From contig NZ_JAPJBQ010000004.1 in assembly GCF_026421305.1 (NCBI RefSeq), forward strand, positions 124,001 to 188,000: a stretch of DNA of 64,000 nucleotides, written 5' to 3'. Each line of letters starts with the position of its first letter. The stretch's first letter is position 1. The stretch is from Dyella silvae (lineage in GTDB: Bacteria > Pseudomonadota > Gammaproteobacteria > Xanthomonadales > Rhodanobacteraceae). This document shows positions 1-64,000 of this stretch, piece by piece. Under the pieces are notes generated by a model, which worked only from the letters and a program-made list of their open reading frames with translations, ran no database searches and was not told the DNA's origin. The translations under genes and the position numbers were made by a program.

Positions 1-769
1 GAAGAGCGCGCACCGTCGCCGGCAGTCGCTGGGCAAGCGAGCGCCCGAAGGCGTCGTCCACATTGATGGCAGCGGCATGCAGCGTGGGCCACGCGAACAG
101 CTTGGCCTTGGCCTCGCCATAGGCTTCCATGCTGCCGTGGTAGTCGAGATGATCGCGCGTGAGGTTGGTGAACGCCGCCACCTCGAACGCCACGGCCGCC
201 ACGCGGCCCTGCTCCAACGCGTGCGATGAGACTTCCATCGCCACGTGAGTGGCGCCGTCATCGCGGAACGAGGCCAACAGACCCTGCACGTTGATCGCAT
301 CGGGCGTGGTGCGCTCGCCTTCGCTGATGCTGCCGTGCAGGCCCGCGCCCAGCGTGCCGATGGTCGCGGCGCGATGGCCCAGATGTTCCAGCGCCTGCGC
401 CAGCAATTGCACGGTCGAGGTCTTGCCGTTGGTGCCGGTCACGCCGATCACGTGCAGCGACTCGGAGGGACGATCGAAAAAGCGCGCGGCGATCTCGCCC
501 ACCTTGCCATGCAGGCCATCGACCCACAGCACCGGCACATCCATCGGCGGCACGTCATTGGCCGGCGCTTCGGCCAGCACAACGCGCGCACCACGTGCGA
601 CGGCACCTTGAGCAAACATGATGCCGTGCTCGCGCGTGCCGCGCAGGGCGAAGAACGCGTCGCCCGGGCGCACCTGGCGCGAGTCGAGTGCAAGACCTGA
701 AACGACGATATCGCCGACACCTGGGGTATCGGCGATGTCCTGGAGCAGTTGGTCGAGGCGCGCGGTCAT
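1..769 (-). CDS. murE: UDP-N-acetylmuramoyl-tripeptide synthetase MurE (N-terminal part, runs off the window)
   Basis: Cytoplasmic Mur ligase that adds meso-diaminopimelate (or Lys) to UDP-MurNAc-L-Ala-D-Glu. About 256 codons are open from the ATG at 769 to the left edge; the C-terminal part is outside the window. The ATP-binding P-loop GTNGKTS lies at residues 112-118, preceded by the N-terminal substrate domain with LALDSRQVRPGDAFFAL around residues 26-42. The region TTPDAINVQGLLASF and the TNLTRDHLDYHG motif typical of MurE follow. The start overlaps the ftsI stop by 4 bp (ATGA), so it is translationally coupled as the fifth gene of the division/cell-wall operon. Identification is by conserved motifs and synteny, with high certainty; DAP versus Lys specificity cannot be read because that motif lies downstream. 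Confidence 0.95.
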   Translation of the reverse strand, partial: MTARLDQLLQDIADTPGVGDIVVSGLALDSRQVRPGDAFFALRGTREHGIMFAQGAVARGARVVLAEAPANDVPPMDVPVLWVDGLHGKVGEIAARFFDRPSESLHVIGVTGTNGKTSTVQLLAQALEHLGHRAATIGTLGAGLHGSISEGERTTPDAINVQGLLASFRDDGATHVAMEVSSHALEQGRVAAVAFEVAAFTNLTRDHLDYHGSMEAYGEAKAKLFAWPTLHAAAINVDDAFGRSLAQRLPATVRAL

Positions 770-2580
770 TGGGGGGCCTCGTCGACCGGTGCGTCATCGA
801 CGGTTTCGACAGCGGGCGGCTTGTTTCCTGTCAGGCCGTCCTGTCCCTGCAAAGGTCCACCGACATACCAGCGACCAATGTTGTCCGGCGGCACGTCCAA
901 CAACCGCAGTGCGCCGTCCAGGACTTTGGAGAACACGGGACCGGATACCAGCGCGCCGTAATAGCTGCCTTTTCTCGGGTTGTCGACGATCACCACCGCC
1001 GCCAGACGCGGGTTCGATGCGGGTACCACGCCGGCAAAGGCGGAACTGTAATTGTTATTGGAATAGCCGCCGGCCGTCGCCTTGTGCGCCGTTCCGGACT
1101 TGCCGGCCACGCCATAGTTGGCAATCCAGGTGTACGGCGCGCCTGTACCGCCCGGCTGCGTCACCGCCACCATCATCTGCACCAATTCCTTGGCGATCTT
1201 GGGATCGATGATCTGCTTGGCCTCGTTGTCCGAGCCCTTTACGAAAGTCGGCGAGTGCATCACGCCGTTGTCGGCGATGGTGGCGTAACCGTTCGCCAGC
1301 TGGAGCGGCGTCACGTTGAGGCCGTAGCCGTAGGCCAAAATGGCCTTCTCCAGCATGCCCCAGCCCTTGCCCGGCTTGAGGTAGCCGGAGGCTTCTCCGG
1401 GGAAGCCGCTATTGGTGCTGGCGCCGAAGCCGAACGCACGATACGTGTCGTACATCAGGCCCGTATCCAGCGTCAGCGCCACCTTGGCGGCGCCAATGTT
1501 GCTGGACTTGGCGATGATGCCGGTGGGCGACAACATGCCGTTCGAGTGCGTATCGCGGATGTCTTTGCGGATATAGAAAAAGTGGCCGTTGCCGGTATCG
1601 ACCAGCGGCCCCGTCGGCGTGTACTTGCCGCTGGACAACGCCGCGGCCATCACGAACGGCTTGATGGTGGAGCCCGGCTCCACCACGTCGGTCATCGCGC
1701 GATTGCGGCGGCTGGAGGGGTTGCTGCCACGCAGGGCGTTCGGGTTGTAGGTGGGCCAGTTCACCATGGCCAGCACTTCGCCCGTAGGCACGTCGATGAT
1801 CACCATCGAGCCGGAGTCCGCATCGGACTGCTGGATGGTGTTCTTCAGCTCGTTATAGGCAAGGAACTGGATGCGGCGGTCGATGCTGAGCGTGATGTCG
1901 CGACCCGGCTGCGGCGCGCGCACGAGGTCCAGGTCTTCCACCACATGACCCTGGCGATCGCGAATGACGCGCTTGCGGCCTTCCTTGCCGGCCAGCCAGT
2001 CGTCGAACGCCAGCTCCAGACCTTCCTGGCCGTGGTCGTCGATATTGGTGAAGCCGAGCACGTGAGCGGTCACCGGGCCCGACGGATAGAAGCGGCGGAA
2101 CTCACGCTGGCCATTCACGCCCGGCACAGCGAGATCGAGCACGACCTGTGCCGCGTCCGGCGACATCTGACGCTTGAGATAAACAAACTCGCGCTCGGAA
2201 CGCTGCGCGAGATACTGCTTGAGCGCGTCCGGATCCATGCCGATGGCCTTGGCCAGCGCCGGCAACTTGTCTTCGTTGTCCAGCACTTCGGCCGGGTTCG
2301 CCCAGATCGACATCACCGGCGTCGACACGGCCAGCGGCTCGCCATTGCGATCGAAGATGGTGCCGCGCGATACCGCAATGGGCACTTCGCGCAGGATGCG
2401 GGCATCCGCCTGGTTCTGATAGAAGTCCTTGCGCACCACCTGCATGTCGAACGCCCGCGCGACCAGCCCCAGCGAGGCCATGCCGAGCACGCTCACCACC
2501 AGCACCATGCGGCGGCGGGTGCTGGGTGCGCCGTCGCGGCGGCGGGAGGAGTGGGAGGTCGTGCGCGGGCGCGGCGTCAT
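766..2580 (-). CDS. ftsI: Peptidoglycan D,D-transpeptidase FtsI (PBP3)
   Basis: Septum-specific class B penicillin-binding protein that cross-links peptidoglycan with FtsW at the division site. The 604-residue protein has a short basic cytoplasmic tail and one membrane anchor (VLVVSVLGMASLGLVARAF, about residues 27-45). The pedestal domain follows, then the transpeptidase domain. Catalytic motifs are STIK with nucleophile Ser304 (context VEPGSTIKPF), the SSN motif in KSSNIGAAK, and KSGTA near the C-terminus, so it is predicted active. Length matches the family (about 580-610). Its start overlaps the ftsL stop and its stop overlaps the murE start, both by 4 bp. Confidence 0.97.
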   Translation of the reverse strand: MTPRPRTTSHSSRRRDGAPSTRRRMVLVVSVLGMASLGLVARAFDMQVVRKDFYQNQADARILREVPIAVSRGTIFDRNGEPLAVSTPVMSIWANPAEVLDNEDKLPALAKAIGMDPDALKQYLAQRSEREFVYLKRQMSPDAAQVVLDLAVPGVNGQREFRRFYPSGPVTAHVLGFTNIDDHGQEGLELAFDDWLAGKEGRKRVIRDRQGHVVEDLDLVRAPQPGRDITLSIDRRIQFLAYNELKNTIQQSDADSGSMVIIDVPTGEVLAMVNWPTYNPNALRGSNPSSRRNRAMTDVVEPGSTIKPFVMAAALSSGKYTPTGPLVDTGNGHFFYIRKDIRDTHSNGMLSPTGIIAKSSNIGAAKVALTLDTGLMYDTYRAFGFGASTNSGFPGEASGYLKPGKGWGMLEKAILAYGYGLNVTPLQLANGYATIADNGVMHSPTFVKGSDNEAKQIIDPKIAKELVQMMVAVTQPGGTGAPYTWIANYGVAGKSGTAHKATAGGYSNNNYSSAFAGVVPASNPRLAAVVIVDNPRKGSYYGALVSGPVFSKVLDGALRLLDVPPDNIGRWYVGGPLQGQDGLTGNKPPAVETVDDAPVDEAPQ

Positions 2581-2849
2581 CGGCGCACCAGCTGGATGTC
2601 TTGCGGCTTGGGATTGAGCATGCCCAGACGCTGGCGCGATTCGTCGTCAACGCGACGCGGCTCGGCCCAGGTAGCCTGTTCCAGCTCCAGCTTGCCGTAT
2701 TCGATGTTCAGATCGTCGCGCTGGTTCTGCAGGCGGGTCAGCTCGACGAACAACACGCGGCTCTCATGGCGCGTCCACACCACGGCAATGGCGCTGGACA
2801 GCACCGCCGCGATCAGGATCAGCATGAAGATGCCGCCGAGAACCTTCAT
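2577..2849 (-). CDS. ftsL: Cell division protein FtsL
   Basis: Small bitopic divisome protein of 90 residues that forms the FtsQLB complex and activates FtsWI. The N-terminus holds one transmembrane segment (about residues 3-24, [20 protein letters not shown]). It is followed by a periplasmic leucine-rich coiled coil ([20 protein letters not shown], about residues 36-55). Primary sequence is poorly conserved in this family, so the call rests on size, topology and position between rsmH and ftsI. It overlaps both neighbours by 4 bp, indicating translational coupling. Confidence 0.92.
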
Positions 2850-3769
2850 GAGAGCTTCTCCGCCACGCGCAGCACCGCGGAGCGGGAGCGCGGATTGACG
2901 GCCAGCTCGGCCTCGGAAGGAAACTGCGCCTTGCCCACGGCGGCCAGACGCGCCGGCGCGGCGGCGACCGGCGGACCACGGCGGCTGCCCTGCACGCGTC
3001 CCGAATGGTCGCGGATGAACAGCTTGACCGCACGATCCTCCAGCGAATGGAAGCTGATGATGGACAGGCGGCCGCCTACCTTGAGTAGCTCCAGCGCGGA
3101 CTGGAGGCCCTGCGCGAGCGCATCCAGCTCACCGTTCACGCGGATGCGCAACGCCTGGAAGCTCCGCGTGGCCGGATGCTTGCCCGGTTCGCGGCGGCCA
3201 ACGACGCGCTCGATCAGCGCAGCCAGCTGGCCGGTGCGGGTGATCGGGTTTTCAGCACGATCTTCGACAATGGCGCGGGCGATCTTTCGGCTGAAGCGCT
3301 CCTCACCGTAGATCCACAGCACGTCGGCGATGTCTTTCTCCGACGCATGGGCGAGAAAATCCGCGGCGCTTTCGCCCTGCGTGGTGTCCATGCGCATGTC
3401 CAGCGGCGCATCCGCCATAAAACTGAAGCCGCGAGCGGCTTCATCGAGCTGGGGCGAGGACACGCCGAGGTCGAGCAGGATGCCGTCAAGGCCGCCAGCG
3501 GTTTCGTCCCACTCAGCCATGCTGGAAAAGTTCGCGTGACGAATCGACACGCGCGGATCGCCGGCGAACTCAGCCTGCGCCGTGGCGATAGCCTGCGGAT
3601 CGCGATCCATCAGCAACAGGCGGCCTTCCGGCCCGAGGCGCGACAGCACAGCGCGAGCGTGGCCGCCGCGTCCAAAGGTGCCATCGAGATAACGCCCGCC
3701 TGCCTGCACGGCGAGTCCCTCCACTGCTTCACCCAGCATCACCGGGATGTGCACTAAACGCTCGGCCAT
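2846..3769 (-). CDS. rsmH: 16S rRNA (cytosine(1402)-N4)-methyltransferase RsmH
   Basis: SAM-dependent methyltransferase that makes m4Cm1402 in the ribosomal P site together with RsmI, which is also encoded in this window. The protein begins [19 protein letters not shown]. The SAM-binding motif [13 protein letters not shown] follows, then the [20 protein letters not shown] block and the C-terminal [15 protein letters not shown] motif, all characteristic of RsmH/MraW. I chose the ATG at 3769, with a GGGAG-like site about 11 nt upstream. The frame is also open to a GTG at 3817, 9 bp after the mraZ stop, giving 323 residues, so the start is uncertain. The stop overlaps ftsL by 4 bp. Confidence 0.95.
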
Positions 3770-3826
3770 GCCGCTCGCACTCCCGCTCCCGTCCCGTTCA
3801 CTCCGCCGCGCTGTCACCGTTGCCGG

Positions 3827-4273
3827 TTACAGCTGCAGCTCCGCCATCTCGTTGGTGATCTCGTCTTCGCCGATGGTCTGTTGGATCTTGGCCAGGTGGG
3901 CCTGCTCGCTCCAAAGCTCGAACTTGTTGCCCATACCCAGCAAAACCGCCTTCTTCTCGATGCCCGTGGTCGCACGCTGACTCGCCGGCAGCAGGATGCG
4001 CACGGCGGAATCGGGCTCGACCACGGCCGCGGCACCCACCAGCTTCATCTGCATGTCGCGATGGGCCGCCTTGACCTTGGGAAGAGCGTTGACCTGGTCG
4101 CGCACCTTTTCCCACTCCGCGTGCGGGAACAGCCAGAGGCAGCCCGACTCGAAGGGGTTGTAGGTGATCACCAGACGATTGGCGCAGGCGTCGGCCACCA
4201 ACTCGCGGTACGCGGTTGGAATGGCCAGCCGGCCTTTGTCGTCAACAGTGATGGCGGTTTCGCCCTGGAACAC
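3827..4273 (-). CDS. mraZ: Transcriptional regulator / division-cluster protein MraZ
   Basis: Conserved 148-residue DNA-binding protein with two AbrB-like SpoVT domains. It forms rings and represses the mra/dcw operon it heads by binding TGGGN direct repeats. The N-terminal signature [19 protein letters not shown] is visible, and the second repeat lies in the C-terminal half ([21 protein letters not shown]). The start is a GTG. The intact MraZ boxes described below sit 10-45 nt upstream of it, consistent with autoregulation. Identification is certain from sequence and synteny. Confidence 0.97.
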
Positions 4274-4283
4274 GACCGTTAGA

Positions 4284-4318
4284 CTCCACTAATTCCCACG
4301 ATTTCACACAGGAACCCA
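4284..4318 (-). promoter_or_regulatory. MraZ operator: four repeats at 10-bp spacing
   Basis: Read on the minus strand, TGGGT (4314-4318), TGTGA (4304-4308), TGGGA (4294-4298) and TGGAG (4284-4288) recur at exact 10-bp intervals. The established MraZ site is a set of TGGGN direct repeats separated by 5 nt. Two units are perfect and two degenerate. They overlap the last base of the -10 box and the presumed start site, fitting promoter occlusion. Confidence 0.75.
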
Positions 4319-4346
4319 CGATAGTCTCGCCCCCTGAGACTGTCAA
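4318..4346 (-). promoter_or_regulatory. Sigma70 promoter of the mraZ (dcw) operon
   Basis: On the minus strand a perfect -35 TTGACA (4341-4346) is followed after exactly 17 nt by TATCGT (4318-4323) as the -10. Transcription would start near 4311, giving a leader of about 38 nt before the GTG start of mraZ. This is the best consensus promoter in the window and would drive mraZ-rsmH-ftsL-ftsI-murE. Confidence 0.8.
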
Positions 4347-4398
4347 GGAAATTTTTCTTGTGAATCAATGAGAAAGGCGGTGATCTGGCAGTAATTCC

Positions 4399-4438
4399 AG
4401 CCTTTTCTGAGGAAACACTCAAAGGTGTTTGAAAGGCT
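4399..4438. repeat. Nested inverted repeat between mraZ and rnpB
   Basis: Outer arms AGCCTTT (4399-4405) and AAAGGCT (4432-4438) enclose inner arms AAACAC (4413-4418) and GTGTTT (4425-4430). On the plus strand a six-T run follows (4443-4448), so it resembles a plus-strand terminator. No plus-strand gene lies upstream, so the role is unclear. The rest of 4350-4586 shows no gene. A GC-rich palindrome near 4535-4572 (GTCGCC...GGCGAC) lies just past the rnpB 3' end and may help terminate it. Confidence 0.45.
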
Positions 4439-4586
4439 AGGATTTTTTACTGCAGCGCCGCGCGTTCCTGCGCTCCCGCGAGCCTCTCCGGAGGCTGCCG
4501 AAATGAACCGGCATTCATGACCACCACCACGCGGTCGCCGCCTGCCATGCCCACTTCGGCATGACGGCGACGACCGGTAGTGAAGG

Positions 4587-4957
<371 letters not shown>

Positions 4958-4960
4958 TGC

Positions 4961-4966
4961 ATTCTA
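4961..4966 (-). promoter_or_regulatory. rnpB -10 box
   Basis: TAGAAT on the minus strand sits about 4 nt upstream of the P1 helix that begins the RNase P RNA. I see no good -35 at 16-18 nt spacing. Confidence 0.5.
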
Positions 4967-5011
4967 GTGGAATGTGGGGCTCAACGGGCTTGAGAAGCGA
5001 AAAGCGAAGAG

Positions 5012-5063
5012 AGAGGAGTGAGAAGTGAGAGAGAGCCGCTTTTCTCTCACTTCTCACTCCTCT
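5012..5063. repeat. Perfect 20-bp inverted repeat between rsmI and rnpB
   Basis: AGAGGAGTGAGAAGTGAGAG (5012-5031) is the exact reverse complement of 5044-5063, with a 12-nt loop. The arms are purine-only versus pyrimidine-only. It begins 10 bp beyond the rsmI stop codon, so it could form the 3' hairpin of that transcript. The downstream U-tract on the minus strand is weak, so it may be an RNA-stabilising or Rho-associated structure or a dispersed repeat rather than a classic terminator. Confidence 0.65.
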
Positions 5064-5073
5064 TAACTCACTC

Positions 5074-5901
5074 CTAGCCTTCATATAGCAGCTTGCGCGG
5101 CGCGCCCGTGATAGCCGCCGCCAGTTTGGCCGCCTTCGCCGGCGGCAGCTCCTCGCGCAGGATGGCAAACACGCGCCGGCCCTCGGCCTCGCGCGCATCG
5201 GCCTCTTCGCCACGCCCAGCCACGAGAATGACGCACTCGCCGCGCTGTTGGTCGGGATCATTGGCGACGCGCGTCGCCAGTTCGCTCAACGGCTCACCGA
5301 TCACGGTTTCGAACAGCTTGGTGAGCTCGCGCGCAAGCACGCCTTCACGCGCTGCGCCGAAGACATCGCGCATGTCGGCCAGACTCTCTGCCACGCGATG
5401 CGACGACTCGTAAAAGATCAGCGTACGCGCATCGCCCGCAAGTTCCTGCAAACGCGTACGCCGCGCGGCGGCCTTAGGTGGCAGGAAGCCTTCGAATACA
5501 AAACGATCACTGGGCAGGCCAGCTACGGAAAGCGCAGCAATCGCCGCGCAAGCGCCGGGAACGGGCGCACAGCGAATACCTGCCGCACGGGCGGCGCGCA
5601 CCAGGCGAAAACCGGGATCACTAATAAGTGGCGTCCCGGCGTCGGAGATCAGCGCTACCGATTCGCCGCCCAGCAAACGCCGGACAATCGCATCCACCAC
5701 TTCCCGTTCGTTGTGTTCGTGCAGTGCCACCAATGGCGAGCCGATGTTGTAGTGCGTCAGCAGAGGGCGACTGTGGCGGGTGTCCTCCGCTGCGATCACC
5801 GCGACCGATCGCAAGGTTTCAATGGCACGTGCAGAAAAGTCATCCCGATGACCGATCGGCGTGGCGACCACCCATAGCAGGCCGGGCTGAATCTGTGACA
5901 T
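5074..5901 (-). CDS. rsmI: 16S rRNA (cytidine(1402)-2'-O)-methyltransferase RsmI
   Basis: SAM-dependent enzyme of the tetrapyrrole-methylase fold that adds the 2'-O-methyl of m4Cm1402, complementing RsmH. The 275-residue protein has the N-terminal LWVVATPIGHRDDFSARAIE block, EDTRHSRPLLTHY, the GDAG-type motif ALISDAGTPLISDPG, VPGACAAIAALSVAGLP, and ETLIFYESSHR-type residues (TLIFYESSHRV). It is divergent from lpoA, with about 95 bp between starts that must hold both promoters. This yraL-yraM-yraN order is the same as in E. coli. Confidence 0.96.
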   Translation of the reverse strand: MSQIQPGLLWVVATPIGHRDDFSARAIETLRSVAVIAAEDTRHSRPLLTHYNIGSPLVALHEHNEREVVDAIVRRLLGGESVALISDAGTPLISDPGFRLVRAARAAGIRCAPVPGACAAIAALSVAGLPSDRFVFEGFLPPKAAARRTRLQELAGDARTLIFYESSHRVAESLADMRDVFGAAREGVLARELTKLFETVIGEPLSELATRVANDPDQQRGECVILVAGRGEEADAREAEGRRVFAILREELPPAKAAKLAAAITGAPRKLLYEG

Positions 5902-5995
5902 CTTGCTGTTTCCTGAGCCTCGGGGTGGGAACCCAATGGGCTATCATCGCCCATCCGCCCACCTTGTCGTCAAAAAAGCTCGAAGGGATTTGGCC

Positions 5996-7840
5996 ATGCG
6001 CTTGAATCGCGCTGCAGGCATTGCCCTGCTCTTTTCACTGGTACTCAGCGCTTGCGTGCCGCCGACGGTGGAGCGTTCGCCCGCCGAGATTGCCGCCAGC
6101 CAGCATGCCGACGCACTGGTGCAGCAAGGCAAGTTCGATGACGCGGCGCAGGCGTATCTCACGCTGGCGCAAACCGGTAGCAACCGCGACCACTATCAGT
6201 TGCTCGCGGCAGAAGCCTATCGCCAGGAAGGCCAACTCGACCGGTCGTCGCCTTTTCTCAATGCCATTCGCCGCCAGCGCCTGAGCGGTGACGAGCCGTC
6301 GCGGCTGGATCTGCTCCAGGCCGAACAGGCCTTGAAGCAGAACAATGCCGCGCGCGCCCTGCAACTCACCACGCAACCAAACGTCAGCGTGCCACCCGCG
6401 CTGCAACTGCGCCTGCTTGAGCTGCGCTCGCGGGCCATGGAGCAAACTGGCGACCTGTGGGGCGCCGCGCGTTCCCGTGTGGAAATGGACGGCCAACTGA
6501 AGGGCCTCGACCAGACGCAAAACCGCAAGGAGATTGTGTCCCTGCTCACCAAGCTTGGCGTCGACCCGCTCAAGCAACGCGCGGCGGCCATGCAGCCAGG
6601 TGACCGCATGCTGCCCTGGGTCAACGAGGCGCTCACACAGCTCGGTGTTGCCGTGGCAAACGCCGCACCATCACTCGGGCAGGAAGTCGGCACCCTGATA
6701 CCGGGTGAAGGCGCCAGCGTGCGCGAGGGCTACAAGATGCCCGCACACGTGGCGCTGCTGCTGCCCACCAGCGGCAACATCGCGGCGGCCGGCACGGCGG
6801 TTCGTGAAGGTTTCTTTGCCGCTTACGCGGATTCCACGCGCAATCACGCGCAACGCCCTCCGGTGCGGGTATACGACAGCGGCGGCACGGCTGCCGGCGC
6901 CATCAAGGCTTATCAGCAAGCAGTGAATGACGGTGCGCAGCTCGTCATCGGCCCACTTACTCGTGGCGAGGTCTCCGCGCTGTTCGGTCTGCCGCAACTG
7001 CCGGTGGCCCTGCTTGCGCTGAACCACCCTGATGACAAGAGCCTGCCTGCCAGTGGCGTGAGCGAGTTTGGCCTGCTGCCTGAAACGGAAGGCACGCAGT
7101 CCGCGGACCATATGGCGGAAGGCGGCATGCTTACGGCCTACGTCATCGTGAGCAACGATGACTTTGCGCAACGCGCGGCCAAGTCCTTCAAGGCCGAGCT
7201 GGAAGCACGCGGCGGCAAAGTCGTCAGCATGGGCACGCTCGCCAGCAGCGTGAACTTTGCGTCGACCATCAACGGCCTGGGCATACCTACCACCACAGGC
7301 GACGCCACCACCCCGAACAACGCCGGTATCTTCATCAGCATGCGCACGCAGCAGGCACGCCTGCTGTTGCCGCAGCTGAAGCTGGCTCGCGTGAGTCTGC
7401 CGGTGATCGGCACCTCGCACATCTACGCCGGTGCCGACGACGCCAGCGCCAACCGCGACCTGGAAGGCGTGGAGTTCTGCGACGCGCCGTGGTTGTTCGA
7501 TGTGCAGCCGGGCCTGCCCAATCATGGCGACATCGCCTCGCAGTTGCCCGCCGCGCGCGGCACGTCGGCACGCCTGTTCGCCTTCGGCATGGATGCATGG
7601 AATCTCGCGCCCTACGTTGACTGGCTGCGTGCACACCCCGGCAGCTATTTACCCGGCGCCAGCGGCCAGCTGACCTCCGACCAGTTCGGCCGCATCCGCC
7701 GCGTGCTGGTGTGGGCGAAGTTCCAGGATGGCCTCGCCCGTCCGCTCAACGGCAGCCTGCAGATGGATACCGCCCCGGCCTTGGCGCCACCGGCCGACAA
7801 CACCCAGCAGCCGCAAACCGGCGAGCCCACCACGCATTGA
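5996..7840 (+). CDS. lpoA: Penicillin-binding protein activator LpoA (outer-membrane lipoprotein)
   Basis: Outer-membrane lipoprotein that reaches through the periplasm to activate the PBP1A synthase. I start at ATG 5996 because MRLNRAAGIALLFSLVLSAC is a signal peptide ending in a lipobox (LSAC), and AAGGGA lies about 8 nt upstream; the frame is open further up to 5903. The mature protein has an N-terminal TPR-like region (about residues 30-240), then a periplasmic-binding-protein-like LppC domain (about 255-590) containing HVALLLPTSGNIAAAGTAVREGFFAAY. At 614 residues it matches the family. The gene is followed by yraN with a TGATG stop/start overlap. Confidence 0.93.
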   Translation: MRLNRAAGIALLFSLVLSACVPPTVERSPAEIAASQHADALVQQGKFDDAAQAYLTLAQTGSNRDHYQLLAAEAYRQEGQLDRSSPFLNAIRRQRLSGDEPSRLDLLQAEQALKQNNAARALQLTTQPNVSVPPALQLRLLELRSRAMEQTGDLWGAARSRVEMDGQLKGLDQTQNRKEIVSLLTKLGVDPLKQRAAAMQPGDRMLPWVNEALTQLGVAVANAAPSLGQEVGTLIPGEGASVREGYKMPAHVALLLPTSGNIAAAGTAVREGFFAAYADSTRNHAQRPPVRVYDSGGTAAGAIKAYQQAVNDGAQLVIGPLTRGEVSALFGLPQLPVALLALNHPDDKSLPASGVSEFGLLPETEGTQSADHMAEGGMLTAYVIVSNDDFAQRAAKSFKAELEARGGKVVSMGTLASSVNFASTINGLGIPTTTGDATTPNNAGIFISMRTQQARLLLPQLKLARVSLPVIGTSHIYAGADDASANRDLEGVEFCDAPWLFDVQPGLPNHGDIASQLPAARGTSARLFAFGMDAWNLAPYVDWLRAHPGSYLPGASGQLTSDQFGRIRRVLVWAKFQDGLARPLNGSLQMDTAPALAPPADNTQQPQTGEPTTH

Positions 7841-8196
7841 TGCGCGCAGCCGGCGCCGCATTCGAACAACGCGCCTGCGCGGAACTTCAACGCGCAGGCC
7901 TCAAGTTGCTGGCGCGAAATTACACCACGCGATACGGCGAGCTCGATCTGGTGATGCTTGATCGCGATACCGTGGTCTTCGTCGAAGTGCGTCACCGCCT
8001 GAGCAGCAGCCGGGGTGACGCCGCGGCCTCGGTCAACGCGGCCAAACAAGCCAAACTCACACGCACCGCTCAGCTGTGGCTGGTCGCCCACCCGCAACAC
8101 GCCCAGCGCGCGTGTCGTTTCGATGTGGTCTGCTACGACGGCCCCAACGATCATGCCACCATGAACTGGTGGCGCAACGCCTTCGACGCCGCATAG
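7840..8196 (+). CDS. yraN: YraN/UPF0102 family endonuclease-like protein
   Basis: Small protein of 118 residues from the UPF0102 family, with a restriction-endonuclease-like (Holliday-junction-resolvase-type) fold; the cellular role is not established. Family residues visible are GAAFEQRACAELQRAGLKLL, ARNYTTRYGELDLVMLD (the E-x-D metal-binding pair), and VFVEVRHR in place of the usual VFVEVKxR. The ATG shares its A with the lpoA stop (TGATG), so translation is coupled. Frame continuity upstream is only an overlap with lpoA. Confidence 0.9.
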   Translation: MRAAGAAFEQRACAELQRAGLKLLARNYTTRYGELDLVMLDRDTVVFVEVRHRLSSSRGDAAASVNAAKQAKLTRTAQLWLVAHPQHAQRACRFDVVCYDGPNDHATMNWWRNAFDAA

Positions 8197-8247
8197 GCGG
8201 CCCTTACGGCTATCCATCGCTGACATCGACACAGAGGACGTTTACGC

Positions 8248-8436
8248 ATGTCTGACTCACCGCCCGATGGTCTTCCGCGATACCGACTGCTGACCGGCAA
8301 GGACGACGCCAGCTTTTGCCGCCGCGTATCCGAGGCGCTTGAGCTGGGCTATGAGCTGTATGGCTCCCCCGCGGCGACCTTTAATGGCGACCATGTGGTC
8401 GTGGCCCAGGCGATACTCTGGCCGACACGCGACTGA
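8248..8436 (+). CDS. DUF1737 domain protein
   Basis: Small cytoplasmic protein of 62 residues with the DUF1737 pattern: YRLLTGKDDASFCRRVSEAL followed by GYELYGSPAATFNGDHVVVAQAI. Members are typically encoded singly and have no assigned biochemical function. The gene stands alone 51 bp after yraN, and AGAGGACG precedes the ATG as a ribosome-binding site. Confidence 0.85.
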   Translation: MSDSPPDGLPRYRLLTGKDDASFCRRVSEALELGYELYGSPAATFNGDHVVVAQAILWPTRD

Positions 8437-8517
8437 CAAGTCCACGATCTCTCCATGCATCGTCAGGCAGACTGACGGAGGTGTCGCCTGGTGGCGGCAC
8501 CCGACCACGGAGGCACC

Positions 8518-9999
8518 ATGCTTCGAGCATTGATCAAGCTTGGCAAATGGACGGCCATCGTCCTTCTGGTTTTCCTCGTTTCGCTGTTGGGCATACGCGC
8601 GTGGGATTCGCAGCAGGGCGACCCACTGGCGCTCTGGCAGACCTATGTGCCCCATGAGCTGACCGCCGCGGAAATCGACGCCACCGACTGGCAGGGCTAC
8701 CTCGCCGCGGAAGACCGGCTGTTCGACGAAGTCCGCACGCAAGTCAGCGACAAACTGCCGTCATCTGAGCGCGTTGCCACCAATCGTTACTTCGAAGGCG
8801 CTCCGATGTATCCGGGGCATTTCGCCCACGACTGGAATCGCTCGTACGTACTCGAACCGAAAGGAAAGCCCGTGGGTGCCGTGGTCCTGATCCACGGCCT
8901 GACCGACTCGCCCTATAGCCTGCGCGACATCGCCGAGCTGTATCGCGACCACGGCTTTGTGGCCATCGGCTTGCGCGTGCCCGGTCACGGCACGGTACCC
9001 GCGGCCCTGACCGAGGCTCAGTGGCCAACATGGATGGCTGCCACACGACTGGCCATGCGCGAGGCGCGCCGGCGCGTCGGCGCGCAGGCACCCATTCACA
9101 TGGTGGGTTACTCCAACGGCGGCGCGCTGTCGCTCAAGTACACGCTGGACACCCGCGACCAGAACGAACTGACCAGACCGACGCAACTGGTGTTGTTGTC
9201 GCCGATGATTGGCGTAACGCGCTTTGCGCGCTTCGCTGGCCTTGCTGGCCTGCCGGCCATCCTGCCGTCGTTCGCCAAAGCAGCCTGGCTTGATCTGCTG
9301 CCGGAGTACAACCCGTTCAAGTACAACTCGTTCCCGGTCAACGCGGCACGCCAGACTTATCTGCTGACAGACGCTATCCGGAACCAGCTGCAGAGTCTCG
9401 ATCGCGAACAGAAATTGGCGGGCATGCCACCCATTCTTACTTTTCAATCGGTGATCGATGACACCGTGAGCGCGCCTGCCGTCATGCGCACGCTGTTTGC
9501 CAGGCTCCCCGCCAATGGCAGCGAGATCGTACTGTTCGATGTCAACCGCAACCACCGCTTCGATTCTCTGCTGCGGGCCAGCTCCCTGCAGGCCTTGCAG
9601 CATCTGCTGCCGCCGGGGCCACAACGCTTTCGCAGCACGGTGATCGCCAACGCAGCAGCGAACGATAGTCACATGGTGGCGCGCACCACCGAGGCCGGTC
9701 ACGACCAGGCCACGGTGACGCCACTATCCATCGAGTACCCCGACGACATTTTCTCGCTGTCGCATATCGCCCTGCCCTTTCCGCCCAACGATCCGCTCTA
9801 TGGCACGCAACCCGACATGTCGGAAGACTTTGGCGTTCGCCTGGGCACCCAGGCGCCACGCGGCGAGCGAGGCGCCCTTATCCTCAACCTCGACGCCGTG
9901 CTGCGCATCAGCTCCAATCCGTTCTATCCGTACGTGCGCGAACGCATCGAGGAAATCATTCCGGCCACTCCGACGGCGACAGCGCAGCAGGTGCACTAG
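8518..9999 (+). CDS. Membrane-anchored alpha/beta hydrolase (carboxylesterase/lysophospholipase-like)
   Basis: 493-residue serine hydrolase. A single N-terminal transmembrane segment (about residues 11-28, TAIVLLVFLVSLLGIRAW) likely anchors it in the inner membrane with the domain in the periplasm. The oxyanion motif is VLIHGLTDSPYSL, and the nucleophile elbow is GYSNGG with Ser199. Candidate acid and His residues lie in the region VIDDTVSAPAV and in FDVNRNHRFDSL or LSHIALPFPPND. The ATG at 8518 is preceded by GGAGG at 7-8 nt; an in-frame GTG at 8491 is less likely. The substrate is not predictable. Confidence 0.8.
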   Translation: MLRALIKLGKWTAIVLLVFLVSLLGIRAWDSQQGDPLALWQTYVPHELTAAEIDATDWQGYLAAEDRLFDEVRTQVSDKLPSSERVATNRYFEGAPMYPGHFAHDWNRSYVLEPKGKPVGAVVLIHGLTDSPYSLRDIAELYRDHGFVAIGLRVPGHGTVPAALTEAQWPTWMAATRLAMREARRRVGAQAPIHMVGYSNGGALSLKYTLDTRDQNELTRPTQLVLLSPMIGVTRFARFAGLAGLPAILPSFAKAAWLDLLPEYNPFKYNSFPVNAARQTYLLTDAIRNQLQSLDREQKLAGMPPILTFQSVIDDTVSAPAVMRTLFARLPANGSEIVLFDVNRNHRFDSLLRASSLQALQHLLPPGPQRFRSTVIANAAANDSHMVARTTEAGHDQATVTPLSIEYPDDIFSLSHIALPFPPNDPLYGTQPDMSEDFGVRLGTQAPRGERGALILNLDAVLRISSNPFYPYVRERIEEIIPATPTATAQQVH

Positions 10000-10050
10000 G
10001 CATGACGCACCCGGCCGACGTTCAGCCATGCAGAGTGGGATACTGATGCG

Positions 10051-11421
10051 ATGAATCTACCGGATACCCTGCTTTCCTCGCTTCGCCAGCATTTCCCGGC
10101 CGGCTCTCTGTCGGTCGAGATGGCGGAGCGCCTTGCCTACGCTTACGACAATTCCCGCCGCAACGCGCTGCCAGACGCCGTGGCGTTTCCGACCACGCAT
10201 GAGCAGGTGGAGATACTGGTACAGGCGTGTCGCGCGCATCGCGTACCCGTGATCGCGCGTGGGCGTGGCACCAATACCACCGGCGCAACAGTGCCGGTGG
10301 AGGGCGGCGTGGTGGTCAGTTTCGAGCGCATGAACCGGATCGTGAAGATCGACCCGGACAACCGGTTCGCCGTGGTGGAACCCGGCGTGCTCAACGGCGA
10401 CCTGCAGCAAGCGTTGAAGCCGCACGGCTTTTTCTGGCCACCCGACCCGACCTCGTCACCATGGTGCAGCGTGGGTGGCAACCTTGCCTGCAATTCCGCC
10501 GGGCCGCGCACGGTGAAGTACGGCAGCCCGCGCGAGAACACGCTGGGGCTGCGCGCGGTGGCGGGCACGGGAGAGGGTTTTCGCTGCGGCACTTACACCA
10601 GCAAAGGCTCGACCGGTTACGACTTCACGCGCTTGCTGATCGGCTCGGAAGGCACGCTGGCGCTCATCACCGAGGCAACGCTCAAACTCACACCGAAGCC
10701 ATCGGGGCTGCGCACCATGCGCGCCACCTATCGCGACGTCGGCGCAGCGGCACGCGCTGTCGCGAGGATCATGGCGCAACCCGTCACGCCGTGCGCGCTG
10801 GAGTTCATCGATGACGTGGCACTCAAGCTCGCCCGCGACTACGGCGGCAACGGCGTGCCGGTAGCGGGCGCGATGCTGATGATCGAGGTGGATGGCGAAC
10901 CCGATACGCTGCCCAGCGCGGTGGAAGCCGTGTCGCGCGCGGCGCGTGGCGAAGGCATGGAAGAACTGAAGATCGCGGAGACAGCCGAAGAAACGCAGGC
11001 GCTATGGTCCGCCCGCAAGGCGCTGTCGCCTGCGCAACGAACCATTTCACCCAACAAGATCAATGAAGACGTCGTCGTTCCGGTCAGCCGCCTGCCCGAG
11101 CTGGTGGATGGCATCAAGGCGCTTTCGAAGAAGCACGACGTGTTGATCGTCAGCTTCGGTCATGCCGGCAACGGCAACCTTCACGTCAATCTGCTGCCGC
11201 GCGATGAAGCAGAGCGCGAACGCGCCCATGCCTGTCTCGCCGATGTGTTTGCGCTGGTGATCGCGCTGGATGGCACCCTGTCCGGCGAGCACGGCATCGG
11301 GCTGGTGAAGCGGGAATTCATGCCGTTGGCGTTGCAGCCCACCACGTTGCATCTGATGCGTAACGTGAAAGCGGCATTTGACCCTGATGGCATCCTCAAT
11401 CCGGGCAAGCTGCTGCCGTAG
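10051..11421 (+). CDS. FAD-binding 2-hydroxyacid dehydrogenase (GlcD / D-lactate dehydrogenase type)
   Basis: 456-residue flavoprotein of the VAO/PCMH family that oxidises a 2-hydroxyacid such as glycolate or D-lactate. The PCMH FAD domain is at residues 40-215 (VIARGRGTNTTGATVPVEGG, PWCSVGGNLACNSAGPRTVKYG, IGSEGTLALITEATLKL). The FAD-oxidase C-terminal domain holds FGHAGNGNLHVNLLP and GTLSGEHGIGLVKREF, the latter typical of this subfamily. There is no C-terminal iron-sulfur domain, so it is a stand-alone subunit. A GATACT element ends 6 nt before the ATG and may make it leaderless. Exact substrate is not determined. Confidence 0.87.
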   Translation: MNLPDTLLSSLRQHFPAGSLSVEMAERLAYAYDNSRRNALPDAVAFPTTHEQVEILVQACRAHRVPVIARGRGTNTTGATVPVEGGVVVSFERMNRIVKIDPDNRFAVVEPGVLNGDLQQALKPHGFFWPPDPTSSPWCSVGGNLACNSAGPRTVKYGSPRENTLGLRAVAGTGEGFRCGTYTSKGSTGYDFTRLLIGSEGTLALITEATLKLTPKPSGLRTMRATYRDVGAAARAVARIMAQPVTPCALEFIDDVALKLARDYGGNGVPVAGAMLMIEVDGEPDTLPSAVEAVSRAARGEGMEELKIAETAEETQALWSARKALSPAQRTISPNKINEDVVVPVSRLPELVDGIKALSKKHDVLIVSFGHAGNGNLHVNLLPRDEAERERAHACLADVFALVIALDGTLSGEHGIGLVKREFMPLALQPTTLHLMRNVKAAFDPDGILNPGKLLP

Positions 11422-11505
11422 TCCTTGGTTGGTGCTCGCCCAAGTACAGTTCGGCTATATATGTATCCTGAAACATCGGCTAAACGCCACAGGGGAGCAC
11501 GATTC

Positions 11506-12312
11506 ATGAAGGGTATCGCACGCCTGGTCATCGCGTACGCGTGTCTGGTAGTTGCTGGCTGCAGCCAGCAAGCTTTGTTTGACAAATTCACGCCTCACCC
11601 TGAAGCAGAGCAGGCGAAACAGGTTCTCGACGCCGTTCGCGATCGCCAGTTCGACGCGGTCAAGGGCCACCTGGCCGCAAACCTTCTGGCGGTGTCCGAT
11701 ATTGATACCAAGCTGACGGAGGTCGCTGACTACTTTCCAGAAGGAGCGCCTGTCTCCGTCAAACTGGTTGGTGCTCGCACCTTCTCCATCAACGGACACA
11801 CGACTTACGACCTCACCTACGAATACCAGTTTTCCAAGGGCTGGGCGTTGGGCAATGTGCATATGAACAAACAGGGCGACGCCGCGCTAGTGGACGGCAT
11901 CCACGTGCAGCGGATGACTCAATCTCTTGAGCAAACCAACGCCTTTGCCCTGGGCAGCAAGGGATTTGCGCACTGGCTGATGCTTACGCTCACCGTGCTG
12001 CTGCCGCTATTTTGCCTTTACGCCTTCGTACTTTGCCTGCGTACCCCAATCGCGAAGCGCAAATGGCTATGGGCCGTTTTCACTCTGCTGGGCGTGGTGA
12101 CGCTGCACTTTAACTGGACTACGGGCGCGTTTGGTCTTCAGTTGCTTTACGTGCAGTTGTTTGGGGCGGGATGGTCGCAACTCATCTACGGTCCGATCAT
12201 GCTCGGAGTCTCGTTTCCTCTTGGCGCGGTCTGGTTCCTCTATCGGCGTAAGAGCCTGATGCAGGCCACCGCGGCGCCAGAGAGCGAACCTGGCGCTGCC
12301 GCCGCAACGTGA
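11506..12312 (+). CDS. Lipoprotein-signal protein with C-terminal membrane segments, unknown function
   Basis: I do not recognise the family. The 268-residue protein starts at ATG 11506 after an AGGGGAG site; the frame is open upstream to 11425. The N-terminus MKGIARLVIAYACLVVAGC is a signal with a lipobox (VAGC). Residues about 25-145 form a soluble domain (DAVRDRQFDAVKGHLAANL, then TYDLTYEYQFSKGWALGNV) reminiscent of small NTF2- or DUF3887-like domains. Three hydrophobic segments follow (about 155-178, 187-205 and 217-243). A lipid-anchored N-terminus plus a polytopic C-terminus is unusual, so the N-terminus could instead be an uncleaved anchor. Confidence 0.7.
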   Translation: MKGIARLVIAYACLVVAGCSQQALFDKFTPHPEAEQAKQVLDAVRDRQFDAVKGHLAANLLAVSDIDTKLTEVADYFPEGAPVSVKLVGARTFSINGHTTYDLTYEYQFSKGWALGNVHMNKQGDAALVDGIHVQRMTQSLEQTNAFALGSKGFAHWLMLTLTVLLPLFCLYAFVLCLRTPIAKRKWLWAVFTLLGVVTLHFNWTTGAFGLQLLYVQLFGAGWSQLIYGPIMLGVSFPLGAVWFLYRRKSLMQATAAPESEPGAAAAT

Positions 12313-12321
12313 AATGGCTGC

Positions 12322-12948
12322 TCAGTGGCTACGGCCTGCAAAGATCAAATGCAGGCCGAATGCCACGAACACCGCACCAGCCAGGCCATCGATCCAGCGC
12401 GAGAGCTTGAGATAACCGCGGCGCATGGCCGGCATCGCGAACACGCCAGCCACCAGGGAGAACCACAGCAGCGTCTCGGCGATGACCATGCTCCAGAGCC
12501 CCCAGCGCGCTGCTGCGCTCACGCCATTGCCCAGGAAAGCAGAGAACACGCTGCCGAAGTAGATGACGACCTTGGGATTGGAGAGGTTGGTGAGCAGGCC
12601 GGCGCGCAGCGTGGCCCAGTCGCTCTGCTGCAACACTTGCCGCGGCTCGTCGGTGGTGGCGGGCGCACGCAACGCGCCGCGCAACATCTTCACACCCATC
12701 CAGGCCAGATAGAGACCACCGGCGACCGCAATGAGCCGCTCCAGCCAGGCCAGCCTCTGTAGCACCAGTTGCAGGCCCGCCAGCGCGAGGGCCGACCACA
12801 CCACCACGCCCAGGGTGATGCCCACGACGCCGAACATGGCCTGGCGGCGGGTGCGGCTCACGGCAGTTTGCGACACAAAGAAAAAGTCCGGGCCCGGACT
12901 CAACAGCGCCACCAGGTGCACCACGGCAATGGTCAGAAACAGGCTCAC
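12322..12948 (-). CDS. LysE/RhtB family amino-acid exporter
   Basis: 208-residue inner-membrane exporter with about six hydrophobic segments. The family signature LVALLSPGPDFFFV is at the N-terminus, followed by GVVGITLGVVVWSALALAGL and the core LAWMGVKMLRGAL. I use the GTG at 12948 because GGAGAA lies 7 nt upstream and the signature then sits at the normal place; the frame extends upstream to 13275 only because of high GC. It is divergent from the nucleoside permease gene, with about 225 bp between. Substrate (homoserine, threonine, other) cannot be deduced. Confidence 0.88.
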   Translation of the reverse strand: MSLFLTIAVVHLVALLSPGPDFFFVSQTAVSRTRRQAMFGVVGITLGVVVWSALALAGLQLVLQRLAWLERLIAVAGGLYLAWMGVKMLRGALRAPATTDEPRQVLQQSDWATLRAGLLTNLSNPKVVIYFGSVFSAFLGNGVSAAARWGLWSMVIAETLLWFSLVAGVFAMPAMRRGYLKLSRWIDGLAGAVFVAFGLHLIFAGRSH

Positions 12949-13173
12949 AGGGTCTTCTCCGGGTTGGAACCGCAAGTTTTCGCGGCGGCGCAGCTTGTCG
13001 CCGCCGGGTCGGTCCTCTAGGCTGCCTCCATTTTTACACGGTCTGGGGATATACCCAGCCTTTGCAGGGGTTTGCGGGATGACCATTGCAGGCCCGGCCA
13101 CCGCCCGGCCTGACGGCATTTGCGCGCCTTTCCTGCTCTGACCCGTAACCGCTTCAACCAAACGAACCCACTG

Positions 13174-14442
13174 ATGAGCCTTCGACTCCGCCTGATTGCG
13201 ATGAACTTCCTGCAGTTCTTTGTGTGGGGGGCGTGGCTCATCACCATCGGCACGTACTGCTTCCAGACCAAGCATTGGTCACCGGCGCAATTCGGCGCCA
13301 TCTTCTCGACGATGGGCATCGCCTCGCTGTTCATGCCCTCGATCATGGGCGTGATTGCCGACCGCTGGATCAACGCCGAGAAGCTCTACGGCCTGCTGCA
13401 CCTTGGCGGCGCGGTCATTCTGGCGTGCGTGCCGATGGTGGAATCGCCCCATGTGCTGTTCTGGGTGATGCTGCTGAACATGATGTGCTACATGCCCACC
13501 ATCGCACTGGCGATCACGGTGGCCTACAACGCACTCAAAACCAACAACATGGACATCGTCCGCGATTTCCCGCCCATTCGCATCTGGGGCACCATCGGCT
13601 TCATCGCCGCGATGTGGACGGTGAGCCTGCTGCATCTGGAAACCACCTCGGGCCAGTTCTATGTGGCAGCCGGCGCCGCGGCGCTGCTGGGCATCTATGC
13701 GTTCACTCTGCCGGCCTGCCCGCCTCGCTTTGTGCAGGGAACCCACCAGTCGCTGCTTGATACGCTGGGCCTGACCTCGTTCTCGCTGTTCCGCGATTCG
13801 CGCATGGCCGTGTTTTTCATCTTCGCCATGATGCTGGGCGCTTCGCTGCAGCTGACCAACATGTATGGCGACACCTTCCTGCACGACTTCGCAGGGATGG
13901 ACGAGTACAAGGACGCGGTGGCCGTGCGCTATCCGGCAATCATCATGTCCATCTCGCAGATCTCGGAAACGCTGTTCATCCTGGCGATTCCGTTCTTCCT
14001 CAAGCGCTTCGGCATCAAGACGGTGATGCTGATCAGCATGACGGCGTGGACGCTGCGTTTTGGCCTGTTCGCCTTTGGCAACCCGGGCCAGGGCCTGTGG
14101 ATGGTCGTGTTGTCGTGCATCGTCTACGGCATGGCGTTCGACTTCTTCAATATCTCCGGCTCGCTGTTTGTGGAGAGCCAGAGCGACCCCAGGATTCGCG
14201 CGAGTTCGCAGGGCTTGTTCATGCTGATGACCAACGGCATCGGCGCGATGCTCGGCAGCTGGCTGAGCGGCCTGATCATCGAGTCGTTCTTTGCGCACGC
14301 CGACGGCAGCAAGGACTGGCCTGGCATCTGGCTGACCTTTGCGGCCTACTCGCTGGTTGTGGCCGTCCTGTTCGCCCTGCTGTTCAAGCACAAACACGAC
14401 CCCGCCGCGTTGCAGGCGCTGGCGGCCAAAACGGCCCATTAA
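13174..14442 (+). CDS. Nucleoside:H+ symporter of the major facilitator superfamily (NupG-like)
   Basis: 422-residue permease with about 12 transmembrane segments. The N-terminus MSLRLRLIAMNFLQFFVWGAW matches NHS-family permeases (NupG/XapB), as do FMPSIMGVIADRWINAEKLYG and MCYMPTIALAITVAYNAL. In the second half, GMAFDFFNISGSLFVESQ and GLFMLMTNGIGAMLGSWLSG are family blocks. I chose the ATG at 13174; the frame is open upstream to 13120. No nucleoside catabolic gene is adjacent, so the transported nucleoside is not specified by context. Confidence 0.88.
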   Translation: MSLRLRLIAMNFLQFFVWGAWLITIGTYCFQTKHWSPAQFGAIFSTMGIASLFMPSIMGVIADRWINAEKLYGLLHLGGAVILACVPMVESPHVLFWVMLLNMMCYMPTIALAITVAYNALKTNNMDIVRDFPPIRIWGTIGFIAAMWTVSLLHLETTSGQFYVAAGAAALLGIYAFTLPACPPRFVQGTHQSLLDTLGLTSFSLFRDSRMAVFFIFAMMLGASLQLTNMYGDTFLHDFAGMDEYKDAVAVRYPAIIMSISQISETLFILAIPFFLKRFGIKTVMLISMTAWTLRFGLFAFGNPGQGLWMVVLSCIVYGMAFDFFNISGSLFVESQSDPRIRASSQGLFMLMTNGIGAMLGSWLSGLIIESFFAHADGSKDWPGIWLTFAAYSLVVAVLFALLFKHKHDPAALQALAAKTAH

Positions 14443-14456
14443 GCGAGCTTTTCCGT

Positions 14457-14532
14457 GGGAGCGCCCCCTGTGCGCGACAACCCCACGGAACAGCACACTA
14501 ACCGTCCGCAGTCGCGCACAGGGCGCGCTCCC
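14457..14532. repeat. REP-like palindrome, copy A
   Basis: The arm at 14457-14478 (GGGAGCGCCCCCTGTGCGCG plus two bases) is nearly the reverse complement of the arm at 14511-14532, with a 32-nt spacer. The core TCGCGCACAGGG recurs near 20733, 31569 and 59734, always between genes, defining a dispersed family. Confidence 0.75.
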
Positions 14533-14553
14533 GCAAGGGATTTGCGGGCCGGT

Positions 14554-14565
14554 TACAATGGGCGG
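14554..14565 (+). promoter_or_regulatory. dusB -10 element directly upstream of the ATG
   Basis: TACAAT (14554-14559) ends 6 nt before the dusB ATG, placing the expected +1 on the A of ATG. The string TACAATGGGCGGATG is identical at thiS (51579-51593), suggesting leaderless transcripts. No Shine-Dalgarno match is present and no good -35 is seen. Confidence 0.5.
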
Positions 14566-15552
14566 ATGCAGATCGGCCCCTACCTCATCGACCCGCCGGT
14601 GGTACTCGCGCCCATGGCCGGCGTCACCGACAAACCTTTTCGCCTGCTGTGCAAACGGCTGGGCGCGGGTTTGGCCGTGTCCGAGATGACCACCGCTGAT
14701 CCGCGCCTGTGGCAGACACGCAAATCGCTGCGCCGCATGGATCACGCAGGCGAGCCCGAGCCGGTGAGCGTGCAGATTGCCGGTTACGACCCCACCATGT
14801 TGGCCGAAGCGGCACGCTACAACGCCGACAATGGCGCGCAGATCATTGACATCAACATGGGCTGCCCGGCCAAGAAGGTCTGCAACGTGTGGTCGGGCTC
14901 CGCGCTGTTGCAGGATGAGCCGCTGGTCGCGCGCATCGTGAAAGCCGTCGTCGGCGCGGTGGATGTGCCGGTGACGCTAAAGATCCGTACCGGCTGGGAT
15001 CGCCAGAACAAGAACGCACTGACCATTGCGAAGATTGCCGAAGATGCCGGCATTGCGGCGCTCGCAGTGCACGGCCGCACGCGTGCCGACAAGTACGAAG
15101 GCGAAGCCGAGTACGAGACGATTGCCGCCGTGAAGGCAGCCATCCGTATTCCCGTGCTCGCGAACGGTGATGTCCTCACGCCCCAGCAGGCCAAACGCGT
15201 GCTGGACGCCACCGGCGCCGATGCCGTGATGGTAGGTCGCGGTGCTCAGGGGCGGCCGTGGATCTTCCGCGAAATTTCGCATTACCTCGCCACCGGTGAG
15301 ACGCTGCCCGAACTGTCGCCCGCAGAAGTGGGCGAGATCCTGGTGCATCACCTGGAACATCTTTACGCGTTCTACGGCGAGCTGCAGGGTGTGCGCATCG
15401 CGCGCAAGCATCTGGGCTGGTATGCCAAGGATCGGCCGGAAAACGCCGCATTCCGGCATGTGGTGAACCGTGCGGAAACTGCCGCCGAACAGCTAAAGCT
15501 GACTCGCGAGTATTTCGCGGCTCTCGCCGACGAAGCACGTTTGGCTGCCTGA
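14566..15552 (+). CDS. dusB: tRNA-dihydrouridine synthase DusB
   Basis: FMN-dependent enzyme that reduces specific uridines in the D-loop of tRNA. The 328-residue protein shows the family blocks VLAPMAGVTDKPFR, DINMGCPAKKVCNVWSGSAL (catalytic Cys in GCPAKKVCN), VTLKIRTGWD, AVHGRTRADKYEGEAEY, VLANGDVLTPQQA and VMVGRGAQGRPWIF. The GCPAKKV and GRGAQGRPW motifs fit the DusB subgroup. No fis gene follows, unlike enterobacteria. The ATG at 14566 is right after a TACAAT box; the frame is open upstream to 14455 but only through the REP palindrome. Confidence 0.95.
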   Translation: MQIGPYLIDPPVVLAPMAGVTDKPFRLLCKRLGAGLAVSEMTTADPRLWQTRKSLRRMDHAGEPEPVSVQIAGYDPTMLAEAARYNADNGAQIIDINMGCPAKKVCNVWSGSALLQDEPLVARIVKAVVGAVDVPVTLKIRTGWDRQNKNALTIAKIAEDAGIAALAVHGRTRADKYEGEAEYETIAAVKAAIRIPVLANGDVLTPQQAKRVLDATGADAVMVGRGAQGRPWIFREISHYLATGETLPELSPAEVGEILVHHLEHLYAFYGELQGVRIARKHLGWYAKDRPENAAFRHVVNRAETAAEQLKLTREYFAALADEARLAA

Positions 15553-15708
15553 GATCCCGTCCAACCTCCCCGCCTAGGTTCATGGTTTCCTCACCGTCGT
15601 CCCCGCGAAAACGGAGATGACGGTGAGGGAATCCTGCGCCTCGCAAACCCTTGCGCAGTCGCCTGAGGCATCATCGGCGTTCCATCGCCCGCCGGTCATG
15701 CCACGGCC

Positions 15709-16644
15709 ATGCTCTTTCGCTCTACTCGCCAATGCTTTGCTTTTGCCCGCCTGAGCCGATGGCTGTTGTTGTGTGCGGCGCTGTCGCTTTGCGGCTGCGA
15801 AGCCACGCTGTTTGCCGGCATCAACACCACCGATCAGAACAAGGACATCACGGAGCGGCGAGGCATCGTGTTCGACGCCGATCACCATCTTGCGCTGGAT
15901 GTCTATACGCCAACTCACGCGGAACACGCGCCGGTGGTGGTGTTCTTCTACGGCGGCGACTGGGCGCGCGGCAAGCGAGAGTGGTATCGCTTTGTCGGCA
16001 CGGCACTGGCCGCGCGCGGCGTGATGGTGGTCATTCCGGATTACCGCAAGGTGCCGCACGTGGCGTTGTCGGGCTTCATGCAGGATGCGGCGAATGCCGT
16101 GGCATGGGTGCATACGCACGCGAACGAGTTAGGTGGCAACAAAGACGATGTGTTCTTGATGGGACATTCGGCAGGCGGCCAGATCGCTGCGTTGCTCGCC
16201 ACCGATGGATCGTGGCTCGGGGCTCATGGTATGCACCCGAACGATCTCGCCGGCTTTATCGGCCTCGCCGGCTGCTATGACTTTGTGCCGGTGCCTGAGG
16301 ACGATCAGGACATGATCGGCGCCTTCGGGGCGACGCCCGACCTACAACGCAAGGGCGAGCCGGTCTCCTTTGTGCATGGCGCCGAGCCACCCATGCTGCT
16401 GATGCAGGGCATCGACGATCACGAGGTGGAGCCTTCCAATGCCATCTCGCTCGACCGCGCCATGGTTGCGCAGCACGAAGAAGTGACCTTGAAGCTCTAT
16501 CCGGGCCTGGGCCATGAAATCCTGCTGTTCGCGCTAACTCGCCCCATGCATGACGATGCGCCGATGCTGGGCGACATCCTCGACTTCATCGAAACACATC
16601 CGGCGTCGCAACCGATGGCTCAGTCGAGCGCAGCCTCTCGCTGA
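15709..16644 (+). CDS. Alpha/beta hydrolase lipoprotein (carboxylesterase-type)
   Basis: 311-residue esterase-like protein. The N-terminus has an Arg-rich start, a hydrophobic stretch and the lipobox LCGC (about residues 25-29), predicting an exported lipoprotein. The oxyanion region is VVVFFYGGDWARGKREWY, where FYGGDW replaces the common HGGGW. The nucleophile is Ser154 in GHSAGG. Later blocks are MLLMQGIDDHEVEPSNAI (acid region) and GLGHEILLFAL (His). This is the BD-FAE/isoprenylcysteine-esterase-like class; the substrate is unknown. The preceding 150 bp contain a palindromic CGTCGTCCCCGC...ATGACGG remnant and no gene. Confidence 0.85.
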   Translation: MLFRSTRQCFAFARLSRWLLLCAALSLCGCEATLFAGINTTDQNKDITERRGIVFDADHHLALDVYTPTHAEHAPVVVFFYGGDWARGKREWYRFVGTALAARGVMVVIPDYRKVPHVALSGFMQDAANAVAWVHTHANELGGNKDDVFLMGHSAGGQIAALLATDGSWLGAHGMHPNDLAGFIGLAGCYDFVPVPEDDQDMIGAFGATPDLQRKGEPVSFVHGAEPPMLLMQGIDDHEVEPSNAISLDRAMVAQHEEVTLKLYPGLGHEILLFALTRPMHDDAPMLGDILDFIETHPASQPMAQSSAASR

Positions 16645-16713
16645 CCGCCACTTTCCGTCGACGCCGGCTGGCGTATCGTGGCTGCCATTGCGATTCAAAC
16701 GCAGGCATCCGCC

Positions 16714-17544
16714 ATGAACAGCATCGTCACCGGCGAGTTTCCCTATATCCACGGCTTCTCTTCGGAGGAGCAGTCACGGCTGATGCGCCAGGCGCGCATG
16801 TTCGAGACCAAGCTGTTCAGCCGCATCGACTACAGCGAGGCAACCCGTCTGCTCGAAATCGGCAGCGGGGTGGGCGCTCAGACGGAGATCCTGCTGCGCC
16901 GCTTTCCAAACTTGCATGTGACGAGCGTGGACCGCTCAGCCGCGCAACTGGCCGCAGCGGAAAAGAACCTCGCCGAGACCGCCTGGTGCACGGCGCGTTA
17001 CACCTTGCAATTGGCGGATGCCACTGACCTGCCCTTCGCCGACCGGAGCTTCGATGCCGCCTACCTGTGTTGGGTACTCGAACACATGCCCGCACCGGCC
17101 CGCGTGCTGAGCGAGTTGCGCCGCGTTCTGGCTCCCGGTGCCGTGGTCTATGTGACCGAGGTGCTCAACTCTTCGTTCTTCCTCGACCCCTATTCCCCTC
17201 ACCTGCTTCGCTATTGGATGGCATTCAACGATCACCAGTACGACAGCGGCGGCGATCCCTTTATCGGCGCGAAGCTTGGCAACCTGTTGCTGGCAGGGGG
17301 CTACAGCAATGTGCAGACCGAAGTGAAAAGCTTCCATCTGGACAACCGCCAGCCCGGCAAGCGCAAGCAAATGATCGAATTCTGGGAAGAGCTGCTGCTG
17401 TCTGCGGCCGATCAACTGGTCGCCACCGGCAAAGTGGACGAGACGACCGTCTCCGGTATGCGGCAGGAGCTTCAGGCCGTGCGCAATGATCCCAACGCGG
17501 TGTTCTTCTTTGCGTTCGTGCAAGCGCGGGCCACGGTTTACTAA
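16714..17544 (+). CDS. Class I SAM-dependent methyltransferase
   Basis: 276-residue Methyltransf_11-like enzyme. SAM motif I is LLEIGSGVGAQTEILL (about residues 45-60), followed by VTSVDRSAAQL (acidic loop), LQLADATDLPFADRSFDAAY and VLEHMPAPARVLSELRRVL. The C-terminal part resembles small-molecule methyltransferases, but the substrate cannot be assigned. I use the ATG at 16714; an in-frame GTG at 16678 would add 12 residues. It is convergent with the outer-membrane protein gene, and no biosynthetic cluster surrounds it. Confidence 0.85.
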   Translation: MNSIVTGEFPYIHGFSSEEQSRLMRQARMFETKLFSRIDYSEATRLLEIGSGVGAQTEILLRRFPNLHVTSVDRSAAQLAAAEKNLAETAWCTARYTLQLADATDLPFADRSFDAAYLCWVLEHMPAPARVLSELRRVLAPGAVVYVTEVLNSSFFLDPYSPHLLRYWMAFNDHQYDSGGDPFIGAKLGNLLLAGGYSNVQTEVKSFHLDNRQPGKRKQMIEFWEELLLSAADQLVATGKVDETTVSGMRQELQAVRNDPNAVFFFAFVQARATVY

Positions 17545-17612
17545 GCCATGGCCGGCGCCGCCGCTGATGGAGCGTTTGCGCGCCCCATCAGCACACCGCC
17601 GCCACCTGCTGA

Positions 17613-18620
17613 TCAGAACCGGTACTGCCCACCGAGCGACCACAACACGCGCGGCTCCAGCTGCAAACCATTCACGCGGCGATAGACCGGCACTTGCACG
17701 AAGGCAAAGGCCTCCAGTCGCCGCGTGATCGTCATGCCCAGGCCAGGACTGAGGTAGGCCACCGTGGAGCCACTGTTGGGCTGATCAGCCTGCGCCCCGC
17801 TTTCGCGCTGTTCGCTGTGAAGATTGAGCTGGAGTTGCGGCACGAAGCGACCCGCATCGAGATAGCGCACGCCGAGGTTCACGTTAATCGAGTTGCCGGG
17901 ACGGAAATGCTCGCGCGCGTCCAGCGCAATCTGTGCCATGGCCTGTCCAAAGTAGCCGATGGATTGGCTCAGATAACCAAACTTGTAGATGCCAAGCAGC
18001 GCGTCGGTGGTTCCGGTGCCCAGCTGAAGCCCGCGGTCCAGCCGCGTGCCGGCCTGCGGGCCGGTGTCGAAATTCTGGGTGAACCCGCCAGTAGGAAGCT
18101 TCAGGCCAAACTGCAGGCCGATGCTGGCGTCGTCGCTCAGGCCCTGATAGCGCGCGACCACGCGCAGATCACCGATACCGCGTGCATCGGAAGTCGAAGT
18201 GGTGGTATCGCCGGCGGCGATAGTCGAATGGTAGCGATCGGTGTATGGCAACTGCACCGACAGCCCCCAGTAGCGCGAGAAGTTGTAGTCGGCGCCGAGC
18301 AAGGTGTTGCGGTTGATGGTGGTCTGCTGGACTTCCTGGTCCGTGGGAAATTGGAAGGATGAATGGCTGACGGTGTTCGTACCGCTCATCAGTTGCGACT
18401 GGTTGAAATAGTCCTGGCGCACGCTCACGTGCAGACCGAGGCTGGTGGCATAGCCCTGGCTGGACCAGTCGGAGTTGAGCGCGCAACCACAGGCGGAACA
18501 GGCGCTGGCCATGCCGGGCGCGAACACCAGAGCAGCCAACACGGCCACTGCCGTGGCGGATTGCGCCGGGCGCAGCGCAGAGCGCGCGAACAAACGCGCG
18601 GGAGAAGTAAACAGAGACAT
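17613..18620 (-). CDS. Outer-membrane beta-barrel protein with an N-terminal CSACGC motif
   Basis: 335-residue exported protein. The signal peptide (about residues 1-40) ends before ACSACGCALNSDWSSQGYAT, giving a mature N-terminus with three closely spaced cysteines. The remainder has alternating polar and aromatic beta-strand patterns and ends in QYRF, a C-terminal Phe typical of outer-membrane barrels. A conserved block is FPTDQEVQQTTINRNTLLGADY. The ATG at 18620 is used; the frame is open to 19166 but that overlaps the DUF2946 gene. Pairing with DUF2946, a family frequently near copper genes, hints at metal handling; this is inference. Confidence 0.8.
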   Translation of the reverse strand: MSLFTSPARLFARSALRPAQSATAVAVLAALVFAPGMASACSACGCALNSDWSSQGYATSLGLHVSVRQDYFNQSQLMSGTNTVSHSSFQFPTDQEVQQTTINRNTLLGADYNFSRYWGLSVQLPYTDRYHSTIAAGDTTTSTSDARGIGDLRVVARYQGLSDDASIGLQFGLKLPTGGFTQNFDTGPQAGTRLDRGLQLGTGTTDALLGIYKFGYLSQSIGYFGQAMAQIALDAREHFRPGNSINVNLGVRYLDAGRFVPQLQLNLHSEQRESGAQADQPNSGSTVAYLSPGLGMTITRRLEAFAFVQVPVYRRVNGLQLEPRVLWSLGGQYRF

Positions 18621-18676
18621 GACGTTCCTTGGAAATCGGCAGCACGGAACGACGCGATAGGCGCGTCGAGCGAGAA

Positions 18677-19051
18677 TCAGACGTGCGCGAAACCCGGTGG
18701 TCCCCGCGGTGCGGCAGCCAGCGGCGACAAGTGCGTCCATGGCGGCGCTACCGTCTCGAACGGGGGCATCGCCGTCATCAGGGGCAACAGTGCCGGCAGC
18801 CACGCTGTGCTGGTCAGCGTCGGACTCTCGCTGAGCAATCCACAGTACGCGCACTTTTCCAGCAGATGATCGTGCGGCGGCGTTGATGGGGAAGTGGCGT
18901 CGTAGGCGTGACCGCCGCACCAGGGGCCGAGGTCGGGCATGGCCCAGGCTGTCGGCAAGGTCTGCGAGATCACCGGCGCGGCAATAGCCAGCCACATGGC
19001 AGCCAGAGCCAGCCATGCAACCCACCGACGACGAACACGCGAACGTGACAC
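18677..19051 (-). CDS. DUF2946 family protein
   Basis: 124-residue protein with an N-terminal signal or membrane segment (VAWLALAAMWLAIAAPVIS) and the DUF2946 core HDHLLEKCAYCGLLSESPTL with a CxxC. The family is commonly found next to copper-related genes such as TonB-dependent copper receptors, but its function is unproven. I choose the GTG at 19051, preceded by AAGGGG at about 7 nt; the frame is open to 19099. It lies 56 bp upstream of the barrel gene on the same strand, probably as a two-gene operon. Confidence 0.82.
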   Translation of the reverse strand: MSRSRVRRRWVAWLALAAMWLAIAAPVISQTLPTAWAMPDLGPWCGGHAYDATSPSTPPHDHLLEKCAYCGLLSESPTLTSTAWLPALLPLMTAMPPFETVAPPWTHLSPLAAAPRGPPGFAHV

Positions 19052-19347
19052 CTTCACCCCTTGACGATGGCTGGGTAGCCCAGCCACAACACGCCGCATT
19101 ATGGCGCCATCGCCCTACCTCTGCAGACGCTGCGACACCGGGCCACCCGGGCGCGAGAGCCGCCAATCGGCGGCCGTTGCGACCCGGCTACGCTATGCTT
19201 TTGCGGGCCTGACTGCCCTCAGGTGGCTTGGAAGGGCGCCTTTTGGCCACCATAAAGAGAGCCGCAAAGCCGTCCAAATGGCTGAATCGGCATGAAATCG
19301 TCATATCCGGTCACCATGCTGAGGCTGCAAAGCGGGGGCACCCCGTG

Positions 19348-19390
19348 TATCATTCCCCACCTCTTTCATCTTTCTATCCGTAAGGAAGGA
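19348..19390 (+). promoter_or_regulatory. metK promoter -10 and ribosome-binding site
   Basis: TATCAT (19348-19353) is the best -10 candidate, and AAGGAAGGA (19382-19390) is a strong Shine-Dalgarno sequence 11 nt before the metK ATG. The rest of 19052-19347 holds no convincing gene and must contain the divergent DUF2946 promoter. I see no SAM riboswitch pattern here. Confidence 0.5.
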
Positions 19391-19401
19391 TATATACCGC
19401 G

Positions 19402-20601
19402 ATGAGCAACTTCCTCTTCACCTCCGAGTCGGTCTCCGAAGGCCATCCGGACAAAGTCGCCGACCAGATCTCCGATGCCGTGCTCGATGCGATCATCGCG
19501 CAGGATCCGCGTGCGCGCGTGGCCTGCGAAACGATGGTGAAGACGGGCGTGGCCATCGTGGCCGGCGAAATCACCACCAGCGCCTGGATCGACCTGGAAG
19601 CGCTGACCCGCAAGGTCATCACCGACATCGGCTATGACTCCTCGGAGGTCGGTTTCGACGGCGAGACCTGCGGCGTGCTGAACCTGATCGGCAAGCAGTC
19701 GCCGGACATCAACCAGGGCGTGGACCGCAAGAAGCCGGAAGAACAGGGCGCTGGCGACCAGGGCCTGATGTTCGGCTACGCGACCAACGAAACCAAGGAC
19801 TACATGCCGGCCGCGATCTACTACTCGCACCGTCTGGTGGAGCAGCAGGCCAAGGTCCGCAAGAAGAAGAACTCGCCGCTGCCGTGGCTGCGCCCGGACG
19901 CCAAGAGCCAGGTCACGCTGCGCTACGAAGACGGTGTCGCCACCGCCATCGACGCCGTGGTGCTGTCGACCCAGCACGACCCGAACGTGAAGCAGAAGGA
20001 CCTGATCGAGGCCGTGCGCGAGCACATCCTCAAGCCGGTGCTGCCGGCCAAGCTGCTGCACAAGGGCACCAAGTTCCACATCAACCCGACCGGCAAGTTC
20101 GTGATCGGCGGCCCGGTGGGCGACTGCGGCCTGACCGGCCGCAAGATCATCGTCGACACCTACGGCGGCTGGGCCCGTCACGGTGGTGGCGCGTTCTCGG
20201 GCAAGGATCCGTCGAAGGTGGACCGTTCGGCCGCCTACGCCGCCCGCTACGTGGCTAAGAACATCGTGGCCGCCGGCATCGCCGACCGCTGCGAAGTGCA
20301 GGTGAGCTACGCCATCGGCGTGGCCGAACCGACCTCCATCTCGGTCACCACCTTCGGCACCGGCAAGATCGCCGACGAGAAGATCGAGAAGCTGATCCGC
20401 AAGCACTTCGACCTGCGCCCGTACGGCATCATCAAGATGCTCGACCTGGTGCACCCGATGTACCAGCAGACCGCCAGCTACGGTCACTTCGGCCGCACCC
20501 CGTACGAAGTGAAGGGTCCGGACGGCAAGACCTACACCGCGTTCTCGTGGGAAAAGACGGACAAGGCCGAGGCGCTTCGCGCCGATGCCAAGCTGAAGTA
20601 A
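19402..20601 (+). CDS. metK: S-adenosylmethionine synthase
   Basis: Cytoplasmic tetrameric enzyme that makes SAM from methionine and ATP. At 399 residues the length is typical. Conserved motifs include [20 protein letters not shown], the hexapeptide GAGDQG, ATNET, the P-loop-like [18 protein letters not shown] and SVTTFGTG. It supplies the methyl donor recycled by AhcY and MetF, both encoded in this window but in separate transcription units. A strong terminator follows directly. Confidence 0.98.
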
Positions 20602-20620
20602 GCCCTGCTTGCTTCACACG

Positions 20621-20651
20621 AAAACGGGCCGCGAAAGCGGCCCGTTTTTTT
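20621..20651 (+). terminator. Rho-independent terminator of metK
   Basis: The stem AACGGGCCGC/GCGGCCCGTT (20623-20632 and 20637-20646) with a GAAA tetraloop is followed by a run of Ts. Confidence 0.93.
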
Positions 20652-20676
20652 ATGCGCGAGATACAGATGCGTCGGT

Positions 20677-20753
20677 GGGAGCGCAGCCTGTGCGCGACCG
20701 CGGGGCCACGTCGTGCCCGCTCCACTGGGGCGTCGCGCACAGGGTGCGATCCC
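20677..20753. repeat. REP-like palindrome, copy B
   Basis: Arms at 20677-20698 (GGGAGCGCAGCCTGTGCGCG plus two bases) and 20732-20753 are imperfect reverse complements and share the TCGCGCACAGGG core with copy A. It sits between the convergent terminators of metK and the carboxypeptidase gene. Confidence 0.75.
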
Positions 20754-20787
20754 CCAGAGGGACGACCTCGCGCCTCTTGCCCAAACG

Positions 20788-20815
20788 AAAACGGGCCGCT
20801 TGCGCGGCCCGTTTT
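20788..20815 (-). terminator. Rho-independent terminator of the D-Ala-D-Ala carboxypeptidase gene
   Basis: The stem AAAACGGGCCGC/GCGGCCCGTTTT with a 4-nt loop lies 26 bp past the minus-strand stop at 20842. The GC core is identical to that of the metK terminator 165 bp away. The A/T flanks are symmetric, so it may act in both directions. Confidence 0.85.
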
Positions 20816-20841
20816 CCATCCATCGTGCTGGTAAGCCAAGC

Positions 20842-21936
20842 TCACTTGTCCGGCGAGCCGTCCACCGAGGCGACCTTCTGGCCGCTGGTCGCCACCTTCT
20901 GCGCGGAGCGCGTGGAGGTGGCCGGGCATGTCGCCGCCTTTTTCTTCTTGGAACAGGTAGCGGTGCTCGCGACCGCATCGCCCTTGCTGCGACGATGATG
21001 GCGACGCGATGCCGGCGCGGCATCGGCAACCGCTGTCGCCTTGCCGCGACGGCCCTTCACGCCAGTGGCAGGCGCTTCACCGGCCTGAGCCACCACGTCC
21101 GAAGGCGTTTCCTGATTCTCGAAGCCATCATCAAGCAGGCGGGCCATCAACCGGTCGCGCGTCGAAGCGGTACGGCCGCCCATGACCACGCTGAACAGGC
21201 GGCGGCCATCCTTCACTGCCGTGGAGGCAAGGTTGAAGCCCGAGGCGTTGGTAAAACCGGTCTTCAGACCGTCCATGCCCGGATACTTGTCCATCAGATT
21301 GTTGTGACCGCGCACCAGACGACCGCGGAAGGTGAAATCCTTGGCCGAGAAGTAGTGCGAGAACTGCGGAAAGTCGTGATACAGCGCCATGGCCAGCTTG
21401 CTCATGTCGCGGGCCGTGGTGGTGTCATCCGGATCGGGCAGGCCCGATGCGTTGGCAAAACGCGTATTGCTCATACCCAGCAACTGGGCCTGGGCATTCA
21501 TCATGTCGACGAAGTGACTCTCGGAACCGCCGAGGCCCTCGGCCACCACGGTGGCGGCGTCGTTAGCCGACTTGGTGATCATGCCGTACACACAGTCTTC
21601 GACCGAAATGGTCTGGCCATTGCGCAGGTCGAGCTTGGTGGGAGCCTTGGCAGCAGCCCACGAGGACACAGGCAGATCCTGGTCGAGCTTGAGGGTGCCG
21701 TTTTGCAATGCCTGGAAGGTGAGGTACAGCGTCATCATCTTGGCGAGCGAGGCCGGATGATTCGCTTCGTCGGCGTTGACGGCGGTGATCACCTGACCAT
21801 CAGCCTCATTGATCACGATGGCCGCGTAACCGGCGTGGGCCGCACCAGCGAAACCGCAAGCGACACAAAGCAGCCATGCACACAGGCTCTGACGCCAGGT
21901 TGCTCCCCTGGCCGGCGTTATGGACTTGATGGCCAC
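20842..21936 (-). CDS. D-alanyl-D-alanine carboxypeptidase (PBP5/PBP7-type, S11 family)
   Basis: 364-residue exported serine peptidase that trims stem peptides of peptidoglycan. A signal peptide covers about residues 1-35. Catalytic motifs are SLAK (Ser63, Lys66), SAN (123-125) and KTG (225-227), all intact. The C-terminal region after about residue 280 is a low-complexity basic tail (KGRRGKATAVADAAPASRRH, then KKKKAATC) in place of the usual PBP5 beta domain and amphipathic anchor, suggesting wall or nucleic-acid-like electrostatic binding. The start is a GTG at 21936 with GAGGAAA upstream. Confidence 0.9.
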   Translation of the reverse strand: MAIKSITPARGATWRQSLCAWLLCVACGFAGAAHAGYAAIVINEADGQVITAVNADEANHPASLAKMMTLYLTFQALQNGTLKLDQDLPVSSWAAAKAPTKLDLRNGQTISVEDCVYGMITKSANDAATVVAEGLGGSESHFVDMMNAQAQLLGMSNTRFANASGLPDPDDTTTARDMSKLAMALYHDFPQFSHYFSAKDFTFRGRLVRGHNNLMDKYPGMDGLKTGFTNASGFNLASTAVKDGRRLFSVVMGGRTASTRDRLMARLLDDGFENQETPSDVVAQAGEAPATGVKGRRGKATAVADAAPASRRHHRRSKGDAVASTATCSKKKKAATCPATSTRSAQKVATSGQKVASVDGSPDK

Positions 21937-22355
21937 CCCGTTTCCTCGCTTCCGGCAAGCCGCTTCACCCGGCGTTGCAGATCCTGAACTGCGACGCCAT
22001 CGCTTATGGCATAGACAATACTTGAATTAGCTCACATAAGTCCATGTTTCCATGGACGATAAAGCAGTGACGGCGCCCTTGGCGCCGCCTGAACGCAAAT
22101 TTCACAGTGAAAGTTCTGTCTACGTTTCAATGGAGTTTGCCCGCAAACGGTAATCAGCGAAAGGCTTTTTTGCTGTCAGATGACTCATTTTTTCCATGAA
22201 AAGTGAGGCGCGAGACCCGGCGCTCTGGCCGCCCTGCCAATGCGTCGCGCGCATGCTTTCCGACACCGCCGCACGGCACCACGGAATGCGTGATGAAATG
22301 CGGCGCGCATCGCCAATGCGGGCGATCGAGGCGATGCATCCCCTAGAATAGGGAG
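21937..22355. other. Intergenic region between the carboxypeptidase and uup genes
   Basis: This divergent 419-bp region has no convincing gene. It holds a perfect 7-bp hairpin GTCCATG-TTTC-CATGGAC (22040-22057), a GGCGCC-CTT-GGCGCC palindrome near 22073 and an AT-rich stretch at 22090-22200, likely containing the carboxypeptidase promoter on the minus strand. A 51-codon plus-strand frame (about 22196-22350) lacks a ribosome-binding site and I do not call it. Confidence 0.5.
22344..22355 (+). promoter_or_regulatory. uup -10 element adjacent to the ATG
   Basis: TAGAAT (22344-22349) ends exactly 6 nt before the ATG at 22356, the same spacing as at dusB and thiS. The intervening AGGGAG could act as a very close Shine-Dalgarno sequence if transcription starts further upstream. 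Confidence 0.45.
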
Positions 22356-24227
22356 ATGTCCCTGATCCAACTTCAGCGCGTCGACTTCAGCATCGGCGGC
22401 CCTCTCCTGCTCGAACATGTCGACCTCTCCATTGAGGCGAACGAGCGCGTGTGCATCGTCGGTCGCAACGGCGAAGGCAAATCCACCCTCATGAAGCTCA
22501 TCGCCGGCGAACTGCACGCCGACGATGGCGAAGTGCGTGTGCAGAACGGCGTCGTGGTGGCGCGCATGGCCCAGGAGGTGCCGCAGGACACCTCTGGCAG
22601 CGTGTTCGACGTGGTGGCGCAAGGGCTCGGTGATCTTGGCCAGTTGCTCGCGCGTTATCACCATCTGCTGGCCGAGGGCGACTTCGACGCGTTGGGTGAT
22701 GTGCAGGCGCAGATTGAAGCACGCCATGGCTGGGATCTCGATCGCCGCGTCACCGACGTACTTACCCGCCTGGAATTGCCCGGCGACACCGACTTCGCCG
22801 CTCTCTCCGGCGGCATGAAGCGCCGTGTGCTGCTTGCGCAGGCGCTGGTACGCAAGCCCGATGTGTTGCTGCTGGACGAGCCCACCAACCATCTCGACAT
22901 CGAGGCCATCGGCTGGCTGGAATCGTTCCTGCGCCAGTTCGAAGGCAGCATCGTGTTTGTCACGCATGACCGAAGCTTTCTTCGTGCGTTGGCCACGCGC
23001 ATCGTGGAGATCGATCGCGGCCAGCTCACCGACTGGCCGGGCGACTACGACAACTACCTGCGCCGCCGCGAAGAACGCCTGCACGCCGAGGCACAGGCCA
23101 ATGCGTTGTTCGACAAGAAGCTGGCGCAGGAAGAAGTGTGGATTCGCCAGGGCATCAAGGCACGCCGCACCCGCAACGAAGGCCGCGTGCGCGCATTGAA
23201 GGCACTGCGCGTCGAACGCGGCCAGCGCCGCGAACTGTCGGGCAACGTGAAGATGACGCTGGCCAATGCGCAGGCGTCCGGCAAGAAAGTCATCGATCTG
23301 GAACACGTGCACCAGAGTTATGGCGGGCGCGTACTGATCGGCAACCTCAGCACCAACCTCATGCGCGGCGATCGCGTAGGCATCATCGGGCCCAACGGTG
23401 CCGGCAAGAGCACCTTGCTGAAAATCATGCTGGGTGAACTGACACCCGAGCGCGGCCACGCCACGCTCGGCACCGGCATCCAGATCGCCTACTTCGACCA
23501 GCATCGCGTGCAGCTCAACGACACGCTCAACGCGCTGGACAACGTGGCCGAAGGCCGCGAATACATCGAGCTCAATGGAACGCGCAAGCACATCATCGGC
23601 TACCTGCAGGACTTCCTGTTCTCGCCGGAACGCGCCCGTTCGCCGATTACCCGCCTCTCTGGCGGTGAACGCAATCGCCTGTTGCTCGCCAAGCTGTTCG
23701 CCCAGCCGTCCAACCTGCTGGTGATGGACGAGCCCACCAACGATCTCGATGTGGAGACGCTGGAGCTGCTCGAAGAACTGCTGACCGAATACCAGGGCAC
23801 GTTGCTGCTGGTTTCGCACGATCGCGAGTTTCTCGACAACGTCGTATCGAGCACGCTGGTGCTCGAAGGCGATGGCCAAATTGGCGAGTACGTGGGCGGT
23901 TACAGCGACTGGCTGCGGCAGCGACCAGCGGCCGTCGCTGCCGCTCCCAAGGCGGCTGAGGCAAAGTCGGCCGCACCTGCGCCTGCACCGGTCGTCGCTA
24001 CGGAACCGAAGCGCAAGCTGAGCTACAAGGATGCACGGGAACTGGAGCAACTGCCGGCCCGCATCGAGGCGCTCGAATCAGACATCGCCGCGCGTACCGA
24101 TGCGATGAACGATCCCGACTTCTTCCGTCAGGACAACGCTGCCGTGGTAAAGGCCAACGAGACGCTGGCAGCACTGCAGCGCGACCTCGACGCGGCCTAC
24201 GCACGCTGGTCGGAACTGGACGGCTAG
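22356..24227 (+). CDS. uup: ABC-F family ATPase Uup
   Basis: Soluble duplicated ABC ATPase without membrane domains, implicated in ribosome-associated functions and in suppressing precise excision of transposons. The 623-residue protein has two nucleotide-binding domains. Walker A motifs are GRNGEGKST and GPNGAGKST, signatures LSGGMKRRVLLA and LSGGERNRLLLA, and Walker B motifs VLLLDEPTNHLD and LLVMDEPTNDLD. The ABC-F linker lies between them (about 235-310). The C-terminus (about 545-623) after an Ala/Pro-rich hinge is the DNA-binding coiled coil diagnostic of Uup, favouring it over EttA or YheS. Confidence 0.93.
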   Translation: MSLIQLQRVDFSIGGPLLLEHVDLSIEANERVCIVGRNGEGKSTLMKLIAGELHADDGEVRVQNGVVVARMAQEVPQDTSGSVFDVVAQGLGDLGQLLARYHHLLAEGDFDALGDVQAQIEARHGWDLDRRVTDVLTRLELPGDTDFAALSGGMKRRVLLAQALVRKPDVLLLDEPTNHLDIEAIGWLESFLRQFEGSIVFVTHDRSFLRALATRIVEIDRGQLTDWPGDYDNYLRRREERLHAEAQANALFDKKLAQEEVWIRQGIKARRTRNEGRVRALKALRVERGQRRELSGNVKMTLANAQASGKKVIDLEHVHQSYGGRVLIGNLSTNLMRGDRVGIIGPNGAGKSTLLKIMLGELTPERGHATLGTGIQIAYFDQHRVQLNDTLNALDNVAEGREYIELNGTRKHIIGYLQDFLFSPERARSPITRLSGGERNRLLLAKLFAQPSNLLVMDEPTNDLDVETLELLEELLTEYQGTLLLVSHDREFLDNVVSSTLVLEGDGQIGEYVGGYSDWLRQRPAAVAAAPKAAEAKSAAPAPAPVVATEPKRKLSYKDARELEQLPARIEALESDIAARTDAMNDPDFFRQDNAAVVKANETLAALQRDLDAAYARWSELDG

Positions 24228-24237
24228 TCCATATCCC

Positions 24238-24264
24238 GTGGGAGCGCACACGGTGCGCTCCCAC
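24238..24264. repeat. Short perfect palindrome between uup and ppc (REP-like, copy C)
   Basis: GTGGGAGCGCAC (24238-24249) and GTGCGCTCCCAC (24253-24264) are exact reverse complements with a 3-nt loop. The arms match the outer GGGAGCGC part of the REP-like copies at 14.4 and 20.7 kb but lack the TCGCGCACAGGG core. It separates convergent genes and may slow transcription from both sides; there is no T-run. Confidence 0.7.
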
Positions 24265-24285
24265 AAAAATGCTCTTTGCAAGCGA

Positions 24286-26991
24286 TCAACCGGTGTTCTG
24301 CAAACCCTGCGATACGCCGTTTACGCAGGCCACCAGCGCGGTCAGCAGCGACTCGTCGTTCTCGCCACCTGCGCGCCAGCGCTTGAGCAGATCGACTTGC
24401 AACAGACTCATCGGATCCACATAGGGATTGCGCAAACCAATCGACACCGCCAGCCGCGGCTCGTTCTGCAGCAGGCTGTCGCTTCGCTTCAACCGCAGCA
24501 GCCAACGGCGCGTACGTTCGAACTCTTGCTCGATCATGCCGAAGAACGGCTCATGCAAGGGTCCGGCGAGCCTCGAAAACGCCTCTGCAATGCCGAGGTC
24601 GCATTTCGCCAGCACCATCGATACGTCATCGAGCATGTTGGCAAAGAAGGGCCAGTCACTAGCCATCTCGGCCATGGCTTCCTCACCGAACTCATTCGCA
24701 CCGAATTCAAGCGCCGTGCCCAGCCCATACCAGCCGGGCAGGATCGAACGGCATTGCGTCCATGCAAAGACCCATGGAATCGCGCGCAAATCCTGCACGC
24801 CTCGCATACTTCGGCGGCGCGACGGACGTGAACCCAGGGTCATGCGTTCGATCACATCGATAGGTGTGGCAGTACGAAAGTAGTCAACGAACCCTTCGCG
24901 ATCCACGAACGCCCGATAGTGCTGGCGACTGCGTGCCGAAAGCTGTGCCATGCGCTCGCGCCACACGTCTTCGCGCGACTCCTCCGTGCGGGGACGCAGC
25001 GAGGCACGCAACACGGCACCCACCGTCTGCTCCAGATTGCGCAGCGCCAGGGCACGGATGCCATATTTGCGATGGATCACCTCGCCCTGCTCGGTGACGC
25101 GCAACACACCCGCCACCGAGCCGCGCGGCGACGACATCAGCGCAGGCGCGATGCGCGCACCGCCACGACTGGCCGAGCCGCCACGGCCATGGAAGAACGA
25201 CAACTGGATGCCCGCCGCCGACGCAACTTCCAACAACTCCACCTGCGCACGCTGCAACCCCCAACGCGAAGCCAGCGTGCCACCATCCTTGCCGCTGTCC
25301 GAATAGCCAAGCATCACCCACTGCCGGCCGCCGCGCGAGGCAAGGTGGTCACGGTAGACGGGGTCGTCGAGCAGAGCGCGCAAGGTGGCCGGTGCGTTGG
25401 CGAGATCGTCGACGGTTTCGAACAAGGGCGCGATATCGAGCGGCACCCTGCCCTCGTCCACCAGCCCACCGTAACGAGCAAGCGCGAGTACGGCCAACAC
25501 GTCGGCGGCGGAGCGCGCCATGCTAATGATGTAAAGGCCCAGCGCCTCGGCGCCGTAGCAGCCACGTGCTTCACGCAAGGTAGCGAACACATCGTGCAAC
25601 GCGACGACCGCGGCCTCTTCGTTGATCGCAAACGCCTGATCACCCCCCGCATACGGACGCAGTCGCTGCGCCTTGCCGCCCGTATCACGCGCCGACCAAT
25701 CGCCATCACCGAGTAGCAAGGCCAGCGCGTCGTCATGCATGCGCGAGTCCTGGCGTACATCCAGCCGGGCCAGATGGAAACCAAACGTGCGCACACGCCA
25801 GATCAGACGGCGCACGGCGTACGCGCCCGCGTACAGGCCACGATGGTCGATCAGGCTGGCAGCAATCAGATGCAGGTCGCCCAGCAATTCATCGACCGAG
25901 GTATAGCCTTCCGGGTGATCATCGTCGTGGGTGGCTTCGAGACGCGCACCGATAATGGTCAACAGGCTGCGATAGGGCATGTCCGCATGACGCGGACGCA
26001 CCTGCGCGGCGGCTTCAGGGAATCGCACGCGGTAATCAAACAGCCGGCGCGCGAGGTCGCTATCCACGTCGACCCGATCCTCAGTCTGGCTCAGCAAGCG
26101 TGCGAGACCAGCGATGTCTTCGACGTAGTGCTCCAGCACATGGGCGCGCTGGGTGGCCAGACTGGTGGCAATGGTCGCAGCGCCCACGTTGGGATTGCCA
26201 TCCATATCGCCGCCTACCCAGGTGGCGAAGCTGAGCAGACGCGGGATCGGCACGGCCACCCCGTAGACCGTCTGCAGTGCATCGGCGAGCGACTCATACA
26301 GCGCCGGCACGATGCGATAGATGGGATTGGCAAGATAGAAGCCAACGTGATGATGCTCGTCCTGCACGGTGGGGCTGATGGTCGAGGCCTCAGCCGTCTG
26401 CCAGCCCGCACTGAGCGCCATGAAGATGCGGTCGTCGTCTTCCTTGCGTTCCTGCGGCGTGCGCGTGGGATCGAAGTTATCGACCAGCGCACGCACGATG
26501 GATTGCTCTTTCTCCAGCAGCGAGCGGCGCACGGCTTCGGTGGGGTGCGCCGTGAAAACTGGTTCCACTTGCAACTTTTCCAGCCATTCGATCAGTTCGG
26601 CTGCTTCGACACCCTGAGCCTTGAGCCGCTGCAGAACGTCCAGCAGGGACTCGGGCTGCGGCGCACCGCCTTCGCGCTGATAGTCGCGACGGCGGCGGAT
26701 ACGGTGAATGCGCTCGGCGATGTTGACCGCCTGGAAGTAGGTAGCGAACGCGCGCGCCAGCGCTTCTGCCTGATCGGTATTGAGCCCGGTAAGCAGCCCG
26801 GCCAGCACATCCAGTGGCGCGTTTTCCTGCCGGCGCTCGATGGCGGCCATGCGGATGCGCTCCACTTCGCGCAGGAAATCAGGGGAAATCTGTTCGGCCA
26901 GCATGTTGCCGACCAGGGTGCCGAGACGGCGGACGTCTTCGCGCAAAGGCGCGTCGTGCGGGGCGAACTCAGGACTGCGGTGCTGGTTCAT
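24286..26991 (-). CDS. ppc: Phosphoenolpyruvate carboxylase
   Basis: Anaplerotic enzyme converting PEP and bicarbonate to oxaloacetate. The 901-residue protein begins [19 protein letters not shown]; the frame is open to 27120, but the family N-terminus aligns with the ATG at 26991. Catalytic blocks are [15 protein letters not shown] (active-site His), [10 protein letters not shown] (Lys) and [16 protein letters not shown] (Arg/Gly loop). The C-terminus NTG is the family-typical ending. Length and motifs indicate an intact enzyme. Confidence 0.96.
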
Positions 26992-27114
26992 CGATGCCAC
27001 GTTGCGGATGTCTGGACGTCCAAGACTACCCGAACCGGGGCGGTTTTGTGCAGCGCCGCAAAGCGCGGCACTATTTTTGGGTGAGGCCCCCTCGGGCGCC
27101 TCACCTGACACGTT

Positions 27115-27245
27115 CGTCATTCCGGCGCAGGCCGGAATCCAGTGTCGTTCCGGTTCGGCTGTCGCGATGAGCGATCAACAAGTCGGGCACGTTCGCGACA
27201 ATCGACTTGTGCGGCAACTGGATTCCGGCCTACGCCGGAATGACG
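27115..27245. repeat. Long interrupted inverted repeat (dispersed-repeat-like)
   Basis: Two 29-bp arms, 27115-27143 and 27217-27245, are near-perfect reverse complements. Each contains its own small palindrome, ATTCCGGC...GCCGGAAT. A 73-bp spacer separates them. The arms resemble the dispersed ATTCCGGC-type repeats common in this order, paired head to head. The element lies upstream of ppc and downstream of the peptidase gene. Confidence 0.7.
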
Positions 27246-27273
27246 GTCAAAGACAGGAAGGACTTCTGACTCG

Positions 27274-29772
27274 TCAATGCGTCGCTGGGCGTGCCTCCAC
27301 CGGCTTCGCCTGCTTCACATACGTCTCCAGCCAGCCATTCATCTCCGCCAGCATCTGCATGATCGACTCACGTGCGCGATACGCGTGAGCCTCATTGGGC
27401 AGCATGACCAGCCGGGCCGTACCGCCCAGACCTTTGATGGCGGCATACATGCGTTCGCTCTGGATCGGGAACGTGCCGGCGTTGTTGTCCTGCTCGCCAT
27501 GAATCATCAACAGCGCGTCCTTGATGTGATCGGCGTAGTTGAACGGCGACATGGCCTGATAGACGTCCTGCGCCTGCCAGTAGTTGCGCTCTTCCGACTG
27601 GAAGCCGAACGGCGTAAGCGTACGGTTGTAGGCGCCGCTGCGCGCAATACCCGCCTTGAACAGGCGAGTGTGGGCCAGCAGGTTGGCCGTCATGAACGCA
27701 CCATACGAGTGACCGCCCACCGCGATGCGGTTGCGGTCGGCCACACCCCGGCGCACCACTTCGTCCACGGCGGCTTCCGCGCTCGCGACGAGCTGGGAGA
27801 TATAAGTGTCGTTGGGTTCCTTGTTGCCTTCGCCGACGATCGGCACCGAGAAGTTGTCCAGCACGGTGTAGCCCATCGTCAGAAACGCTTGCGGCCCCCA
27901 GTAGCTGATGCGGTTGAAGCGATAGGGCGAATCGGTCACCTGACCTGCCGCGTCGGCCGATTTGAATTCGGCTGGGTAGGCCCACATCAGCATCGGGCGC
28001 GGGCCGTCCTTCTTCGGGTCGTAGTTCGGCGGCAGATAAAGGGTGGCGGTGAGTTCCACGCCGTCCTTGCGCTTGTAGCGGATCTGCTCCTTCTTCACGC
28101 CTTTGAGCTGCGGCAGCGGATGCGGGAAATGGGTGAGCGTCCGCAGACTGCCGTTGGCGGCGAGATCGCGCACGTAGAAGTTGGTTGGCTCAGTGGGCGA
28201 CTCACGCGAGATCAGCGCACGATGGCCTTCGGCATCCAGCAATACCTGCGGTGCTTCGTAGTACGGCGCCTGCGAGCGGAACAGGCGCGTGCTCTGCCCG
28301 CTGCGCAAATTCACCTTGTCGACGAAGGGGCGATCACCTTCCGGCGATGCGCCGTCGCCGAGGCGGTAGATGCTCTCGCCATCGGCCGCGACCAACAGAC
28401 GCGATTCACCGTGCTCATCGATCATCGTCGCCGGTGTGCCCGGGTTGTGATAGCGATCTTCCGAAGACCCTTCGTGCACCAGTGCGGGGGCCTGTGCCGG
28501 GTGATCGGGTGACACGCGCCATTCCTTCACATGGCGGGTCTTCCACCAGAACTCATCGATCAGCGCCAACTCGCCGTTGCCCCAGGTCGCACCGGTATAA
28601 CGGCTGCCGAGTTTCGCCAGCGTGACCGGCGCCTGGTCGAAGGGCGCTGCCTGCATCTGCACGATATCGCGCACGTCCGCCGCACGTGCGGGATCACCGC
28701 CATCCTGTGCTTCCGCCCACACCAGTGTCGCGGGCGCATCGGCACGCCACTCGATGTCGCGCACGCCGACGGGCACGGCATCGTTGCCGGTGGGCAAGCC
28801 TTCGATCAGCGGCAGATGGGCGATTTCCTTCACCAGCTTGCCGTCCCTGTCGAGCACTTCAATGCGGCGCGGAAAACTATCGGCCGGCACCAGATACGAG
28901 AACGGGCGCTCCACGCGCTGGCGCAGCAGATAACGGCCATCGGGAGACGCCTTGATCGACATCGTCAGCGCCGGCTCACCCAACAACGTGACCTTGCCAG
29001 TCAGATCTACCAGCGCGGTCTGCGAGCGCAGGTAATGCTCGAACAGGCGCGCGTCATCGTCGTTGCGCAGCAGGTCCTGGTAGGTGCGAATGGACTTCAC
29101 GCCGCTGCCCAACTGCGTCTGCTGCGTGTTTGGGCCGTCCGGAATGCCATGGGAAACCGGTGCCGCACCCTGCCCTTCGGCCTGAAGTTGCACCAGTAGT
29201 TGCTGGCTGTCCGGCATCCAGCGATAGCCACGACCGGCTACGGTGTTCAGCGGCAGCGTCGTCAGGCGGCGCGCGGAACGCGCGGCTACATCGACCAACC
29301 ACAGTTCGTTCGTGCCCTGCTTGGCATCCACCTGGTTGAAAGCCAGATAACGCTGGTCGGGAGACCAACTGGAACTGGCGATGGACAACGGCGCCGGCAG
29401 GCCCTGCAGGCGAATCTCCTTGCCAGTCGCCACATCCATCAGCCACAGGTCGCTGCCGAAAGCGAAGCGGCTCTGCGCGTAGGTGCGTGGATTGATGCGC
29501 ATGCCAGCCAGCTTCAGTTCCGGCTGCGCCACCACGTCGATACCAGGCAAGGCCGGCGTCTGGGTCAACGCGAGCAGGTCGCGGTGCGGACTGATGGAGA
29601 GTTGCGGCGGGCGGGGCGCGTCCACCAGGGCCTGCAAGGGTGCCGGTGGCGCGAGATAACCATTGGTGGGCGCTGTGATGACCTGAGCCGGCGGCGGCTG
29701 ATCCGCCAGGACCAGCGGCGGCATGGCAAACAGGAGACCAATAAGGGCAAGGCGTCGAAGCGAGGTATTCAT
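27274..29772 (-). CDS. S9 (prolyl-oligopeptidase) family serine peptidase, exported
   Basis: 832-residue peptidase with a signal peptide (about residues 1-23, ending VLADQ), so probably periplasmic. An N-terminal beta-propeller region (about 60-560) carries WD-like stretches such as SSWSPDQRYLAFNQVD. The C-terminal alpha/beta-hydrolase domain has the triad Ser689 (GGHSYGAF), Asp762 (HGEQDNNAG) and His796 (NEAHAYR). The HSYGAF form and long propeller resemble glutamyl-endopeptidase/acylaminoacyl-like S9C-D enzymes; cleavage specificity is not readable. It is divergent from ahcY. Confidence 0.88.
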   Translation of the reverse strand: MNTSLRRLALIGLLFAMPPLVLADQPPPAQVITAPTNGYLAPPAPLQALVDAPRPPQLSISPHRDLLALTQTPALPGIDVVAQPELKLAGMRINPRTYAQSRFAFGSDLWLMDVATGKEIRLQGLPAPLSIASSSWSPDQRYLAFNQVDAKQGTNELWLVDVAARSARRLTTLPLNTVAGRGYRWMPDSQQLLVQLQAEGQGAAPVSHGIPDGPNTQQTQLGSGVKSIRTYQDLLRNDDDARLFEHYLRSQTALVDLTGKVTLLGEPALTMSIKASPDGRYLLRQRVERPFSYLVPADSFPRRIEVLDRDGKLVKEIAHLPLIEGLPTGNDAVPVGVRDIEWRADAPATLVWAEAQDGGDPARAADVRDIVQMQAAPFDQAPVTLAKLGSRYTGATWGNGELALIDEFWWKTRHVKEWRVSPDHPAQAPALVHEGSSEDRYHNPGTPATMIDEHGESRLLVAADGESIYRLGDGASPEGDRPFVDKVNLRSGQSTRLFRSQAPYYEAPQVLLDAEGHRALISRESPTEPTNFYVRDLAANGSLRTLTHFPHPLPQLKGVKKEQIRYKRKDGVELTATLYLPPNYDPKKDGPRPMLMWAYPAEFKSADAAGQVTDSPYRFNRISYWGPQAFLTMGYTVLDNFSVPIVGEGNKEPNDTYISQLVASAEAAVDEVVRRGVADRNRIAVGGHSYGAFMTANLLAHTRLFKAGIARSGAYNRTLTPFGFQSEERNYWQAQDVYQAMSPFNYADHIKDALLMIHGEQDNNAGTFPIQSERMYAAIKGLGGTARLVMLPNEAHAYRARESIMQMLAEMNGWLETYVKQAKPVEARPATH

Positions 29773-29906
29773 GGAGTGGCAATCACCTGTGTCGCAACAA
29801 TTTGCGACCTTAGCGCCTTGGCCGGCCGCAGACCCCGGCCATCAGTCATGTGCCCGGCCATAAACCCGCTCAGGCCGGCACCCGAGAAACCCTCATCACC
29901 TGACGC

Positions 29907-29912
29907 TATACT
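29907..29912 (+). promoter_or_regulatory. ahcY -10 box
   Basis: TATACT lies 8 nt before the first paired element of the SAH riboswitch, so the transcript would begin at or just before the aptamer. No clear -35 is seen at 17 nt. Confidence 0.6.
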
Positions 29913-29920
29913 CATTGATC

Positions 29921-30015
29921 CCGTCGAGGGGCGCTGCGACCGTTGGCCTGTTGAATCCATGCACGATTCTGCGGACCCGGCCAGGCTCGGCGGATGTTCC
30001 CTGTAACGGCGCCCG
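29921..30015 (+). ncRNA. S-adenosylhomocysteine (SAH) riboswitch
   Basis: The conserved aptamer elements appear in order: CGAGGGGCGCTGCGACC (from 29925), a variable loop, CCAGGCTCGG (29981-29990) and AACGGCGCCC (30005-30014). CGAG (29925-29928) pairs with CTCG (29986-29989) as P1. GGGCGC (29929-29934) pairs with GCGCCC (30009-30014) as the pseudoknot helix. This arrangement and location upstream of ahcY match the known SAH riboswitch, which turns expression on when SAH accumulates. The 45 nt to the ATG contain the expression platform, probably controlling ribosome access near CCGGAGC (30047-30053). Confidence 0.92.
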
Positions 30016-30060
30016 GTTAACGATGCGGCCTTCTGGTCGCAACACCCGGAGCTAAGCCAA

Positions 30061-31494
<1,434 letters not shown>

Positions 31495-31520
31495 GCAAAG
31501 GCCTCAAGGCCGATGCAACG

Positions 31521-31549
31521 AAAAGGCCGCCCCCGGGCGGCCTTTTTTA
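31521..31549 (+). terminator. Rho-independent terminator of ahcY
   Basis: AAGGCCGCCC and GGCGGCCTT form a GC-rich stem followed by TTTTTTA, 27 bp after the ahcY stop. Confidence 0.92.
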
Positions 31550-31568
31550 TTGGCGATCAGACGCTGCA

Positions 31569-31612
31569 TCGCGCACAGGGTGCACCGCGATAAACAAGCA
31601 CCCTGTGCGCGA
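31569..31612. repeat. REP-like palindrome, copy D
   Basis: TCGCGCACAGGGTGC (31569-31583) and its exact reverse complement (31598-31612) flank a 14-nt loop. The core matches copies A and B. It lies between the convergent ahcY and cco/tauE transcription units. Confidence 0.78.
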
Positions 31613-31626
31613 CCGCGCCTCTCCCC

Positions 31627-32352
31627 TCAACGCATGCCCGGCCCGCAACCCATCGCGCCAAGGACACCGTGCAACGCAGGCACGTGCATCAACCACGGCG
31701 CCGACAACGTCAGCACACCAGCAAACAGAATGAACAGCGCCGCACCGCGCCTCGGCCCCGGCCGCTGCAGCCAACGTCCAACACGAGCACCTGACCAGGT
31801 AAGCGGCAACATCACTGGCAAGGTCCCCAGACCGAAAGCCGCCATGATCAATGCACCATGCAACGCGCTGGCCTGCAGCCAGGCCGCGGCCAGCATCGTC
31901 GTACTCAGTCCGCACGGCAGCCACCCCCACAACATGCCTGCCGCTAAACGGCGCCCCACGGTATGGGCGGGCAACAAACGCTGCTGCAAGGGTTGCAGGT
32001 AGCGCCAAAGCTTCGCACCGGGGCGCCCCAGGACATTGAACCGGCCTTGCTTGTCCATCAGGCGCAATGCGGCAATCACCAACACCATGCCCATCATCGC
32101 GCGTGCGGTCACGGCAAGCGCATGCCACTCAAACAGACGCAGCAAACCATCACCCACGCCACCTACCAGCGCACCGGCCAACACGTAACCGGACACGCGT
32201 CCTAGATTGAGCTGCAACGCCCCACTCCAGCCATTACGGGGCGACCACACGGAGAATCCCGTCGCAATGCCGCCGCACATGGCTGCGCAATGCACGCCAC
32301 CGAGCAACCCAGTGAGCAAGGCGGCGGAGAGCGCGAGTACGTCAATCGGCAT
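31627..32352 (-). CDS. Sulfite exporter TauE/SafE-like membrane protein of the cbb3 cluster
   Basis: 241-residue integral membrane protein with about six hydrophobic segments. It begins MPIDVLALSAALLTGLLGGV followed by HCAAMCGG, the motif shared with UreH-like/DsbD-like family members commonly located after ccoS. Further blocks are RVSGYVLAGALVGGVGDGLL and GMLWGWLPCGLSTTMLAAAW. Such proteins in cbb3 clusters are thought to assist oxidase maturation, possibly copper or thiol handling. The start overlaps the end of ccoS by 11 bp. The annotated substrate name is only a family label. Confidence 0.85.
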   Translation of the reverse strand: MPIDVLALSAALLTGLLGGVHCAAMCGGIATGFSVWSPRNGWSGALQLNLGRVSGYVLAGALVGGVGDGLLRLFEWHALAVTARAMMGMVLVIAALRLMDKQGRFNVLGRPGAKLWRYLQPLQQRLLPAHTVGRRLAAGMLWGWLPCGLSTTMLAAAWLQASALHGALIMAAFGLGTLPVMLPLTWSGARVGRWLQRPGPRRGAALFILFAGVLTLSAPWLMHVPALHGVLGAMGCGPGMR

Positions 32353-32530
32353 CGCGGCCTCCATGGATACGCCCTGCAGCGACGGGGGGAGACGCGTCGT
32401 CATGCAGGATGTCCAGCGCCGGGGTATCCATATCGTCAAACTGCCCTTTGCGCACCGCCCACACAAAGGAACCGATGGCCAGAGCCAACAGCATCAGACT
32501 TAGCGGAATAAGCATAAGCAGAATGATCAT
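32342..32530 (-). CDS. ccoS: cbb3-type cytochrome oxidase assembly protein CcoS
   Basis: 62-residue protein with one N-terminal membrane segment (IILLMLIPLSLMLLALAIGSFVW) and the CcoS hallmark FVWAVRKGQFDDMDTPALDIL. It is needed for incorporating cofactors, including copper and heme, into CcoN. It overlaps the ccoI stop by 4 bp and the downstream tauE/safE start by 11 bp. Confidence 0.94.
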   Translation of the reverse strand: MIILLMLIPLSLMLLALAIGSFVWAVRKGQFDDMDTPALDILHDDASPPVAAGRIHGGRDAD

Positions 32531-34932
32531 GACTTGTTTCCTTGCGTTGACACGCGCATGAGCCGTAGCGCATTCGTTGTCACGATCAACGACGAAGCTG
32601 CCATGCCTAGTGCCGCGACCGCTGGCGTGACTTCACCCGCGATGGCCAGTGGCAAGGCGAGCAAGTTGTACCCCACCGCCCAGGCGAAGTTCTGGCGAAT
32701 GATTCGCTGCGTGCGCCGTGCCAGCTGCACGGCCGCAGGGATGCGAAGCAACGACGGCGCCGTGAGCACCATGTCTGCAGCGCGCTGCGCCAGCGAAGCG
32801 CCCTCGCCCATCGCGATGGAAACATCCGCGCCCGCAAGCACAGGCGCGTCGTTGAGGCCATCGCCCACCATCACCACCACGCGTCCCTTGGCCTGCAGCT
32901 CGCGAACCAGCGCCAGCTTGTCTTCCGACGTTTGCCGCGCGTGAGCTTCGCTTATCGAGAGCGTCTTCATCAGGTGCTGAACGGGCTCTTTGCCGTCGCC
33001 GCTGGCAAGATGGATGTGCAGGCCAAGCTCACGCAGCGCCTGTATCGCATCGGGAGCATGCTCCCTCATGCTCTCCTGCAAACGGAATCGCGCCGCGGGG
33101 TGCACACCATCGCCCAGCCAGAGCTGGCCATCGTCTTCACGTCCACATGCAAAGGATGCCTGCCCCAATCGCCAGGTAACGTCATTCACGCGTCCGACCA
33201 GACCCTGTCCAGAAACGGCGCGCATATCGGATGCCCGCAGAGGCGTTTGCACGCTCGCAAACGCTGCAGCAATCGGGTGATGGCTGTCGCGCTCCAGCGC
33301 TGCGGCAATCGCCATGGCCGCCTTGGGTGACAAACCGTCAAAGGTCTTCACGTCACCGACCGCTAACTGCACACGGGTCAAGGTGCCCGTTTTGTCGAAC
33401 ACCACATCGGTGGCCTTGGCCAAGCTATCCAGCCCTTCCGCCCTGATCGAAAGCACGCCCAGCTTTGCCAATGCGCCATGGCTTGCGGCGAGTGCGGCAG
33501 GCACCGCCAGCGACAGCGCACAGGGGCAGCTGATAACCAGCAACGCGAGCGTCACCTCGAACGCACGCGAGGGATCGTGCAGTCGCCAGCCGACATAAAC
33601 CAGCACGGCGATGACCAGCAACGCGCCCACAAACCAGCTACCCACCCGATCGGCCACGCGCGCGATCGCCGGGCGATGCGCCTGCGCCTGTTCCACCAGA
33701 CGCGCCAGCTGCGACAGACGCGTGGCGCTACCGACCTGAGTAATCTCAATACGCGCGGGCGTTTCGCGGCAGATGGTGCCCGCGTAAATGCTCGCGCCCT
33801 TCGACCGGCTGACCGGCCGGGATTCGCCAGTAAGCAAAGCCTCCTCGAACGAAGCCTCGTTATCGAGCAAACGACCATCGGCGGGCACTGCCTCACCGAC
33901 GGCGACACAAGCGATATTGCCCACCTGCAATGCCGTCAGCGGCACGGATTCTCGCGTACCGTCGCTTCGCTCGCGTACCGCCAGCGTGGGTCTTGCACGC
34001 GCCAGCGCATCCACCTGTGAGCTGGCGATGCGGCGCGCGCGCTGCTCGAGCGTGCGTGCCCCCAGCAGCAGGAACACAAACATCGCTGCCGCGTCGTACC
34101 ACACCAACGCACCGCCCCGGATGGTCTCGACCGCGCTTGCCAGATAGGCGAGCAGCGTGGAGCTGGCAATAAGCGTATCCATGCCAAGGTGGCGCTGGCG
34201 CAACTCACGCCAGCAACCAGACAGGAACGGCCAACCCGAATAGACCACCACGGGCGTACATACGAGAAACGTCACCCAGCGGAAAAAATCTCGCGTGGAG
34301 AGTGCCATGTGATGTCCGAAATCCAGGTACAGCGCTTCGGACAACATCATGGTTTGCATAGCGCCGAGACCGGCGATGCCCAGCCGCAGCAACCAGCGCC
34401 GGCGCTCGGCAACGCGCTCGCGCTCCCGTGCGGCACCACCGGCCAGATACGGCCGGTAGCCCAGCATGGCCAGGCGTTCCAGCAGCTGAGACAAGCGCAC
34501 CCGCGATGGATCCCACCCGATGCGGATGCGACCGGTGACCGCATTGGCGCTGCTGTCGAACACGCCCGGCTCGCGCTGCAGCGCGCGGTCGATCAACCAG
34601 GCGCAGGCGGCGCAGCGCATGCCATCCGTGAGCAGGGTGATTTCCAACCCGCCTTCGACCGGAAAGGCATGCTCACTCAAGAGATCGTCACGATCCCAAC
34701 CCGCGAGATCAGGCGCGTCACCAACGCGCATCCCCGCCACATTGCGAAGGCGATAGTAGTCGCCAAGATCGGACTGCCGAATCCACTCCGCCGCGGCCGC
34801 GCAGCCGTGGCAGCAAAAGCCTTGCATCACGCCATCGATAGCGAGCGACATGGCGCCCTGCGTCAACATCTCGCCGCAGTGGTAACAGGTCCGCACAGCG
34901 GACCCCGTCGCGAAGTCGACCGCGCAGTCCAT
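32527..34932 (-). CDS. ccoI: Copper-translocating P-type ATPase CcoI
   Basis: Inner-membrane P1B ATPase of 801 residues that exports copper for cbb3 oxidase assembly. From the ATG at 34932 the N-terminus carries CYHC (16-19), a CCHGC cluster (40-44) and the CAAC of the heavy-metal domain (107-110, GMRCAACAWLIDRAL). The transmembrane CPC is at 469-471 (ISCPCALSLA), the phosphorylation site Asp513 is in DKTGT, and the hinge is VGDGLNDAPVLAGADVSIAM. The frame is open upstream to 34992, but the ATG abuts the ccoH stop. The extra N-terminal Cys clusters are typical of CcoI rather than CopA. Confidence 0.94.
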   Translation of the reverse strand: MDCAVDFATGSAVRTCYHCGEMLTQGAMSLAIDGVMQGFCCHGCAAAAEWIRQSDLGDYYRLRNVAGMRVGDAPDLAGWDRDDLLSEHAFPVEGGLEITLLTDGMRCAACAWLIDRALQREPGVFDSSANAVTGRIRIGWDPSRVRLSQLLERLAMLGYRPYLAGGAARERERVAERRRWLLRLGIAGLGAMQTMMLSEALYLDFGHHMALSTRDFFRWVTFLVCTPVVVYSGWPFLSGCWRELRQRHLGMDTLIASSTLLAYLASAVETIRGGALVWYDAAAMFVFLLLGARTLEQRARRIASSQVDALARARPTLAVRERSDGTRESVPLTALQVGNIACVAVGEAVPADGRLLDNEASFEEALLTGESRPVSRSKGASIYAGTICRETPARIEITQVGSATRLSQLARLVEQAQAHRPAIARVADRVGSWFVGALLVIAVLVYVGWRLHDPSRAFEVTLALLVISCPCALSLAVPAALAASHGALAKLGVLSIRAEGLDSLAKATDVVFDKTGTLTRVQLAVGDVKTFDGLSPKAAMAIAAALERDSHHPIAAAFASVQTPLRASDMRAVSGQGLVGRVNDVTWRLGQASFACGREDDGQLWLGDGVHPAARFRLQESMREHAPDAIQALRELGLHIHLASGDGKEPVQHLMKTLSISEAHARQTSEDKLALVRELQAKGRVVVMVGDGLNDAPVLAGADVSIAMGEGASLAQRAADMVLTAPSLLRIPAAVQLARRTQRIIRQNFAWAVGYNLLALPLAIAGEVTPAVAALGMAASSLIVTTNALRLMRVSTQGNKS

Positions 34933-34934
34933 GA

Positions 34935-35417
34935 TCAGGGCATCAGGCGGGTAGACCGTGCCTGGGCTGTCCAGCGTCCATGCAGCAGCCACGCCGCGTT
35001 ATCGGGCGCGAGCTGCACCGCCCACTCGCGATCGCCATCCAGCGACCCGACCCCACGCCAACCAAGTTCGCTTGGCGAGAGATGATAGGTTCGCTCACCT
35101 GCTGCCACATCTGGTGATGTCAGCTTGAGGATTAGTTTGCCGCCACGCGGGAAATCGCCGTCCATGGGCACCGCCTCGATCATGTCGCCCTTGGTACGCA
35201 GCACCAGGCCTTTCGTCTCCACTTCGGTGACGGGCGCAGCCTCGGCAGATACCAGCAGCTTGCCTACCTTGACGGTACTGCGAACGGTTTCCATATCTTC
35301 CCTTCCGGGCTGGACGGCGGCGAAAAGCAGCGCAAAGCCAATCGCAACCGATGCCAGAGGAAGCCCCACCAGCATCCACACCATCGGCTCTCGCCAGGTA
35401 CTGCGCGTCTGATTCAT
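34935..35417 (-). CDS. ccoH: FixH/CcoH family cbb3 oxidase assembly protein
   Basis: 160-residue protein with one N-terminal membrane segment (WMLVGLPLASVAIGFALLFA, about residues 14-33) and a periplasmic domain. The block PGREDMETVRSTVKVGKLL follows, then a beta-rich region with LILKLTSPDVAAGERTYHL. Sequence is divergent, so identification leans on position between ccoG and ccoI and on topology. It overlaps ccoG by 4 bp. Confidence 0.85.
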   Translation of the reverse strand: MNQTRSTWREPMVWMLVGLPLASVAIGFALLFAAVQPGREDMETVRSTVKVGKLLVSAEAAPVTEVETKGLVLRTKGDMIEAVPMDGDFPRGGKLILKLTSPDVAAGERTYHLSPSELGWRGVGSLDGDREWAVQLAPDNAAWLLHGRWTAQARSTRLMP

Positions 35418-36967
35418 GGCGTCGGTCCGAAAAAACTGCTGTTGATGAGGGTGTCGGCGTCGTTGTCGAGGCCATGCACCTGGAACTGCACATCGTGACG
35501 GCCTGTGACGTCGGTCGATGCGGTCACCGTCACCGGCACCGAAAGCACTTCACCACTCTGCGCCTCGACGGTTTTGGGGCCATCGCGAAGCGCGGCGCCC
35601 TGGATGTCGCTGGCACGAACATCAATCACGAAACGTCGGATCTGCTGCTCCTTGTTGACCAGCTTCACCGTGTAACTGTTCTCGATGCGACCGTGAGGCC
35701 CTTGGCTGTACATGGCATTACGGTCGCGCAATACCTCGGCGATCAAGGGGCTGCGATGAGTGACGCCGTACAACCAGCCGCCGATCAATGCCAGCAGCAG
35801 GCATCCGTACACGATGACGCGCGGCCGCAGCACATGCACCGGCTTGCTGTCGATCTGGTTCTGGGTGGTGTAACGAATCAGCCCTTTGGGGTAGCCCAGC
35901 TTGCCCATGACATCGTTGCAGGCGTCAATACAGGCGCCACAGGCAATGCACTCGTACTGAAGACCGTTGCGAATATCGATGCCAGTGGGGCAAACCTGCA
36001 CGCAGATAGTGCAGTCAATGCAGTCACCCAATTCTTCCACAGCAAACTTTGGCAACGGCTCTGCCGTTGTACCCATCTCGGCCAGCGCAATGGTGCCGAT
36101 GGCGTCTGCGCGGTTGTCGGCCGCCGAAGGATGCTGACTGGCGCGGAACACGTAGTCGTAAGCCGTCACCTTGTCGAGCAGACCGCGCGCGCGGGCCAGC
36201 ACGCTTTGCAAACCGCGCTTGCGCGAACCACGCGGCTCACCGCGCATGGGGTCGTAGGCAATGATGAGCGTATTGCGGTCGAACATCGCGCTCTGGAAGC
36301 GCGCGTAGGGACACATGTACTTGCAAACCTGCTGGCGCAGGAACCCTGCATTGCCCCACGTGGCAAATCCGTAGAACAGAATCCAGAACGTTTCCCAGCC
36401 ACCCCATTCGAATGGCGTCCGTCGCGCGAGATCGGCGATAGGGCTGAAGAAGCCCACGAAGGTGAAGCCCGTCCACAGCGAGAACAACGCCCAAAGCAGG
36501 TGCCGCGACCCCTTGCGCAGGATCTTTTCACGGTTCCAGGGGCCGGCATCGAGCTTTATCCGCTTGCTGCGATCGCCCTCGCACAGGCGCTCGATCCACA
36601 GAGACACTTCTGTCCACACCGTCTGCGGGCAGGCGTAACCACAGAAAAGGCGTCCAGCCAGCGCCGTGAAGAAGAACAGCGCGAGCGCCGCGATGATCAG
36701 CAGCGTGGAGAGAAAGAGGAAATCCTGCGGGAGGAACATCCACCCGAACACATGGAACTTGCGTGCCGGCAGATCCAGCAATACCGCCTGACGTCCTTGC
36801 CAGCTCAGCCACGGGAACAGATAGAACATGCCCAGCAGCCAGATGACTGCCGCGACACGCAGGCGATTCAGCGGACCGGCCACATCACGCGGATAAACCT
36901 TGCGCTCGCTGACGTAATAGGAGCTGCTGCCGTCATCAACCACGTGCAGGGGAATACGCCGACTCAT
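35414..36967 (-). CDS. ccoG: cbb3 oxidase accessory ferredoxin-like protein CcoG (RdxA/FixG)
   Basis: 517-residue membrane-bound iron-sulfur protein, reported in related systems to reduce Cu(II) for cbb3 assembly. Several membrane segments lie within residues 25-240. The cytochrome-like block FCGYACPQTVWTEVSLWIE includes a CPxT motif. Two 4Fe-4S sites follow: CIDCTICVQVCPTGIDI (Cys316, 319, 322, 326) and CIACGACIDACN. The C-terminal Ig-like domain (about 390-510) is the usual FixG_C. It overlaps both neighbours by 4 bp. Confidence 0.94.
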   Translation of the reverse strand: MSRRIPLHVVDDGSSSYYVSERKVYPRDVAGPLNRLRVAAVIWLLGMFYLFPWLSWQGRQAVLLDLPARKFHVFGWMFLPQDFLFLSTLLIIAALALFFFTALAGRLFCGYACPQTVWTEVSLWIERLCEGDRSKRIKLDAGPWNREKILRKGSRHLLWALFSLWTGFTFVGFFSPIADLARRTPFEWGGWETFWILFYGFATWGNAGFLRQQVCKYMCPYARFQSAMFDRNTLIIAYDPMRGEPRGSRKRGLQSVLARARGLLDKVTAYDYVFRASQHPSAADNRADAIGTIALAEMGTTAEPLPKFAVEELGDCIDCTICVQVCPTGIDIRNGLQYECIACGACIDACNDVMGKLGYPKGLIRYTTQNQIDSKPVHVLRPRVIVYGCLLLALIGGWLYGVTHRSPLIAEVLRDRNAMYSQGPHGRIENSYTVKLVNKEQQIRRFVIDVRASDIQGAALRDGPKTVEAQSGEVLSVPVTVTASTDVTGRHDVQFQVHGLDNDADTLINSSFFGPTP

Positions 36968-37275
36968 GATTTGTTACCGGAAGAGAATCCGCGCCTGACC
37001 TGCCGGGACGAACGCAGCAGGATCCACGTGAACAGGCTGGAGGAGGACGTCGCCAGCCAGAACAGAAAGAAGCCCAGGGAGTACCCCAGCATCCGGCTCA
37101 CCTTGAGTGAGGGGAACGTGATATCCCTCAGGGCTTCGGGATCGACGTAGGCGAAGAACACCGTGGTGATGACGCCCGCGACGAAAAAGCTGGGCCAGAG
37201 GATGGCACCGGCGCGCTGCAACGAGGCAGGCGCCGGCTCCTGTTCTTCTGGAGGTTTTGCGGTTTGCCGGCCCAC
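36964..37275 (-). CDS. Small two-helix membrane protein between ccoP and ccoG
   Basis: 103-residue protein starting at a GTG whose G is the last base of the ccoP stop (TAGTG), which indicates translational coupling. Two hydrophobic segments are visible (GAILWPSFFVAGVITTVFFA and LGYSLGFFLFWLATSSSSLF), separated by a short loop VDPEALRDITFPSLKVSR. No cysteines or heme motif are present. The equivalent position in related genomes often carries an uncharacterised transmembrane protein, so it is probably a cbb3 accessory protein. The frame remains open upstream to 37383 inside ccoP, but that is a shadow. Confidence 0.82.
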   Translation of the reverse strand: MGRQTAKPPEEQEPAPASLQRAGAILWPSFFVAGVITTVFFAYVDPEALRDITFPSLKVSRMLGYSLGFFLFWLATSSSSLFTWILLRSSRQVRRGFSSGNKS

Positions 37276-38207
37276 TATTCGGCAACCACAGCGCCAGCGG
37301 GCGGCGCATCCTTGTGCGGCGACAGGGTCCACACGTAAGCACCCACCAAGCGCGTACGCGTATCGCCCAGCACCGGTTTCCATGCCGGCATGACACCCTG
37401 GCGACCTTCGCTCAACGTCTTGTGAAGCGAAGCCTTGCTGCTTCCGTACAGCCAGTAACTATCCGTGAGATCCGGCGCCCCCATCACCTGGTTGCCCTTG
37501 CCCTGCGGGCCGTGACATGCCGAGCAAATCCCAGCGAACAGCTTTTCGCCGCGCGCGACGGCGTCCTTCGGCTGGTCAGGCATGGACAGCGAGAGCACGT
37601 ACGCAATGGTGTCGTCCACAGCCGTCGGACCACCCTGAGCTGTCAACGTGGTCGCCCACGCAGGCATCACGGCATGCCGGCCCTCCTGGATCGTTTCCAG
37701 AATACGATTCGGTGTACCGCCCCAGTGCCAGATATCGTCGGTGAGATCAGGGAAGCCAATCGCACCATGCCCGGTCGAGCCGTGGCAGGCCGCGCAGTTG
37801 TTGTTGAAGATCGCGCGGCCAATCGACACGGCAGCCGGATCCTTGGCGAGCTGATCGATGGGCTTGCCGGCATAGAGCTTGAGCGTATCGTCAAGGCGCG
37901 CGTCTTCCGCCGCCTTGTCGGTCGCCCACTCTGACCTCGAGCTCCAGTGGCCGTAGCCCTTCATGGTGCCCACGCCGTACCACACCAGGTAAGCCACCGC
38001 GAACACGAGGGTGATGTAGAACAGGTTGATCCACCACTTCGGCAGCGGCTTGTTGTACTCGGTGATGTCCTCATCCCACACATGCCCGGTTTCGTCGGGC
38101 TTGGGATCGCCGGGGCTGCGCTTGATGTTGCCTCGCAATAGCCACAGGCAGCCGAGCAGATTGAGCGCCGTCAGGGCGACGACGTACCACGTCCATGCAG
38201 AAGTCAT
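37275..38207 (-). CDS. ccoP: cbb3 oxidase diheme cytochrome c subunit CcoP
   Basis: 310-residue membrane-anchored subunit III that passes electrons to CcoO/CcoN. There are two N-terminal membrane segments (about 5-26 and 59-80) with the cbb3 linker DETGHVWDEDITEYNKPLP between them. The two CxxCH heme sites are C138-AAC-H142 and C228-SAC-H232, with candidate distal Met ligands in VMPAW (twice). The double N-terminal helix matches longer CcoP proteins. It overlaps ccoQ by 4 bp. Confidence 0.96.
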   Translation of the reverse strand: MTSAWTWYVVALTALNLLGCLWLLRGNIKRSPGDPKPDETGHVWDEDITEYNKPLPKWWINLFYITLVFAVAYLVWYGVGTMKGYGHWSSRSEWATDKAAEDARLDDTLKLYAGKPIDQLAKDPAAVSIGRAIFNNNCAACHGSTGHGAIGFPDLTDDIWHWGGTPNRILETIQEGRHAVMPAWATTLTAQGGPTAVDDTIAYVLSLSMPDQPKDAVARGEKLFAGICSACHGPQGKGNQVMGAPDLTDSYWLYGSSKASLHKTLSEGRQGVMPAWKPVLGDTRTRLVGAYVWTLSPHKDAPPAGAVVAE

Positions 38208-38344
38208 GCTGTTCCCTCCTTATCGTCGTCCAGAGGCATCTGTGCGGCCGCGTCCAGCGCGGGCTTGTTGCCCGGTCGCCATAACCAGATGCAACCACCG
38301 ACAAACAAGAGCAGCAGTACTGCGGTAATCAGGCCAGGCACCAT
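38204..38344 (-). CDS. ccoQ: cbb3 oxidase subunit CcoQ
   Basis: 46-residue protein, too short for many gene finders, starting MVPGLITAVLLLLFVGGCIW: one membrane helix followed by an acidic tail (MPLDDDKEGTA). Size, topology and its place between ccoO and ccoP identify CcoQ, which stabilises the complex. It starts 1 bp after the ccoO stop region and overlaps ccoP by 4 bp. Confidence 0.9.
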   Translation of the reverse strand: MVPGLITAVLLLLFVGGCIWLWRPGNKPALDAAAQMPLDDDKEGTA

Positions 38345-38345
38345 G

Positions 38346-38987
38346 TCACTCGGCTCCCTCTGCCACTTGCATGTCGGCCTGCGACACATGGGTGCCAAGG
38401 CTCTGCAGATAGGCCACGACGGCATCAAGCTCGGTCTTGCCTTCAACGGCTTTGGGTGCCTCGGCAATCTCGGCATCGGTGTACGGATCACCGATACGCT
38501 TGAGTGCACGCATGTGTTGCGCTACTTCCGCACCATCCAGTTTGGCTTCGGCCAGCCACGGATAAGCTGGCATGTTCGATTCGGGCACGACGTCACGCGG
38601 GTTGTGCAGATGCGCGCGATGCCAATCATCCGAGTAACCGCGCAGGCCAACGCGGGCCAGGTCGGGGCCTGTGCGCTTGCTTCCCCACTGGAACGGGTGG
38701 TCGTAAACCGACTCGCCGGCCAGTGAGTAATGCCCGTAACGCTCCGTTTCGAACCTCAGCGTGCGAACCATCTGCGAATGGCAGTTGTAGCAACCCTCGC
38801 GGATGTAGACGTCGCGCCCCGCCAGTTCCAGCGCGGGATACGGCTTGATGCCCGGCAGCGGCTTGATGGTTTCAGCCTGGAACATCAGCGGCACGATTTC
38901 CGCCAGACCGCCGAAGGACACGGCAACCGCGACCAGGATGCCCATCAGACCAATGTTCTTTTCGATTTTTGCGTGTAGTTGGCTCAT
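38346..38987 (-). CDS. ccoO: cbb3 oxidase monoheme cytochrome c subunit CcoO
   Basis: 213-residue subunit II with an N-terminal anchor (about residues 12-34) and one heme-c site, C66-YNC-H70, in [18 protein letters not shown]. The family blocks [23 protein letters not shown] and [13 protein letters not shown] (distal Met) follow. I take the ATG at 38987; six further codons upstream are open. The gene lies 10 bp downstream of ccoN. Confidence 0.96.
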
Positions 38988-38997
38988 GTCTGTTCCC

Positions 38998-40443
38998 TCA
39001 GGCACGGGCGTCGGCTGCGTTGGGCGGCAGCACGGGTTGAGGTGCCGTGCTGGCAGCGGCCAAGCGGAACGTCTTGAACACGTTCCATCCCATCACAAGC
39101 ATGCCGGCCAGCACGATCAGGCCGCCGCCGAGACGGAACAGGTAGTAGGGCTTGGTGGCGTTGAGCGCCTCGACGAACGAGTAGACGAGCGTCCCGTTTT
39201 CGGGATCGGTGGCGCGCCACATCAGGCCCTGGGTGACACCTGCAATCCACATGGACGCGATATAGACGACCACGCCAATCGTGTGCAGCCAGAAGTGCGT
39301 GTCGATCAGCTTGATCGAGTACATCTTCGGCAGGCCAAGCAGGCGCGGCAGCATCGCGTAGATGGAGCCGATGGAGATCATCGCGACCCAGCCGATGGCG
39401 CCCGCATGTACGTGGCCAATGGTCCAGTCGGTGTAGTGGCTGAGTGAGTTGACCGTCTTGATGGACATCATCGGCCCCTCAAACGTGCTCATCATGTAGA
39501 ACGAGAGCGAGACGATGAGGAACTTCAGAATCGGATCGGTGCGCAGCTTGTACCAGACGCCCGACAGGGTAAGGATGCCGTTGATTGCACCACCCCACGA
39601 CGGCGCCAGCAGCACCAGCGAAAACACCATGCCCAGTGACTGGGCCCAGTCGGGCAGCGCCGTGTATTGCAGGTGATGCGGACCCGCCCACATGTACACC
39701 GCGATCAGTGCCCAGAAGTGCACGATCGACAGACGGTAGGAGTAAATGGGGCGGCCGGCTTGCTTGGGCACGAAGTAATACATCATGCCGAGGAAGGCGG
39801 TGGTCAGGAAAAAGCCCACGGCGTTATGCCCGTACCACCACTGCACCATGGCGTCGACCGCACCCGAGTACACCGAGTACGACTTGAACGCACCCGCCGG
39901 GATGGCGAGGTTGTTGACGATATGCAGCAGCGCAATGGTGATGATGTACGCGCCATAGAACCAGTTGGCGACGTAGATGTGCTTGACCTTGCGCTTGGCG
40001 ATGGTGCCGAAGAACACCACCGCGTAGGCAACCCACACGATAGTGATGAGGATATCGATGGGCCACTCAAGCTCGGCATACTCCTTGCCCTGCGTGTATC
40101 CCATCGGCAAGGTGATGGCCGCCGCGACGATCACCAGCTGCCACCCCCAGAACACGAATGACGCCAGCTTGTCCGACAACAGCCGTACATGGCAGGTGCG
40201 CTGAACCGTGTAGAGGCTGGTGGCAAATAGCGCCGAACCGCCGAACGCGAAAATCACCGCATTGGTGTGCAGCGGACGAAGACGGCCGTAGCTGAGCCAC
40301 GGCACATCGAAACCAAGGGCGGGCCAATACAGCTGCGCGGCGATGAAAACGCCGACCAGCATGCCGACCACACCCCAGACCACGGTCATAACGGCGAATT
40401 GCCTTACGACCTTGTCGTTGTAACTCCCCTCGACGCCCACCAT
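38998..40443 (-). CDS. ccoN: cbb3-type cytochrome c oxidase catalytic subunit CcoN
   Basis: 481-residue subunit I with 12 or so membrane helices, carrying low-spin heme b and the high-spin heme b3-CuB centre where O2 is reduced with high affinity. The blocks [39 protein letters not shown] (CuB/active-site His region), [20 protein letters not shown] and [15 protein letters not shown] contain the conserved His ligands. The ATG at 40443 has AAGGAG 8 nt upstream, so I prefer it over the GTG at 40452. It is the first gene of the ten-gene minus-strand operon. Confidence 0.97.
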
Positions 40444-40504
40444 GAGGCCCACTCCTTGCCATGACTAAACGCCAAAAGTTTGGTGGGCACTCCGGAAAAC
40501 ACGA

Positions 40505-40518
40505 TTGATCTATATCAA
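40505..40518 (-). promoter_or_regulatory. Anr/FNR-type operator upstream of ccoN
   Basis: TTGATCTATATCAA is a perfect match to TTGAT-N4-ATCAA. Its centre (40511.5) would lie at -41.5 of a start site near 40470, giving a leader of about 27 nt, a class II activator geometry. This predicts induction of the cco operon at low oxygen. It also lies between the divergent ccoN and metF genes. Confidence 0.88.
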
Positions 40519-40585
40519 TGGCAACCGGGCGCGGTTTGTCGCAGGTCAAGACTGAGACGGTGTCCTGGGCAGGGGTGGCGTCTAG

Positions 40586-40618
40586 ATATCTCTATATCGC
40601 GAAAAAGAGATATATACT
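40586..40618 (+). promoter_or_regulatory. metF promoter with overlapping inverted repeat (candidate operator)
   Basis: The -10 box TATACT lies at 40613-40618, 30 nt before the ATG. ATATCTCT (40586-40593) and AGAGATAT (40606-40613) form an inverted repeat with a 12-nt spacer, spanning the -35/-10 interval. No good -35 is present. Such placement is typical of a repressor or activator site; the protein is unknown from this window. Confidence 0.55.
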
Positions 40619-40648
40619 GTCCTCATCGCTAACTCAGGGACCGTTGAG

Positions 40649-41476
40649 ATGCCGTCCATCAGCTTCGAGTTCTTTCCGCCCAAGACCGACGAGCAGCGCG
40701 CGCAGCTCGACCAAGCGGCGACCCAGCTCAAGTCGCTGTCGCCCGAATATGTGTCAGTCACTTTCGGCGCGGGCGGTTCCACGCTCAGCTATACCGGCGA
40801 AACGGTTCACCACCTGCATACCAGGCATGGGCTCAATGTGGCGCCCCACCTGTCGTGCGTGGGCGGCACGAGGGCCGAGCTGGCCGAGCTGCTGGATAGC
40901 TATCGGGCCGCTGGCTATCGGCGCATCGTGGCGCTGCGCGGTGATCTCCCTTCAGGTATGGCAACGCCCGGCGACTTCCGCTATGCGGCCGAGCTGGTTC
41001 GCTTTATCCGTGAACATTCGGGCGACCACTTCCATATCGAAGTCGCCGCTTACCCGGAAACCCATCCGCAAGCCGACGACGCTCTGGCCGATCTGCGTCA
41101 TTTCAAGGCCAAGGTGGATGCGGGCGCCAATGGCGCCATCACCCAGTACTTCTTCAACGCGGATGCGTACTTTCGTTTCGTAGACGATGCGCAACGCCTG
41201 GGTGTGAATGTGCCGATCGTGCCCGGCATCATGCCGATCTCGAATTTTTCTCAGCTCAAGCGCTTCTCCGATGGGTGCGGCGCCGAGATCCCGCGCTGGA
41301 TCGTCAAGCGCATGCAGGCCCATGGTGACGACGCCGCGGCTATCCGCCAGCTGGGTGCTGATGTGGTGGCGCAGCTTTGCCGCCGATTGCTGGACGGCGG
41401 CGCGCCTGGCCTGCATTTCTATACGTTGAACCGCGCCAAGGCGACTCGGGCGATACTCGACCGGCTGCACGGTTAA
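40649..41476 (+). CDS. metF: 5,10-Methylenetetrahydrofolate reductase
   Basis: 275-residue FAD enzyme that makes 5-methyl-THF for methionine synthesis. The N-terminus MPSISFEFFPPKTDEQRAQL carries the conserved FEFFPPK. VSVTFGAGGST, HLSCVGGT-like (PHLSCVGGTRAELAELL), VALRGDLP and the NADH/folate-binding QYFFNADAYFRF and GIMPISNFSQLKRF blocks are present. Length is slightly short but complete. It is divergent from ccoN and followed closely by a DUF4124 gene. Confidence 0.96.
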   Translation: MPSISFEFFPPKTDEQRAQLDQAATQLKSLSPEYVSVTFGAGGSTLSYTGETVHHLHTRHGLNVAPHLSCVGGTRAELAELLDSYRAAGYRRIVALRGDLPSGMATPGDFRYAAELVRFIREHSGDHFHIEVAAYPETHPQADDALADLRHFKAKVDAGANGAITQYFFNADAYFRFVDDAQRLGVNVPIVPGIMPISNFSQLKRFSDGCGAEIPRWIVKRMQAHGDDAAAIRQLGADVVAQLCRRLLDGGAPGLHFYTLNRAKATRAILDRLHG

Positions 41477-41504
41477 GTATCACGGGCGAGCGTAAGCTCG
41501 CCTC

Positions 41505-42077
41505 ATGATTCAACGATTCGCCCTGCTGCTGATACTGCTTCTCTGTTCCGCGAGCGCCCTGGCTCAGGATGGTATTCATCGTTGCGTCGGCCCCGATGGC
41601 AATCCGCTGTTTACCGATCAACCCTGCGCGGCGCTGCAAGCCACCCCAGTAGCCGCCCCCAGCGAACCGTCGCCAAACCTGCAGACGCCAACGGTGACGG
41701 AGCCGCCTCCGGTGTTGTGCGCATCGAGCGTCGCGGAACTTCGCCAGAGTGTGTTGGACGCCTTTGCCAGCCGTAACCCCAATCGGCTCGCGGGCCTGAT
41801 GCTTTGGGGTGGCTACGGGCATGACGCGGTGGTGGCTGATATCCGCTCCATGAGCGCCCTGATGCGACAGACCCTGCTGGACGTTGGGGAAGATACCGGC
41901 GACCCGCCCTCGGCTTCTTCGTCCCCGGGCGACGCAGGAACCCCACCGCCCCGCGCCACCGCCAACCCGCGCATCGTGGTACGAACCGTCGCCGACGACG
42001 GCAGCGGCGCTGCCCGCGAAACCCATTTCAACGTCGTGCGGCGGTCCGGCTGCCTCTGGCTGCGCAACTCAGGCTGA
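41505..42077 (+). CDS. DUF4124-domain exported protein
   Basis: 190-residue protein with a signal peptide (about residues 1-20, LLLILLLCSASALAQ). The N-terminal DUF4124 domain (about 22-45) is IHRCVGPDGNPLFTDQPC, with its two cysteines. A Pro-rich linker follows, then a region with FASRNPNRLAGLMLWGGYGH. Function is unknown; DUF4124 proteins are widespread periplasmic proteins in this order. It starts 28 bp after metF, so it may be cotranscribed. Confidence 0.82.
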   Translation: MIQRFALLLILLLCSASALAQDGIHRCVGPDGNPLFTDQPCAALQATPVAAPSEPSPNLQTPTVTEPPPVLCASSVAELRQSVLDAFASRNPNRLAGLMLWGGYGHDAVVADIRSMSALMRQTLLDVGEDTGDPPSASSSPGDAGTPPPRATANPRIVVRTVADDGSGAARETHFNVVRRSGCLWLRNSG

Positions 42078-42185
42078 CACCCCATTCGCCTCCCGGCGAG
42101 CGACGCGCTACGCCGTGAAAGTCGGTGAGGCCGGTCCAGCGCCTGCCGGGTTATCATGACGCGATTTTGTCCCCGGAGAATCGAT

Positions 42186-43103
42186 ATGGCGCAGCAGTAC
42201 CCCGACTGGATCTGGCAGAACGGAGCCATCAAGCCCTGGCAGGAAGCAACGACCCACGTGATGGCGCATGCGCTGCACTATGGTTCGTCGGTTTTCGAGG
42301 GTATTCGCAGCTACGCCACTCCTGATGGAGCAGCGATCTTCCGCCTGACGGACCACCTGAAGCGTCTGTATCAGTCTGCCAAAATTTACGATATGGCCGT
42401 GCCGTACACGCAGGACGAGCTTGCCGCCGCATGCCGCGAAGTGGTGCGCCGCAATGGTCTCACCGCCGCTTATCTGCGACCGGTGGCTTATCGCGGTCTC
42501 GGTGGCTTCGGCCTTTCCGCGGAAACCCCGATCGATGTCGCCGTGGCCGCATGGCCGATGGGTCCGTACCTCGGCCCCGAAGCACTGGAAAACGGCATCG
42601 AAGCGTGTGTTTCGAGCTGGCAGCGTTTCGCGCCCAACACCATTCCCGCCGGCGCCAAAGCGGGCGGCAACTATCTTTCCGGTCAGCTGATCGCCCGCGA
42701 AGCGCGCCGCCTGGGTTTTGGCGAGGGCATCGCCATGGCCTCCAGCGGTTTGCTCAGCGAGGGCGCAGGCGAGAACCTGTTCCTGGTATTCGATGGTGTG
42801 CTGCACACGACGCCGGCCAGCGCTTCCATCCTTACCGGCATCACGCGCGACACGATCAAGACGCTGGCCCGTGAAGACGGCATTGAAGTGGTTGAGCGCG
42901 ACATTCCGCGCGAGTACCTCTATCTGTGCGATGAGCTGCTGATGTGCGGCACGGCGGCGGAAATCACGCCAATCCGTGCGGTTGACGGCAAGAAGATCGG
43001 CAGCGGCAAGGCTGGCCGTGTCACGCGCCGCCTGCAGGAACTGTTCTTCGGTCTGTTCAACGGCAAGACCAACGACCAGTGGGGCTGGCTGGAGCCGCTC
43101 TGA
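42186..43103 (+). CDS. ilvE: Branched-chain amino acid aminotransferase
   Basis: Class IV PLP enzyme of 305 residues that makes Leu, Ile and Val from their 2-oxo acids. It begins MAQQYPDWIWQNGAIKPW and contains HALHYGSSVFEGIRSY, the PLP lysine in PAGAKAGGNYLSGQL (Lys158), EGAGENLFLVFDGVL and CGTAAEITPIRAVDG. GGAG lies about 9 nt upstream of the ATG; the frame is open to 42156. It ends in a shared terminator with the convergent histidine kinase gene. Confidence 0.95.
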   Translation: MAQQYPDWIWQNGAIKPWQEATTHVMAHALHYGSSVFEGIRSYATPDGAAIFRLTDHLKRLYQSAKIYDMAVPYTQDELAAACREVVRRNGLTAAYLRPVAYRGLGGFGLSAETPIDVAVAAWPMGPYLGPEALENGIEACVSSWQRFAPNTIPAGAKAGGNYLSGQLIAREARRLGFGEGIAMASSGLLSEGAGENLFLVFDGVLHTTPASASILTGITRDTIKTLAREDGIEVVERDIPREYLYLCDELLMCGTAAEITPIRAVDGKKIGSGKAGRVTRRLQELFFGLFNGKTNDQWGWLEPL

Positions 43104-43110
43104 GCGCAGA

Positions 43111-43150
43111 AACAAAAAGACAGCGGGGCTCAGGCCCCGCTGTCCGTTTT
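43111..43150. terminator. Bidirectional terminator between ilvE and the histidine kinase gene
   Basis: GACAGCGGGGC (43119-43129) pairs with GCCCCGCTGTC (43134-43144). It is flanked by CAAAAAG on the left and CGTTTT on the right, so a U-tract follows in either direction. Confidence 0.88.
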
Positions 43151-43161
43151 ACGAAGTCACT

Positions 43162-44445
43162 TCAGGCGAAGACGATGCTGGCGATCGCGCCATTGGTATC
43201 GGAACGCGGACGCATCGACACCTCCCAGCCATAGAGTTCGCAGAGTCGGCGAACGATGGCCAGACCCAGGCCGGCGCCGCTGCCACCCGCACCCTCGCCA
43301 CGCACGCCACGCTGGAACAAACGTTCCGCATCTTCCGGCTTGATGCCCGGCCCGGTATCGATGATGTCGATGCGCTTGTCGCTCACCTCCACCGTCACCG
43401 TGCCTTCGAGCGTGTACTTGATGGCGTTGCCAATGAGGTTGGTCAACGCCACCGACAAGACCGAGGCAGGCGCATTCACGCTCACCGGCTGCCTGACCAG
43501 CAGTTCGATGCCCAGCGGCTTGTCGCGCATCTGGGGACGCTGGCTCTCGATGACGTCAGACGCCACCTTCGCCACTTCCGTGGTCTCGCCACGCGTGGGG
43601 CCGCGACGCTCCGCACGGGACAGCAACAGCAGCGCTTCGATCAGCTCCGTCGCCTGACGCGAGGCGCGCTCGATGCGCTTCAGGCGCTCGCGCAACTTGT
43701 CAGTGAGATCGGGCGACCCCTGCAGCAATTCGGTGGTGCTGGAAATCACGGCCAGCGGCGTGCGCAGCTCGTGGCTCACGTCGGAGTTGAATTCGCGGTC
43801 ACGCTCCACCATCGCGGTGAGCCGCTGCGAATACTCATCCAACGCCAACGCCAGCTCGCCCACTTCGTCGTCGGCAAAATGCGGAGCCAGCGGTTCGGCT
43901 TTGCCGTTCTTGCGGAAATCGCGCAGGCGTCGCGCCAGATCGCTTACCGGCTTGAGCACCTTGCGCGAAAGCCACAGGCCCAGCACCAAGGACAGCAACC
44001 CGAACAGGAACACCGCGCCGATCACGCTGATCAGCAGCTGCTGCTTGCCTAGTTCTTCGCGCGACACGTCGTAGCGCAGGAAGCTGATGATGCCGTTCTC
44101 ACGAAACACCGCCAGCTTGTAGTGATGCCGCTGGCCTTCCTGATCGGTTTCGTAGATGTCGTGCACCCCATTGTCCAGGTTCTGCCAGGACAACGGTGCC
44201 TTGTAGAGCGTGCGATCGCTCAGCACGGTGCCGGTGAGCAAGCGGGATCCGCTCGGCGCACCGGGGTGATCGTGTGCCTGTTGATTGGCCCAGCGTGCGT
44301 CATCCATCAGGCTGGCGTTGACCAGCTGATCTTCCACTCTGCTGCGGATGTTGAGGGCCGCAAATGCAAACAACGCGCTGAGGCCGAAACCGAACAGCGC
44401 GAAGGAGACGACCAGGCGATACCTGAGCTTACGCCTGGACTGCAT
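43162..44445 (-). CDS. Two-component sensor histidine kinase
   Basis: 427-residue inner-membrane kinase. TM1 is at about 9-32, a periplasmic sensor at 33-135, TM2 at 136-159 and HAMP at 160-212. The HisKA motif is FNSDVSHELRTPLAVISS with phospho-acceptor His225. ATP-binding boxes are N (NLIGNAIKYT), G1 (DTGPGIKPED) and G2 (GGSGAGLGLAIVRRL). The sensor lacks a recognisable ligand domain. The ATG at 44445 overlaps the regulator stop by 17 bp. The frame is open upstream to 44469. Confidence 0.92.
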   Translation of the reverse strand: MQSRRKLRYRLVVSFALFGFGLSALFAFAALNIRSRVEDQLVNASLMDDARWANQQAHDHPGAPSGSRLLTGTVLSDRTLYKAPLSWQNLDNGVHDIYETDQEGQRHHYKLAVFRENGIISFLRYDVSREELGKQQLLISVIGAVFLFGLLSLVLGLWLSRKVLKPVSDLARRLRDFRKNGKAEPLAPHFADDEVGELALALDEYSQRLTAMVERDREFNSDVSHELRTPLAVISSTTELLQGSPDLTDKLRERLKRIERASRQATELIEALLLLSRAERRGPTRGETTEVAKVASDVIESQRPQMRDKPLGIELLVRQPVSVNAPASVLSVALTNLIGNAIKYTLEGTVTVEVSDKRIDIIDTGPGIKPEDAERLFQRGVRGEGAGGSGAGLGLAIVRRLCELYGWEVSMRPRSDTNGAIASIVFA

Positions 44446-45115
44446 CCGGTTCGACCATCCGATATCCAATGCCGTGCCGCGTGTGGATCAGCGGCTTGTC
44501 GAACGGCTTATCGATCGCGGCGCGCAAACCATGGATGTGCACGCGCAGCGAATCGCTGTCCGGCAGCTCTTCGCCCCACACGCGCTGTTCCAGATCCTGT
44601 CGCGTCACCACCGACGGGCTCGCCTCCATCAGCGCCTGCAACAGTTTCAGGCCGATGGGGTTGAGCTGGATCGACTTACCTTCGCGGGTCACGGTGAGCG
44701 TGTCGAGGTTGTAGGTGAGATCGCCCACCTTGAGCACGCGGCTCTGGGGCCCCTTGCCACGTCGGGCCAGCACTTCCAGGCGTGCCGCCAGCTCCTGCAG
44801 CGCGAAGGGCTTGGTCATGTAATCGTCCGCGCCCGACTCAAAGCCCGTGAGCTTCTGCTCCAACGCATCGCGCGCCGTCAGCATCAGGATGGGCGTCTGC
44901 TTGTGGGCCTCGTGCCGCAGCTTGCGCGCGACATCCAGGCCATCCATGCCCGGGAGGGTCAGGTCCAGCACGATCACGTCGAAGTCATGCACCACCGCCA
45001 GATGCAGGCCGGTCACGCCATCGCCGGCAAAATCGACCACATGGCCGCGGTCTTCCAGATAATCGCCGATGTTGGTCGCGATATCGCTGTTGTCTTCGAT
45101 CACCAGTACGCGCAT
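44429..45115 (-). CDS. OmpR/PhoB-family response regulator
   Basis: 228-residue regulator with a receiver domain (acidic pocket Glu7-Asp8, phospho-acceptor Asp51 in VIVLDLTLPGMDGL, Lys in DDYMTKPFALQEL) and a winged-helix output domain ending DSLRVHIHGLRAAIDKPFDK. It starts MRVLVIEDNSDIATNIGDYL at ATG 45115; the frame is open to 45202 but family alignment supports this start. It precedes its cognate kinase with an overlap. Target genes cannot be predicted here. Confidence 0.93.
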   Translation of the reverse strand: MRVLVIEDNSDIATNIGDYLEDRGHVVDFAGDGVTGLHLAVVHDFDVIVLDLTLPGMDGLDVARKLRHEAHKQTPILMLTARDALEQKLTGFESGADDYMTKPFALQELAARLEVLARRGKGPQSRVLKVGDLTYNLDTLTVTREGKSIQLNPIGLKLLQALMEASPSVVTRQDLEQRVWGEELPDSDSLRVHIHGLRAAIDKPFDKPLIHTRHGIGYRMVEPDAVQA

Positions 45116-45230
45116 GCGTCCTCCATACGCAGCCGGCATAGGGGCCGGCCGTGGCGGCAAGCTTAACAAGCTGCGCCGGGGAAAGGGGCTCCCGGCGAGC
45201 ACAAAGCTGAACGGGATGCACGATGGGCAA

Positions 45231-45274
45231 GAAAAAAGCCCAGGCAGCCCGACTTAGCGTCGCTTTGCCTGGGC
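45231..45274 (-). terminator. Terminator after the tandem secreted-protein array
   Basis: On the minus strand GCCCAGGCA (45266-45274) pairs with TGCCTGGGC (45238-45246) and is followed by TTTTTTC. It separates the array from the response-regulator gene. The rest of 45116-45416 shows no gene and must hold the regulator promoter. Confidence 0.85.
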
Positions 45275-45416
45275 CCAAGCTACTGCCCCGATACCGAAAT
45301 CTGCTGTCACCATACCTTGCGGGAAGTGCCAAGCAAATTGCAGTGGAGCCTTTATAGGGGCGCCGCGGTTACACGGTGGTTAACCGGTACTCACTTCGGC
45401 GTTAATCCCTGAGCTC

Positions 45417-45905
45417 TCAATTTCCAGGGCCCCTGCCGTTCTGAACCTGTTGCTTGCTACGCAGGAAATCCTGCGCCTGACCGCTGTCTTCGGTGAGCTG
45501 GCGCTGCGTACGGCATACCGTCTTGGGAATATTGGATCCCATCGGCTTGACCTGCTCGCAAATTTCACGGTCTGCGTCATGGCGAGTCAGAATCGCGTTG
45601 ACTTCGGATTGGTTGTTGTAGAGCTCAACCTTGGTCGCCTGATCCATCGCATCGACGGTGCCAAACCTGTCGTAGAGCGACTGCATATTGCTCAGGTCGC
45701 GATTGACCGTCGCCTGCTGGTTCTTGTCCACGGAATCGAACCGCCCACCCGGCGCCATTTGCTGGCGAACGTGATCGGCCACAGCGGCGAACTGATCCTT
45801 GGTATCAGCCTTGACGTCAGGCTTGGCTTCCTTTGCAACGACGGTAGCCACCTGCAACACCATCGCCATCGCTGCCAACAACGGCAGCCAGCGCTTGCAC
45901 TTCAT
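45417..45905 (-). CDS. Tandem secreted protein, copy 1 (unknown family)
   Basis: 162-residue protein, starting MKCKRWLPLLAAMAMVLQVA, with a cleavable signal peptide of about 24 residues (ending VVAKEA). The mature domain is acidic and helical: DQFAAVADHVRQQMAPGGRF, then DLSNMQSLYDRFGTVDAMDQ, then ELYNNQSEVNAILTRHDADR. A conserved C-terminal motif REICEQVKPMGSNIPKTVCR has two cysteines 14 residues apart, likely a disulfide. Most positions are identical to copies 2 and 3, with the C-terminal tail (QVQNGRGPGN) diverging. I do not recognise a named family. It has its own promoter and terminator. Confidence 0.9.
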   Translation of the reverse strand: MKCKRWLPLLAAMAMVLQVATVVAKEAKPDVKADTKDQFAAVADHVRQQMAPGGRFDSVDKNQQATVNRDLSNMQSLYDRFGTVDAMDQATKVELYNNQSEVNAILTRHDADREICEQVKPMGSNIPKTVCRTQRQLTEDSGQAQDFLRSKQQVQNGRGPGN

Positions 45906-45962
45906 CCCTTGCCTCCCAACCTGCTGCATCCCCCCACGGGACGCGCCCTGCAGGAACGCCCG

Positions 45963-45991
45963 ATCCTAGGCGCAACCCGTTTCGAGGTCAA
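45963..45991 (-). promoter_or_regulatory. Promoter of tandem copy 1
   Basis: TTGACC (45986-45991) and TAGGAT (45963-45968), 17-nt spacer. The same layout recurs before copies 2 and 3. Confidence 0.75.
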
Positions 45992-46079
45992 AAATGCCAA
46001 TCGGACCCATCGACCTTCTGCAGGCAACGGCGCCCTTGCGGCGCCGGCTAATGGGATTCTGCATCAAGCAACCAACCAT

Positions 46080-46110
46080 GGCGGCCACCGCATCAACAGC
46101 GGCGGCCGCC
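46080..46110 (-). terminator. Hairpin after tandem copy 2
   Basis: GGCGGCC (46080-46086) and GGCCGCC (46104-46110) form a stem 7 bp past the copy 2 stop. It is derived from a duplicated segment of rimK coding sequence. The U-tract is weak, so termination is possible but not certain. Confidence 0.5.
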
Positions 46111-46117
46111 TCGTCAC

Positions 46118-46621
46118 TTATTCCTTGCCGGGAATCTTCGACTTTCCTACCCCCTGAACTCTCACCGAGTGGTCCTCGAGGTAATCTTTGGTTTGGTCCT
46201 CTTCCGCATTGATTTGACGCTGAGTGCGGCACATCGTCTTGGAAATATTGGACCCCATCGGCTTGACCTGCTCGCAGACTTCACGATCACCATCATGGTG
46301 AGTCAGGATCGCGTTGACTTCCGACTGGTTGTTGTAGAGCTCAACCTTCGTCGTCTGGTCCATCGCATCGACGGTGCCGAATCTGTCGAATAGCGACTGC
46401 ATAGTGCTCAGGTCGCGATTGACCGTTACCTGCTGATTCTTGTCGACGGATTCAAACCGCCCACCCGGTACCATCTGCTGGCGAACGTGATCCGCCACTG
46501 CGGTGAACTGATCTTTGGTATCGGCCTTGACGTCAGGCGCGGCTTCCTTTGCAACGACGGTCGCCACCTGCGACACCATCAACATCGCTGCCAATAACGG
46601 CAGCCAGCGTTTGCACTTCAT
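46118..46621 (-). CDS. Tandem secreted protein, copy 2 (unknown family)
   Basis: 167-residue protein closely related to copies 1 and 3. The signal peptide begins MKCKRWLPLLAAMLMVSQVA. Differences include KEAAPD for KEAKPD, QQMVPGG for QQMAPGG and SNISKTMCR for SNIPKTVCR. The C-terminal tail is EDQTKDYLEDHSVRVQGVGK. The two cysteines are kept. Maintenance of the reading frame and the motif despite substitutions suggests selection rather than decay. It is separated from copy 1 by a unit containing a promoter and a rimK 3' remnant. Confidence 0.9.
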   Translation of the reverse strand: MKCKRWLPLLAAMLMVSQVATVVAKEAAPDVKADTKDQFTAVADHVRQQMVPGGRFESVDKNQQVTVNRDLSTMQSLFDRFGTVDAMDQTTKVELYNNQSEVNAILTHHDGDREVCEQVKPMGSNISKTMCRTQRQINAEEDQTKDYLEDHSVRVQGVGKSKIPGKE

Positions 46622-46679
46622 CCTTATGCCTCCCAGCCTGCTGCATCCCCCCTCGGGATGCTCCCTGCAGGAGCGCCCG

Positions 46680-46708
46680 ATGCTAGGCTCAAGGATTTTC
46701 GCGGTCAA
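46680..46708 (-). promoter_or_regulatory. Promoter of tandem copy 2
   Basis: TTGACC (46703-46708) and TAGCAT (46680-46685) with a 17-nt spacer, preceded by the shared GGCATTT. Confidence 0.75.
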
Positions 46709-46796
46709 AATGCCATTCGGACTATTCGACCTTCTGCACGCGGCGGCACCCTTGCGGTGCCAGTTGATGAAATTCCGTTTCAAGTAACCGAATAAC

Positions 46797-46827
46797 GGCG
46801 GCCACCGCATCAACTGCAGTGGCCGCC
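46797..46827 (-). terminator. Hairpin after tandem copy 3
   Basis: GGCGGCCAC (46797-46805) pairs perfectly with GTGGCCGCC (46819-46827), 10 bp past the copy 3 stop. The U-tract is weak. The corresponding rimK coding sequence (47508-47541) lacks this perfect pairing. Confidence 0.55.
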
Positions 46828-46837
46828 TCTTAACTCA

Positions 46838-47335
46838 TTACCCGCCCTTCTCTTTCGATCCCACACCCTGAACTCTCGTCGAGTGGTTCTCGAGAAATGC
46901 CTTGGATTGGTCGGCTTCCATGTTGATCTGACGCTGAGTGCGGCACACGGTCTTGGGAATGTTGGTCCCCATCGGCTTGACCTGCTCGCAGACTTCACGA
47001 TCACCATCATTGTGGGTCAGGATCGCGTTGACTTCGGACTGGTTGTTGTAGAGCTCAACCTTCGTCGTCTGGTCCATCGCATCGACGGTACCGAATCGGT
47101 CGTAGAGCGACTGCATCGTGCTCAAGTCGCGATTGACCGTCGCCTGCTGTTTCTTATCGACCGATTCAAACCGCCCGCCTGGCGCCATCTGCTCGCGAAC
47201 GTGATCGGCCACAACGGCGAATTCGTCCTTGGTATCAGCCTTGACGTCAGGCTTGGCTTCCTTCGCAACGACGGTCGCCACTTGCGACACCATCAACATC
47301 GCTGCCAACAACGGCAGCCAGTGCTTGCTCTTCAT
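46838..47335 (-). CDS. Tandem secreted protein, copy 3 (rimK-proximal, probably ancestral)
   Basis: 165-residue exported protein starting MKSKHWLPLLAAMLMVSQVA. The mature region matches the other copies: TKDEFAVVADHVREQMAPGG, DAMDQTTKVELYNNQSEVNA, and DREVCEQVKPMGTNIPKTVCR with two cysteines. The C-terminus ends RVQGVGSKEKGG. It lies directly downstream of rimK, with its promoter between the rimK stop and its own start, so it is the likely parent of the triplication. Function unknown; periplasmic or secreted by prediction. Confidence 0.9.
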   Translation of the reverse strand: MKSKHWLPLLAAMLMVSQVATVVAKEAKPDVKADTKDEFAVVADHVREQMAPGGRFESVDKKQQATVNRDLSTMQSLYDRFGTVDAMDQTTKVELYNNQSEVNAILTHNDGDREVCEQVKPMGTNIPKTVCRTQRQINMEADQSKAFLENHSTRVQGVGSKEKGG

Positions 47336-47391
47336 CCTTGCCTCCCAACCTGCTGCATCCCCCCTCGGGATACACCTTGCAGGAACGCCGG

Positions 47392-47420
47392 ATGCTAGGC
47401 ACAAGACGTTTCGGGGTCAA
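47392..47420 (-). promoter_or_regulatory. Promoter of tandem copy 3
   Basis: TTGACC (47415-47420) and TAGCAT (47392-47397), 17-nt spacer, 13 bp beyond the rimK stop. Confidence 0.75.
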
Positions 47421-47433
47421 AATGCCAAACGGC

Positions 47434-48351
47434 CTAATTGGTCTTCTGCGCGCGGCCACGCACCGGCGCTGCGGGTTGGCGAGATTCCGTTTCCAGTAAC
47501 CGAATAATGGCCGCCGCCACATCCACGCCAGTGGCTGCCTCGATACCCTCAAGGCCCGGCGATGCATTGACCTCGAGAATCAACGGACCGCGCCTGGAGC
47601 GCAGCATGTCCACGCCGGCGACGCCGAGCCCAAGAGCCGAGGCCGCCTGCACTGCAATACGGCGCTCCTCGGCGCTGAGTGTGGCGGCCTGAGCCGTGCC
47701 ACCGCGATGCAGATTGGCGCGAAATTCGCCCGGGCTGGCATCCCGCTGCATGGCCGCGACAACCTTCTTGCCCACCACGAAACAACGAAGGTCGCTGCCC
47801 TTGGCTTCGGCGATGAACTCCTGCACCAGAAAGTTGGCGTAGAGGCCGCGAAACGCTTCAATCACGCTTTGCGACGCGCTTTTCTTTTCCGCCAGCACGA
47901 CGCCAGTGCCCTGGCTGCCTTCATTGAGTTTGATCACATGCGGCGGATCGCCAAGCATGCCCAGCACGTCAGCGGTGTCGTCCGGATTGTCACCGAACAC
48001 CGTCGCAGGCATATCCAGCCCCTTGGCGGCGAGCATCTGCAGACAACGCAGCTTGTCGCGAGCACGCAGTACCGCATCGGAGGAGTTGGGCGTGTACACA
48101 CCCATCATTTCCAGCTGACGCAGCACCGCCGTGCCATAGAACGTACTGGTGACACCGATGCGTGGAATCACCGCGTCGATGCCCTTGATGGCCTTGCCCT
48201 TGTAACGCAACGACATGTTGCCGGGCGCGATGCGGACATAGCAGCGCAGCGGGTCAAGCACGCGCACCACATGGCCGCGATCACGGGCCACGTCGACCAG
48301 ACGCTGCGTCGAGTAGAGCCGGGTGTTGCGCGAAAGAATAGCGATCTTCAT
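47434..48351 (-). CDS. rimK: RimK-family ATP-grasp ligase (ribosomal protein S6 glutamylation)
   Basis: 305-residue ATP-grasp enzyme that adds glutamates to the C-terminus of ribosomal protein S6. It begins [20 protein letters not shown]. Conserved stretches are [59 protein letters not shown] and [21 protein letters not shown]. Size is normal (about 300). The start overlaps rimB by 4 bp. Its last 38 codons have been copied twice into the downstream array. Confidence 0.95.
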
Positions 48352-48803
48352 GAAACACCCATGTTGCCCGCCATCACCGGACGGGGCTGTGAATAGGAAA
48401 GCGCGGGATCCACAGCGAACCGCCCCTGCAGCGCCGTGCGGCCCAATAGCATAGGAAACAGCATGTGGCGCCGATCGGTCAGATTGATGTCGACCTCAAA
48501 ACGATCACCCGCCAGACATACCTCAGTACGTATGAACCACCGCATGGTGCGACGGCCACCCGTATCCGTCACCGCTCGCCGATCAAGCGCCCGTGACTCG
48601 CAAACCACGGCCACGCGATGGCGGCCGCCCACGTTCACGGCGAAGCGCAACCAGGTTTCACCATCGCGTTCGAAGTGCTCCAGCGCGTCCACGTGCAGCG
48701 AACTGCTGCGCGCGCCAGTGTCGAGTTTGGCCTTGAGTAACGGAATACCGAGCGTCGGCAACGCCAGCCGTTCCCGCCAGCCGAGGGTGATCACATCCGC
48801 CAT
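48348..48803 (-). CDS. rimB: RimB-like retropepsin-type protease
   Basis: 151-residue cytoplasmic protein of the family labelled ATP-dependent zinc protease, with an aspartic retropepsin-like core [20 protein letters not shown] (catalytic Asp in DTGA) and [18 protein letters not shown]. In Pseudomonas the equivalent rimABK gene product acts on glutamylated S6. The 4-bp overlap with rimK supports joint function. A rimA gene is not present next to it. Confidence 0.88.
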
Positions 48804-48842
48804 AGTGCTGGGTTACGTGAAAAAGCTCGGTGGGGTGGGGAG

Positions 48843-48916
48843 TGGAGCGGGTGAAGGGAATCGAACCCTCGTCAGTAGCTTGGGAAGCTACAGCTCTACC
48901 ATTGAGCTACACCCGC
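48843..48916 (-). tRNA. tRNA-Gly (anticodon CCC)
   Basis: Cloverleaf on the minus strand: acceptor GCGGGTG/CACCCGC, D arm GCTCAATGGTAGAGC, anticodon stem GTAGC/GCTAC with loop TTCCCAA (CCC at positions 34-36), and T arm AGGGTTCGATTCCCT. The 3' TCCA (discriminator plus CCA) is encoded. The 230 bp between it and the next gene hold no gene I can identify. Confidence 0.96.
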
Positions 48917-49146
48917 AACGCCCGGCGATGGTAACCCGGGATTGCCGGATTTTGGAACCCAACACCGGTTAAACCATACATGGCGGCCGGCTGAATCACG
49001 CTCGCGTTCAAGCACCGCGGGTTATTGCAGGCGCCGGATCCCTCATCCGCATAATGGGCCGTCGGCGCCGATGCCTCATGAAGCGTTTTTACGGATGACG
49101 ACAGCGTTTCGCGCGACGGCCACCGCGCCCTGCTCCGGAGAATCCG

Positions 49147-51492
49147 ATGCGTGTGCTTTCTGCCTCCCTACTGTCGCCGCGCGTCCGGCGATGGATGGCG
49201 GCCGCCCTGTTTATCTGCGCCACCGGCATCACACAGGCGCAAACCCAGCCACCACCTGACGATAGCGGTGCGGGCGACCCACCCTCGCGCGCCGCGCGCC
49301 TGTCTTACCGCACCGGTGACGTGGGCCTGCTGCCCGCCGGCGAGAAGAACTGGGGGGATGCCAGCCTCAACCGGCCGCTGACCACCGGCGATCGCCTGTC
49401 GACCGGCGACGGGGCGCGGGCTGAACTGGAAATCGGCGGCGGCACCCTGCGCATCGCTGACGATTCCGACTTCGGCTTCCTGACCCTCAACGACCAGATG
49501 GCCCAGGTCGAGGTCACCAAGGGCACGTTGAATCTGTCCGTGCGTGGACTGGCCGAAGGCCAGAGCTACGAGATCGACACGCCCAACGTGGCGCTGGTAG
49601 TGGATCAACCCGGCACCTACCGCGTCGACATCAGCGATGACGGCAAGTCGACGCGCGTTATCGATATCAATGGCCGTGCCACGGTGTATGGCGAAGGCGG
49701 CGCCCAGCGCCAGCTAGCCGCGGGGCGCAGCTATGAGTTCCCCGACTCGTCACTCAACAACGTGACGGTCAGTGACACCGATGGCGGCGACGACTTCGAC
49801 GCGTGGTGCAATAGCCGCGACCAACGTTATGAACGCCCGGTTTCGCGGCAATACGTCTCCGACGAGGTCGTGGGTTATCAGGACCTCGATCAGTACGGCA
49901 GCTGGCAAAGTGACCCGGATTACGGCCAGGTCTGGTACCCGGCGAACGTAGCGGTGGACTGGGCCCCGTACCGCAACGGCCATTGGGCCTACGTTGGCCC
50001 CTGGGGCTGGACCTGGGTGGACGATTCCCCGTGGGGCTTCGCGCCTTATCACTACGGCCGTTGGGCCCACGTACGGGATCGCTGGTGCTGGGTGCCGGGT
50101 CCTGTCGCCGTGCGTCCGGTGTATGCACCGGCCCTGGTGGCCTTCGTGGGTGGCGCCGGCTTCAACGTGTCGGTGGGCATCGGCCGGGGGCCGGTCGGCT
50201 GGTTCCCGCTTGGCCCGCGCGAGGTTTACAACCCGTGGTATCGCGCCAGCCGCAACTACTACACCAACGTCAACGTCACCAACATCTACGTGCACAACGA
50301 CCGCAACGTGGTGATCAACAACATCAACAACCAGTACAACTACTTCCGCGCGGGCCGGCCGGTGCCGAATGAGCGCTGGGCCAACCGTGAGGTGCCGCAC
50401 GCCTTTACCGCAATGTCGGGCCAGGATTTCGCGGCCGCCCGCAACGCGCAGCGGCACATGGTGTCAGTCGATCCGCAACGGTTTGCCGCTGCCCCGGTGA
50501 TGCCGCGAGGCATCGACATGCAGCCGTCGCGCACCAGTTTTGCCCCGCCGCGCGCCGCGTCCGCCCGCGCCCTGCCCGCTGGCGGATTCCAGCGCGAAGT
50601 CGTCGCTCGCACGGCACCGGCTGCAGCGTTTGCCAACCGCAATCCCAACCCGGCCGGCATGCCGCGGGCGGCGCAAGCGCAGGCGCCGGCCAACGTGCGC
50701 ATGCTGAATGGTTCGGGCCCTGCTATGCGCACGGCCTCTCCGGAACGGCAGGCTGGTGCTCCGGCGATGCAGCAAGCGCCGTCGATGCGCAATGGCGCCC
50801 CCGCAGAAGCGCAGCGCCCTTACGTGCGTTCGGAGAACCAACAGCCTGCCATGCGACCGGGCGAACTGCCCTCCGCCCGTTTTGCGCGTCCGTATGCCGA
50901 GCCCCAGCAGCGTCCGGCCCCCAACAACAACCAGCCACGACCGGGCGTGAGCTACATCCCCAATGCCGAATCTGATCGGGCACGGGGCCAGCAGCAGGGC
51001 GCACTGCCCAATGTTCCCCGCTTCGAACCGGCGCAACCGCAGCAGGCGCCGCGCCAGGCGGCGAACCAGGACAACGAGGAGCGGTTTCAGCGCGACAACG
51101 CGATGCAACGTCAGGCCGCGCAACAGCAGGAGATGCAGCAGCGGCAGGCGCAGGAACAGCAAATGCAGCAGCGCCAGGTGCAGCAACAGCAGATGCAGCA
51201 ACGGCAGGAGATGCAGCAGCGCGAGGAGTCACAGCGTCAGGCTATGCAGCAGCAACAGGCCCAGCAACAGCGCCAGGAGATGCAGCAACGGCAGGCCATG
51301 CAACAGCAGGAGATGCAACAGCGCCAGGCGCAGCAACAGGAAATGCAGCAGCGCCAGGCCCAGCAGCAGCGCGGCTACGAGCCACCGCGCGGTTACCAGC
51401 CGCCGCAACCCCAGCCCCAGCAGCACCCGCAGCAGTCGGGCCACGACGACCACAAGGCACCACCGCCTCAAAAGAACGAGCAGCACAACTGA
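49147..51492 (+). CDS. FecR/DUF6600-like exported protein with a Gln-rich C-terminus
   Basis: 781-residue protein. A signal peptide (about 1-32, FICATGITQAQ) is followed by a FecR-like region (about 45-195: RAARLSYRTGDVGLLPAGEK, GARAELEIGGGTLRIADDSD). The Trp/Tyr-rich DUF6600-type domain (about 240-390) contains YGQVWYPANVAVDWAPYRNG and PWGFAPYHYGRWAHV. Beyond about 430 the protein is low complexity, rich in Pro, Ala and Arg. At about 650-745 it consists almost only of MQQRQAQQQ-type repeats. It is probably periplasmic or envelope-associated; no function is established. ATG 49147 follows CCGGAGAATCCG. Confidence 0.85.
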   Translation: MRVLSASLLSPRVRRWMAAALFICATGITQAQTQPPPDDSGAGDPPSRAARLSYRTGDVGLLPAGEKNWGDASLNRPLTTGDRLSTGDGARAELEIGGGTLRIADDSDFGFLTLNDQMAQVEVTKGTLNLSVRGLAEGQSYEIDTPNVALVVDQPGTYRVDISDDGKSTRVIDINGRATVYGEGGAQRQLAAGRSYEFPDSSLNNVTVSDTDGGDDFDAWCNSRDQRYERPVSRQYVSDEVVGYQDLDQYGSWQSDPDYGQVWYPANVAVDWAPYRNGHWAYVGPWGWTWVDDSPWGFAPYHYGRWAHVRDRWCWVPGPVAVRPVYAPALVAFVGGAGFNVSVGIGRGPVGWFPLGPREVYNPWYRASRNYYTNVNVTNIYVHNDRNVVINNINNQYNYFRAGRPVPNERWANREVPHAFTAMSGQDFAAARNAQRHMVSVDPQRFAAAPVMPRGIDMQPSRTSFAPPRAASARALPAGGFQREVVARTAPAAAFANRNPNPAGMPRAAQAQAPANVRMLNGSGPAMRTASPERQAGAPAMQQAPSMRNGAPAEAQRPYVRSENQQPAMRPGELPSARFARPYAEPQQRPAPNNNQPRPGVSYIPNAESDRARGQQQGALPNVPRFEPAQPQQAPRQAANQDNEERFQRDNAMQRQAAQQQEMQQRQAQEQQMQQRQVQQQQMQQRQEMQQREESQRQAMQQQQAQQQRQEMQQRQAMQQQEMQQRQAQQQEMQQRQAQQQRGYEPPRGYQPPQPQPQQHPQQSGHDDHKAPPPQKNEQHN
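51097..51375 (+). repeat. Low-complexity Gln/Met/Arg repeat within the FecR/DUF6600-like gene
   Basis: Degenerate short repeats of CAG/CAA, ATG and CGC codons encode units such as EMQQRQAQQQ (about residues 651-743). The pattern is prone to length change by slippage or unequal recombination. Confidence 0.8.
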
Positions 51493-51515
51493 GGCCCGGC
51501 AAGGCCTCACCGCCC

Positions 51516-51544
51516 AAAAGGCCCGGCCATGCCGGGCCTTTTTC
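51516..51544 (+). terminator. Rho-independent terminator after the Gln-rich gene
   Basis: AAGGCCCGGC (51518-51527), a CAT loop and GCCGGGCCTT (51531-51540) are followed by TTT. Confidence 0.9.
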
Positions 51545-51578
51545 TGTCCGGAAACAGGGCACCGGGGCCATCAGCCGG

Positions 51579-51590
51579 TACAATGGGCGG
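51579..51590 (+). promoter_or_regulatory. thiS -10 element directly upstream of the ATG
   Basis: TACAAT (51579-51584) ends 6 nt before the ATG. TACAATGGGCGGATG is shared exactly with dusB. A leader too short for a TPP riboswitch follows, so thi expression here is probably not controlled by one. Confidence 0.5.
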
Positions 51591-51791
51591 ATGCACATCA
51601 CGCTCAATGGCAGTCCGCGCGACTGCGCCCCCGCCACGACCGTCACCCAACTGCTCGAGGAGGCCGGTTATGGCCAACGCCGCGTCGCAGTGGAAGTGAA
51701 TCACGAGATTGTTCCGCGCAGCCTGCACGCCAGCCACGCGCTGACCGAAGGTGACCAGGTAGAGATAGTCCATGCGATCGGCGGCGGCTGA
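51591..51791 (+). CDS. thiS: Thiamine biosynthesis sulfur carrier ThiS
   Basis: 66-residue ubiquitin-fold sulfur carrier that is thiocarboxylated at its C-terminus and feeds ThiG. The sequence begins MHITLNGSPRDCAPATTVTQ, has the NHEIVPRSLHASHAL block and ends in IGGG; the usual Gly-Gly tail is present with one extra Gly. ThiG follows 63 bp downstream. Confidence 0.93.
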   Translation: MHITLNGSPRDCAPATTVTQLLEEAGYGQRRVAVEVNHEIVPRSLHASHALTEGDQVEIVHAIGGG

Positions 51792-51854
51792 TCGCCCCGG
51801 CATCCGCTTTCACGCGGCGCTCCATGGCGTCGCCTGCAGACTGAAGACATCACG

Positions 51855-52655
51855 ATGAATACCAAGACGTTCGATTCCACCGATCCGCTCGTCATCGCCG
51901 GCAAGAGCTTCGGCTCGCGCCTGCTTACGGGCACAGGCAAGTACAAGGATTTCGACGAAACGCGCCGGGCCACCCAGGCCGCTGGCGCCGAGATCGTCAC
52001 CCTGGCCATTCGCCGCGTAAACATCGGCCAGGACGCCAGCCAGCCCAACCTGCTCGATGCGCTGCCCCCTGACGAATTCACCCTGCTGCCTAACACCGCC
52101 GGCTGCTACAACGCCGTCGACGCGGTGCGGACCTGCAAGCTCGCGCGCGAACTGCTGGACGGCCACAAGCTGGTGAAGCTGGAAGTGCTGGGCGACCAGC
52201 GCACGCTGTTCCCCGACGTGGTGGAAACGCTCAAGGCTGCTGAAACGCTGGTGGCCGACGGTTTCGACGTGATGGTCTACACCAGCGACGATCCGATCCT
52301 GGCCAAGCGCCTGGAAGAGATCGGTTGCGTAGCGGTGATGCCGCTGGCGGCGCCGATCGGATCGGGCCTGGGCATCCAGAACCGTTACAACCTGCTTGAG
52401 ATCATCGAGAACGCCAAGGTGCCGATCATCGTCGACGCCGGCGTGGGTACCGCATCGGACGCCGCCATTGCGATGGAGCTGGGCTGCGACGGCGTACTGA
52501 TGAACACCGCCATCGCCGGCGCCAAAGATCCGGTGCTGATGGCCCACGCCATGAAGCTGGCTATCCAGGCCGGCCGCGCCGCGTTCAAGGCGGGCCGCAT
52601 TCCGCGCAAGCGTTTCGCCTCGGCATCCAGCCCGATCGACGGCACCATCGGCTGA
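51855..52655 (+). CDS. thiG: Thiazole synthase ThiG
   Basis: 266-residue TIM-barrel enzyme that forms the thiazole moiety of thiamine from deoxyxylulose phosphate, dehydroglycine or glycine, and ThiS-COSH. Family blocks visible are [91 protein letters not shown] and [20 protein letters not shown]. No thiO/thiH or thiE lies adjacent. It is followed 4 bp later by trmB. Confidence 0.96.
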
Positions 52656-52659
52656 CGTC

Positions 52660-53385
52660 ATGAGCGACGAGCACGACAACCACGGCGAACACGAAGGCGC
52701 CGAACACCCGCATTTCATGCGCCGCATCCGCAGTTTTGTGCTGCGTGAAGGCCGCATGACGCCTGCGCAGCAGCGCGCCTTCGACGATCACTGGGCCCGC
52801 TTCGGTATCGATTACAGCGGCTCCCCGCAGCAGTTTGGCGCTCACTTCGGCCGCACAGCGCCACTGGTGCTGGAGATTGGCTTTGGCAACGGAGAGGCGT
52901 TGGCGTGGGCGAGCGAGCACGATCTCGCCCGCGACTTCATTGGCGTGGAAGTGCATGGCCCCGGCGTCGGCCGACTGATGAACGCGCTGGCGGCGCGCGA
53001 CGCTGGCAATGTGCGTCTCTATAAGCACGACGCGGTGGAAGTGCTGGAGCACGAAGTTCCTCCGGGCACGCTGGCCGAGGCACGGATCTGGTTCCCCGAC
53101 CCGTGGCACAAGAAGCGCCACAACAAGCGCCGCATTATCCAGCCGGCGTTCGTCGCACTGCTCGCTTCACGCATGGCGCCCAACGGACTGCTGCACCTGG
53201 CCACCGACTGGCAGCCCTACGCCGAGCACATGCTTGAGGTGATGGAGGCTGCTCCCGATTGGCGCAACTACGTCGGACCCGGCCAGTACGCGGAAAAGCC
53301 TGAGTGGCGCACCGAGACGCACTTCGAGCGGCGCGGCCTGAAGCTTGGGCACGGTGTGTGGGATCTGCTTTATCGCAAGGTGTGA
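52660..53385 (+). CDS. trmB: tRNA (guanine-N7-)-methyltransferase TrmB
   Basis: 241-residue SAM-dependent enzyme that makes m7G46 in tRNA. It contains [19 protein letters not shown], the SAM motif [29 protein letters not shown] and the signature [16 protein letters not shown]. The 4-bp gap after thiG suggests cotranscription, a pairing common in this order. The acidic/His-rich N-terminal extension ([15 protein letters not shown]) is mild. Confidence 0.96.
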
Positions 53386-53476
53386 GGAGCACGCTGGCCT
53401 CCTCGCGGCAACTTCAGATCGGCTAAGCAAGCTCGCTACAGGCAACCTCGCCGCGAGCACCCGCCCCTTACCCCAA

Positions 53477-53499
53477 CCCTCTCCCCGCCGGGGAGAGGG
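53477..53499. repeat. GC-rich palindrome upstream of the SLC13 permease
   Basis: CCCTCTCCCC (53477-53486), a GCC loop and GGGGAGAGGG (53490-53499). A similar palindrome type is frequent between genes in this bacterial order. It may terminate trmB. The rest of 53386-53657 has no gene. Confidence 0.6.
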
Positions 53500-53657
53500 A
53501 ACTGAGCTGCGCGTTCCACAGTGTGGAAACGGTTCACCAGCCCGCGTCATGACCCGCTTATACTCCCGACTCAAACAGGGACGAGTCATCGCAGCGTGAA
53601 GCTTCCACTGCCCATTCACATCCATCGCCAGAACGCCCGGCAAGGGGACGTGCGCTA

Positions 53658-55499
53658 GTGGGTCTGTCGCTCACCCCCGAAATGATCCTGGTGCTCGGGC
53701 TGGTGGGCTTCACCATGCTGATGCTGGTGCTGGAGTGGATCCGCGCCGACATGGTGGCGTTGCTGGTGGTGGTGGTGATCGGCCTCACGGGCCTTATCCC
53801 CTCCGATCGCGTGTTCAACGGCTTTGCCGGTAACGCCGTCATCGCCATTATCGCGATCATGATCATGGGCGCCGGGCTGGATCGCGCTGGCGTACTCAGT
53901 CTGACCGCCAACTTCGTGATGCGCATGGCGCGTGGCGTCGAGTCGCGGCTCGGTGTGGTCATCAACCTGGTCACCAGCCTGTTCAGCGCGGTGATTCCCA
54001 GCCAGGCGCTGGCTGCATTGATGATTCCGGTCACCAGCCGACTGGCCGCACGTACCGGCGTGCCGATCTCCCGGCTGCTGTTGCCGATGGCGTTCTGCAT
54101 TCTCACCGCGACCAACACCACGCTGATCGCGAATTCGCCGCTCATCGTGCTCAACGACCTGGTGGCCAGCGCCAATGCCAACCTGCCGGCGGGTGCGCAC
54201 ACGATTCCGAAGTTCGGACTATTCAGCGTGACGCCCGTGGGTCTCGTGCTGGCGCTGGCGGGTGTGGGCTTTTTCTACTTCTTTGGCAAGAAGCTGTTAC
54301 CCGAGCGCGAAGATGAGCGCCTGAAAGTTACCCCAGGCCGCACCGAGAGCTATTTCGCGGACACCTACGGCATTGTCGGCGAAACGGCAGAACTCACCGT
54401 GACCGCGGAAAGCCCGCTGGTGGGCATGAGCATCGGCGAAGTGGAACAGCTCTACGGCGCGCCGCTGATTCTTGCCATCAAGAGTGGCAACGACGCCCGC
54501 ATGGCACCGCCTGCTGATCACGTGATCTGGGTGGGCTCGGTGCTGGGTGTGCTCGGGCCGCGCGAACAATTGAGCCATTTCGCCAACAACCAGCTGTGCA
54601 AACTGTCGCCGCGCATGCGCCAGCTGGGTGAGCTGTTCAACCCGACGCGCGCGGGCATTTCCGAAGCGGTGATTCCGCCCAGCTCACGCTTCCTCAAGCA
54701 GACCGTGGGCGATCTGCGTTTGCGCAAGCGCTATGGCATTTCGGTGCTGGCGGTGAACCGCGGCGATCAGGTGTATCGCGACGACGTGCGCTCGGTGAGC
54801 CTGCGCGCGGGCGACACGCTGGTGTTGCATTCCAGCTGGCGCGATCTGGGGCTGGCCACCGAAGACAAGGACCTTGTCGTCGTCACCGACATTCCAAAGG
54901 AAGAGCAACGCCCCGGCAAAATCTGGCAGGCCGTCGGTTTCTTCCTGCTGGCCAAGTGTCTGGCGTTGTTCACCCACCTCGACCTGTCGGTGGCGATGAT
55001 GACCGGCGCCATCGGCATGCTGCTGACCGGCGTGCTGAACATGGACGAGGCCTATAAGGCAATCAACTGGAAGACCATCTTCGTCACCGCCTGCCTGATT
55101 CCGCTGGGCTGGTCGATGGACGCCACCGGCGCCGCCGCATGGATCGCGCAGGTGGTGCTGCAGCACCTTGGCCACACCTCCCACTGGGTTCTGCAGCTGT
55201 CGCTTGCCGTGCTCACGCTGCTGTTCTCGCAGGTGATGTCGAATGTGGGCGCCACCGTGATGATGGTGCCCATTGCCATCAGCGTGGCCGTAGCCACCGG
55301 CGGCAACCCGTCGGCGTATGCGCTGATCGTGGCGGTGTCGTCATCCAACACCTTTCTGCTCAGCTCGGGTCATCCAGCGCTCATGATGGTGGCCGGCCCC
55401 GGTGGCTATCGCGGCAAGGATTTCCTGCGCGTTGGCCTGCCGCTTACCGGCATGGTGCTGGTGCTCACGCTGGTGGTGATCAATCTGATGTACCGCTGA
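53658..55499 (+). CDS. SLC13-family permease with TrkA-C domains
   Basis: 613-residue inner-membrane transporter of the divalent-anion:Na+ symporter (DASS/CitMHS-like) type. Hydrophobic segments occur in residues 5-200 and 420-612. A central cytoplasmic region (about 215-405) carries two TrkA-C-like regulatory domains (ETAELTVTAESPLVGMSIGE, then VGDLRLRKRYGISVLAVNRG). Family motifs include the SNV-like LFSQVMSNVGATVMMVPIAI region and SSSNTFLLSSGHPALMM. The GTG start follows AAGGGGA at about 11 nt. Substrate (sulfate, tri/dicarboxylate or other) is not readable. Confidence 0.88.
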   Translation: MGLSLTPEMILVLGLVGFTMLMLVLEWIRADMVALLVVVVIGLTGLIPSDRVFNGFAGNAVIAIIAIMIMGAGLDRAGVLSLTANFVMRMARGVESRLGVVINLVTSLFSAVIPSQALAALMIPVTSRLAARTGVPISRLLLPMAFCILTATNTTLIANSPLIVLNDLVASANANLPAGAHTIPKFGLFSVTPVGLVLALAGVGFFYFFGKKLLPEREDERLKVTPGRTESYFADTYGIVGETAELTVTAESPLVGMSIGEVEQLYGAPLILAIKSGNDARMAPPADHVIWVGSVLGVLGPREQLSHFANNQLCKLSPRMRQLGELFNPTRAGISEAVIPPSSRFLKQTVGDLRLRKRYGISVLAVNRGDQVYRDDVRSVSLRAGDTLVLHSSWRDLGLATEDKDLVVVTDIPKEEQRPGKIWQAVGFFLLAKCLALFTHLDLSVAMMTGAIGMLLTGVLNMDEAYKAINWKTIFVTACLIPLGWSMDATGAAAWIAQVVLQHLGHTSHWVLQLSLAVLTLLFSQVMSNVGATVMMVPIAISVAVATGGNPSAYALIVAVSSSNTFLLSSGHPALMMVAGPGGYRGKDFLRVGLPLTGMVLVLTLVVINLMYR

Positions 55500-55505
55500 G
55501 CTGCC

Positions 55506-55850
55506 TCAGTCGTCCAACCAGACTTCGTCCTCGGCGACCCGCACGCCCACCGCGCGCAGGTGCTCACCCCGGCAGGGGCCGCCGACGCACAGGCCGTCGC
55601 TGTCATTGAACGAGGCCCCATGGGCCGCGCAAATCAGCAGGTTGTCTTTGATGAGGAACTTGCCCGGCGCCCAGTCGAGCCGTCGACCGGCATGAGGGCA
55701 AATGTTGAGGTAGGCGCGCACCGCGTTATCGCGGCGCAGCACAATCACGCTTTCTTCGCCGTCACGCAGAACGGCATCGACGGCAATCGCGCCGCCATCG
55801 GGAATATCGTCCAGCCGGCAAAGCGCCTGGTCGGGAGTTGCTGTATCCAT
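55506..55850 (-). CDS. Rieske [2Fe-2S] domain protein
   Basis: 114-residue soluble ferredoxin-like protein. The ligands are Cys51-x-His53 (CPHAGRRLDW) and Cys74-x2-His77 (CAAHGASFN). The DGLCVGGPC loop includes extra cysteines as in many stand-alone Rieske proteins. It probably acts as an electron carrier or a dissociated oxygenase component, but no partner oxygenase is adjacent. It is convergent with the permease, 6 bp apart. Confidence 0.9.
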   Translation of the reverse strand: MDTATPDQALCRLDDIPDGGAIAVDAVLRDGEESVIVLRRDNAVRAYLNICPHAGRRLDWAPGKFLIKDNLLICAAHGASFNDSDGLCVGGPCRGEHLRAVGVRVAEDEVWLDD

Positions 55851-55930
55851 AGTGGCACTTGCCTCTTGGGCTCTAAGGCCCCATCGTTACGCACGTAAGT
55901 CGTTGATTTTACCACACGGATTTTTAACAC

Positions 55931-56203
55931 ATGCGTTTTTCGCTGCCCATGCCGCGTCGTTCCCGCCATCCGCTGATTCGTGCCCTGTCCCTGCTCGTGG
56001 GACTGGCCGTGGTCGGCGTGCTGATGGTGTTCGGTCTGGTCGTGGCCGGCGTGCTGCTGGTCGGCGGCACACTGGTGTTCGCGCTGCGCCACTGGTCGCG
56101 TAAGCGCGCCACGATGTCCCCGGCCGGCCGCCATGCACATCAGCCGGAAGTCATCGACGGCGAATTCGTGGTGCTGCAGCAGACGCGCCACGCCGCGCGC
56201 TGA
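55931..56203 (+). CDS. Small membrane protein, unknown function
   Basis: 90-residue protein with a basic N-terminus (MRFSLPMPRRSRHPLIR) and one long or two short hydrophobic helices (LSLLVGLAVVGVLMVFGLVV and AGVLLVGGTLVFALRHWSR). The C-terminal cytoplasmic tail contains EVIDGEFVVL, a motif seen in small conserved proteins of this order. It is divergent from the Rieske gene, with 80 bp between. Confidence 0.75.
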   Translation: MRFSLPMPRRSRHPLIRALSLLVGLAVVGVLMVFGLVVAGVLLVGGTLVFALRHWSRKRATMSPAGRHAHQPEVIDGEFVVLQQTRHAAR

Positions 56204-56289
56204 GCACAACCCAGCGCCGCCTACGGCGGCGCAAGATCCGGATGGTCATGGTCAGGGGGCAGCACTAGGCTGAGCCCATCGCTTCACGG

Positions 56290-57180
56290 ATGCCGCCCAT
56301 GAATGCCCGCCACACCACCGAATCCACCCTGGAACAGATCCGGCTGCTGCTGGAGCGTACCGACGAGGCTCCCACGCTGCAGGCGCTGGCCGATGAGGCC
56401 CAATTGAGCCCAAGTCACCTGCAGCGCGCCTTTCGGCGCCGCTACGGGATGAGTCCCTCCGAGTATCACCGGGCACGCCGTTTCGGCCAGCTGAAGACCG
56501 CGCTGCGCAAGGGCGCCGCCGTGACTGACGCGGTGTACGACGCCGGCTTCGGTTCCGGCAGCCGCGTTTACGAGCACAGCGATCGCCTGCTGGGCATGAC
56601 GCCGGCCAGCTATCGGGCCGGCGGTGCCGGTGCGAGCATCCGTTTCACCACGACGGGGACGACGCTGGGTCGACTGCTGGTCGCTACCACCACGCGCGGC
56701 ATCTGCTCAGTCACGCTGGGCGATACCGACCCTGAACTCGAAGCCCGCCTCGCCGATGAATTCCCGCATGCTTCGCGTGAGCGTGTCGACGCGGGACGTG
56801 AAGAGTGGCTGGATGCGGTCATCGCTCGTATCGCCGGCGAGCTCGGCTGGAGCGACGCCGATGCGCCCGATCTGCCGCCTCTGGATGTCGCCGCCACAGC
56901 GTTTCAATGGCGCGTCTGGAATGCGCTCACCCGCATCCCCAGCGGCGTCACCAAGAGCTATGGCGAACTGGCTGCCGAGCTCGGCATGCCCAAGGCCGCC
57001 CGGGCCATCGGTAACGCCTGCGGCAACAACCGGCTGGCTCTGATCGTGCCGTGCCATCGCATTGTGCGGGAGGATGGCTCGCTGGGCGGCTGGCGCTGGG
57101 GCGTGGAACGCAAACGCGAACTGCTGGCCAGCGAACAGCGCCATGGCGCGGAGCACCGAAAGCAGCCCGTCGCCGCCTAG
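56290..57180 (+). CDS. Ada-like bifunctional AraC regulator / O6-methylguanine-DNA methyltransferase
   Basis: 296-residue protein with an AraC-type helix-turn-helix domain (about 17-105, LQALADEAQLSPSHLQRAFR and VYEHSDRLLGMTPASYRAGG) followed by an alkyltransferase domain. The methyl-acceptor is Cys255 in IVPCHRIV. GACGNNRLALIVPCHRI and RIPSGVTKSYGELAAEL are family blocks. It lacks the N-terminal zinc Ada domain (Cys4) that senses phosphotriesters, so it may repair alkylated DNA and regulate genes without that sensor. An alternative ATG at 56299 exists. Confidence 0.9.
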   Translation: MPPMNARHTTESTLEQIRLLLERTDEAPTLQALADEAQLSPSHLQRAFRRRYGMSPSEYHRARRFGQLKTALRKGAAVTDAVYDAGFGSGSRVYEHSDRLLGMTPASYRAGGAGASIRFTTTGTTLGRLLVATTTRGICSVTLGDTDPELEARLADEFPHASRERVDAGREEWLDAVIARIAGELGWSDADAPDLPPLDVAATAFQWRVWNALTRIPSGVTKSYGELAAELGMPKAARAIGNACGNNRLALIVPCHRIVREDGSLGGWRWGVERKRELLASEQRHGAEHRKQPVAA

Positions 57181-57320
57181 GGATGCTCAAGACTTGAGCG
57201 CGTCTCAAGACTGCCTTGCAGAGGCCTCGCTACTGCCTCTGCAACATCCGGTTTATTGTCAGGCTCGCGGTAAACTATGACGAGCATCGACCCCGCGATG
57301 CTCCTACAGCGCTCCCTGCC

Positions 57321-58241
57321 ATGAACGACTCTGCTTCGACATCCGCCGTTTCCGCGGCGCCTGCCCCTGTTGCCGACACCCGCGTGATGGTGCCGCTATC
57401 GCTGTTTGCGCTGTACATCATCTGGGGGTCGACTTATCTCGGCATCCGCTACGCGCTGGAAAGCTACCCACCCTTCTTGCTGGCGGGATTACGTTTTCTT
57501 GGTGCCGGTATCCTGTTGTTCGGATTTCTGCGTATGCGCGGAGTGGCCGGACCGACGCCGCGTCAATGGCGCAATGCGGCCATCACCGGCGTCCTGTTGC
57601 TCGGCTTCGGCAACGGACTGGTGTGCTTTGCAGAACAACACGTGAGCTCCGGCATTGCCGCCGTTGCCGTGGCCAGCATGCCGCTGTTTGCGGCCATGTT
57701 CTCCGGCATGTACGGGGAATGGCCGTCGCGAAACGAAACCGTGGGACTGGTCATCGGTTTCGCCGGCGTGATCGTGCTCAACTTGGGCAGCAGCCTTTCA
57801 GGCTCGCGCATCGGCGCCATCGCGCTGCTGATCGCGGCTGCAAGCTGGGCGTTCGGCGCCACCTGGAGCCGCCGCCAGGACATGCCGGCCGGCCCCATGA
57901 ACACCGCCGCGCAGATGTTGTGCGCCAGCGTGGCGCTGCTGCTGGTGGGCTTTGCCACCGGCGAACGGTTGCCAGAGCACCCCACGATGCGCGCTACGGC
58001 GGCAGTGGTCTATCTCGGCCTGTTCGGCTCGATTATCGCGTTCAGTGCATTCCTCTACGTGCTCAAGCACGCGCGTCCCGCGCTGGCGACGAGCTACGCC
58101 TATGTGAACCCGCCTGTCGCTGTCCTGTTCGGCGTGCTGCTGGTGGGCGAAAGCGTGGGGCCGTATGACATCGCCGGCATGGCGATCATCCTGCTAGGCG
58201 TGGGTGCCATTGCGCTGGCCCGGCAGAAACGCGCTCACTAA
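57321..58241 (+). CDS. EamA/DMT-family transporter
   Basis: 306-residue permease with ten predicted membrane helices in two EamA repeats. The first repeat starts FALYIIWGSTYLGIRYALES; the second contains ALLIAAASWAFGATWSRRQD and ends GMAIILLGVGAIALA. The WGSTY signature fits the YedA/RhaT-like branch. I use the ATG at 57321; the frame is open to 57216. The leader holds a perfect GAGCATCG/CGATGCTC hairpin at 57282-57303. Transported solute unknown. Confidence 0.88.
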   Translation: MNDSASTSAVSAAPAPVADTRVMVPLSLFALYIIWGSTYLGIRYALESYPPFLLAGLRFLGAGILLFGFLRMRGVAGPTPRQWRNAAITGVLLLGFGNGLVCFAEQHVSSGIAAVAVASMPLFAAMFSGMYGEWPSRNETVGLVIGFAGVIVLNLGSSLSGSRIGAIALLIAAASWAFGATWSRRQDMPAGPMNTAAQMLCASVALLLVGFATGERLPEHPTMRATAAVVYLGLFGSIIAFSAFLYVLKHARPALATSYAYVNPPVAVLFGVLLVGESVGPYDIAGMAIILLGVGAIALARQKRAH

Positions 58242-58309
58242 CTACCGCATCTTGCCGCGATAACCACCACGCGCTCACCATGGGCCCGATCCTGGATCGG
58301 GGGAATCCC

Positions 58310-59722
58310 ATGAACGATGCGAACGAAGGTCTGATGGCTCGCGCTGCCCTGCGCTGCGCGGCGTGGTCGGAAAAGTGGTTTCCCGATGCATGGGTGTTTG
58401 CGGCACTTGGCGTTGTGATCGTGGCGGCCGCCGCACTCGCTTTTGGCGCCACGCCCACGGTGGCCGTGAACGCCTTCGGCGACGGCTTCTGGAGCCTGAT
58501 TCCCTTCACCATGCAGATGGCCTTTGTGGTGATCGGCGGCTACGTTGTCGCCACGGCGCCGGTGGTGGCGCGCTTTATCGAATGGCTGGCGCGCGCTCCG
58601 ACAACAGGTCGCGGCGCGATCTGCTACGTCGGTCTGGTGAGCATGCTTGCTTCGCTGCTCTCCTGGGGCTTCTCGCTGGTGTTTGGTGGTTTGCTCGTTC
58701 GCGCACTGGCCCGTCGCGAGGATCTGCGCATGGACTATCGCGCGGCTGGCGCCGCGGCGTATCTGGGTCTTGGTGCGGTGTGGGCGATGGGACTCTCTTC
58801 GTCCGCCGCACAACTGCAGGCCAATCCCAAGAGCATGCCGCCGGGCTTGCTCAATATCACCGGCATTCTGCCTTTCTCCGAGACCATCTTTCTGTGGCAG
58901 TCGGTGGCGCTTACCGCCGTACTGATCATCGTCTCGCTGGTGATTTGCTGGCTGACCTCCCCTTCGGATCAGCGCGCACGCACCGCCTCCGATTTTGGCG
59001 TGACAGAAACAGCCACGCCGGCGTTACCTCCACGCCAGCGCCCCGGCGAATGGCTGGAATACAGCCCACTGCTATCGATAGTGATCAGCCTGCTCGGCTT
59101 CGGCTGGCTGGGCTACGAGTTCACCACCAAGCCGGTCGTGGTGGCCATCGCCAACCTCAATACCTACAACTTCCTTTTCCTCACGATCGGTCTGTTGCTG
59201 CACTGGCGGCCACGCAGCTTCCTCAACGCGGTGTCACGCGCGGTGCCGGGCACGGCAGGCGTGCTTATCCAGTTTCCGTTGTATGGCGGCATAGCCTCGC
59301 TGCTCACTCATGCGCCAGGGTTCGGTGATGTGACACTTTCACATCGGTTATCGGGCTTGTTTGTGCATATCGCCACCACCGATACCTTCCCGCTGGTGAT
59401 GGGAATCTATTCGTCGGTGCTTGGCTTCTTCGTACCGTCGGGCGGCGGCAAATGGCTGGTGGAAGCGCCGTATGTGATGCATGCGGCCAACGACTTGCAT
59501 GTGCACCTGGGTTGGGCCGTGCAGGTGTACAACGCCGCCGAAGCGTTGCCCAATCTCATCAACCCGTTCTGGATGCTGCCGCTGCTCGGCGTGCTGGGCT
59601 TGAAAGCGCGCGACATGGTGGGTTTCACCTTCATGCAGCTGTTGGTGCATGTGCCGCTGGTGTTGGGCTTGTTGTGGGCGCTTGGCCTTACGCTGAACTA
59701 CGTACCGCCGGTGATGCCATAG
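58310..59722 (+). CDS. Short-chain fatty acid transporter (AtoE family)
   Basis: 470-residue permease with about 12 hydrophobic segments, matching the AtoE/SCFA transporter family: FVVIGGYVVATAPVVARFIE, SLLSWGFSLVFGGLLVRALA, YLGLGAVWAMGLSSSAAQLQ and FVPSGGGKWLVEAPYVMHAA. It likely takes up acetoacetate or short-chain acids. The family start near MNDANEGLMARAALRCAAWS is at 58310; an earlier in-frame ATG at 58280 exists. No atoDAB genes are near, so use in this strain is unclear. Confidence 0.88.
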   Translation: MNDANEGLMARAALRCAAWSEKWFPDAWVFAALGVVIVAAAALAFGATPTVAVNAFGDGFWSLIPFTMQMAFVVIGGYVVATAPVVARFIEWLARAPTTGRGAICYVGLVSMLASLLSWGFSLVFGGLLVRALARREDLRMDYRAAGAAAYLGLGAVWAMGLSSSAAQLQANPKSMPPGLLNITGILPFSETIFLWQSVALTAVLIIVSLVICWLTSPSDQRARTASDFGVTETATPALPPRQRPGEWLEYSPLLSIVISLLGFGWLGYEFTTKPVVVAIANLNTYNFLFLTIGLLLHWRPRSFLNAVSRAVPGTAGVLIQFPLYGGIASLLTHAPGFGDVTLSHRLSGLFVHIATTDTFPLVMGIYSSVLGFFVPSGGGKWLVEAPYVMHAANDLHVHLGWAVQVYNAAEALPNLINPFWMLPLLGVLGLKARDMVGFTFMQLLVHVPLVLGLLWALGLTLNYVPPVMP

Positions 59723-59733
59723 GACGGGGGAAA

Positions 59734-59770
59734 CCCTGTGCGCGACTGGGGCGCGGCCATGCCGCGCCCC
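59734..59770. repeat. REP-like element, copy E (single arm plus hairpin)
   Basis: One copy of CCCTGTGCGCGAC (59734-59746), the REP-like core, is followed by the perfect palindrome GGGGCGCGGC-CAT-GCCGCGCCCC (59748-59770). It lies between the convergent AtoE and ABC-permease genes, in the spot of a terminator. Confidence 0.65.
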
Positions 59771-59778
59771 ACCGCGAC

Positions 59779-61095
59779 TCACAACTCGCGCAATGCCGTA
59801 GTCACCGGCAGTCGCGCCGCGCGCATGGCCGGGAACAGGCCACCAATGAAGCCAATGGCCAGCGCCCACTTCAGCCCAGTCCACAGCAACGCCGGCGTGA
59901 CCTTCAGTTCAAAGCTCAACTTGCCGACCGTGCCTGCGGCGAGCGTGGATGCGCTGTAGCCATTGAACAGCAGCCACGCAAGCAGCCCTCCTATGACGCC
60001 GCCAATCAGCGCCAGCAGCATGGTCTCCAGCATCACCGCCACCACGACGGGTAGTCCGCGAAAACCGATGGCTCGCAACGTGGCGATTTCGCGAGCACGC
60101 GCGGCTACCGCAGCGAACATGGTGTTGAGCGCACCAAACATGGCGCCGATCGCCATGATCAGGCCGACGGTGATGCCGATGCCCCTGATCACCTTGCTCA
60201 TGCCTTCGGACTGCTTGGCGAAGTAGTCGAGGGTGGTGCTGACATCCACCTTCAGTTGCGGGTTGCCATCCAGTTCTGCCTTGAACGCGTCGTAGGCTTT
60301 CGGGTCAGTCAGCCGCACGACGACCGAGGCACGGCTGCTGCCGCGGCGGTAGGTATCGGCCACTGCGGACGCATCGCCCCATACTTCCGAGTCCATCGCA
60401 TCACCGGAGGAGAACACGCCCACCACCTGCCATTGCTCACTGCCCAGCCGGATGGTGCGTCCCGGCTCCAGCCCCGCGAACTGCTTCGCAGCACCCTTGC
60501 CCACAATCAGCTCGCGCATGCCTGGCTGAAAGTTGCGCCCTTCAATGATCTTTACGTTGGGGCGCACCGCCCAGGCCTGTTCGCTCACGCCGCGCACCTG
60601 CACGCTGCCTTCGTCATCCGCCTTACCACCCTTGAGCGGAAGGTTGGCGGCGACGACCAGTTCGGGCGAAGCGATCGGCTGACCCTTGGCATCCTTGGCG
60701 ATACCCGGTGCCTGCGGAATCAGCGTCACGCTGTCGTGGTCCAGCACCGACATCACTTCCGACGCGGAAGAACCACGCATCACAATCGCCGTATCGGAAG
60801 TGCCCGTGTTGCGCAGGGTTTGCGAGTAGCCCTCGCCCATCGCGAGCAGGGCCACCAGCACTCCGACCACACCTGCAATACCCACCACGATCACGGCCGA
60901 GGAACCGACGCGCTGACCGAGTGTACTGATGCCAACACTCGTCACCGAGGCCGCCTGCTGCCCACGGCGCGTAAAGGCCATCCAGGCCGCAAACAGCACG
61001 ACGAGGGCCAACACGCCCTGCCAGGGCAACGCGATCCACGCCGCGAGCACCACGGCCACAAGGGCAAGCAACGCTAAATTGATAAGAAAATTCAT
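59779..61095 (-). CDS. FtsX-like ABC transporter permease (second permease)
   Basis: 438-residue permease of the MacB/FtsX family. The N-terminus has two extra hydrophobic helices (MNFLINLALLALVAVVLAAW and LALVVLFAAWMAFTRR) before the usual first helix (SAVIVVGIAGVVGVLVALLA). A large extracytoplasmic domain follows, then the C-terminal three-helix FtsX block (GITVGLIMAIGAMFGALNTM, REIATLRAIGFRGLPVVVAV, VTTALREL at the C-terminus). The ATG at 61095 lies 10 bp after the other permease gene. It probably forms a heterodimer with it. Confidence 0.88.
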   Translation of the reverse strand: MNFLINLALLALVAVVLAAWIALPWQGVLALVVLFAAWMAFTRRGQQAASVTSVGISTLGQRVGSSAVIVVGIAGVVGVLVALLAMGEGYSQTLRNTGTSDTAIVMRGSSASEVMSVLDHDSVTLIPQAPGIAKDAKGQPIASPELVVAANLPLKGGKADDEGSVQVRGVSEQAWAVRPNVKIIEGRNFQPGMRELIVGKGAAKQFAGLEPGRTIRLGSEQWQVVGVFSSGDAMDSEVWGDASAVADTYRRGSSRASVVVRLTDPKAYDAFKAELDGNPQLKVDVSTTLDYFAKQSEGMSKVIRGIGITVGLIMAIGAMFGALNTMFAAVAARAREIATLRAIGFRGLPVVVAVMLETMLLALIGGVIGGLLAWLLFNGYSASTLAAGTVGKLSFELKVTPALLWTGLKWALAIGFIGGLFPAMRAARLPVTTALREL

Positions 61096-61105
61096 GGTGT
61101 GCTCC

Positions 61106-62272
61106 TCAGCGTCCTGCCAGTGCATCGACAATGTTCAGGCGCATGGCGCGCAGTGCCGGCAAGGCACCGACCAGCAACCCGATCACGATCATCAGCACCA
61201 GTCCCAGTGCCCAACTGCTCGCGCCCACACTCGGAAGATTCAACATACCGCCGCTATTCGCGCTCACCGCCGGAATGATCAGCGATGCCAGCCCAAGGCC
61301 GATCACGCCGCCAAGCAACAGCAGCAGCACCGACTCGGCCAGCACGATGCCCAGCACCGCGTGATTGGAGAAACCAATCGTCTTGAGTACCGCCAGCTCG
61401 CTGGTGCGCTCGCGCACGGCCTGCATCATGGTGTTGCCCGATAGCAGCAGCAGGGTGAAGAACACGGCGCCCATGATCGAACCGACAATCAGACCGATAT
61501 CGGCAAGCTGCTTCATCCAGCTGGCGGTGGCGGCCTGTTCGGTCTGCGTACGCGTTTCGTGATCGGAGTTCGCCGAGATGGCATCGATGGCCTTGGCCAC
61601 GCGATCGGCCTGGTTCACGTCGGTCACGCGCGTAACGTACCAACCCACCGTGCCGCGATTGAACGGCGTGGTTTCGTCGAAGTACTTCCAGTGCAACAGC
61701 AGCAACTGGTCGTAGAAACCACCCGCCTTCTTATCCTTCGAATGCATGATGCCCATGACATCGAAGGTCCAGTTCTTACTGCCCTGACGATTAGGAAAGA
61801 TGGTGGACTGCAGCGGAATCTTGTCACCCACTTTCCAGCCAAAACGCTTGGCCAGCGTCTCGCCCACCAGGACACCGGTGCGCGTGTCATCGAACGCCTT
61901 GCGCTCGGCCGGGCTTACCTCGATCTCCGGATAGAGATCGATATAGTTGGGCTCCACCGCGAAGCTGAAGACCTGGTTGTGCGGATCCTGATAAGCGCCA
62001 CCGAACCAGTTGGCATAGGTCACCAACTTCACCCCGGGCACCTGCGCAATCTGTGATTCCAGCGATTGCGGCAAGGTCTGGATAAACGAGAGTTTCGAGC
62101 CTGTCTGCAAACGCTGAGCGCCATTCGCGCTCTGGCCGGCCTGATTGAATGACGTACGCACCGCATCGAGCATGCCGAACAGCAGGAACGCGGCCATGAT
62201 TGATACCAGCGTCAGAATGGTGCGGGCTTTGCGCCGGAACAGCGCCGCCCAGATGAGATGGAGATATTTCAT
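61106..62272 (-). CDS. FtsX-like ABC transporter permease (first permease)
   Basis: 388-residue permease with the classical four-helix MacB layout: an N-terminal helix (ARTILTLVSIMAAFLLFGML), a large periplasmic domain (about 45-265) and three C-terminal helices including GSIMGAVFFTLLLLSGNTMM and ELAVLKTIGFSNHAVLGIVL. It begins MKYLHLIWAALFRRKARTIL at ATG 62272. The gene follows the ATPase by 10 bp, and the second permease follows 10 bp after its stop. Confidence 0.9.
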   Translation of the reverse strand: MKYLHLIWAALFRRKARTILTLVSIMAAFLLFGMLDAVRTSFNQAGQSANGAQRLQTGSKLSFIQTLPQSLESQIAQVPGVKLVTYANWFGGAYQDPHNQVFSFAVEPNYIDLYPEIEVSPAERKAFDDTRTGVLVGETLAKRFGWKVGDKIPLQSTIFPNRQGSKNWTFDVMGIMHSKDKKAGGFYDQLLLLHWKYFDETTPFNRGTVGWYVTRVTDVNQADRVAKAIDAISANSDHETRTQTEQAATASWMKQLADIGLIVGSIMGAVFFTLLLLSGNTMMQAVRERTSELAVLKTIGFSNHAVLGIVLAESVLLLLLGGVIGLGLASLIIPAVSANSGGMLNLPSVGASSWALGLVLMIVIGLLVGALPALRAMRLNIVDALAGR

Positions 62273-62282
62273 CGTCGCATCC

Positions 62283-62969
<687 letters not shown>

Positions 62970-63041
62970 GCTTGTGCTCCTGAATCGTAGTCCCTGGCAT
63001 CGCTTGCCGCGATGCGCCCAATCATGCAAAACACTTCATCA

Positions 63042-64000
63042 TCATTTCGATTTAGCCGAAGTGGCCACGCGGGTGCCGTCCTGCAAATCCGCCGATGGCG
63101 ACACCACGACGGTCTCACCCAACTGCATACCGGCAGGCAGCAACCGCTGATCGCCGAACTTCGACGCCGCCGGCGACACCGTGCGCTGCTGCACCACATC
63201 GCCCGACACGACGAACACGACCTCATGGCCGTCACGCTGCACAATGGCTGACGAAGGCACCAACACGCCCTGCGGCACCTGCGCTTCCTCGTGCGGCTGC
63301 TTCTGCTCCAGAAACGACACGCGCACGCCCATATCCGGCACGATGCGCGAGTCCTTGTGCTCCAGCGCCACACGCACTTTCACAGTGGCTTTGCCGCGAT
63401 CGGCTGCTGGCACGATGGCGATGACGTGGGCCGGAATTCTCCAATCGGGATAGGCGTCCAGCACGGCTTCGGCGGGCATGGTCGGTTTCACGCGTCCGAT
63501 GTACGCCTCGTTGACATCCACGTCCACTTCCAGCGAATCCATATCCACCACCGTACCGATGCCGGTGCGGGTGAAGCCGCCGCCGGCCGAGAATGGCGAC
63601 ACGATCTCACCGACCTGTGCGTCCTTGGTGGTCACAACGCCATCGAACGGCGAACGAATCACGCAGTAGCCAAAGTTCACCTCTGCCGCCGTTACCTGCG
63701 CATCGGCCGACGCCGCGTTGCGCTGCTGAGACAGCAGCTGGGCGCGCGTGGTGTCCACCAGCGTACGGGACTGCTCGGCCACCTGCTTGGCAATCAGTCC
63801 CTTCGCCGCAACGGCCTCGTTGCGCACGGCATCCCGTTCGTTCTGCGCCAATTGCGCCTGGAACTGGGCTACCAACGCATGAGCAGCAGCGGCCTGAGTG
63901 CGGGCGGCGTCCAGCGCGGCCTTGTATTGCGCATCGTCGAGCCGGGCAACGATCTGCCCCTGCTTGACGTGGTCACCTTCCTCGATCAGCACCTGCGTGA
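63042..64000 (-). CDS. HlyD-type periplasmic adaptor of the ABC efflux system (5' end outside the window)
   Basis: The reading frame is open to the right edge, so the N-terminal signal or anchor and first lipoyl half lie outside. Visible from the edge are the lipoyl half-motif IEEGDHVKQGQIVARLD, an alpha-helical hairpin (TQAAAAHALVAQFQAQLAQN and after) and the second lipoyl half GYCVIRSPFDGVVTTKDAQVGE. The beta-barrel and membrane-proximal domain VVQQRTVSPAASKFGDQRLL follow. At least 319 residues are visible. It heads the minus-strand operon adaptor-ATPase-permease-permease, with a 72-bp gap before the ATPase gene. No outer-membrane factor is in view. Confidence 0.9.
   Translation of the reverse strand, partial: TQVLIEEGDHVKQGQIVARLDDAQYKAALDAARTQAAAAHALVAQFQAQLAQNERDAVRNEAVAAKGLIAKQVAEQSRTLVDTTRAQLLSQQRNAASADAQVTAAEVNFGYCVIRSPFDGVVTTKDAQVGEIVSPFSAGGGFTRTGIGTVVDMDSLEVDVDVNEAYIGRVKPTMPAEAVLDAYPDWRIPAHVIAIVPAADRGKATVKVRVALEHKDSRIVPDMGVRVSFLEQKQPHEEAQVPQGVLVPSSAIVQRDGHEVVFVVSGDVVQQRTVSPAASKFGDQRLLPAGMQLGETVVVSPSADLQDGTRVATSAKSK

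Follow-up and report, generated by a model that had tools for sequence, protein, structure and literature searches.

A tandem array of an exported-protein gene between rimK and a two-component system in Dyella silvae

Anatomy of the array

The window analysed here is the whole stretch of 64,000 nucleotides from Dyella silvae. On its minus strand, between rimK and an OmpR-type regulator/kinase pair, it carries three intact genes of an unnamed protein family, X, with repeat periods of 716 and 714 bp (Table 1). The copies are named C1 to C3 starting next to rimK; the preliminary description of this DNA numbered along the plus strand, and its copy 3 is C1. Gene starts are the ATG codons picked by alignment, the mechanical open reading frames being longer. 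A repeat scan returned three 300-nt copies, 76% and 88% identical to the reference copy, at the same spacing. The upstream flank is likewise tripled over 203 nt, with 47339-47541 at 80% and 45910-46112 at 61% ungapped identity to the reference 46627-46829. As the units differ by ~15-25% and the flanks have diverged, an assembly artefact of identical repeats is ruled out. Protein and profile searches of the genome found these three X copies, all in the array. The proposal of three paralogous genes lying head to tail at a period of about 715 bp is thus borne out by the spacing; frames, scan and alignment agree equally with the claim that every copy is intact, with signal sequence, promoter-like site and Cys pair.

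Table 1. Positions of the array, its regulatory candidates and neighbouring genes in the window
Feature	Position	Strand	Description
Sensor histidine kinase	43162-44454	(-)	HAMP, HisKA, HATPase
OmpR-family response regulator	44429-45139	(-)	PF00072 + PF00486
Conserved RNA candidate with 3' intrinsic terminator	45230-45350	(-)	In front of response regulator; no Rfam match
GTTAAC/TGTAAC-like half-sites	45368-45406	(-)	Candidate OmpR-family operator upstream of RNA; read by eye
X copy C3	45417-45905	(-)	162 aa; adjoins response regulator; earliest branch
5' leader hairpin of C3	45919-45955	(-)	Covariation and model match
Promoter-like site of C3	45963-45991	(-)	TTGACC-17-TAGGAT; conserved upstream block
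rimK-derived remnant r2, between C2 and C3	46005-46112	(-)	69/107 identical to rimK tail
Second small hairpin in r2	46029-46045	(-)	GGCGCC/GGCGCC; folds; both bases of one pair differ from r1
Stem in r2, just after C2 stop	46080-46110	(-)	12 bp, G-U allowed
X copy C2	46118-46621	(-)	167 aa; tree sister of C1
5' leader hairpin of C2	46636-46672	(-)	Covariation and model match
Promoter-like site of C2	46680-46708	(-)	TTGACC-17-TAGCAT; conserved upstream block
rimK-derived remnant r1, between C1 and C2	46722-46829	(-)	82/108 identical to rimK tail 47434-47541
Second small hairpin in r1	46745-46761	(-)	GGCACC/GGTGCC; folds
Stem in r1, just after C1 stop	46797-46827	(-)	13 bp, G-U allowed
X copy C1	46838-47335	(-)	165 aa; exported (predicted); first gene after rimK
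5' leader hairpin of C1	47348-47384	(-)	Covariation and model match
Promoter-like site of C1	47392-47420	(-)	TTGACC-17-TAGCAT; conserved upstream block
rimK	47434-48351	(-)	Intact source of remnants; NF007764 410 bits (cut-off 331); Pfam RimK, Rimk_N
rimB-like retropepsin	48348-48803	(-)	Overlaps rimK start; PF05618 107.5 bits

Each copy is preceded by a promoter-like site and a 5' leader hairpin. The promoter scan found 3 sites against 1.4 (sd 1.3) in shuffles; the count by itself is therefore weak, and the sites are better supported by their genus-wide conservation. In the leader hairpin 8 of 13 pairs have changes on both sides, a covariation score reached in none of 500 shuffles. Scanning 20 genomes of the genus with a model of this hairpin, where scoring covered 150 of ~1,900-3,500 first-look candidates in each genome, placed 21 of 22 matches directly before an X gene, and a placement before other genes was rejected on this count; the remaining match is weak (E 0.08) and lies elsewhere. 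Neither the leader nor the RNA candidate before the regulator matched Rfam, the sole hit at E up to 1 in the region 44900-48900 being a tRNA.

The X protein has a hydrophobic N-terminal signal sequence, as read from its sequence, and C116 and C131 are conserved without exception in the 42 aligned members. The structure model shows a helical protein with a hairpin that bears the two cysteines, in which strand register places C116 opposite C131 (region pLDDT ~79). No convincing match to X was found in Pfam, NCBIfam or the PDB, the best PDB sequence and Foldseek hits having E values of 1 and 0.29, respectively. Stray matches to DUF3280 in Pfam (E 0.0049, eight of the 42 members) and to two NCBIfam models (E 0.0015 and 0.0018, two members each, one of them RNase_A_lipo) were judged to be chance. 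The one match on a plasmid, from Xanthomonas, was weak (E 0.1). No report on X, on the leader hairpin or on the RNA before the regulator was recognised in the largely open-access literature covered.

In the Pseudomonas rimABK operon, as far as the available accounts go, rimB and rimK are adjacent with a further gene nearby, and this gene product, RimA, is a c-di-GMP phosphodiesterase (PMC7343187, PMC10092738). The present locus is alike in its adjacent rimB-like and rimK genes. However, X carries a signal sequence and is unrelated to RimA, and the locus continues with a conserved RNA candidate and a two-component system. No phosphodiesterase family was detected in the three copies (E up to 1) or in the 42 members (E up to 0.1 / 0.05), and homology to RimA was rejected because no c-di-GMP phosphodiesterase domain was among the matches. 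The rimB-like gene itself scores 109 bits with the RimB model NF052261, under the model's cut-off of 200.

Duplication from within rimK

The preliminary description held that the duplicated unit starts inside rimK, and the similarity this predicts between 46716-46831 and 47429-47545 is present, with both remnants aligning to the rimK tail (82/108 for r1, 69/107 for r2). A 300-nt blastn query comprising the rimK end and ~60 following bases matched the array with E values of 1.6e-35 and 3.8e-18, and the similarity is therefore not due to chance. Head-to-tail units bearing the neighbour's end, with a junction inside the neighbouring gene, are what an ordinary tandem duplication with a partial flanking gene leaves behind; unlike in that ordinary case, the fragment in Dyella silvae now contains long stems in the spacers that separate the copies. 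The postulated parent order of rimK, promoter and a single gene is supported by 15 of 19 other loci in the genus, where one X copy lies between rimK and the regulator. Among 14 other rimK-linked X arrays none contained rimK pieces apart from matches of 11-19 nt, and the best of these, 16 nt in L113, falls within sequence shared by query and array region. Five further arrays without rimK in range fell outside this count. The idea that X arrays generally carry such fragments was consequently rejected.

A 17-row codon tree pairs C1 with C2 and joins C3 to this pair, both forks at 100/99, and the three copies form one clade at 100/99 also in a 100-row protein tree. The topology implies two successive duplications in this lineage, with C3 branching first, so that the proposed origin inside rimK stands and is refined to two events. 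The first would have fused the end of X to rimK at a position 108 bp short of that gene's end, and the later one would have brought the number of units to three. Synonymous divergence is 0.41 for C1-C2 and 0.64 and 0.62 for C3 against the other two. The comparison of synonymous and nonsynonymous changes recommended earlier gave dN/dS of 0.235-0.249 among the copies, and 0.235 between species for C3 and its L032 counterpart; a value of ~0.24 shows that the copies are kept by purifying selection. The rapid divergence of their C-terminal tails is as compatible with diversification as with the earlier suggestion of selection for dosage, and this variability points to partial diversification in addition to an increased dose.

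The stems in r1 and r2 are GC-rich with 13 and 12 pairs, as in intrinsic terminators, but no U-run follows them and no minus-strand terminator was called there. A single plus-strand terminator call falls in the r2 region, at 46101-46115. Neutral simulation reached 13 bp in 4 of 4000 runs. It is quite possible, at slightly less than an even chance, that the remnants are neutral debris whose stems arose by quasi-palindrome template switching and have no function. In the 3' arm, the outermost 11 nt are the reverse complement of the rimK 5' arm in L038 and L044, and one template switch could therefore have made them; this homogenisation of the arms resembles what is described for imperfect inverted repeats, within the extent of the accounts consulted (PMC8604942, PMC3820800). 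Debris is also consistent with the missing terminator calls and with stems not being general after upstream copies: a strong 3' stem (p<0.05) follows 7 of 29 upstream X copies, two of them in the Dyella silvae array itself, vs 13 of 74 last or single copies, which leaves a general need for stems between copies unsupported. Against it, r1 and r2 agree more inside the hairpins (43/48) than outside (41/59; Fisher p 0.017, regions chosen post hoc), the second hairpin has a pair altered on both sides, and two more stem changes, at positions 12 and 13, likewise create pairs. Unlike the published cases, as far as described, the switch here would have occurred in a remnant freed from coding and been followed by further pair-forming changes. 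The form of the stem may derive mostly from one template switch rather than from selection.

Genomic address and possible role of X

The order rimK, X, regulator/kinase pair recurs in all 19 other loci of the genus. Linkage of X to rimK was seen in 29 of 35 fetched loci of other family genera and in 9 of 20 of other families, which answers the earlier question about linkage in relatives. It lies away from rimK in 6 loci of other family genera (6/20 in one sample), in L051, and in 11 of the 20 loci from other families, four of which comprise only a short module. On genome comparison the link to rimBK, previously called unexplained, is an address flanked by rimK and a two-component system, common to two families of the order, with exceptions. 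At this address X varies from 0 to 3 copies, with arrays of four elsewhere and tandem arrays recurring in several lineages. In the family survey 94 of 197 genomes were without X. All 18 fetched loci of this kind retain rimK, regulator and kinase, with rimK adjoining the regulator; the two-component system therefore does not need X. The RNA candidate is present in 53 of 59 family genomes.

That X works with RimB and RimK in ribosome modification seems highly improbable: its adjacency to rimK (19/19, 29/35 and 9/20 loci as above) would fit such a role, but X has a signal sequence whereas the target of RimK is a ribosomal protein, rimK is kept in 19 of 20 X-lacking genomes, and in eight loci of a sister family an RNA-model match (E 5e-6 to 0.2, partly weak) sits between rimK and X.

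The most likely explanation, to which we assign an even chance, is that X is an exported envelope protein acting as an optional accessory of the adjacent regulator/kinase pair, in a layout rimB-rimK-(X)-RNA-regulator-kinase, and was duplicated as self-contained units. Each unit looks like an independent cassette with its own promoter, structured 5' leader and intact gene, those of C1 and C2 also ending in a 3' hairpin formed by rimK-derived sequence. The anatomy, duplication order, address, constraint, leader covariation and potential stems, all read from sequence, are the basis on which we infer export, two-component partnership, transcription per unit, the hairpin roles and a benefit of three copies. 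CpxP-type periplasmic accessory proteins are small, exported and helical, and are encoded beside a regulator/kinase pair. X, also small and by prediction exported and helical, shares this setting; unlike them it matches no named Pfam family of such periplasmic regulators and is often absent, and its binding to the kinase is hypothetical.

A possible, if somewhat doubtful, alternative makes X an output rather than a partner: it would be made in large amounts as a structural or stress protein of the envelope, its address would be historical, and its arrays would have grown by ordinary unequal crossing-over and been kept for dosage. This agrees with X having a promoter-like site and a covarying 5' hairpin of its own, with the several lineage-specific arrays and with its optional presence. 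In Dyella silvae 277 bp separate C3 from the regulator. An output is harder to reconcile with an address common to two families and with the sister family, where in six of nine loci with rimK and regulator the end of X is separated by 2-18 bp from the closest regulator start or overlaps it. Beyond the optional-accessory reading, one may speculate, as an unlikely extension, that rimB-rimK-(X)n-RNA-regulator-kinase is one envelope-to-ribosome circuit, in which X copy number is an evolutionary gain setting and the rimK piece was recruited as a separating hairpin.

In combination, these results assign a recurrent genomic address and candidate partners to an unnamed family of exported proteins, and document its tandem arrays in several lineages. 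They describe a coding fragment, the rimK end, that turned strongly base-paired after duplication, and at the same locus a conserved RNA candidate outside the Rfam families. A link between envelope sensing and ribosome modification, if these bacteria have one, would thereby become directly testable.

Duplication history of the X array

The exported-protein gene family X is represented in the window by three minus-strand genes with periods of 716 and 714 bp, as the tandem triplication proposed in the preliminary description had it, and protein as well as profile searches place all three X copies of the Dyella genome at this locus. The repeat unit includes two rimK-derived remnants, r1 and r2, which in alignments match the terminal 108 bp of rimK at 82/108 and 69/107 positions, respectively. 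Read by eye, the first duplication junction lies immediately past the X stop codon on one side and within rimK on the other, with GAG common to both sides. The earlier model, in which the duplications began inside rimK, is right in outline, and the selection for dosage raised alongside it is a possibility.

Positions of the X array, its neighbouring elements and other features in the window
Feature	Position	Strand	Remark
X copy C1	46838-47335	-	adjoins rimK
X copy C2	46118-46621	-
X copy C3	45417-45905	-	adjoins response regulator
rimK remnant r1	46722-46829		C1/C2 interval
rimK remnant r2	46005-46112		C2/C3 interval
GTTAAC/TGTAAC-like half-sites	45368-45406		spaced 22 and 11 bp; ahead of RNA candidate
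Conserved RNA candidate with intrinsic terminator	45230-45350	-	121 nt; ahead of response regulator
DUF6600 protein with long Q/M-rich repeated tail	49147-51492	+	tandem repeats within 51118-51406
SAH riboswitch	29920-30021	+
RNase P RNA	4587-4953	-

C1 and C2 are sisters in a 17-row coding-sequence tree (support 100/99) and are joined by C3 at 100/99 with no other row intervening, a branching also recovered in a 100-row protein tree. The dS values were 0.41 for C1-C2, 0.64 and 0.62 for C3 versus the other two copies, and 0.745 for C3 versus the relative L032. We infer that the first duplication took place after the lineage had separated from the species sampled, and that the second duplication came later. 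The comparison of synonymous and nonsynonymous changes suggested at the outset gave dN/dS values of 0.235-0.249 between the window copies, and of 0.168-0.270 between copy and relative (six comparisons). In the core (residues 25-135) dN was 0.05-0.06; in the tail (residues 136-165) it was 0.33 for C1-C2 and about 1.0 versus C3.

At least two X ORFs were found at twenty loci, the window counted and the count for L060 taking in a broken copy. According to the protein tree, copies form lineage-specific clades at L125 and L100 (four copies each), L105 (three), and L109, L060 and L046 (two each). Conversely, the three-copy arrays L135 and L136 have copies in common between species, and an older paralogue is present at the two-copy loci L038, L043 and L044 of the genus. 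A rimK fragment was absent from 14/14 other arrays with rimK in range; five arrays had no rimK in range. The broken copy within the L060 array (approximately 2136-2605, genome G071) is interrupted by two TAG stops.

Stems in the rimK remnants

With G-U pairs allowed, the longest uninterrupted stem comprises 6 pairs in the rimK tail, 13 in r1 and 12 in r2. Across a 31-nt stretch, seven positions distinguish r1 from rimK, one in the loop and six in the stem; all six stem differences make or improve pairs, and rimK of 19 relatives could form 4-9 of the 13 pairs. When 26 random substitutions were placed on the rimK tail in a neutral simulation, a 13-pair stem arose anywhere in 4/4000 runs, at least 12 pairs in 13/4000, and an energy as low as that of r1 in 7/1500. 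Base shuffles attained 13 pairs for r1 in 6/4000 cases and 12 pairs for r2 in 54/4000. Identity between r1 and r2 was 43/48 within two hairpins versus 41/59 outside (Fisher 0.017, regions picked after inspection).

Reverse-complementing the rimK 5' arm of L038 and L044 gives exactly the outermost 11 nt of the stem's 3' arm, and a single template switch could therefore have produced most of the stem (quasi-palindrome template switching is covered in PMC8604942 and PMC3820800). This match argues against a selective origin of the stems, as do the absence of any terminator call at the remnant stems and the fact that strong stems do not generally follow upstream X copies (7/29, two of them the window's, versus 13/74 last or single copies). 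Most likely, the stems arose by mutation and were then retained; a function for them is plausible.

Leader hairpin and conserved RNA before the regulator

TTTGACC and TA..AT, 17 nt apart, are common to the three window copies and most relatives in the genus, and a hairpin of approximately 38 nt follows directly ahead of the ribosome-binding site. In an alignment of 27 leaders (21 from the genus and six from other genera; excluded were the paralogue L038b, the divergent X type found at L047-L050, and leaders from genera further afield), 90.8% of cells were paired, a test that favours the drawn structure since it was drawn from the same 27 sequences. Changes on both sides were seen at 8/13 pairs (23 cells), and the covariation score was matched by 0/500 shuffles. 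Slid along the alignment, the structure paired 40-63% of cells, and RNAalifold, run on that alignment, returned the outer stem but no more than part of the inner one (9 pairs). The hairpin is missing from the older paralogue L038b, and the leader model was unmatched in G001, G006, G008 and G017, carriers of the divergent L047-L050 type. The X leader is likely a 5' stabilising stem-loop.

The RNA candidate has a near-invariant core and is sited between X and the OmpR-family response regulator. From 26 distinct sequences out of 41 loci, collected by pattern, RNAalifold predicted 30 pairs, with both-side changes at four alone; two of these belong to the stem of the terminator (U-A in place of C-G in 7/26, G-C in place of A-U in 2/26). 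No Rfam match was obtained. The model matched 53/59 family genomes (24/26 genera) once each at E ≤0.001, X carriers and X-less genomes alike, and 20/61 order genomes at E ≤0.01, eight of them from the window's family and two, weakly, from f2, another family of the order (presumably Xanthomonadaceae). On rescanning, the match stood just ahead of the regulator in 12/13 family loci (one at E 0.04), L174 being the sole locus without one. It falls between X and the regulator in the f2 locus L131, and between rimK and X in eight f2 loci (E 5e-6 to 0.2); X may therefore occupy either side of it. The half-sites could be a binding site of the regulator itself.

The X protein and its genomic address

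Read by eye, the X copies begin with a signal sequence and have no lipobox. Among 42 members 14 columns are invariant, including GGR 53-55, C116, G123 and C131. An AlphaFold2 model (five-sequence input, mean pLDDT 75.8, pTM 0.61) comprises helices 36-50, 61-81 and 89-111, with pLDDT blocks mostly >90, then strands 114-119 and 128-133 and helix 134-157, with blocks falling from 79 to 50. A C116-C131 disulfide is likely, because the strand register of the model places the two cysteines opposite each other.

Profile searches found X in 103/197 family, 117/250 order and 7/274 class genomes, three of the latter seven from the same order. Many weak order matches cover the cysteine hairpin alone (about profile positions 100-156). 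At L141-L144, this module forms the C-terminal half of stand-alone lipoprotein-like ORFs of approximately 100 aa, the N-termini of all four being lipoprotein-like as read from sequence.

The order rimK, X, regulator, kinase on one strand, with rimB ahead of rimK, recurs in 19/19 other genus genomes (one X locus taken per genome), with one X copy in 15 loci and two in four; G004, G011 and G006 have an additional match on another contig or place. The anticipated rimK linkage also held in 15/15 best-scoring loci from other family genera, where rimK is whole or partial, and in 14/20 more distant family loci; it failed in the remaining six (L099, L100, L104, L105, L108 and L115) and in 11/20 loci of other families, four of these 11 being short module-only proteins and the nine with rimK all f2. 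For Xanthomonas citri, rimK is treated in PMC4690215; the Pseudomonas rimABK operon is described in PMC7343187 and PMC10092738. Among family genomes lacking X, rimK is kept in 19/20, and the rimK-regulator gap of 213-499 bp was devoid of X matches in 18/18 fetched loci. In six of nine f2 loci X lies 2-18 bp from, or overlaps, the nearest regulator start, these starts being estimates.

Another set of family loci has an X-to-regulator interval of about 2.4-2.9 kb. The seven inspected (L047 6539-9008, L101, L109, L116, L097, L106 and L112) contain there a gene that we take to be BlaR1/TonB-like. In 7/7 cases C-x(3)-TG[ST]-x(2)-C-R, which resembles the X cysteine hairpin, occurs in the C-terminal portion of its product; L109 also has a presumably BlaI-like ORF.

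The link to rimBK, left unexplained in the preliminary description, comes down to a genomic address, one that X and a two-component system have in common in two families. The role that we infer for X is given an even chance.
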